DNA from: Mycolicibacterium cosmeticum
GTDB lineage: Bacteria; Actinomycetota; Actinomycetes; Mycobacteriales; Mycobacteriaceae
Length of the DNA: 27,200 nucleotides
Direction: 5' to 3'
Assembly (NCBI RefSeq): GCF_000613185.1
Contig: NZ_CCBB010000004.1
Span: 1 to 27,200 of the forward strand
The notes under the pieces are model-generated. The model was not told the DNA's origin. It did no database searches and saw only the letters and a program-made list of their open reading frames with translations. Shown here one piece after another: positions 1-27,200 of the stretch. Position 1 is the stretch's first letter; each line of letters begins with the position of its first letter. Position numbers and translations under genes: made by a program.

Positions 1-193
1 CAGGGTTTGTGTTCGGGTTTAGCCGGCCGCGTGGCCTTTTGGGCTGCCGAGAGCTGCGCGGCCGACAGTGTGTCAGCGTCGTTGGCGATCAGGTTGGCCT
101 CAGCCCATTCGTGCAAGGCAGAGGAGCGTTGTGACGCCTCATCGATCAGGTCTCTGGGCACGCCCGCGACATCGCCCAGGCCGCTGTAGGGGT
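1..193. repeat. Terminal redundancy, copy 1 (circular join)
   Basis: Bases 1-193 are identical to bases 27008-27200, and the relaxase reading frame continues in register across the join. This is what a circular molecule of about 27,007 bp looks like when it is written out past its own start. I read it as one sequence represented twice, not as a biological repeat. Confidence 0.93.
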
Positions 194-1013
194 CGATATC
201 GCCCCATTCGATGGCAGCCAGTCGGTGCGCTTCGTAACGCAGTGTGGCTTGGTACACCATGCCGGCGGCGCGCGATTCGTCGTGCAACGACTTGCTGTCG
301 AAGGACACCATTTCGCCATCGAAGCGGGCTTGTTTGTTGAACAGCAGAACATGGGTGTGCAGGTGCGGATCACCGGCGCGGGAGGTCTCGTGTTGGTAGG
401 CCGCGGCCACCAAACCGGGCAGCCGAACGAGGTCCTTTTGGCCCGTGACCGAGTTGTGGACCCGGGTGTAGCCGACGTGGTTATTGAGGTACTCCATGGC
501 GGCGTCCACGGCAGTGTTGTGGGCCTCGGTGAGCGCTTTGATGAGCACGTCATCGGTGGATAACGCCCGCAGCAACGACACACTTTTCGGCGCCCCGAAC
601 ACCAGATCGAAGCCGTGTACGGAGTTCTTGCTGTAGGCCCGACCGGTGGCTCCATTGGGGGCGATTCCGTCGTCCAGCCAGCGCTCCACGGTGGCCATGT
701 CGGCCTCGCCACCGGCCAGCTGACCGGTGCTCAACCCGGTCAGTTCCGAGAGCTTTTCGCGGTCGCCGACAGCGATCCATCGCGGCGCGCGGGTGTCGCC
801 TTCGGTGTAGTACTCACCCAACCCACCGCCGGCCTTTTGGCGGTCCGCCATGGCAGCCCCAGCGGCCTTGGCTGTGTTGTTGTAGTAGCGCACCGAGCCC
901 CGCTTCATCGGGGGCGAAATGGTGAGCACCGGTGGCACCTCGTTGCGTTGGTCGGCGGGATAACCAGCCCCAGCGGTGGGGTGGGAGCGGGCCGAAGGTT
1001 CGCTCCCACCCAT
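1..1013 (-). CDS. MobF-family conjugative relaxase-helicase (TraA-like), N-terminal part
   Basis: This is the start of the relaxase whose remainder lies at 24340-27200; joined across the circular junction it is 1226 aa. The relaxase nicks oriT and stays bound to the 5' end of the transferred strand. Visible here are an N-terminal tyrosine pair (RYYNNTA, about residues 42-48), which is the expected place for the nicking tyrosine, a conserved GFDLVFGAPKSVSLL block, and the metal-binding triad HLHTH (H217, H219, H221). All three match the MobF/TrwC fold. ATG 1013 has an AAGGGG sequence 8-9 bases upstream. GTG 929 (VLTISPPM) also has a GAGGTG and would give 1198 aa, which is nearer to where family members usually begin. 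The start is therefore uncertain, but the family is not. The frame has no stop down to base 1. Confidence 0.93.
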   Translation of the reverse strand, partial: MGGSEPSARSHPTAGAGYPADQRNEVPPVLTISPPMKRGSVRYYNNTAKAAGAAMADRQKAGGGLGEYYTEGDTRAPRWIAVGDREKLSELTGLSTGQLAGGEADMATVERWLDDGIAPNGATGRAYSKNSVHGFDLVFGAPKSVSLLRALSTDDVLIKALTEAHNTAVDAAMEYLNNHVGYTRVHNSVTGQKDLVRLPGLVAAAYQHETSRAGDPHLHTHVLLFNKQARFDGEMVSFDSKSLHDESRAAGMVYQATLRYEAHRLAAIEWGDIDPYSGLGDVAGVPRDLIDEASQRSSALHEWAEANLIANDADTLSAAQLSAAQKATRPAKPEHKP

Positions 1014-1102
1014 GCTTGCACCCCTTGTGCTAATGTGCCATGCCTGTAGTCGGTAGTTTGTAGTGAATTGCTGTGAGGGACAGCGGATGTGGGGTGGGGA
1101 AT

Positions 1103-1158
1103 GCGGTAAAAAGTGGTAAAGAGCGGTAAATCGGTAAGAAGCGGTAAAGATCGGTAAA
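1103..1158 (+). repeat. Six phased GGTAAA-type direct repeats
   Basis: The unit is approximately CGGTAAAgag. Five copies read GGTAAA and the fourth reads GGTAAG. Regular spacing of about one helical turn is typical of iterons or cooperative repressor sites. No similar array lies elsewhere in the window. Confidence 0.75.
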
Positions 1159-1224
1159 GCTGTTGGGCGGCAGGAGAGATGGGGGATGTTCGGTGAGAGG
1201 TGTTGGTGAGAGCGATGATTCAGC

Positions 1225-1239
1225 GCCGAAAATTTCGGC
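1225..1239. repeat. Inverted repeat GCCGAAA-A-TTTCGGC
   Basis: Perfect 7-bp arms with a single central base, in the leader of the relaxase and about 70 bp from the GGTAAA array. The short A/T core inside G+C-rich DNA fits a regulator site or a relaxase recognition hairpin. Confidence 0.6.
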
Positions 1240-1375
1240 TCACTTTTCCGCGACTCGACCGGCGACTGCGGCCCGCGTTCGGGCGCGGTTAACGCGTTCT
1301 CATCGGACCGCCGCGCCGAGGCGTGGACGGCGCGGCGGCGGCCGCTGAAGCGGTACCGCTGCGGGCGGGTTCGGA

Positions 1376-1984
1376 TCACACCGGTGTGGGGCCGGCGGGG
1401 AGGCCGTCTGCGCGTAGATCCGCGTACACCATCTGCGCCAGCTCGGCGGCCAACGGGTCGTCGCGATTGCGGGGCAGCGGCAGCCGGTCTTCGGCGCGGG
1501 CGGCGATCAGATAACCGGCCTTGATCCGGAACACGGCCGAGTAGTCCGGGGACGGCCACACTACCGTCACAAGGTGCTCATGCTCGGCGGTCGGGTCGGT
1601 CCGGTACTGGGTATGCGTCCAGCGCCGATCCCAGGCCAGCTCGCTGCGATCGGGTGGCACCCAAGGAGCGTCGTCGAGGTCCTCCGGTGTCGGCGGGATC
1701 AGGTCGTACAGTTCCCGCGTCAGCACGATCTCCTTGGCCTGCATCGCCGCGGTGTTGACCAGCCCCACTCTCGTCAGCATGTCGGGATGGTCCCCGGTGC
1801 GGGCAGTCCAGTCTCCGATGGCGTGCTCGCTGAGGTCGGCGGCCAGCTCGGCCACCTGGCGGCTGAGCCGGGTCGCTTCGGCGGCCAGGAACGCGCGCTG
1901 TTGGCGGGGTGGCCAGGTTGACGGCAGCAGGTCGTAGTCGATGTACGCCTGGGCCACAAGCTGCCGAATCTCAGGGCTGCTCAT
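1376..1984 (-). CDS. Hypothetical protein coupled to the replication gene (202 aa)
   Basis: I do not recognise the family. The ATG at 1984 overlaps the TGA of the upstream rep gene (ATGA), so the two are translationally coupled and probably form one operon. The protein is acidic, with a predicted helical N-terminal half (a leucine/alanine-rich stretch at residues 25-60), a proline-rich middle (IPPTPEDLDDAPWVPP, near 97-112) and a C-terminal part rich in aromatic residues. It has no signal peptide or membrane segment and no obvious catalytic motif. Its position suggests an accessory replication or copy-control protein, but this is inferred from location only. Confidence 0.75.
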   Translation of the reverse strand: MSSPEIRQLVAQAYIDYDLLPSTWPPRQQRAFLAAEATRLSRQVAELAADLSEHAIGDWTARTGDHPDMLTRVGLVNTAAMQAKEIVLTRELYDLIPPTPEDLDDAPWVPPDRSELAWDRRWTHTQYRTDPTAEHEHLVTVVWPSPDYSAVFRIKAGYLIAARAEDRLPLPRNRDDPLAAELAQMVYADLRADGLPAGPTPV

Positions 1985-3261
1985 CGGTGCCTATCAGCGG
2001 TCGGGCGGACGAACTCCGTACGCCACCCGTGGCGCACCACAGCCGACTGCGAAGCAGCCTTCTCCGGGTCGGTGGCCGTGGACGCCGTCATGGGCCGAAC
2101 GATAGGCCGCACGGCCGTCGCAGAACGTGTGCTGGGCGTGCGCCGGTGAGGCTCAGCGGCGGTCCGTTTAGCGCGACCGCGAAGCACGCGGCGGATCTCT
2201 TCTTGAGCGGCGGTAATCCGGGCACGCGCGGCGTCGGTGAGCGGCTCCGAGCGCGGCGTCTGGTCGATGCTGGCGGCGGCGTAGCCGCCGGACTCTGTCG
2301 GAAGCTGCGGAGGTGCCCAGGACAGCCGTCGCAACCGACTCGACAGGAACGCACCGGGGTTGGCGATGTCGTCGGGCCAGGTCCATCCGCGGGTACGCAT
2401 GTCGGCGTTGAGCGCTTCGGTGATGGCTCGGGCAGTCCAGACCGTGGGGTCGATGCCGGCGGTGGTGAGGGCATCGCAGATGGTGCCGATGTGGACGCGG
2501 TTGAGGCCGTGGGTGCCGGCAACGAGGGCCGCAGCGAGGCGTTGGACGGCAAGTGGCCGGGGGGTGATGCGCCGCCGGTGCGCTGGTCGGTTTTTCGGAT
2601 CAGAGATTTTGTTGGCGGGCGCGCTTGCGCGCTCGCTTGGTGAGTTACTCCCTACGGGAGGGGAAAGACTAAGACCGCCTGACGGCGGTAGGTGGAAATC
2701 ATGCACAACAGGCCGGTTCACCGGGCGAGGTTCGCGGCGGGGCACCAGGTGGTACACCGAGGGTCGCCGGCCGATGCTAGGGGTGCCCGGAGAGCCGTGA
2801 CCGCGTTGAGCCTCGACGGCCCATTGGGAGAGCCGTAGGACTCGCCAGGCGGCCGTCACGGTGCGCACGTCACAACCCACCCGGGAGGCGATGGTGGCGC
2901 GGGTAACGGCGACGTGGCGGCCGGTGGCGTGATCGGCGTGCTCGGCCATTACCGCCGCGATCGACAGCAGCGTGACCGCGGTGATCGACACCCGCTCGGC
3001 CGCACACAGCCGGCCCAGGGCCGGCGACTGAGCCCAGTTCTGGAGTCCCTCGAGCCACCCTTGACGGCTGGTCCACATCGGCGCCCGCGGCGCACACGCG
3101 CCGGCACGCTCCACCCAGCCGCGCCGGCGCTCGTTGGCCAGCGCGCGGACGGCACGCGGTGTGGGTGCAATGGCACCGCCCAACGGCGCCGGCCATGCAC
3201 TACTCACCCGAGCTGATCGGGTGCTGAGGAGGTCACGATTTGCGCACTGATTGCGCGCCAT
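1981..3261 (-). CDS. Putative plasmid replication initiator (winged helix, 426 aa)
   Basis: A basic protein with a helix-turn-helix at about residues 123-142 (TIASRVGCDVRTVTAAWRVL) followed by a wing-like segment (to about residue 173, ending RPSVYHLVP). The C-terminal half is helical and rich in arginine and alanine. Actinobacterial plasmid initiators often have this type of wHTH and lie beside a coupled small gene, a structured leader and a partition or mobilisation locus, as here. No primase or rolling-circle tyrosine motif is visible, which favours theta-type replication. The longer frame to 3369 starts with TTG inside the structured leader, so I chose ATG 3261 (MARNQCANRD). The ribosome-binding site is weak, and a GTG near residue 19 is possible. 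The replication role is inferred from domain and context. Confidence 0.65.
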   Translation of the reverse strand: MARNQCANRDLLSTRSARVSSAWPAPLGGAIAPTPRAVRALANERRRGWVERAGACAPRAPMWTSRQGWLEGLQNWAQSPALGRLCAAERVSITAVTLLSIAAVMAEHADHATGRHVAVTRATIASRVGCDVRTVTAAWRVLRLSQWAVEAQRGHGSPGTPSIGRRPSVYHLVPRREPRPVNRPVVHDFHLPPSGGLSLSPPVGSNSPSERASAPANKISDPKNRPAHRRRITPRPLAVQRLAAALVAGTHGLNRVHIGTICDALTTAGIDPTVWTARAITEALNADMRTRGWTWPDDIANPGAFLSSRLRRLSWAPPQLPTESGGYAAASIDQTPRSEPLTDAARARITAAQEEIRRVLRGRAKRTAAEPHRRTPSTRSATAVRPIVRPMTASTATDPEKAASQSAVVRHGWRTEFVRPTADRHR

Positions 3262-3311
3262 TTCTGGAACACCGCGCAGCCGTGCGCTACCGTGAGACGA
3301 GTCCAGCAAGA

Positions 3312-3403
3312 CACGTCCCTTTCGGGGCAACGGGTGCGGACCCGGAACCGAGCTGGTAACTCGGTTCAAACCCAGACAGGGCCTCGCTACGGCGGGGCCT
3401 TTG
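3312..3403 (+). ncRNA. Candidate structured plus-strand RNA antisense to the rep leader
   Basis: Several hairpins follow one another on the plus strand, opposite the rep mRNA leader. A weak CCC/GGG hairpin lies at 3317-3326, CGGGT/ACCCG at 3331-3344, AACCGAG/CTCGGTT with the 7-nt loop CTGGTAA at 3346-3366, and a G+C-rich stem at 3380-3399 followed by TTTG. The last stem resembles an intrinsic terminator. Small antisense RNAs that control initiator synthesis have this form, with stable loops and a terminator opposite the rep leader. No clear promoter was identified, so transcription is inferred. Confidence 0.45.
3380..3403 (+). terminator. Intrinsic terminator-like hairpin ahead of rep
   Basis: GGCCTCGC pairs with GCGGGGCC (one G-U pair) around a 4-nt loop and is followed by TTTGTC. 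It would end plus-strand transcripts reading toward 3400. Confidence 0.5.
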
Positions 3404-3436
3404 TCATGTTCAGGTTTGGATCTGCACCGCTTATGG

Positions 3437-3467
3437 AAATGTCACATTTGCCCGCCTACAGGCGGGC
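3437..3467 (-). terminator. Terminator of the RHH gene, with adjacent AAATGT/ACATTT palindrome
   Basis: GCCCGCCT/AGGCGGGC (3450-3467) is a perfect 8-bp stem with a 2-nt loop, lying just after the RHH gene stop on the minus strand. The next bases form AAATGTCACATTT (3437-3449), a 6-bp inverted repeat with one central base, which could act as a T-rich tail or as an operator. Confidence 0.6.
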
Positions 3468-3473
3468 GTGTGT

Positions 3474-3671
3474 CTACATCGCCAGCGGCAGAACCTCCTT
3501 ATCGAGTTCGCGGACAGCCTCGGGTCGACCCACCGCAATAGCGAGCAGGTCTGCGGAGAGCTGGCTGACGCTGGTGCCGCGTTCGGCGGCCATTTCGCGG
3601 AGCCGGGCGTAGACAGATGCATCCGCGCGAACCTTGATCTGCTCGCGCGGACCTTTATGCGGTTGGGCCAT
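3474..3671 (-). CDS. Ribbon-helix-helix DNA-binding protein (65 aa)
   Basis: The sequence from residue 10 (EQIKVRADASVYARLREMAAERGTSVSQLSADLLAIAVG) has the strand-helix-helix pattern of the Arc/CopG/MetJ superfamily, in which a dimer inserts a beta-ribbon into the DNA major groove. Plasmids use such proteins for copy control, partition or as antitoxins. ATG 3671 has AAGGA 7 bases upstream; an upstream GTG-type start at 3716 would add 15 residues and seems less likely. It lies upstream of rep on the same strand, separated by a terminator and the structured leader, so a copy-control role is plausible. No toxin partner is adjacent. Confidence 0.8.
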   Translation of the reverse strand: MAQPHKGPREQIKVRADASVYARLREMAAERGTSVSQLSADLLAIAVGRPEAVRELDKEVLPLAM

Positions 3672-3755
3672 GGTCTGATCCTTACGCGGAAGTCGCCTTG
3701 TACCTGGTACCGACACGCGGTTCGTTTGGGACTGCCGTGACGCGTGAGACTGGAA

Positions 3756-4154
3756 TCAGGCGGCCGTGTGGTTCGCCGATGCCTGGCGTCGGCGCGCATA
3801 GGGGTCGGGCATTGCGGGGAGGGCAGATTCGCCGAGTTCGGTGATGTGCCGGCGCTCGAACTGTGCGAGCAAATGCCGATAGGCATGCTCTAGCAGCTCA
3901 GGGGTTGACCGATCCCCGGGAAGTGACAGGCCGCCCCATACCCCGTATTCCTCGCGCGCCGCCACGGCGTTGTACCCGCAGCGGCCGATGAATGGGCAGG
4001 CCTGGCAGGCCCTCACGGCGTGGATGCGGTCTTTGAACGGCGAGAACCACCGGTCACCATCGCGGGAGCTATCGGTGCAAGGGGTGGGCTGATCGGTGCG
4101 GTACAGGCGGACGGGCTCGGACTGCCGCGTAACGGGGCGGATGCGAGGGGGCAT
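3756..4154 (-). CDS. WhiB-family iron-sulfur regulator (132 aa)
   Basis: The four cluster cysteines are C26, C50, C53 and C59 (ACQACPFIGRC), followed by the GVWGG turn (71-75) that defines WhiB-like (Wbl) proteins. These actinobacterial proteins bind a [4Fe-4S] cluster and usually work with the primary sigma factor. The C-terminal 50 residues are basic (PYARRRQASANHTAA) and could contact DNA. ATG 4154 is preceded by an A+T-rich divergent promoter region shared with the XRE gene. Plasmid- and phage-borne Wbl proteins are common in mycobacteria and can interfere with host Wbl circuits; a specific target cannot be read from the sequence. Confidence 0.93.
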   Translation of the reverse strand: MPPRIRPVTRQSEPVRLYRTDQPTPCTDSSRDGDRWFSPFKDRIHAVRACQACPFIGRCGYNAVAAREEYGVWGGLSLPGDRSTPELLEHAYRHLLAQFERRHITELGESALPAMPDPYARRRQASANHTAA

Positions 4155-4160
4155 GAATCC

Positions 4161-4190
4161 AATATAACCGATAATTATCGATAATTACTG
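4161..4190. promoter_or_regulatory. Divergent whiB/xre promoter region with CGATAATTA repeats
   Basis: CGATAATTAT (4169-4178) is followed directly by CGATAATTAC (4179-4188), and the first copy is part of the 12-bp perfect palindrome CGATAATTATCG (4169-4180). The block is the most A+T-rich in the neighbourhood and lies between two divergent regulators. It is the likely site for the XRE protein, possibly overlapping the promoter of one or both genes. Confidence 0.65.
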
Positions 4191-4229
4191 GGCCGCATGG
4201 GGCGGTGCCGGAACGTATGACCGCGATGG

Positions 4230-4730
4230 ATGATGGTGGCCATCATGTCGTGGGAAAAGCTGGGCGAGGCTGTGCGCGAGCGGCGCATCGCCCTGGGGTT
4301 GACCCAGGAGCAACTGGCCGATCGCGGTGGTCCCTCGACACCGACCCTTCGCGCGATCGAAAACAACCGGGCGGGTCGTCTGAGCCCCCGGTTGCGCCGA
4401 TCTTTGGAACGGACCTTGCAGTGGTCGGCCGGCAGTGTCGATGAGGTCCTGGCCGGCCAGGACGCCACCGTGCTGGAGCCCGTCACCACCACGGCGATCG
4501 GCCCCGGTTTCTATCTGCTGGTCGACCGGGCACTGTCAGCGGCTCGGGTGGTGATTATCGGCGCGCCGAGTGAGATTGAGACCGCCGAGTGGACTGCCGA
4601 CGTCCACCGCCTGATTCGTGAGGTCAAGGAAGGCTTTTTCGAGCTGGAGCCACGCCTAGAGGCCGCCCAGCGCGACAAGCTCGGTGCCCTGATAGCCCTG
4701 CTGGACCAGCTTTCGACTCCGTCTCGCTGA
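4230..4730 (+). CDS. XRE-family transcriptional regulator (166 aa)
   Basis: Residues about 8-60 (KLGEAVRERRIALGLTQEQLADRGGPSTPTLRAIENNRAG) are a Cro/CI-type helix-turn-helix. The remainder, about 100 residues, is helical and probably for dimerisation. It diverges from the WhiB gene across the CGATAATTA repeats, so control of itself and of whiB is likely. ATG 4230 and ATG 4245 (MSWEKLGEA) lie inside the two arms of the inverted repeat ATGATGG-TGG-CCATCAT (4230-4246), which could hide or control the start. Homologues would most naturally begin at 4245. Confidence 0.85.
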   Translation: MMVAIMSWEKLGEAVRERRIALGLTQEQLADRGGPSTPTLRAIENNRAGRLSPRLRRSLERTLQWSAGSVDEVLAGQDATVLEPVTTTAIGPGFYLLVDRALSAARVVIIGAPSEIETAEWTADVHRLIREVKEGFFELEPRLEAAQRDKLGALIALLDQLSTPSR

Positions 4731-4751
4731 TCCTGAGACACCCAGAGCCGC

Positions 4752-4884
4752 CCCTTCCTCGTAGTGGCCGGCGTTTGTGCGGGGTGGTGGTGGCTGTCAA
4801 GGCTCGACCGTGGTCGACCGCGAAGCGGCCTCGGCCTTGACAGCCACCACCACCCCGATCACCACAATTTGCGGCGAGGAAGGG
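4752..4884. repeat. Nested inverted repeat of about 133 bp
   Basis: The outer arms CCCTTCCTCG (4752-4761) and CGAGGAAGGG (4875-4884) enclose a perfect 24-bp inverted repeat (4780-4803 with 4834-4857, core GGTGGTGGTGGCTGTCAAGG). This in turn encloses a 30-nt centre containing TCGACC-GT-GGTCGA (4804-4817) and CCGC-GAA-GCGG. The sides between outer and inner arms also pair partly. A transcript of either strand would fold into one very long stem. It lies after the end of the XRE gene and after the end (minus strand) of the microprotein gene at 4928, so a two-way terminator is the simplest role; oriT or a single-strand origin are alternatives. Confidence 0.8.
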
Positions 4885-4927
4885 TGGGGTCCACGCACGG
4901 GCACCGGGTAGCCGGCGAGTCATCGCG

Positions 4928-5131
4928 TCACGGTCGTTTGGTGAGGATCGCGATGGCGGCTTGGATGACGACGCCGAGGACGGCGCTGATGACGCGTCCG
5001 GTATCTCCCATGGTGAGCTTGGATTCCGGGTTGCGGGCGTGGATGCGATCAGCGAGAACGCAGACGCTCACGACGATGGCCACAACTCCGAGGATGGCAG
5101 CGATGCACACGGCCAGGTCAGTTCCGCTCAT
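4928..5131 (-). CDS. Two-helix membrane microprotein (67 aa)
   Basis: From ATG 5131 (MSGTDLAVC) the protein has a hydrophobic helix at about residues 5-27, a polar loop rich in R, N, E and K (DRIHARNPESKLTMGDTGR) and a second hydrophobic helix at about 46-63, ending in KRP. An AGAAAGAG sequence lies about 10 bases upstream of 5131. The longer frame to 5317 is low-complexity and an unlikely N-terminus. The layout of two helices with a charged loop recalls small holin-like, toxin-like or membrane-accessory proteins. No family is recognised. A similar layout occurs at 19192-19365. Confidence 0.6.
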   Translation of the reverse strand: MSGTDLAVCIAAILGVVAIVVSVCVLADRIHARNPESKLTMGDTGRVISAVLGVVIQAAIAILTKRP

Positions 5132-5460
5132 GGTTGGTGCTCTTTCTCTGGTTGGTCGGGAAAGCGGCTCCCGGAGCGGGGTGGTTGAGCTCCGCTCTCT
5201 TCTTCTGGGCGGAAGTGCGCTGTTTTCCACTGCACTGGCCGGACCTTTCTCGTCGAGTGAAGTACCGGGGCGAGAGCTGTTTTCCGTCGCGCGGTGCGGC
5301 AGGTAGTTCTCTGGCACTCATCGGGAGGTATATGCCGGCGGGGTGCAGGTGCAGCGGCGGGTCGCGAGGATGCTGGGTGCGGTATTCACGACCTCTAATG
5401 CCTTGTTTCGACCCGATTTGCCGACAAGCCAGGTGGTCACGGTTCGGTAACGGTCTGAAA
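5132..5460. other. Non-coding stretch between the microprotein and the partition locus
   Basis: I see no convincing gene here. It should contain the minus-strand promoter of the microprotein. A short Cys-rich frame at 5332-5487 has a GGAGGT only 2 bases before its ATG and runs into the partition repeats, so I do not call it. Confidence 0.5.
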
Positions 5461-5467
5461 AATGCCG

Positions 5468-5536
5468 TCTTACGTCGGAAGACGTAAAGACGTAATAGCG
5501 TGTTGACGTATGTGCGTCATTGCGCTGTGACGTAAG
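5468..5536. promoter_or_regulatory. Partition-site cluster A: GACGTAA repeats ahead of parA
   Basis: GACGTAA-type units lie at 5481, 5489, 5505 (GACGTAT) and 5529, with the inverted unit TTACGTC at 5470-5476 facing the first across GGAA. The block ends 9 bp before the parA ATG. In type Ib partition systems the small RHH protein binds repeated sites just upstream of parA, which serve both as centromere and as operator. Confidence 0.75.
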
Positions 5537-5544
5537 GTTTGGGA

Positions 5545-6120
5545 ATGCCTACGGTTTCTTTGGTCCATACCAAGGGCGGCGTCGCGAAGACGACGTCGGC
5601 GGTATATCTCGCGACCGCTGCCCAGCGCCGCGGTCGCGATGTCGTACTTATTGATGCCGACCCGCAGGGCTCGGCGCTGGAATGGGCGGCGGCCGCCCAG
5701 GATGACCCGCTGCCGTTTCCGGTGGTGCCGGCACGCCGCCCCCTGGACGTCAGTGGCCACCAGGAGTTGACGATCGTGGACACTCCCCCGGGTACGGCGC
5801 AGGTTATTCAGGAAGCGATCGAGCTGGCCGATTTGGTCGTGGTACCCACAGGGGCCTCACCGCTGGATGTCCGCCGGGTATGGCCAACTTTGGAGATCAC
5901 CGCGCACCGCCCCACGGCGGTGCTACTGACCGGCGTCGATCTGCGGACCCGACTAGCTGACGAAGTGAAGACCCTCCTGGAGGAGGAGGGCGTGCCGGTG
6001 ATCGAAACGCGGATTGTTCGCCGAGAGGGCATCCGCCGGGCGTTCGGGTCTACACCAAACCACCTGTACGGCTATGACGACGTGTTCGACGAGCTGATGG
6101 GGGCATTGGTTCATGTCTGA
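5545..6120 (+). CDS. parA: ParA-family partition ATPase (191 aa)
   Basis: Residues 10-17 (KGGVAKTT) form the deviant Walker A motif of ParA/MinD ATPases. VLIDADPQGSALEW follows as the A' motif, and TIVDTPPG is the Walker B motif. The length and the lack of an N-terminal HTH mark a type Ib ParA, whose ATP-dependent nucleoid binding moves plasmid copies apart. ATG 5545 is preferred; the TTG two codons upstream is an alternative. The gene ends in an ATGTCTGA overlap with the following RHH gene, which is coupled to it. Confidence 0.93.
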   Translation: MPTVSLVHTKGGVAKTTSAVYLATAAQRRGRDVVLIDADPQGSALEWAAAAQDDPLPFPVVPARRPLDVSGHQELTIVDTPPGTAQVIQEAIELADLVVVPTGASPLDVRRVWPTLEITAHRPTAVLLTGVDLRTRLADEVKTLLEEEGVPVIETRIVRREGIRRAFGSTPNHLYGYDDVFDELMGALVHV

Positions 6121-6340
6121 CTTGACTTCGAAAATGGCCGCGCGGGTGAAGACAGAGCCCGCCAAGCGGGCGGCCGAAGCGTTCCGGTCGCCGGCAGATG
6201 ACATGCAGCGGGCCACGGTCTACCTGCCTCGTTCCACTGTTCGCGGCCTCAAGCAAGCCGCCCTCGACGGCGACACCAGCATGAGCAAGATTCTCACTGA
6301 ATTAGCTGATCGGTGGCTTGCCGACAACGTAAAGACGTAA
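6113..6340 (+). CDS. RHH centromere-binding partner of ParA (75 aa)
   Basis: The N-terminal 30 residues are basic and flexible (KMAARVKTEPAKRAAEAF), as expected for the segment that stimulates ParA. Residues about 32-70 (QRATVYLPRSTVRGLKQAAL, then a second helix) give a ribbon-helix-helix fold. The ATG lies inside the 3' end of parA with an 8-nt overlap. The stop codon lies in a 15-bp-arm inverted repeat of the same ACGT-core type as the sites upstream of parA, so the protein probably binds both sides of its own operon. No sequence similarity to classical ParB with KorB/Spo0J domains is visible. Confidence 0.88.
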   Translation: MSDLTSKMAARVKTEPAKRAAEAFRSPADDMQRATVYLPRSTVRGLKQAALDGDTSMSKILTELADRWLADNVKT

Positions 6341-6363
6341 TGACGTCTTTACGTTGTTACGTC
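6324..6363. promoter_or_regulatory. Partition-site cluster B: 15-bp inverted repeat after parA-rhh
   Basis: ACAACGTAAAGACGT (6324-6338) and ACGTCTTTACGTTGT (6343-6357) are perfect arms around AATG, followed by TTACGTC (6357-6363). The left arm overlaps the rhh stop codon. It may be a second centromere block, a terminator or both. Confidence 0.75.
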
Positions 6364-6401
6364 TTAACGGCATGTCGGAAGCATCAGAGTGCTTCATTGG
6401 C

Positions 6402-6452
6402 GTTCCACTATTGTGGATAGTGCTTTACAGGTGTTCCACTATTGTGTATGGT
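6402..6452 (+). promoter_or_regulatory. Promoter with twin GTTCCACTATTGTG elements ahead of the abi leader
   Basis: GTTCCACTATTGTGGAT (6402-6418) recurs at 6433-6449 with one mismatch, 31 bp apart. TTTACA (6424-6429) and TATGGT (6447-6452), with a 17-bp spacer, make a plausible sigma70-type promoter that contains the second copy. The first copy also contains TCCAC-TATT-GTGGA. The repeats look like regulator sites at a promoter for the RNA and gene that follow. Confidence 0.6.
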
Positions 6453-6458
6453 CGTCAG

Positions 6459-6525
6459 CAGATGCGGTCGGCTCGTCCGGCTGTTCGTGAAGAAGCCTCC
6501 CTCTCCGAGGGGGGCTTCCTTGTTT
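6459..6525 (+). ncRNA. Candidate small structured RNA upstream of the Abi gene
   Basis: A transcript starting near 6459 would fold GTCGG/CCGGC (stem near 6467-6481) and then a 10-bp terminator stem at 6492-6518, ending in CTTGTTTGTCT. This gives an RNA of about 65 nt with its own promoter, ending before the GTG of the Abi gene at 6546. Abi_2/AbiF-type genes are known to be accompanied by a conserved upstream RNA, the abiF RNA motif, and the position here matches. I have not been able to compare it with the published consensus structure. Confidence 0.5.
6492..6525 (+). terminator. Intrinsic terminator between promoter and Abi start
   Basis: GAAGCCTCCC (6492-6501) pairs with GGGGGGCTTC (6509-6518) with one G-U pair and a 7-nt loop, followed by CTTGTTTGTC. 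It would end a short RNA and leave read-through to express the gene at 6546. Confidence 0.7.
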
Positions 6526-6545
6526 GTCTGGCACAGTAACCAGTT

Positions 6546-7316
6546 GTGTCGGTGAATCCTGCGGAGATCTTCAAGAGCCTGCACCCCTCACGGCTGGCGC
6601 ATTATCGGTCGCTTTCTGGCGGTCAAGACGCTGATGCTTTGGCGCTATATGAGTGGAACATTGAGGTCGCCGCAGCTCTGCAGGACCCGTTGGGAATCGC
6701 CGAGGTAGCAGTGCGGCATGCCATCGACGTGCAGCTGTGCACGTGGTCGCAGCAGCATGTGGGTTCGCCTGAATGGATCAATCATGTTGCCGGGATTCCG
6801 TACCTGTCGGGACCGAACGTGTTCAGCACGACTCGCCATAACCTCTACAAGGCGGCTGACCAGTCCCGCCGGGCTCGGCCGGCCAACCATCCCCGTCACG
6901 GCGGTGCGATCACTCACGACGATCTGGTTGCGCACGTTATGTTCGGTACCTGGGCGAACCTACTGCCGGAGAAGTTCAACGCGGCGTGGTTGGACCCTAA
7001 TGGCCACCCCGTGCAAAACCAGGTGAACCTCCAAGCTCGGCGAGACCTGTGGCGTAACTGTCTGCAGGGGGGATTTCCGCACGTACAGCGCGACCCGCGC
7101 GGGTACGGCACCGGCAATAAGGTTCGCGATTTGCGGAAACTGAGAAACCGGGTGTCACACATGGACTCGCTGCTCTACGTCGATGTCCGTCATCAGCACG
7201 ACCGGGTTCTACTACCGCTGTTGAACTCAATTAGCCACAACCTGCGAGATTGGGTCGCGGGACGAAGCAAGGTACACACAGTGTTGGCGCAGCGGCCGGC
7301 CGCCGGTGCACCATGA
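6546..7316 (+). CDS. Abi-family protein with HEPN motif (256 aa)
   Basis: The N-terminal part (HPSRLAHYRSLSGG, then DALALYEWNIEVAAAL and EVAVRHAID, about residues 13-60) and the block VMFGTWANLLPEKF (131-144) are typical of Abi_2/AbiD-AbiF-type abortive infection proteins. LRNRVSH (R200 to H205) is an Rx4H motif of HEPN ribonucleases, near the C-terminus as in the family. Such proteins are thought to cut RNA and stop growth on phage infection. GTG 6546 is the best start and no ATG is available nearby. The gene has an upstream structured leader and is bracketed by partition-type repeats (6324-6363 and 7315-7447), so it is part of the same plasmid maintenance region. The defence role is inferred from the family. 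Confidence 0.8.
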   Translation: MSVNPAEIFKSLHPSRLAHYRSLSGGQDADALALYEWNIEVAAALQDPLGIAEVAVRHAIDVQLCTWSQQHVGSPEWINHVAGIPYLSGPNVFSTTRHNLYKAADQSRRARPANHPRHGGAITHDDLVAHVMFGTWANLLPEKFNAAWLDPNGHPVQNQVNLQARRDLWRNCLQGGFPHVQRDPRGYGTGNKVRDLRKLRNRVSHMDSLLYVDVRHQHDRVLLPLLNSISHNLRDWVAGRSKVHTVLAQRPAAGAP

Positions 7317-7352
7317 CGTATAGGCGGCTTTACGTCATAACGTAATTACGTT
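7315..7352. promoter_or_regulatory. Partition-site cluster C: ACGT-core repeats after the abi gene
   Basis: GACGTA (7315-7320) overlaps the Abi stop codon; TTTACGTC (7329-7336) and the 14-bp perfect palindrome AACGTAATTACGTT (7339-7352) follow. They match the motif before parA. Confidence 0.7.
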
Positions 7353-7413
7353 TATACGTTTGGACTGGCCAGGGCGCCCGCCGAGCTGACGTTCCGAGCT
7401 AGCACGTGTTCGC

Positions 7414-7447
7414 AAAACGTAATGACGTATATACGTCATTACGTTTT
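7414..7447. promoter_or_regulatory. Partition-site cluster D: 34-bp perfect palindrome
   Basis: The 34 bases are a perfect palindrome centred between 7430 and 7431. The left half is AAAACGTAATGACGTAT, and the units ACGTAAT/GACGTAT/TACGTC are those of clusters A-C. It lies just downstream (minus strand) of the ImmA-type gene ending at 7461, so it may also act as a transcription stop for both convergent units. Confidence 0.85.
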
Positions 7448-7460
7448 TAAACCCTGCCGC

Positions 7461-8342
7461 TCATTCGTGAGCCAGTCGAACACGGATAGGACGCAGGAGA
7501 CGCCGGCGCTCGGACTTGACCCAGAGCATCATGATCTCCGCGTAGCCGGTGTTCATCGTCTCCACTCGGACGTTGACCCGAACGCCCGCCAGATCAACCA
7601 TGGGCACCTCACCGAGCCCGTGCTCGATCGCCGCCAGGAAGGGGTAGGCCGAGGGGTGCAGGCGTCGCGGGTATCGCGTGTTTCCGAAGCGCTCCACCCA
7701 CTTCGGGGAGCGAGGTGTTTCCTGACGGTCGTAGCTGCCGTCGCTGTTGGGCATCTTGCTCAGGCACAGGACATGGACGGCGTCCTGGTGCGTTTCGGCG
7801 TAGCGCCGAAACGCCGCCCGAAGAGACGATCCGTAGCGTTGGGCGAGGTGGGTCACGCTGGCGACGCCGATCTCCAAGCTTCTGGCGTCGTTGGTGAATC
7901 CATGTCGCTGAAACAGCAGCTCAGCGGCACCCTGATTGGCTTCCTGCTCGAAGAGTCGGTTGGTTGAAGGACTTAACGTCTCTTCGTTGTCGGTGTGGAC
8001 GAGCTGCTGCTGCCAGGGCAGCAGGTCGTGGGTGACTTCATGGAGTTTGACGAAGTTCTTGCGTACCTCGTGGGTGACCAGCTCGCTGACGTGAACTGTG
8101 CGCTCACGACGGTCCAGCGCGCCGCGCAGGCCCCGGAATCCGCGGCGAACGAGATCGCGCACCGCCTTGGGCATCGTGGCGAGCACCCCTTCGTCGAGGG
8201 TGAAGTCATCGGCCTCCAGAAGGCCGCGCGCCGACACGATGTCGTCCACCGGCGTGGGGTACCGGCCGTAGGCATCAGCGGCCTTGAGCAGCGCGTGAGT
8301 GCGTTGCTCGATGTCCTGGGCGCTGTCAAGGTCCTCAAGCAT
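7461..8342 (-). CDS. ImmA/IrrE-type metallopeptidase (293 aa)
   Basis: HEVTH (residues 101-105) within KNFVKLHEVTHDLLPWQ is the zinc-binding HExxH motif, and EQEANQGAAELLF (132-144) supplies the third ligand and the conserved ExEAN helix of the ImmA/IrrE (DUF955) family. These enzymes cleave or inactivate their partner XRE repressor in response to stress, derepressing a regulon; in ICEBs1 the pair controls transfer. The ATG overlaps the end of the upstream XRE gene by 8 nt (ATGCTTGA), so the two are coupled. The C-terminal 130 residues are longer than in short ImmA proteins and are not recognised. Confidence 0.88.
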   Translation of the reverse strand: MLEDLDSAQDIEQRTHALLKAADAYGRYPTPVDDIVSARGLLEADDFTLDEGVLATMPKAVRDLVRRGFRGLRGALDRRERTVHVSELVTHEVRKNFVKLHEVTHDLLPWQQQLVHTDNEETLSPSTNRLFEQEANQGAAELLFQRHGFTNDARSLEIGVASVTHLAQRYGSSLRAAFRRYAETHQDAVHVLCLSKMPNSDGSYDRQETPRSPKWVERFGNTRYPRRLHPSAYPFLAAIEHGLGEVPMVDLAGVRVNVRVETMNTGYAEIMMLWVKSERRRLLRPIRVRLAHE

Positions 8343-8691
8343 TTCGCTGCCGCTGCTTGTGTCGTAAGAGCTGGAGGTACGTGGTGAGGGCTTCCGCCTC
8401 CTCCGCGGTGAGTCCCTCGGAACTCAGCGCGTGGGCCAGGGTGTTGCCGTGCGTCGTGCCACCTGGCACGACGTATCCGGCGCGACGCATCAGTTCGAGA
8501 TAGTCCGCGCCCAGCGTTTCGGCCAGACCGTAGAGCACCTTCGGCGATGGGCTCTTGACCTCGCCGCGTTCGAGTTTCTGCAGGTAGGCGGTACTGATCC
8601 CGGACGGCTCGGCCACGGCTTTCAACGTCTTCCCCGAGAACTCGCGAAGCTCGCGCAGGGTGGGGCCGAGGGAAGCGTTGTCGGTGGTCAT
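8335..8691 (-). CDS. XRE-family repressor paired with the ImmA-type peptidase (118 aa)
   Basis: From ATG 8691 (MTTDNASLGPTLRELREF) residues 8-60 form a Cro/CI helix-turn-helix (LKAVAEPSGISTAYLQKLERGEVKSPSPKVLYGLAETL). A short C-terminal helical tail follows. The longer frame to 8820 has no supporting ribosome site and crosses the divergent promoter, so I do not use it. It diverges from the 67-aa gene at 8813 and most likely represses itself and that gene. Confidence 0.88.
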   Translation of the reverse strand: MTTDNASLGPTLRELREFSGKTLKAVAEPSGISTAYLQKLERGEVKSPSPKVLYGLAETLGADYLELMRRAGYVVPGGTTHGNTLAHALSSEGLTAEEAEALTTYLQLLRHKQRQRNA

Positions 8692-8701
8692 AGCACCATC
8701 G

Positions 8702-8812
8702 TAGGCGGCTTTACACGATAGTAGAAACATCTGATACACTAAAGTAGAAAGGCATTTACCAAAGTGTTCGGCTCCACTCCACGGGCCGGACGCACGAGAA
8801 AGGACATCGTCA
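8702..8812. promoter_or_regulatory. Divergent promoter region of the XRE/ImmA locus
   Basis: AGTAGAAA occurs at 8720-8727 and 8743-8750, 23 bp apart, within an A+T-rich block that also has TTTACA (8710) and TACACT (8735). These are probable XRE sites and promoter elements for both directions. Confidence 0.55.
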
Positions 8813-9016
8813 ATGGCCAAGGGACATCACCGCAGCGCGGCCACCGGTCGCTACGTCAAGGCGTCCACCGCGGCGCGCAACCCCAGGACCACGGTCACCG
8901 AACGGGGCGCCAACCACAGCAGTGGGACCCATCACCGCAGCGCCATCACCGGCAAGTTCGTGAAGGCCTCCACCGCTGCACGGCACCCCAACACCACGGT
9001 CACCGAACGCGGCTGA
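8813..9016 (+). CDS. Basic protein with internal duplication (67 aa)
   Basis: Residues 5-32 (HHRSAATGRYVKASTAARNP and TTVTERG) and residues 40-67 are the same 28-residue unit with 23 identities, joined by ANHSSGT. The protein is rich in H, K, R, S and T and lacks hydrophobic or catalytic motifs. The unit resembles small basic proteins common in actinobacterial genomes and phages; nucleic-acid binding is plausible but unproven. ATG 8813 has AAAGGAC upstream. It is the first gene of a plus-strand unit with the zinc-ribbon gene and is probably under the XRE repressor. Confidence 0.8.
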   Translation: MAKGHHRSAATGRYVKASTAARNPRTTVTERGANHSSGTHHRSAITGKFVKASTAARHPNTTVTERG

Positions 9017-9116
9017 CCGCTTCTCCGAGCGGCGGGGATCTCCGGTCCTCGATGTACCGCCCCGCCGCTCGGATTGCTCTCCACCACGCAGAACCTTCAA
9101 GGAAAGTGAGGCCACC

Positions 9117-9236
9117 ATGGCCGTGTCCGTCCCCACCATCACCTGCCCGTACTGCCAATTCACCTTCGTGAACGTCCGGGTCACCAAGCACGGACTCATC
9201 CGCTGCGGCAACTGCGGCAAGACGATGAAAATCTGA
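9117..9236 (+). CDS. Zinc-ribbon microprotein (39 aa)
   Basis: MAVSVPTITCPYCQFTFVNV followed by RCGNCGK gives C10-x2-C13 and C30-x2-C33, one complete zinc ribbon in 39 residues. It ends at TGA 9234-9236. The ATG is preceded by AAGGAAAGTGAGG and lies 100 bp after the duplicated basic protein, in the same direction. Such tiny zinc ribbons often bind nucleic acids or a protein partner. It could pair with the 67-aa protein, which is also predicted to be basic. Confidence 0.75.
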   Translation: MAVSVPTITCPYCQFTFVNVRVTKHGLIRCGNCGKTMKI

Positions 9237-9263
9237 CTCCAACAATATGATTGGCTGGCGCAT

Positions 9264-9833
9264 CTAGACCTCCAGCTGCGATAGATACCGGTAGGCCGTG
9301 GCGCGACTAATGCCGAACGCCTTCGCAAGCTCGGGAACGGGCTCACCGGTCGCCGCCAACCTACGCAACTGCTTCTGGCGCTCCGCGGTCAGCTTCGCCG
9401 GCTTCGTGGCCGGCAGTTGACGGGCACGCCGAGACTCACGTGAGGCGGCTCGTCGCTCGCGGCCGAGTTCCAATTCGAGTTCAGCCAAGGTCGCCATGAT
9501 GGCGGCCACCGCCCGACCGGTGGGCGTGCCGGTATCCACCCCTTCGCGTAAGGCGCGCACCAGAATTCGACGCTCACCCAGATCCGCAATGGTCCGGGTG
9601 ACTTCAGCGACCGATCGGCCCAACCGATCGATGGCCGTGACCACCACCGTGTCACCTTCGCGCGCGTAGTGCAGCAGCGCCGCCAAGCCCGGCCTCCCCA
9701 CGTTCACCGCACCGGACAGCTTGTCGGTGAACACATGGCCGGACTCGACGCCCTCAGCGGCCAGCGCCGCGAGCTGTACATCGAGGTCCTGACCCAGCGT
9801 GCTCACCCGCGCGTACCCAAGGATCGCCGTCAC
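9264..9833 (-). CDS. Serine recombinase (resolvase/invertase family, 189 aa)
   Basis: YARVSTLGQD places the catalytic serine at residue 11. DRLGRSVAEV and the long helix E (GRAVAAIMATLAELELELGRE) follow, and residues about 150-189 form a C-terminal HTH (VPELAKAFGISRATAYRYL). The length is right for a Tn3-resolvase or DNA-invertase type enzyme. It starts at GTG 9833. The region just upstream (9841-9975) has repeated TGAGAC and GTCTC elements, a probable res site, so the enzyme most likely resolves plasmid dimers. No transposase is present, which argues against an intact transposon. Confidence 0.92.
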   Translation of the reverse strand: MTAILGYARVSTLGQDLDVQLAALAAEGVESGHVFTDKLSGAVNVGRPGLAALLHYAREGDTVVVTAIDRLGRSVAEVTRTIADLGERRILVRALREGVDTGTPTGRAVAAIMATLAELELELGRERRAASRESRRARQLPATKPAKLTAERQKQLRRLAATGEPVPELAKAFGISRATAYRYLSQLEV

Positions 9834-9840
9834 ACCCTCA

Positions 9841-9975
9841 CCGTCTCATCAACCTCCGACATCGAGGATCTGAGACACGCGGTGTGAGACGGGATATGAG
9901 ACTGCGCCACCTGGAGTGATGCCAAGGGGGGAGTGGCCCCCTCATGCTGTCTCGTTTCTCTAGATGTGAGACGAG
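9841..9975. other. Probable res site of the resolvase
   Basis: TGAGAC occurs at 9871, 9885, 9897 and 9967, with inverted GTCTC at 9843 and 9949. This resembles the multiple inverted subsites of a res site beside a resolvase gene. A G-rich hairpin (9925-9942) lies between the last elements. Confidence 0.6.
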
Positions 9976-10026
9976 CGCGCACAACTCAGGTCTTCTGGTT
10001 GGCCGGGTTCGGGTCGGTAACGTTTA

Positions 10027-10036
10027 CCGATATCGG
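10027..10036. promoter_or_regulatory. CCGATATCGG operator ahead of the permease
   Basis: A 10-bp palindrome flanked by CGGTAA-CGT-TTACCG (10015-10029). The same CCGATATCGG lies before the PadR gene at 11722-11731, which suggests common control by PadR. Confidence 0.55.
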
Positions 10037-10080
10037 ATACCGTTACGGCTGTCGGTGGACCCACGCGGACGAAGAGGGCA

Positions 10081-11358
10081 ATGATGAGGACTCAGTCACC
10101 GGGTGAGCAGCCGGGCCTGCAGCGTCGGCTGAGCGTTTCTGATGCGGTAGTGATCGGCCTGGGGTCGATGATCGGTGCTGGCATCTTCGCAGCGCTGGGG
10201 CCCGCCGCCGCGGCGGCGGGGTCGGGGCTGCTTGTGGGCTTGGCGGTGGCTGCGGTGGTGGCCTACTGCAACGCGACATCCTCGGCGCGGTTGGCTGCTC
10301 AATATCCGCAGTCGGGCGGTACGTATGTATACGGGCGCGAACGGTTGGGCGCGTTCTGGGGGTATCTGGCGGGCTGGTCGTTTGTGGTCGGTAAGACCGC
10401 CTCGTGTGCGGCGATGGCATTGACCGTCGGCGCCTACGTCTGGCCCGCGTACGCGAACGCGGTCGCGGCCGCCGCGGTGGTCGCGTTAACGGCGGTGAAC
10501 TATCGCGGTGTGCAGAAGTCGGCGCTGCTGACCCGGGTGATCGTGGCCATTGTCCTAGCTGTGTTGGCGTTGGTGGTCGTCGTCAGCCTGTCCTCCGGGC
10601 AGGCGGACACCGGCCGTCTGGAGATCGGCACGGACATCACGGTGGGTGGGGTGTTGCAGGCGGGTGGGCTGTTGTTCTTCGCCTTCGCCGGCTACGCCCG
10701 AATCGCCACACTGGGCGAGGAGGTCCGCGACCCGGCTCGCACCATTCCTCGGGCGATCCCGCTGGCGCTGGGAATCACCCTGGTCGTCTACACCGTGGTG
10801 GCGGTCGCGGCGCTGGCGGTGCTGGGCGCTGATCGGCTGGGCTCCGCAAGTGCCCCCCTGGCCGATACGGTCCGCGCTGCCGGTGCGGGATGGCTGGTCC
10901 CTGTGGTTCAGATCGGTGCGGCGGTCGCCGCGTTGGGGTCGCTGCTGGCCCTGGTGCTGGGGGTGTCTCGCACGACTTTGGCGATGGCCCGCGATCGTCA
11001 CCTGCCCAATGCCTTGGCAGCGGTGCACCCACGGTTTAAGACTCCGCACCGCGCCGAACTGGCGGTGGCTGCGGTGGTGATTGTCGTTGCCACCACCGCC
11101 GATGTGCGTGGCGCAATAGGCTTTTCGTCGTTCGGCGTGCTGCTGTACTACGCGATTGCCAACGCCTCAGCGTGGACGTTAACCCCCGCACAAGGCCGTC
11201 CACAGCGGATTGTGCCGGTGATTGGGGTGGCCGGGTGCGCAGTACTCGCATTCGCGCTGCCGCTTACGTCGGTTATAGCCGGGGTGGTGGTCATCGCCAT
11301 CGGTGCTCTGCTCTACGGTTTGCGCCGCACCCGCGCCGGTCGTGCCGCAGCACGATGA
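10081..11358 (+). CDS. APC-superfamily amino acid permease (425 aa)
   Basis: The protein has about 12 predicted membrane helices and, near residues 25-40, the signature GLGSMIGAGIFAALGP of amino acid-polyamine-organocation permeases, which move amino acids or amines by proton or antiport coupling. Residues 60-95 (YCNATSSARLAAQYPQSGGTYVYG) carry the conserved SGG/Y region of helix 3. It starts at ATG 10081, with GAGGG a few bases upstream and a second ATG next to it. Substrate cannot be read from the sequence. It is convergent with the PadR gene (36 bp apart) and shares the CCGATATCGG motif with it. Confidence 0.92.
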   Translation: MMRTQSPGEQPGLQRRLSVSDAVVIGLGSMIGAGIFAALGPAAAAAGSGLLVGLAVAAVVAYCNATSSARLAAQYPQSGGTYVYGRERLGAFWGYLAGWSFVVGKTASCAAMALTVGAYVWPAYANAVAAAAVVALTAVNYRGVQKSALLTRVIVAIVLAVLALVVVVSLSSGQADTGRLEIGTDITVGGVLQAGGLLFFAFAGYARIATLGEEVRDPARTIPRAIPLALGITLVVYTVVAVAALAVLGADRLGSASAPLADTVRAAGAGWLVPVVQIGAAVAALGSLLALVLGVSRTTLAMARDRHLPNALAAVHPRFKTPHRAELAVAAVVIVVATTADVRGAIGFSSFGVLLYYAIANASAWTLTPAQGRPQRIVPVIGVAGCAVLAFALPLTSVIAGVVVIAIGALLYGLRRTRAGRAAAR

Positions 11359-11394
11359 ATGGCACAGCAAGATCACTGCCGCAAAGCCGGGCTA

Positions 11395-11694
11395 TTACTC
11401 GCCGAGAACCTCACGCGCTAACTCCGCCAACGCTTTTCGATCCTCGTCGAGTGCGTGCTGGCCGGCCTCGGTGGCGCGATACACCCGCCGGGTGCGGCCC
11501 TGTACAACGCGCTGCTCCGAGATCAACAGCCCGTCAGCTTCCAGCCGATGCAGCGTCGGATACAGGGTGCCGGGACTGATGTCGTAGCCGTGGCGCGCGA
11601 GCTCCTCGGTGAGCCAGGCTCCGTGGATCTCCTCCAGGGCGGCGTGATGCAGAATGTGCAGCCGCACGGCGCCGCGCTGAAACTCCCGCACCAC
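11395..11694 (-). CDS. PadR-family transcriptional regulator (99 aa)
   Basis: The sequence (REFQRGAVRLHILHHAALEE, then PGTLYPTLHRLEADGLLISEQ and GRTRRVYRATEAGQHAL) is a PadR winged helix with the characteristic SPGTLYPTLHRLE recognition helix; it has only a short C-terminal helix, as in PadR-s1 members. GTG 11694 is preceded by AAGGGCGTGAG. PadR proteins are often ligand-responsive repressors of nearby transporters; the CCGATATCGG upstream and the permease to its left support this. Confidence 0.9.
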   Translation of the reverse strand: MVREFQRGAVRLHILHHAALEEIHGAWLTEELARHGYDISPGTLYPTLHRLEADGLLISEQRVVQGRTRRVYRATEAGQHALDEDRKALAELAREVLGE

Positions 11695-11721
11695 CTCACG
11701 CCCTTCATCGCAGTGACGAAC

Positions 11722-11731
11722 CCGATATCGG
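11722..11731. promoter_or_regulatory. CCGATATCGG operator ahead of the PadR gene
   Basis: Ten-bp palindrome identical to the one at 10027-10036 and 28 bp before the PadR start on the minus strand. Likely autoregulatory site. Confidence 0.55.
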
Positions 11732-11829
11732 CATTCGATGTTACCGCTGCTCGGCAGCTCCGAGGGGTGACGGCGAGCGGCCGAGGAGGTCCCACCGACC
11801 GACGAGCACGTAGATCACGGTGGCAGCAT

Positions 11830-12090
11830 CTGAGCGGCTTCGACCAGAGCTAGCCGGGCGTACTTCGTCGAGTCAGGCGACGACCCGACCCGACATCGGG
11901 TGGCGGTGTGGCGGGAGCTGCGGCGGGCCGGAGCGGTCCTGCTGGGCCAGGGCGTGTGGGTACCCGGCGCGCCGGTGTTCGCCGATCCGATCGCCCGCAC
12001 CGTGGAGCTGGCCAAGCGCGGTAAGGGCGAGGTGACCGTGTTGACCGCCGCGGGACGCACCGAACCGGACGCCGGGTTTCGCAGACCTGT
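11830..12090 (+). pseudogene. Truncated ChrB-like chromate-resistance fragment
   Basis: A plus-strand frame contains TRHRVAVWRELRRAGAV, then GQGVWVPGAPVFADPIARTV and ELAKRGKGEVTVLTAAGR. This matches the N-terminal domain of ChrB, a regulator linked to chromate resistance. Normally a W-rich start (LLL-Y-LPAEPSRHRV) precedes it and about 150 residues follow; here the frame instead begins after a stop at about 11829 and runs into sequence that is antisense to the MmpL gene. The gene is broken at both ends, so this is a remnant, probably from a rearrangement that brought in the MmpL block. Confidence 0.65.
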
Positions 12091-15000
12091 TTATCTGGGG
12101 GAGGTTACTGCTGGCGGGGGTTGGTTTGTTGGCGCACGTTGTGGCCACCAGCTTGCTTCGCGGAGGAGTGTGGCGATGGCGGGCACGGTGAGGGTGCGTA
12201 CGAGGAAGGTGTCGAGCAGGAGTCCGAAGCCGATGATGAGGCCGGCTTGGATCATGATGGCCACGGAGCCGACCATGAGGCCGAACATGCTGGCGGCGAA
12301 GATGAGCCCGGCGGAGGTGATGACGGCGCCGGTTTTGGCGACGGTGCGCAGCACTCCGACGCGGATGCTGGGTCCGGATTCTTCGCGTAGTCGGGAGACG
12401 AGCAGCATGTTGTAGTCGGCGCCGACGGCGACGAGGATGATGAACGCCAATAGAGGTACGGGCCAAGCGATTTCGTGTCCGAGTATCCATTGGAAGATCA
12501 GGACGCCGAATCCGATGGAGGCGAGGTAGTTGAGCAGGACGGTGCCCAGTAGGTAGATCGGTGCCAGGAGTGCTCGTAGTAGCAGCACCAGGATGAGGCC
12601 GACGATGACGGTGGTGGCCAGGGCCAGTTGGGCGAAGTCTGCCCAGAGGAATCGTTGGATGTCGGAGTTGACGGCGGGGAAGCCGGCGACGGAGACGGTG
12701 GCCTCAGTTAGTGAGGTGTTGGGGCGTGCGGTATTGGCGGTGGTGGTGATCCGGTGGGCGAGGTCCATGGCCTCGGCGCTGTAGGGGTCGTAGCTGGTTT
12801 CGATCATGAACCGTGCTGTTTTGCCGTCTGGGGAGAGGAATTGTTTGGCGACGTCGGTGAATTGGCGGTTCTCGAAGGCGTTGGCGGGCAGGTAGAAACC
12901 GCTTGCCGAGTCGGAGTCCTGGGCGGCGCGTGCAGAGTTCTGGAGTTGGGTGGCGATCTGGCTCATGCCGGAGAGCATTTCGATGTTGCTGTCAGCCAGG
13001 GTGCGCACACCGGTGGCCAACGCTTGGGCACCGGAGGCGAGTTGGCCGATCCCGTCTTGGAGGCGGCGCAGGTTGCCAGCCAGGTCAGCGGGGTTCCCCA
13101 GCGCCCCGAAAGCCTTGTCCAATGAGGTGACGGCGTTTTGGACGGTGGTGAGGGTGCCGGCGACGGTGGCATTGCTGGCGGGGTTGTAGCGGTCGCCGAG
13201 GTCGGCGATCTGGGTGAAGAAGCCGTTGTTGCGCAGGGTGATCAGGATCTGTACTTGGTCGCGGATCTGGGCGCATTGGGGTGTGGTGGCACACCACGGC
13301 GAGGTGTTGAGGGCACCCACGAGCGGGTCCAAGGTGGTGATGGCGTGTTGTGCTTGGTCGGCCAGGGGACGTAGGCCGGGGCCGGATTGGATGGCCTGAT
13401 CGACTGCAGGGGCCGTTGCTGAGAGTTGTCGCAGCAGTGGACGGAACTTGTTGACCTGCGTGCCGGCGGATTGGGCTTGCGTGAGGATGCCCGCCAGGGG
13501 GGTCAGGGCGGTGCGCACGGTGGTGTCGAGTTGGGCCAGTCCGCCGGCGAGTTGATCGGCGCCGTCGGTGAGTTTGGTGAGGTCGTCGCGGCGGGCGTTG
13601 CCGTCGGCGACCGCGCCGGCCATCTTGTCGCCGATCTGACCGTTCTGCCAGGCCAGTTGCGCTTGATCGAGGCGCTCCCCGGTGGGGCGGGTGACTCCGG
13701 AGACTTTGGTGACACCGGGAACCTGGGAGACGCGGGAGGCCATTTCGTCCAGGTCGGCCAGTCCCTTGCCGGTGCGCATATCGGTGGGGTTCTCGACGAC
13801 GAGGAATTCGGTGATGACGACGTCTTTGCGGAAGTGGCGGTCCAACAGTTGGTAGCCCTGGTTGCTGGCGGTGGTGGCGGGTTGGCCTTTGCGGTCGTCG
13901 TAGCTGATTTTGATGGTTGCGGCCACCGCGGACAGCGCGAGCAGGATGACGAGGCTGACGATCAGCAGTGGCACCGGGCGGCGCACCACCGCTACGGCGA
14001 CGCTGTTCCAGTAGCGGCGGGTGCGATCGGATTTGGGTTCACCGATACCGCGTTTAGCTGCCAATGCCAGCACGGGCGGTAGCAGGGTGACGGTGGCCAG
14101 GAAACCGAACAGGACCGCGATGGCGCACGCCGGGCCTAGGGCGGCGAACACGCTCAAGCGGGCGAACACCATGGCCAGGAACGCCAGGGCCACGGTGGCG
14201 GCGGAGGCCAGGATGACGCGGCCGATGCTGGCGGTGGCGTGGATGATGGCCTGCTCGGCCGGCACCTGGGCGCGGCGCTGCTCGTGGTAGCGGCTGATCA
14301 GGAACACGGTGTAGTCAGTGCCGGCGCCGAGCAGGATCGCGGTCATGAACGCGACGGTGAATTGCGAGACCGGCATACCCATCTCGCCCAGCGCGGACAG
14401 GACGCCGCGCCCGACGGCCAAGCTCAGCCCGATGACCAGCAGCGGCAGCAGCGCGGTGAACACCGACCGGTAGACGATCAGCAGGATCAGCGCGATCATG
14501 GCGGCGGTGGCGATCGAGATCAACAGCAGATCATGCTCGGCGGCGGCGATCATGTCACTGAACGTCGCCGGCGGCCCGGTCACCTGCGCGGTCGTGGACG
14601 AACCGGCGAACACTTCTGCAGTGATGTCACGCACCGCCTTGACCGACTCCGCAGCAGTGGGGTCACCCAGCGTGCCGGCCACTCCCACCGGCAGATACCA
14701 GGATGTGCCGTCGGCGCTGACGGCCTGGGTTCTGGTGACCGGATCGGCCAGCAGATCCTGCACCAGCAGGACGTGCTGACTGTCAGCGCGCAGTCGTTCC
14801 AGAAGGCGGTCGTAGCGCTGTTGGGTCGCCGGGGTCAGCCCGGCTGGGTCTTCCATGGCCACGAACAGCATGGTTTTCGACCCCTGCTCGTTGAAGGCGG
14901 TGCTCATCCGCTCCACCGTTTGCAGCGACGGGGCGTCGCGCGGAATCAAATCCACCGACTGCTGGCGCACCACCGTTTCCAGCTGCGGGAACAGCAGCGC

Positions 15001-15177
15001 CAAAACGATCGCGGCGCCGATCCACACACCGATGGTCAAGGCTTTGTGCCGCACAGTGAATCGTCCCAACGCTGCGAGCCGAGCACTGTATTCGCGGCTG
15101 GATGCGGGATCGGCGGGAGTCTCGCGCCGGGCAGCGCGGGCCGGTGTTACCGAAGACCCTGTCGTGCGGTTGGTCAC
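12091..15177 (-). CDS. MmpL-family RND transporter (1028 aa)
   Basis: Two membrane halves flank large periplasmic loops. GAGTDYTVFLISRYHE (285-300) and AVGADYNMLLVSRLREE (917-933) carry the paired GTDY and GADY segments of helices 4 and 10 that act in proton coupling in MmpL/RND proteins. MmpL transporters export cell-envelope lipids or siderophores in mycobacteria. The start is GTG 15177 (MTNRTTGSSV). The long loop at about 510-760 is glutamine/alanine-rich coiled coil, as in MmpL3-type proteins. The gene is preceded by a TetR-type operator and sits beside TetR, thioesterase and DUF6188-like genes, so lipid-related cargo is likely but the substrate is unknown. No MmpS partner is present. Confidence 0.95.
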   Translation of the reverse strand: MTNRTTGSSVTPARAARRETPADPASSREYSARLAALGRFTVRHKALTIGVWIGAAIVLALLFPQLETVVRQQSVDLIPRDAPSLQTVERMSTAFNEQGSKTMLFVAMEDPAGLTPATQQRYDRLLERLRADSQHVLLVQDLLADPVTRTQAVSADGTSWYLPVGVAGTLGDPTAAESVKAVRDITAEVFAGSSTTAQVTGPPATFSDMIAAAEHDLLLISIATAAMIALILLIVYRSVFTALLPLLVIGLSLAVGRGVLSALGEMGMPVSQFTVAFMTAILLGAGTDYTVFLISRYHEQRRAQVPAEQAIIHATASIGRVILASAATVALAFLAMVFARLSVFAALGPACAIAVLFGFLATVTLLPPVLALAAKRGIGEPKSDRTRRYWNSVAVAVVRRPVPLLIVSLVILLALSAVAATIKISYDDRKGQPATTASNQGYQLLDRHFRKDVVITEFLVVENPTDMRTGKGLADLDEMASRVSQVPGVTKVSGVTRPTGERLDQAQLAWQNGQIGDKMAGAVADGNARRDDLTKLTDGADQLAGGLAQLDTTVRTALTPLAGILTQAQSAGTQVNKFRPLLRQLSATAPAVDQAIQSGPGLRPLADQAQHAITTLDPLVGALNTSPWCATTPQCAQIRDQVQILITLRNNGFFTQIADLGDRYNPASNATVAGTLTTVQNAVTSLDKAFGALGNPADLAGNLRRLQDGIGQLASGAQALATGVRTLADSNIEMLSGMSQIATQLQNSARAAQDSDSASGFYLPANAFENRQFTDVAKQFLSPDGKTARFMIETSYDPYSAEAMDLAHRITTTANTARPNTSLTEATVSVAGFPAVNSDIQRFLWADFAQLALATTVIVGLILVLLLRALLAPIYLLGTVLLNYLASIGFGVLIFQWILGHEIAWPVPLLAFIILVAVGADYNMLLVSRLREESGPSIRVGVLRTVAKTGAVITSAGLIFAASMFGLMVGSVAIMIQAGLIIGFGLLLDTFLVRTLTVPAIATLLREASWWPQRAPTNQPPPAVTSPR

Positions 15178-15194
15178 CGAACCCCCTAGATCTA

Positions 15195-15233
15195 CGATAC
15201 TATCGGTATCGCTACGCTACATGATGTAGCGTA
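15195..15233. promoter_or_regulatory. Operators ahead of mmpL: CGATAC/GTATCG and a 21-bp palindrome
   Basis: CGATAC (15195-15200) and GTATCG (15206-15211) are inverted arms. Next to them TACGCTACAT (15213-15222) and ATGTAGCGTA (15224-15233) make a perfect 10-bp-arm palindrome with one central base. The first site matches the motif before the DUF6188-like and thioesterase genes; the second is different and might belong to the other TetR. Confidence 0.75.
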
Positions 15234-15270
15234 AATCGGATAGTCGACGGGGTCTGCGGCCAGCGGTGGC

Positions 15271-15696
15271 TTATCGGTTCACGATGTTGGCGTCGTCGCT
15301 TTCGGGGATGTCGTGCCGGACCACGCGGACACGCCCGTGCGGTAGACAGGCCATGTAGCCGTGCCGCTTGCCGTACAGCTCCCACGCGGTGAACTGCTCG
15401 TCGGGATCAACGTCGATGCGGTGACCACGGGAGAAGCTCAGGTGCAACCCCCCGTCGTCACCCGACCAGGCCTGGGTGCACACTGCGCCGGCCAGGTTCA
15501 GCAGCGGGCGCTCGTACACCGAGATCTGCAAGGGATTGATGAGGACCGCCTCCGCGGGAAAGCGATCTGCTGCGGGCAGAGTGAGCCGCAGGGGACGCGA
15601 GATGACGACCTCATTGTAGTCGTCCAGGTCGAGCACCAAGCCGTCGCGCACCGAAACCCGTTGCACGACACAATCTTCGATCCATTGGGTGTACAT
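15271..15696 (-). CDS. DUF6188-like protein (141 aa)
   Basis: From ATG 15696 (MYTQWIEDCVVQRVSVRDGL) the protein has alternating beta-strand segments, an IDVDPDEQFTAWELYGKRHGYMACLPHG block near the C-terminus, and no membrane segment. The W-L-G-PG pattern resembles the mycobacterial DUF6188 family, whose function is unknown. The ribosome site is GGAGAAGG. The longer frame to 15921 overlaps the TetR gene and is not used. Its own promoter carries two TetR-like sites (15747-15772), so it is probably part of the regulon. Family assignment is by eye. Confidence 0.65.
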   Translation of the reverse strand: MYTQWIEDCVVQRVSVRDGLVLDLDDYNEVVISRPLRLTLPAADRFPAEAVLINPLQISVYERPLLNLAGAVCTQAWSGDDGGLHLSFSRGHRIDVDPDEQFTAWELYGKRHGYMACLPHGRVRVVRHDIPESDDANIVNR

Positions 15697-15724
15697 GGCC
15701 TTCTCCTTCGACGCACCATTGAGT

Positions 15725-15742
15725 CGCACCCTTAAGGGTGCG
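15725..15742. repeat. Perfect 18-bp palindrome CGCACCCTTAAGGGTGCG
   Basis: It lies 29 bp upstream (minus sense) of the DUF6188-like start and just beyond the TetR stop. With no T-run after it, it is more likely a regulator or processing hairpin than a terminator. Confidence 0.65.
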
Positions 15743-15746
15743 GCAG

Positions 15747-15772
15747 GTATCGCTGCGATACTAGAAGTATCG
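15747..15772. promoter_or_regulatory. TetR-type operator pair (GTATCGCTGCGATAC and CGATACT/AGTATCG)
   Basis: GTATCGCTGCGATAC (15747-15761) and the overlapping CGATACT-AGA-AGTATCG (15756-15772) abut the stop codon of the TetR gene and precede the DUF6188-like gene. They share their arms with the sites before mmpL and the thioesterase. Confidence 0.75.
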
Positions 15773-16447
15773 TTACGGTTCCTCGGAGTGCGCGGCGGCG
15801 CTGTCGAGTAGCCGATGAACGGCCCGGTCGATGCGGTCACGGGTCTCCTCCGCGGACACCCGCCCGCTGATGAAGGCGAGCAGGTTGGCCAACCAGATGT
15901 CGGAGATGATGCCGGCGACAACCAGATGTGCCGGTGTCGGCTCGCCCGCGCTGAGGGTGCTGGCCAGCAGCGTGTGGATCGTCGCAGCGGCAGAATCGAG
16001 TTCCGCGGCGGCGCGGGTGTCGGCCACGGCGAAGGCCCTAGTCATGGCGTCGGTCAGCAGCGGCTCGCGCTGCCACCGGTCGTGCAGGTGGGTGGTCAGT
16101 CGCTCCAATCGCTGCCGCGGTGTGCCGGCACCGGTTGTCCAGTTGCCGGCGACGTCGAGACGCTGAAATTCGCGATTCAGCGCCGCGACCAGCAGATGTG
16201 TTTTGGCTGGGAAATAGCGGTACAGCGTGCCCACGGCCATGCCGACGCGCTCGGCGACCAATCGCATGTGCACCGCGTCGTACCCGCCGGTGGCAGCTAT
16301 AGCCAAGGCGGCATCCATGATGGCCTCGCGACGACGGGCCGAGACGCGCGAACGTGGCACCCCGGCTGCGTGAACCTGATCGCCAACCAAATGCTCCTCG
16401 ACGAGCCCGGTGTGCGTGTCGCTCGCTCGGGCGCTGGTGACGGTCAT
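15773..16447 (-). CDS. TetR-family regulator (224 aa), coupled to the thioesterase
   Basis: The N-terminal HTH is at about residues 40-80 (EAIMDAALAIAATGGYDAVH, MRLVAERVGMAVGTLYRYFP); the rest is the helical ligand-binding domain. The recognition helix MAVGTLYRYFP resembles mycobacterial lipid-responsive TetR regulators such as KstR, which is a guess from similarity. The ATG overlaps the stop of the upstream thioesterase (ATGA), so both come from one transcript. The same operator motif lies before the thioesterase, DUF6188-like and mmpL genes, pointing to autoregulation and control of the whole block. Confidence 0.88.
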   Translation of the reverse strand: MTVTSARASDTHTGLVEEHLVGDQVHAAGVPRSRVSARRREAIMDAALAIAATGGYDAVHMRLVAERVGMAVGTLYRYFPAKTHLLVAALNREFQRLDVAGNWTTGAGTPRQRLERLTTHLHDRWQREPLLTDAMTRAFAVADTRAAAELDSAAATIHTLLASTLSAGEPTPAHLVVAGIISDIWLANLLAFISGRVSAEETRDRIDRAVHRLLDSAAAHSEEP

Positions 16448-16953
16448 GGTGTGTGATCGCCGCCGCGGCGCGAGAACTGCTCGAGGATCTCCCCGAAACC
16501 GCTGATATCGCCGTGGGCGGCGAAATGTGCGGTATCAACCACGATGAATACGGCCGTCGCGGTGAACCGGGTGGCCCCTTCGCAGGTGCCGGTCGCCGCG
16601 ACGTGCAACGCCCGGCCCTCGCGGGCGCTGATGTGCGCGGTGATCCGGTGGGGCCGGTGCAGCGGCACTGGTTGCAGATACTCCACCGTCAGACTGCGCG
16701 TCACCGCAGGCGTGCCGGCGATCCATAGCGTGAAGCCCAGCACGTCATCGCAGGCGGCGGCGACGGCCCCACCGTGCGCCAGGCCGGGGGCTCCGATGTG
16801 GCGCTCGTCGAATGTGACATCGGCATACACCGAATCCGCACTGCGGTAGACCTCCACGTGCAGGCCGTGCGGATTGTCCGGGCCACACCCCATGCAGGTC
16901 GGGGTGTGTGAGGGCAGCCGTTCCGACGGCGCCGCACAATCTGACACAAGCAC
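16444..16953 (-). CDS. Hotdog-fold (PaaI-like) thioesterase (169 aa)
   Basis: CMGCGPDNPHGLHVEVY near the N-terminus and HIGAPGLAHGGAVAAACDDV are the conserved blocks of hotdog acyl-CoA thioesterases; the HGG and the D/E that follows in the long helix are the active-site region. These enzymes cleave acyl-CoA thioesters, so an acyl substrate may be released for, or cleared near, the MmpL. I prefer GTG 16953 (VLVSDCAAPS) because the ATG-type frame to 16998 begins inside the operator. It is the first gene of the operon with TetR. Confidence 0.85.
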   Translation of the reverse strand: MLVSDCAAPSERLPSHTPTCMGCGPDNPHGLHVEVYRSADSVYADVTFDERHIGAPGLAHGGAVAAACDDVLGFTLWIAGTPAVTRSLTVEYLQPVPLHRPHRITAHISAREGRALHVAATGTCEGATRFTATAVFIVVDTAHFAAHGDISGFGEILEQFSRRGGDHTP

Positions 16954-16969
16954 ACTCCAGATACCTTTA

Positions 16970-16994
16970 GTTTCGCTGCGATACTGGTAGTACC
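16970..16994. promoter_or_regulatory. TetR-type operator ahead of the thioesterase-TetR operon
   Basis: GTTTCGCTGCGATAC followed by TGGTAGTACC matches the composite site at 15747-15772 in order and orientation, with a few changes. It lies just upstream of the GTG at 16953. Confidence 0.7.
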
Positions 16995-17049
16995 ACAACT
17001 GCTAGGCTTCCCGGTGCGACATCGTCGAAATCGACCGCCGAGGTGACCC

Positions 17050-17706
17050 GTGAGCGACAGCAATCAGCCCTCCCTGCCCGATGATGACGACATCGATCCG
17101 CGGCGGATCCGGTCACGGAATCGACTATTGGATGCTGCGGCAACACTGTTGAGCACCGGAGGGGTCGAGGCCGTCACCATCGATGCCGTCACCAAAGCAT
17201 CCAAGGTGGCCCGCACCACGCTGTATCGGCATTTTCAGAGCTCGTCGCATCTGCTGGCTGCCACATTCGAGCGGCTACTGCCGCAGGTAAGCACACCAGC
17301 GCCGATCAGCGGTTCCCTACGCGATCAACTGATCGAGTTGCTCAGCCGCCAAGCCGCCCTGTTCAACGACGCCCCGCTGCACGTCACCACCTTGGCATGG
17401 CTGTCACTCGGGCCGACCGGCGCCAAAGACGAGGCCGAGAACAGTCACGCATCCGGGGCGCTGCGGGCCCGCGTCGTTGACCAGTACCGTCAACCGTTCG
17501 ACGCCATCCTCACCAGCTCGAAAGCTCACGCCGAACTCGGCAACATTGACCGCGACCTCGCGATCTGCCAACTCGTCGGACCCCTCGCATTCGCACGCAT
17601 GACCGGTCTGCGCACCATCACGCGCGAGGACTGCACAACCCTCATCGACGACTTCCTTGCAACCCACCGCAGAGCCGCCACCCCCGCAGATCGCGAAGTC
17701 GTCTGA
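17050..17706 (+). CDS. Second TetR-family regulator (218 aa)
   Basis: The HTH at about residues 43-62 (TIDAVTKASKVARTTLYRHF) is typical of TetR, and the remaining 150 residues are helical with a ligand-domain pattern. The start is GTG 17050 (MSDSNQPSL), following an acidic run (DDDDI). It diverges from the thioesterase operon, with 96 bp between the starts, and might read the same intergenic operator. The pair of regulators on one cargo block is unusual but seen for envelope transporters. Confidence 0.88.
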   Translation: MSDSNQPSLPDDDDIDPRRIRSRNRLLDAAATLLSTGGVEAVTIDAVTKASKVARTTLYRHFQSSSHLLAATFERLLPQVSTPAPISGSLRDQLIELLSRQAALFNDAPLHVTTLAWLSLGPTGAKDEAENSHASGALRARVVDQYRQPFDAILTSSKAHAELGNIDRDLAICQLVGPLAFARMTGLRTITREDCTTLIDDFLATHRRAATPADREVV

Positions 17707-17765
17707 ACGGACCCCGAGCGACATCGCCGACCGAGCCAGTGCACCCTTGTCATCCACGTAATGCT

Positions 17766-17793
17766 GTATGACACTAATTCACATTCGTCATAC
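17766..17793. promoter_or_regulatory. GTATGAC/GTCATAC inverted repeat ahead of the YfbU gene
   Basis: Seven-bp arms GTATGAC (17766-17772) and GTCATAC (17787-17793), 28 bp overall and 24 bp from the start codon. A probable autoregulatory site for the RHH domain of the next gene. Confidence 0.6.
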
Positions 17794-17816
17794 GTCACTA
17801 CGTTAAGGAGAGCGGT

Positions 17817-18572
17817 ATGGCCGTCTTGAATATCCGAGTCGATGATCAGGTCCGCGATGAACTCAAGGACATGGCCGACGCGGAGGGTGTCACCGTCAGC
17901 GAGTACGTCCGCGATCTGCTCATGGCCGCGCTCGTCCCTGGGTATGAGTCCAAAGAGGACCACGGCGACCTACCGGCGCCGGAGACGATGCGGATTGCCG
18001 ATCGGCAGGTGCTCTCCCTGCTTCACCGCATCCTCGCGCGCGTGCTGCCCGAGGACAACGACGACGTGGACGGAGACGCCGACTATCAGCTGGGGCGGGC
18101 GCGGGTGATCGAGGCGGGCTACACCGGGGAGTACTGGCGCGAAGTCGCCGGGTTCAACCCCGAGCTGTCGAAGCGTGACTGCGGCCGCGTCCTGGACATC
18201 CTCGACATGTTCCGCATCATCACCTTCAGCATCCGGCGGCTGGAGAAAGACGGGACCACCGTCGACGAGGACCTCAAGTACGAGCTGGAATTTAAGGGCT
18301 TCGACGGCAACGACGGACTCGAAAACCACATGGCCCGCTACGTCGAGTTCCTCATGAGCGACGGCCGGTGGGCTGAACTGCACGAACAGTGGAAGAGCAA
18401 CGACGAAGGGAACTCCCACGCCCTCATGCTCGACACCTACATACGCATGGTTGCCGAACACCGCCGCATCAAGGCCAGCCGCGACCGCGGATTCCACCGA
18501 GAGGACTACCTGCTGTCCCTCGACGAGCTGCAGCAGATTGCAGACGCTCGCCACCCGTCGCGCCGCGGCTAG
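17817..18572 (+). CDS. RHH-YfbU family protein (251 aa)
   Basis: Residues 1-38 (MAVLNIRVDDQVRDELKDMA, then VTVSEYVRDLLMAAL) form a ribbon-helix-helix domain, and residues about 55-245 match the YfbU family (the blocks EVAGFNPELSKRDCGRVLDI and DMFRIITFSIRRL). The start has AAGGAGAGCGGT upstream. E. coli YfbU has been linked to a death pathway in older reports; I cannot say what it does here. The fusion of a DNA-binding domain suggests a self-regulated system, as in antitoxins. No partner gene is next to it. Confidence 0.85.
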   Translation: MAVLNIRVDDQVRDELKDMADAEGVTVSEYVRDLLMAALVPGYESKEDHGDLPAPETMRIADRQVLSLLHRILARVLPEDNDDVDGDADYQLGRARVIEAGYTGEYWREVAGFNPELSKRDCGRVLDILDMFRIITFSIRRLEKDGTTVDEDLKYELEFKGFDGNDGLENHMARYVEFLMSDGRWAELHEQWKSNDEGNSHALMLDTYIRMVAEHRRIKASRDRGFHREDYLLSLDELQQIADARHPSRRG

Positions 18573-19042
18573 CCTTCGAGGGGGGCCTGGCTCTCCCGGC
18601 CTGGGGCAAAAGACACAAGACGGCTCCCGCCCGGCCCGCAAGCGGCCCGGTTGGGTCTGAAATCCCGTGCCCCACTCAGGCAGCGCGAGGCCGCCAAAAA
18701 GCTGTGCAGCAGAGTATTCGGCGTCGAACTACCCTTCACGGCATGAGAAACCAAATCAGCGCTCAGTGGGTGCTCATCGAAGCAATTCAGGCTGACGACG
18801 TCCTTTTCGACCAGGACTCACAGTCGAGCTGGCCGGTCCTCAGCTCCCAGCCACATCCGGCGCAGCACTGGCGTCGTCTGGTGTCGGGCGAGCCCGGGTC
18901 CGGTCGCTGCCTTGATGCCCCGACCGGTACATGGGTCCGTCGAGTGCTGCAGTAGGCCGCCCGCAACTGGTCACTGGTCCGCCGCGTGACGGCCTATGTG
19001 ACCGCGCAGGAGTGGCCCCTGGCCGTGTCTGGGCATGAAAAA
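18573..19042. other. Sparse region after the YfbU gene
   Basis: Apart from the weak 70-aa frame, I see only G+C-rich sequence with a possible GGCC-based hairpin just after the YfbU stop. Nothing here resembles a tRNA, attachment site or transposon end. Confidence 0.4.
18743..18955 (+). CDS. Possible small protein (70 aa)
   Basis: The frame from ATG 18743 (MRNQISAQWVLIEAIQADDV) is compact, with a balanced composition and a plausible globular C-terminus (CLDAPTGTWVRRVLQ). No ribosome-binding site is evident upstream and the family is unknown. It is kept as a low-confidence call because 18573-19191 otherwise holds no gene. Confidence 0.3.
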   Translation: MRNQISAQWVLIEAIQADDVLFDQDSQSSWPVLSSQPHPAQHWRRLVSGEPGSGRCLDAPTGTWVRRVLQ

Positions 19043-19083
19043 GCCTCGCGCGTCGAAATCGAGATTCGACGACTGCGAGGCGA
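19038..19083 (-). terminator. Minus-strand intrinsic terminator, nested hairpin
   Basis: The outer arms GCCTCGC (19043-19049) and GCGAGGC (19075-19081) and the inner arms GTCGAA/TTCGAC (19052-19057 and 19065-19070) are followed on the minus strand by five T residues. It would end the transcript of the microprotein gene at 19192. Confidence 0.8.
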
Positions 19084-19191
19084 AAGCCAGCGTGGTGTGC
19101 GCGTGAAGCCGCTGACGGGGCCGTCCGCGCACAGGAGGCTACGGCGGCATCGGCAGCTTTCTCCCGGCGGAAAGGACGCTCATTTCAGGGG

Positions 19192-19365
19192 CTACCGAAG
19201 CCACTCGCGAAGCGCAGCCGCGGCGGCGCCCACGATCCCGGCGAGCCCACCGAGGATGGCCACGATGCGTTCTGACGGCTCATCGCGCCGGCAGAACACC
19301 GCTTGGTAGACCATCACCAGCACAGGCAGAATCCAGACCAGATTCCACGCGCCCGAGACGACCAT
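19192..19365 (-). CDS. Two-helix membrane microprotein (57 aa)
   Basis: From ATG 19365 (MVVSGAWNLVWILPVLVMVY) the first helix spans about residues 4-23, followed by a charged loop (CRRDEPSER) and a second, glycine/alanine-rich helix (residues 34-52), ending REWLR. The start is clear, with AAGGAGGT 4 bases upstream, an ideal ribosome site. A long hairpin-rich leader with its own terminator lies upstream (19391-19490). It resembles the protein at 4928 in layout. Toxin-like or holin-like behaviour is possible, but no family is recognised. Confidence 0.75.
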   Translation of the reverse strand: MVVSGAWNLVWILPVLVMVYQAVFCRRDEPSERIVAILGGLAGIVGAAAAALREWLR

Positions 19366-19390
19366 ATTGACCTCCTTGCGAGGTGTACCA

Positions 19391-19490
19391 ACAGAAAGTG
19401 CCCGACCAGGGGCCGGGCACAAAAAAAGCCGGGAAGACCCGGCTTCGACGCGCACTAAGCGCGCCTTTTCATGGGTGAACCCATGAAAAG
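19391..19490 (-). ncRNA. Hairpin-rich minus-strand leader with internal terminator
   Basis: On the minus strand, in order: the perfect 12-bp-arm hairpin CTTTTCATGGGT/ACCCATGAAAAG (19465-19490), a GCGC stem (about 19449-19464), AAGCCGGG-TCTT-CCCGGCTT followed by T residues (about 19420-19442), and GTGCCCG/CGGGCAC (about 19400-19422). The third is a strong intrinsic terminator located before the microprotein start, so the region looks like an attenuator or a separate small RNA. No known riboswitch is recognised. Confidence 0.6.
19423..19443 (-). terminator. Strong intrinsic terminator in the microprotein leader
   Basis: AAGCCGGG and CCCGGCTT pair around a 4-nt loop and are followed on the minus strand by seven T residues. 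It separates upstream transcription from the microprotein gene. Confidence 0.8.
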
Positions 19491-19868
19491 ATCAGTCCAG
19501 CAGTACATTTCGATGGCTGAACAACCTACGGAACTGGCTGTGTGCGCAGTTGCTCGGTGAGCCCGCTAACAGGGCGGGAGAGAAGGTTTTCGAGGGTAGC
19601 GACCGGATGTGGACACAGTCGTGCTACTGCGATTGTGCGGCAAGTCTACCGGTATCGAGGCCAAAGCGGGGTGACAGAAAAAGCTGGGGAATGTGCTGGC
19701 CTCAACCGGCTCAACCGGATTTTGGGCGCACTAACGGCACCTCATTCACTGTACTCGCAGGTAGATGCGCCCGAATGGAAGCACGCCACCTCGGCGTGTC
19801 ACACCGGTCCCTACTTAGATCGGCGCGGGTCACAGTGCGGATAGGTCGGTTGCGACGAGAATGGAGCT
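19491..19868. other. Stretch without a clear gene upstream of the antitoxin-like ORF
   Basis: The only pattern I see is CTCAACCGG repeated in tandem (near 19702-19719). Promoters for the leader to the left and the antitoxin-like gene to the right should lie here. Confidence 0.4.
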
Positions 19869-20069
19869 ATGACCGACGATGCTGCCGGCAGCACGCCGGC
19901 ACACTTCGACGCGGTGGCTGATGCGATGGACAAAGCAGATCAGACATCGATGGAGAGCTGGCGAGCTGAAACTGACCTGTGGGACGAACTTGCTGTTGCA
20001 GATGCCGACTATGCCGCTGGGAACACGATCAGCGGCGAGGAGCTGCGCCGCCGCTATGGACTGCCCTAA
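19869..20069 (+). CDS. Antitoxin-like orphan protein (66 aa)
   Basis: The acidic protein MTDDAAGSTPAHFDAVADAM ends in ADYAAGNTISGEELRRRYGL, a pattern like the C-terminal part of RelB/Phd-type antitoxins that wraps a toxin. GGAG precedes the ATG at a short distance. There is no toxin-like gene beside it, so it is either an orphan, a decoy against a chromosomal toxin or a family I misread. Confidence 0.55.
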   Translation: MTDDAAGSTPAHFDAVADAMDKADQTSMESWRAETDLWDELAVADADYAAGNTISGEELRRRYGLP

Positions 20070-20367
20070 TCGGGGGCTCCCTCATAACACCCACGGCACG
20101 GCAGGCCACATCAGATCAACACTGTCCCGACGTTCCGCCGTGTCGTCGACGAGCCGCCCCAGACAGCGCTCAGCCGCCTGCCCACCGGCATCGACCAGCC
20201 AACGCAACAACTCACGCTCCACCACTGACCGAGTATGACCCCGCTGTACCGAAAAGGACCGACCGCCGGTACATACAGGTAGAAGCCCCTGCTGACCAGC
20301 CAGTTAAGGATCTGCAATCTGTTTTGGGACCGCGCTGTTGACAGGACCGAGCCGTAAAATCTGACAC
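20070..20367. promoter_or_regulatory. Upstream region of the EspC-like operon
   Basis: No clear gene. TGTACCG (20245-20251) and CGGTACA (20267-20273) are inverted repeats 15 bp apart, a possible operator, and TTGACA occurs at 20338-20343 close to the operon start. A matching -10 element at normal spacing is not obvious. Confidence 0.4.
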
Positions 20368-20898
20368 ATGGACCATGGCGAACAGCAGCGCTCACGCTGC
20401 GCAGCCAGCGTGAGCGCGATGCTGATGGTGCGGCACCAGGCATCGTGGTTCGCGCAGGTTGGCCGCGGTGATGGTAGGCCGCCAGCAGCGCTGTGGAAGG
20501 CCGTCCTGGCCGAGGACTGGCCCACCGTGTGCAGGGAGTGGGATAAGTGGGTCCAGCCCGTGTTGCGCGAGATGGACAAAGCGGAACGAGAGTGGCGGGC
20601 GACGATTGCGGTCATGGCCGACTCGGCCGCGCGCGCGGTCGGCCAACCATTCCCCGCCGACATTCATGATCCGATGGCGGTGCAGCGTCAGTTTGGGACG
20701 TGGATCCGCAAGCAAGTCACCGCGGCGCGCGAAGGTGTGCGATCCGATGAGTGGGCCCAATTTTCGCAAGCACTACCCGCCGAGCTGCAGCCGATGGCCG
20801 CTGAGCATCCCACGTACCAAGCCGAGGTGGCCGCCACAACGTTCGAAATCGAGGCTCTACACCGCAACCTGGAAGCAGACGCAGACGAGGGGAATTGA
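20368..20898 (+). CDS. Hypothetical W-rich helical protein, first gene of the EspC-like operon (176 aa)
   Basis: A soluble, mostly helical protein with many tryptophans (SWFAQ, LWKAV, DWPTV, EWDKW, REWRA, TWIRK, EWAQF) and no membrane segment or catalytic motif. I do not recognise a family. It stops at 20898, just before the next start (TTG 20900), so it is the first gene of the unit. Because it precedes an EspC-like gene, a chaperone or an EspA/EspE-type secreted component are candidates, without direct evidence. Confidence 0.65.
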   Translation: MDHGEQQRSRCAASVSAMLMVRHQASWFAQVGRGDGRPPAALWKAVLAEDWPTVCREWDKWVQPVLREMDKAEREWRATIAVMADSAARAVGQPFPADIHDPMAVQRQFGTWIRKQVTAAREGVRSDEWAQFSQALPAELQPMAAEHPTYQAEVAATTFEIEALHRNLEADADEGN

Positions 20899-20899
20899 G

Positions 20900-21172
20900 T
20901 TGCCGTCATCATTTGAAATGGACCCGCATGCCACTCAGGATGGCCTGACCAGCGCCGACAGCGGACGCGCCAGGACCAGCGCCTCGGGTGTTCCCTTGCC
21001 GCCGGCGGCAGACCAGTACACCGCTCCGTTCTTCACGGTGGCCACCGCGCTACTAGAAGCCAAGGCCCTGGAGGTCGGTACCCGCACCGCTGCCGGCCAG
21101 GTCGCCACCCTCACCACGGTGGCCGCCGTTGAGACCACTGAGGCAGCCAACGCCGACGCCCTCAGGACGTAA
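20900..21172 (+). CDS. EspC-like (type VII secretion-associated) small protein (90 aa)
   Basis: The C-terminal helical block (YTAPFFTVATALLEAKALEV followed by TAAGQVATLTTVAAVETTEAANADAL) resembles the ESX secretion-associated EspC family (T7SS_ESX_EspC). TTG 20900 has GAGGGG 7 bases upstream; ATG 20918 is the alternative. A YxxxD/E secretion signal is not seen. It is directly followed, 12 bp later, by the membrane protein gene. Confidence 0.55.
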   Translation: MPSSFEMDPHATQDGLTSADSGRARTSASGVPLPPAADQYTAPFFTVATALLEAKALEVGTRTAAGQVATLTTVAAVETTEAANADALRT

Positions 21173-21184
21173 AGGCGCATCACA

Positions 21185-21781
21185 ATGGGATCGCCGTGGC
21201 AGTCATCCGAACCTCAAGCTGCGCAACCACATTGGCCCACCAACGGGGTGGGCCAACCACCGTACGGGCCGCCACCACCGGTCCACCCGGTCTCCCACGA
21301 ACCTCGGCGCTGGGGTCTGATTGTTGCTGTGGTGGCGGCCAACATCGTGGCCGTAGCCGCGGCCTCGGCAATCACCTACGCGGTCACCAAGGACAGCACC
21401 TCCAGCACAGCCGCGCCATCGCCTTCGCCGACCGCACCCACCTATACGCCCGCCGAACAGGACGCAGCCAAGAGCAAGGTGTGCCACACATTCGATTCCG
21501 CAGTTAGAGGCACGGGAGCATCGGACGGGCTGATCGTGAATGGCGATCTCAACATTCCGGTCGTCCTTAGAAAAATGAACAGCGTTGCGGCAGTAGAGAA
21601 TTCGATATCCCCGGCTACGCCCAATGATGTCGCCGAGGCAGCGAAAGAGTACATCCAGTCCGCCATAGACGTCTCCAGCGCAGCTTTGGCGGGTAGACCA
21701 GCTATCGAGGTGAATCGGTTGACGGACGTGGGGAATGTCGCGACATATGCGTTGGCCGATGCGTGTGGGTTGCCGCACTGA
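21185..21781 (+). CDS. Pro-rich N-terminal membrane protein (198 aa)
   Basis: A proline-rich cytosolic leader (GQPPYGPPPPVHPV) precedes one transmembrane helix (about residues 42-68, LIVAVVAANIVAVAAASAIT) and a TSS/PSPSPTAPTYTP linker; the outer domain has cysteines near residues 99 and 194 that could form a disulfide. Similar alanine/proline-rich membrane proteins occur beside EspC-like genes in mycobacteria. Its stop TGA overlaps the ATG of the next gene by one base (TGATG). Confidence 0.75.
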   Translation: MGSPWQSSEPQAAQPHWPTNGVGQPPYGPPPPVHPVSHEPRRWGLIVAVVAANIVAVAAASAITYAVTKDSTSSTAAPSPSPTAPTYTPAEQDAAKSKVCHTFDSAVRGTGASDGLIVNGDLNIPVVLRKMNSVAAVENSISPATPNDVAEAAKEYIQSAIDVSSAALAGRPAIEVNRLTDVGNVATYALADACGLPH

Positions 21782-24222
21782 TGCCGGCGACAAATAGTGG
21801 TCAGGACGCAACAGGTAGAGCCGGCTGGGATCGGCGATACCGCGTAATTGCCACGCAGGTCTTCCAGCAAGTGGTGGCCGCTCGCCCTGCGCCGGATGGG
21901 TTCAATCCAGATCAAGCCGAGCCTAACGGCACCAGCGATATCCCCCGTCCATCAGGGGCATACACGGCTGCGCTGATCGCCCCGGGGGAGTGGCCCGAGG
22001 TCTCTGAGTCTGCTGTCATGAATTACTCACAAGCGGTGGCAAAGTGGGCGCGGGATCATGCCGAGGCAGACCAGATTGCGACCGGCCAGGCCGGTCGGGT
22101 CTTCGATGGCGATTGGACCGAGGGCGAGGGGCGAGAAGCCGCCCAAAGACATTACAGGACACTGCATCTAGCACACGAAAACTTGGTGGACCTCGCCAAG
22201 GACGTTGCCATCCGCAGTGACCGACTCAGTAAAGATATCCACACCGCGAAACGCAAGATGCGTAACGCACACGACGCCGCACACCGAGAAATCGAACAAG
22301 CCCTGATGACTAACCGGGGCCAACCCGTTGCCGTGGGACCCATCATCGCGAAATATCGCCCACACATCGAAGTGGCCTCAACACAATTACTGGGTTACGG
22401 CCAACAAGAGACCGCTGGCCTGACGAAGCAATTCGGCCCTCCACCGGAAGCGCCGCCGTCAACAGGTGATGGGGGCGGCCTAGGTACCGAGCATTCGACA
22501 GACAAGCCCGCAAATGAAGCTTCGCCAGCCGATGCACTTGACGGAAAAAAGCCGCACGGCGACGGAAACGGGCTGGGAACAAATCCCAGCTCGGACAGTC
22601 CTAATGGACTGCCGACATCGATTCAAAACGTCCCCTCGTCGACATTAGGGACTCGCCCCTCCACTGATCGCGGCGGAGGGAGTATTACGTCCCCGCCTCT
22701 AACTGGTCGCGAGTCGCTGCCTACTTCACCGTTGTCGGCTCCATCAGTGGGTGGTGGTGGCGGTGGCGGGAGTTCACCGCTAAGCGGCCTGAGCAGCGGG
22801 GCCGGGTCGATGCAGGGCTTGACTGGCGGCATGAACAGCGGCTTGTCCGGTGGCTCGTCGGCGACTGGTGGTGCGTCGCAGGCGTCCGGAGCATCGTCAC
22901 CGGCATCATCGCTGGGTAGTGAGTTTGGGCGCGGCCTAGCGGCGGGCAGTTCGACCGCGGGTGGGTTCTCACCGGCTAATACTGCTGCAGCGCAGGCTAT
23001 TCCGCAGACACCCACAGGCCCGCTGGCGGCGGCTCCGTTGGCTGGGGGTACTGCTCCTGCGTCAGCGGCACCGGCGGCCGCCAGCTCTGCTCCCGGCCCG
23101 GCCAGCTCGTCGACCGCTGGCGGGGTGGGCGTTCCGGCTGGGGCGGCGAATGTGGGTGGTGGCATGTCGACACCGATGTCTTCGTATGGTTCGGTGTTGC
23201 CGCCTGCCGCGGCGAGCGCCGCTAGTGCGGCTGGAGCGGCTGTGTCGTCATCGTCGGGGGCGGCGGCCGCTGGGCCGCCCGCCAGTGCAGGCAATGCGGC
23301 TCCTGGGGCTCCGGGTTTTCTGCCGGGGGTGCGCGATAGCGCTCCTCCTGCGCGGGTTCCCCGGGATGTGTCCATGACCGATCTGGAGAACGCGCGGACG
23401 GCTGTTGCGGATCTGGCGGCGGCGTCCAGTGTGGCGTTCCCGGGGCTGGAATGGGCGGTGGCCGTGGCCCGCGGCAGCACTGGGGTTCCTGATCTGTGGG
23501 TGTGCAACAACGAGGGTGCATGCTTCATCCCCGCCGGGGTGTATCTGTTGCGCAGCATGCCGGTGGCCGCGCACTTGGACGCGGATTTCGACGATCGTTG
23601 GTTTGGCTGGTTCAACCCGGCTGAGCGTGTGGTGCGCGCGGTCCGGGCGATGGGTTATGCGGTCTCGGCCGTGGCCACCGGCTGGCCGCATGCGTCCGAT
23701 TTCGTCGACGAGGCCACTCCGGACGTGGCGATCGGGGTGGGTCCATCCAGTGCTGCTCAGGAGGCTTTGGCTGGGTCGCTCACCCGCGACCGTTCGCATC
23801 GCTTGGAGACCCTCAACTCGGGTCTGTATCGCGAGTTGGCCGCCGATGAGGACGCGGCCGAGGTGTATGCCCGATATCTGATTCAGCAGGCGGTGTTCGG
23901 CGGTCCGGAGTTGTCCTCCACAGCGCAGGCGGTAGGTCGTCTGGTGGTGGGCCGGCAGTGGCCTGCTGAGGCGCAATGGGATGCGTTGCAGGCCGAGTAC
24001 ACCGACGCGAATCTGATGACGGGTTCACAACGTCCCGGAATTCTGGGTGTGGAAGACCGGCACCAGCTGGTGACGTATCGCGAGCTGTTCCAGCGCTGCC
24101 GGCGGGTGGAGACTCTGCTGTGCTGGCGTGAGGAAAGCCCCGCTGATGTCGCCTACGCTGCAGCGATGGCCGGTATTGCCACTCCCTCGCTGATGTCGGT
24201 GGTCGCGACCAGCCACCGGTAG
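21781..24222 (+). CDS. Large protein with WXG-like helical domain and novel C-terminal domain (813 aa)
   Basis: Residues about 60-190 are helical and include GDWTEGEGREAAQRHY near residue 111, like the W-x-G turn of WXG100/ESX proteins, with heptad-type leucine spacing after it. Residues about 215-525 are a linker of Gly, Ser, Ala, Pro and Thr. Residues about 530-813 form an independent C-terminal domain (SMTDLENARTAVADLAAASS, DRWFGWFNPAERVVRAV, VYARYLIQQAVFGGPEL, TYRELFQRCRRVETLL). I do not recognise this domain. ATG 21781 overlaps the previous stop. The fusion of a helical secretion-type head, flexible linker and C-terminal domain recalls PPE and T7SS effector designs. No toxin motif is identified. 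Confidence 0.8.
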   Translation: MPATNSGQDATGRAGWDRRYRVIATQVFQQVVAARPAPDGFNPDQAEPNGTSDIPRPSGAYTAALIAPGEWPEVSESAVMNYSQAVAKWARDHAEADQIATGQAGRVFDGDWTEGEGREAAQRHYRTLHLAHENLVDLAKDVAIRSDRLSKDIHTAKRKMRNAHDAAHREIEQALMTNRGQPVAVGPIIAKYRPHIEVASTQLLGYGQQETAGLTKQFGPPPEAPPSTGDGGGLGTEHSTDKPANEASPADALDGKKPHGDGNGLGTNPSSDSPNGLPTSIQNVPSSTLGTRPSTDRGGGSITSPPLTGRESLPTSPLSAPSVGGGGGGGSSPLSGLSSGAGSMQGLTGGMNSGLSGGSSATGGASQASGASSPASSLGSEFGRGLAAGSSTAGGFSPANTAAAQAIPQTPTGPLAAAPLAGGTAPASAAPAAASSAPGPASSSTAGGVGVPAGAANVGGGMSTPMSSYGSVLPPAAASAASAAGAAVSSSSGAAAAGPPASAGNAAPGAPGFLPGVRDSAPPARVPRDVSMTDLENARTAVADLAAASSVAFPGLEWAVAVARGSTGVPDLWVCNNEGACFIPAGVYLLRSMPVAAHLDADFDDRWFGWFNPAERVVRAVRAMGYAVSAVATGWPHASDFVDEATPDVAIGVGPSSAAQEALAGSLTRDRSHRLETLNSGLYRELAADEDAAEVYARYLIQQAVFGGPELSSTAQAVGRLVVGRQWPAEAQWDALQAEYTDANLMTGSQRPGILGVEDRHQLVTYRELFQRCRRVETLLCWREESPADVAYAAAMAGIATPSLMSVVATSHR

Positions 24223-24339
24223 GCGGTCAACCTCCGGTGATAGCAGTCGCGATATCGGCTGTATCCAGCGTGCGCGATAGGTGTCCCGCTATGGGCGGTG
24301 ATAGCAGTGGTGTTTTCACTCGCGATAGTGGGCGTGATA
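24223..24339. repeat. Phased GATA motifs between two convergent genes
   Basis: GATA occurs at 24239, 24251, 24276, 24300, 24324 and 24336, spaced 12, 25, 24, 24 and 12 bp. Most copies read GCGATA or GTGATA. The 118-bp gap lies between the 813-aa gene and the end of the relaxase. Such phased arrays bind proteins cooperatively. Confidence 0.6.
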
Positions 24340-27200
24340 TCAGAGTTCGAAGCCGCCCCGGTCGCGGGTGTGGGCGCGTTCGCGTTCCTGCTGGGCGTGA
24401 CGATCGGTCCAGCGCCGATTGCGTGCCTGGGTCTTCTGGTAGGTGTCGAGGGCGCGGTTGCGGCGGTCGAGTAGTTCGACGGCCGCCGAGTTCGCCGGTG
24501 AGGGTGCGGCCGCGTGGGGTTCGCCTAGCAGGGTGGTGACTCGTTCGGTGGCGGTGCGATGGGCCTGCGGGGTCGATGGAGCGCCGATGTGTTGTGTCCA
24601 CGGCAGGGTCTCGGCGAGGGCCTGGACGACGGTGTGGCCGGGTTGCTGTTCGGGGGTCGGTGTGTGGACGAGCAGGAGTTTGGTGTTGGTGGCGGTGGCG
24701 TGTTCGGTGAAGTAGCGCAACAGTTTTGGGTCTAGGTGATCGGCGTCGTCGATGACGACCAGGTTGCCTGGCGGGATGGTCCACTGACCGTTGTCGATCA
24801 ATTCGCGAGTTCGGCGCGGGCTGGCGATGCGGTCGACGTCGTAGGGCTGGTTGGTGGCGTCTGCGGCCGCCGCGCGGGTGGCCGGTACGGCCAGGACGTG
24901 TTTGTTCTTGCCGTGCGCCGCGGCGGTGACCGCGGCCAGGGCGGCGTGCTTGTCGGCGTCCGATCCCACGGTGAGGACCTGGACGTTCTGCATGCTCGCG
25001 GTGATGGTGGCCACCGCCGCCTTGCTGGCGTCGTCGAGGTCCTCCCACCCGTGTGCCGGCGGCGGGTACACGGTGGCCGGGCTGAGCTGCCAGGACGCTT
25101 CAATCTGAGTCACCTCGGCCGCCAGCATGGGCAGCTCGGCAGCAACGGCGCGCTCCGCCCGGGCGCGATCGGCAGCCTGAGCGCGGTCGGTGAGGTGGTG
25201 GTGGTGGGCGATGCGGGCGGCTGCGCGGGCGCGGGTGCGCGCCTCGAGCAAGTCGACGACGGGTTCGGTCAGCAGCTCTCGGTCGGTGTCGGCGGCCGCG
25301 ACGGCGGCCGTCTGGTCGCGGACATCGCGACCGACGATTTGGGACAGGAGCGCGGCGGCTTCGCGGGCGGTTCCACGCTGCCCGACGTGGACACCAGGGG
25401 TGCGTTCACCGTGTGCGTGGTCGGCTTCCTCGGCGTCTCGGGTGTAGAGGTAAGCGTGGTTGGTGTCGCGGCCTCGGGTGAGCCCGACGTAGGCCAATCC
25501 CCTGTGTGCTCGCTCGGCCGAGAGCAAGGTGTGGGTGGTGTCGGCGGTCGCGCCTTGGGCGGCGTGCACGGTGACCGCCCAACCGAGGTGCACGTGGGTG
25601 CGGAGATAGTCGCCCTCGAACGCGACGCGAGCCCCATCGCCGAGGCGGCGGGCGGCCACCCGGCCGGTTTCGGGGTCCACGCGATAGACCTCCCAGCGTT
25701 GTCCGTTGCGCACGGGTGCATCGGTCGTGAGGCGCATCTCGCCGGCGTCGTAGACGGCAATGCTGGGGTCGTTCTCCCGGCTCATCACAAGGTCGCCGAC
25801 AGCGATCCGATGACCGCGGGCGGCGGCCACCGTGGGGGCGCTGGCCTCGATGGTGTCGTTGTGAATGCGGATGTTCAGTTCGTCGACCATCTCCCACGAA
25901 TCGCCGACCAACAGCGCGTCTTTCCCCGCCTCGCGATCACGCTTGAAGGCGGCCACCGCATCGTCACCCATCGACACCGCGTCCCCGGTAGCGAGGCGGT
26001 CATGGCGGCGGTACCAGTCCACCGCGCGGCGGCGTGCTTTAGCCCCGCCGTGGCGCACGCTCAGCGACGCGGTGCGCTCCTCAGCGTCGCGCATGCGCCA
26101 CACTTCGGTGAGGTGCTGGGTCCAAGGCAGATCGGCACATAGTTGCTCGAACATGCCACCGCGCGACTTCACCGGCGCCAGCTGATGGGCGTCGCCGACA
26201 AGGACGGTTTTGGCCCCTGCCGCGGTGGTGGCGGCCAGCAGTGCACGCCACTGCGGGGTCCCGACCATGCCGGCCTCGTCGACGACGATCAGAGTGCGCG
26301 CATCGAGTTGCAGCGACCCCCGACGCAGCCGTGTGAGGGCACTGTCGATGGTCCGGCCGGTGTCACCGGCGGCCTCTTGCACAGCGACGTCAACGGCCCT
26401 GCCGGTGGGCGCGAGCACCAGCACCCGATCGTGGCCGCCGCTGCGCGCCACGCCCTCACGCAGCACCCGCAGCGATGTTGTTTTGCCCGCTCCAGCGGGA
26501 GCGGAGAGGGGTTGGACGAGCCATGGACTGGTGGCAATGGCGGTGATGGCGCGGGCCTGCTCAGCGGACAGATCCTCGGTGTCGAGGACGGTGGCGGGCA
26601 GGGCCGCGGCGGGGTTGCTGGCGCCCATGAGCGCCACGATGGCGGCCTCTTCGGCGATGATCGGCGCGGTGGTGAACCGTTCGTATTTTTCGCGTTCATG
26701 GGCCTGACGCGGGGCAGTCAGCGGGACGGCCATTCGGTCGGCCAGGACCTCCAGCACGCCCAGTGGACCTTGGGGTGCGCCATCGATGGCGATCGGGAGT
26801 CGGGCGCCGATCGCTTCGATGAGATCGGCACGAGTGAACGCCGGTTTGGTGATGTCGGCGGCCGCGGCGCGGGCGGCATCCACCACCGTTTCAAGGTCGG
26901 TGCGGCTCCCGCGGGCGGTGCGCCGCGCGTGGCGGGCCTGCTGTTGGGCGGTGTGGTCGAGTTCGAACGGGCCGAACCGGTCGGCCCATTCCTGACGAAG
27001 TTCGGGCCAGGGTTTGTGTTCGGGTTTAGCCGGCCGCGTGGCCTTTTGGGCTGCCGAGAGCTGCGCGGCCGACAGTGTGTCAGCGTCGTTGGCGATCAGG
27101 TTGGCCTCAGCCCATTCGTGCAAGGCAGAGGAGCGTTGTGACGCCTCATCGATCAGGTCTCTGGGCACGCCCGCGACATCGCCCAGGCCGCTGTAGGGGT
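24340..27200 (-). CDS. MobF-family conjugative relaxase-helicase (TraA-like), C-terminal part
   Basis: This continues the relaxase from 1-1013 across the circular join. It contains the helicase half: Walker A SAPAGAGKTTSLRVL (about residues 507-521 of the joined protein), Walker B VVDEAGMVG, motif III-like VLVGDAHQLAPVKSRGG, and the C-terminal VTVHAAQGATADTTH and YVGLTRGRD blocks of superfamily 1 helicases. The last 250 residues are arginine- and alanine-rich, with DDADHLDPKLLRYF suggesting a further nucleotide-binding-like fold. The protein would nick oriT and unwind plasmid DNA for transfer. The stop is TGA at 24340-24342. No coupling protein or type IV/VII transfer channel gene is present. 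Confidence 0.95.
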   Translation of the reverse strand, partial: PYSGLGDVAGVPRDLIDEASQRSSALHEWAEANLIANDADTLSAAQLSAAQKATRPAKPEHKPWPELRQEWADRFGPFELDHTAQQQARHARRTARGSRTDLETVVDAARAAAADITKPAFTRADLIEAIGARLPIAIDGAPQGPLGVLEVLADRMAVPLTAPRQAHEREKYERFTTAPIIAEEAAIVALMGASNPAAALPATVLDTEDLSAEQARAITAIATSPWLVQPLSAPAGAGKTTSLRVLREGVARSGGHDRVLVLAPTGRAVDVAVQEAAGDTGRTIDSALTRLRRGSLQLDARTLIVVDEAGMVGTPQWRALLAATTAAGAKTVLVGDAHQLAPVKSRGGMFEQLCADLPWTQHLTEVWRMRDAEERTASLSVRHGGAKARRRAVDWYRRHDRLATGDAVSMGDDAVAAFKRDREAGKDALLVGDSWEMVDELNIRIHNDTIEASAPTVAAARGHRIAVGDLVMSRENDPSIAVYDAGEMRLTTDAPVRNGQRWEVYRVDPETGRVAARRLGDGARVAFEGDYLRTHVHLGWAVTVHAAQGATADTTHTLLSAERAHRGLAYVGLTRGRDTNHAYLYTRDAEEADHAHGERTPGVHVGQRGTAREAAALLSQIVGRDVRDQTAAVAAADTDRELLTEPVVDLLEARTRARAAARIAHHHHLTDRAQAADRARAERAVAAELPMLAAEVTQIEASWQLSPATVYPPPAHGWEDLDDASKAAVATITASMQNVQVLTVGSDADKHAALAAVTAAAHGKNKHVLAVPATRAAAADATNQPYDVDRIASPRRTRELIDNGQWTIPPGNLVVIDDADHLDPKLLRYFTEHATATNTKLLLVHTPTPEQQPGHTVVQALAETLPWTQHIGAPSTPQAHRTATERVTTLLGEPHAAAPSPANSAAVELLDRRNRALDTYQKTQARNRRWTDRHAQQERERAHTRDRGGFEL
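27008..27200. repeat. Terminal redundancy, copy 2 (circular join)
   Basis: Identical to bases 1-193; see the first copy. The sequence returns to its beginning here. Confidence 0.93.

Follow-up and report, generated by a model that had tools for sequence, protein, structure and literature searches.

Organization of the locus

The window, that is the whole 27,200-nt stretch of Mycolicibacterium cosmeticum DNA analyzed here, is contig C4 in a genome of 6.46 Mb. A 193-bp sequence is repeated at both ends of the window, so that the replicon is probably circular, with a length of 27,007 bp. The closest plasmid relatives of the region are from Mycolicibacterium and Mycobacteroides, and a contig of Mycolicibacterium sp. 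J2 (L016) shows no difference from it in any of the 8,768 bp retrieved.

From position 5545, the forward strand carries parA (5545–6120; profile match and synteny in relatives), a small ribbon-helix-helix-like gene in the parB position (6113–6340; synteny, and an RHH_1 match at E 0.0077 that is below the cut-off), an 8-bp phased ACGT array in the interval up to the RNA gene (6327–6362), a predicted promoter with two 14-bp repeats, two hairpins, and a HEPN gene of 256 codons with a GTG start (6546–7316). ACGT repeats are also present 5′ of parA (5482–5517). Directly 3′ of the HEPN gene, two further 8-bp phased ACGT arrays (7332–7359 and 7417–7444) are followed on the opposite strand by a capP-like metallopeptidase gene of the M78/ImmA family (7461–8342), convergent to the HEPN gene, and by a capH-like HTH repressor gene (8335–8691), for which an ATG start was used and a longer reading frame to 8820 is possible.

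The HEPN protein has an AbiF-type fold

The Rx4H motif described in a first-pass annotation of this DNA is present as R200-N-R-V-S-H205 (7143–7160), and R200, N201, and H205 do not vary among 56 aligned sequences including that of the window (alignment A10, 56 of 64 listed proteins). Structural comparison identified an AbiF-type fold with an RNxxxH active site, at 13–14% identity to PbAbiF in the structural alignments. The proposed Abi_2/AbiF identity therefore holds for the fold, but not at the level of Pfam: no family, Abi_2 (PF07751) included, matches the window protein at E ≤ 1. Abi_2 matches 20 of the 44 sequences of a second alignment (A11) at E ≤ 0.01, with a best value of 3.4e-7. The PADLOC profile for PD-T4-5, a plasmid-borne anti-phage gene of E. 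coli, matches residues 4–208 of the window protein (E 8.4e-13) and all 44 sequences scanned, although the profile is 309 positions long as against 256 residues here. By analogy, the gene product is probably an RNA-cutting toxin. In Mycolicibacterium iranicum (L022, 4001–4766) the HEPN gene is split into two frames, and the RNA leader is kept.

A predicted structured RNA precedes the gene in the plasmid clade

Upstream of the HEPN gene we identified a putative RNA gene of about 66–69 nt (6459–6527, forward strand). The stretch of 69 nt folds with a z-score of −3.67, and none of 200 shuffled sequences was equally stable. It comprises a 5′ hairpin (6464–6471/6477–6484), as noticed in the first pass, a linker that contains UGAAG, and a terminator-like hairpin (6492–6503/6507–6518). 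The latter had been described as a 10-bp terminator stem; the hairpin is there, but it has 12 pairs, and its tail CTTGTTTGTC is only moderately T-rich. The TTTACA-17-TATGGT promoter reported earlier was recovered by pattern search at 6424–6452 (−35 at 6424–6429, −10 at 6447–6452), the −10 starting 13 nt upstream of the modelled 5′ end of the RNA. It is the sole promoter-like site in 5300–7500, where shuffled sequences give 0.8, so that the pattern alone is without significance; the position of the −10 is kept in relatives.

The RNA is more constrained than its surroundings. Compared with the three nearest relatives, 66/70, 68/69, and 67/69 positions are identical, as against 60, 57, and 56% of the 4-fold degenerate sites in the HEPN gene and 38–40 of the 70 nt upstream. 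Across ten clade members, 235 of 240 cells (97.9%) can pair, vs. 45–61% in slid controls. Six of the 24 pairs have changed on both sides, a number reached in 6 of 500 shuffles; the number of pair types in these ten members is not above that in shuffles (262/500 reach it). A conserved and covarying leader RNA of the length anticipated in the first pass, with a predicted promoter and terminator of its own, is thus present.

Neither the window nor 16 relatives gave a match to the Rfam abiF family (RF03085) at the gathering threshold, and no match at E ≤ 10 came from the leader of the window or from those of L024 and L042. The abiF motif that had been expected upstream of the gene is therefore not found, and the partner RNA is of a different family. 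For this reason, the proposal of the first-pass annotation that a missing abiF match would refute an RNA partner was too narrow. Tandem repeat units of the type III antitoxin kind were not found in 6459–6527 either.

The RNA could instead act as an activator or guide for target recognition or cleavage by the HEPN protein, rather than as an antitoxin. AbiD/F HEPN proteins are reported to share a clade with ancestral Cas13 HEPN domains (PMC12165695). Against this, variation within the plasmid clade lies mainly in the stems and hairpin loops and no variable guide-like segment stands out, and the RNA is described as inhibitory in two AbiF systems (PMC12373285; PMC12737573). We consider a guide role improbable.

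Related RNAs accompany HEPN genes in other bacteria

A terminator-like hairpin, on either strand within about 220 nt upstream, occurs in 55 of 73 leaders (near-copies included), as against 177 when 2000 stretches were drawn at random from these loci. To search by structure, the 89 sources (L001–L088 and the window) were reduced to 82, and these were scanned with three covariance models (R1, R2, and R3; 690,712 bases for R1). The seven left out were L001, L004, L016, L023, L031, L047, and L058, all of them copies or near-copies except L058; near-copies among the loci counted are L042/L043/L045 and L011/L027/L032/L034.

R1 was built from ten Rhodococcus-type RNAs and gave 40 matches at E ≤ 0.004, ten of which are the training set. 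Two-sided changes occur in 21 of the 23 pairs of these 40 RNAs, in 170 cells vs. 45.9 in shuffles, a count biased towards the structure since the alignment was fitted to it. R2, built from these 40 matches, detected an adjacent RNA at E ≤ 0.006 in 54 of 70 loci outside the plasmid clade; 38 of these 54 had supplied training sequences. The RNA is upstream and divergent in 38 of the 54 loci (L049 was re-assigned to this group by hand), upstream and codirectional in one (L039), and downstream and convergent in 15. In L024 and L008, a plus-strand match is the mirror image of the same hairpin; a match in L084 (7364–7437) lies about 2.7 kb away. R2 was also run on 20 further loci of the same genera (L098–L117), among which remote or partial homologues are frequent. 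An adjacent match, in each case upstream and divergent, is confined to L098, L099, and L100; the other 17 have no adjacent match at E ≤ 1. Two loci only, L026 (4700–4955) and L056 (4704–5155), have two separate RNA copies downstream of the HEPN gene.

A −10-like TANNNT begins 11–17 nt before the RNA in 62 of 65 cases, within a search window chosen after the leaders had been inspected, and at −12 or −13 in the ten plasmid-clade RNAs. On a protein tree of 65 rows, the three placements require 3 changes, and the plasmid clade came to its codirectional order independently of L039. Six rows of this tree are unlabelled for placement; for L013, L019, L047, L051, L063, L066, and L079 the label was taken from leaders, weaker matches or a near-copy. 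For L041, L056, L068, L069, L080, L082, L083, and L087 the match span was translated in one frame, with X at stops, and the position of L087, on a very long branch, is unsure.

These placements bear on a simpler explanation, in which the leader is only a cis-acting attenuator whose terminator in the 5′ UTR limits the nuclease mRNA, without a separate role. In the plasmid clade, the terminator-like hairpin is indeed located 3′ of the promoter and 5′ of the gene. Outside the clade, however, 53 of the 54 loci with an adjacent RNA encode it on the strand opposite to the gene, on one side of the gene or the other, and the RNA has its own −10 box in nearly every case. Because a cis-acting leader could not tolerate this, we regard attenuation as an unlikely sole function. 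As the RNA changes its place around the gene, it would rather act in trans.

The hairpins might also be ordinary terminators, linked to HEPN genes only through the commonness of terminators. When 200 genomes of the order were scanned with R2, five matches had E ≤ 1e-4; the two strongest are beside a HEPN gene, and the three weaker ones are terminator-like hairpins with no HEPN gene nearby. By contrast, all 30 new R1 matches are within 400 nt of a HEPN gene, the 5′ hairpin and lower stem covary although termination does not need them, and the −10 box is in register. This explanation appears very unlikely.

The kinship between the plasmid-clade RNA and the others was assessed in both directions. 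With R2, whose training set contained no plasmid-clade RNA, the window RNA is the top match in the window, though at only 11.2 bits (E 0.15); in nine relatives the leader scores 10.8–13.5 bits and is the best of the locus in four. The reverse test, with R3 built from the plasmid clade alone, is the stronger one. R3 recovers the RNAs of L049 (E 4.4e-6), L075, L076, L068, L051, and L066 (E 0.006), all of them upstream and divergent, in a list that also contains three non-adjacent matches at E 0.002–0.003 (L028, L005, and L007) and hairpin mirror images. The R2 and R3 matches, combined with the shared architecture and promoter register, make it highly probable that these RNAs form one family. The weak matches in L005 (11–79) and L007 (158–219) are distant from the HEPN gene, on Mycobacteroides abscessus plasmids. 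An RNA gene thus accompanies this HEPN toxin family in many related bacteria, probably in order to restrain the toxin.

The HEPN gene is embedded in a partition locus

ACGTNNNNACGT occurs 12 times in the window, vs. 0.44 expected; 11 of these copies surround parA and the HEPN gene, which bears out the shared ACGT repeats seen in the first pass, and one lies just before 17817. The order parA, small gene, HEPN gene recurs in all 14 plasmid-clade loci examined. Both genes have clear matches in the window and ten others (L002, L003, L016–L023); in L005–L007, parA is only 26–30% identical and the small gene is unmatched. Of 10 loci scanned, 9 have phased ACGT arrays in the gap between parB and the HEPN gene. 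Arrays also occur no more than about 110 nt beyond the 3′ end of the gene in 7 of 8 Mycolicibacterium-type loci; the two Mycobacteroides loci scanned have no array 3′ of the gene. The suggested tie to partition thus agrees with both synteny and flanking arrays. The location of the cassette within a partition locus suggests a role in plasmid maintenance.

Alternatively, the module may be mainly an anti-phage abortive infection system with an incidental partition setting. PD-T4-5 conferred Abi defence in E. coli and has been called a distant relative of AbiF/D (PMC9519451), and HEPN homologues outside the clade need not adjoin parA, such as L010 on a mycobacterial plasmid. An incidental setting fits less well with the 14 of 14 syntenic loci, which include those with a distant parA, or with the arrays that flank the gene in most clade loci. 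We see a primary anti-phage role as a reasonable possibility, though the less probable reading; defence and addiction are compatible and do not exclude each other.

Predicted operators shared with a CapH/CapP-like gene pair

The two GTTCCACTATTGTG elements noted in the first-pass annotation (6402–6415 and 6433–6446) are perfect copies and lie within a 31-nt direct repeat of 84% identity. Six sites, located at the capH promoters of the window, of M. gilvum, and of L022, yield the consensus TTCYACTWTHGTG; the three capH genes are 96–99% identical and hence not independent. The window has four perfect TTCYACTWTHGTG sites. Two are at the capH promoter (8714–8726 and 8737–8749, reverse strand), and two are at the RNA-HEPN promoter, where they read TTCCACTATTGTG (6403–6415 and 6434–6446, forward strand), the second between the −35 and −10. 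The twin operators ascribed to the HEPN gene are thus real repeats, but not the property of this gene alone, and are of CapH type. A scan of 116 other loci (789,338 bases) and of 300 Markov sequences gave no perfect site, and the whole M. gilvum plasmid has only the capH pair.

The capP-like gene matches PADLOC capP (E 2.9e-17) and Pfam Peptidase_M78 (E 4.6e-6); the match of the capH-like gene to PADLOC capH is weak (E 1.9e-6), with HTH_VI scoring better (3.1e-8), and a second HTH gene at 4230 likewise matches PADLOC capH (5.2e-6). CapH is reported to be a repressor that the protease CapP cleaves once bound to ssDNA, and CapHP pairs control adjacent immune operons (PMC13373217), a point that would also suit a mainly anti-phage role. 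The genes here resemble such systems in that an HTH repressor and an M78 peptidase adjoin a defence-type gene, with operators, predicted from sequence, common to their own and the target promoter. They differ in that the pair faces the target gene, whose promoter is about 1.4 kb away, and that this plasmid is the only one among those examined with operators at the HEPN promoter. The CapH-type sites at the promoter suggest induction on DNA damage, and the RNA-HEPN pair is probably under a DNA-damage switch. A 67-aa reading frame with two similar repeats of about 28 residues (8813–9016; no Pfam match at E ≤ 0.1) adjoins the capH promoter.

Relation to known systems and proposed mechanism

AbiF-type HEPN proteins with an RNA are an already known kind of system. 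AbiF_Cd-RCd22 from a Clostridioides difficile prophage and PbAbiF-AbiFr (PDB 8VZ6) share with the present locus an AbiD/F-type HEPN protein with RNxxxH, a similar overall fold, and a small RNA beside the gene; in AbiF_Cd, this RNA also has its own promoter, with a terminator between RNA and gene. The present locus differs from them in the RNA without RF03085 match, in one structured unit in the window instead of two abiF motifs, in the low identity to PbAbiF, and in its actinobacterial plasmid host, and inhibition is proposed here by analogy. ToxIN-like type III toxin-antitoxin systems likewise combine a toxin RNase with an upstream RNA partner and an intervening terminator, an arrangement resembled here with a predicted RNase; the HEPN fold is not that of ToxN, and the RNA is a single unit without tandem repeats. 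For PD-T4-5, the accessible part of the published account mentions no RNA partner.

We consider it likely that the locus is a two-part plasmid module, consisting of an AbiF-fold, PD-T4-5-like HEPN ribonuclease and a separate, neutralizing partner RNA of about 66 nt, with an addiction function and a CapH layer. Most transcripts from the promoter at 6424–6452 would stop at the hairpin at 6492–6518 and yield the RNA, and occasional read-through would yield the nuclease mRNA. For AbiF_Cd, it is reported that most transcripts end before the gene and that the RNA binds the protein and neutralizes its toxicity in cis and in trans (PMC12373285). By this analogy, and as reported for PbAbiF, the RNA would bind the nuclease and hold it inactive. 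If the RNA were lost or outrun, upon plasmid loss or phage infection, the nuclease would cut RNA and arrest the cell. Placed between partition arrays, the cassette would cause active partition and addiction to be inherited jointly. Upon DNA damage, CapP would cleave CapH, which would otherwise occupy the operators, and transcription from the operator-bearing promoter would rise. The observations of the first-pass annotation are thus confirmed and its interpretation is partly supported. The fold, the conservation, covariation, and placement of the RNA, the common operators, and the synteny are computational results; that the RNA is transcribed and neutralizes the protein, that the protein is an RNase, that CapH binds the sites, and the function of the whole are inferred.

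More broadly, we tentatively propose, at slightly less than even confidence, that a branch of the AbiF-type HEPN toxins, widespread in actinobacteria, has its own RNA antitoxin family outside Rfam 15, in which the RNA gene has switched side and strand several times, and which is built into partition in mycobacterial plasmids and wired to CapH/CapP in one. The open-licence literature searched, as far as its texts were available, did not contain the RNA family, its changing placement, the nesting in partition loci or the capture by CapH. Covariance models of AbiF RNAs exist (Zilberzwige-Tal et al., 2025, as cited in PMC12804078) and may already hold part of these findings. AbiF and its RNA have been proposed as the origin of Cas13 (PMC12737573; PMC12165695), and despite this supposed ancestry RF03085 fails to reach HEPN genes of the present type. 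Because this second RNA family is mobile with respect to its gene, it speaks for a partner that acts in trans, and a covariance model is now available for annotating PD-T4-5-like genes. If the proposal is true, segregation, addiction, and damage-induced arrest are joined in about 3 kb. The locus offers a testable example in which a DNA-damage switch has captured a toxin module that is fixed within the partition site of a plasmid.

Additional genes on the replicon and its relatives

Between the HEPN gene and capP, the M. gilvum plasmid (L002, 2490–3820) has two genes that match nothing in Pfam or PADLOC and that are absent at the equivalent place in the window. Elsewhere in the window, an RHH-YfbU gene (17792–18572) has a partition-type ACGTCACTACGT palindrome just 5′ of its start. 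Copies of 97% identity are present on the HEPN-carrying contigs of L019 and L020, and a relative of 34% identity lies directly downstream of the HEPN gene on a Corynebacterium plasmid (L014).
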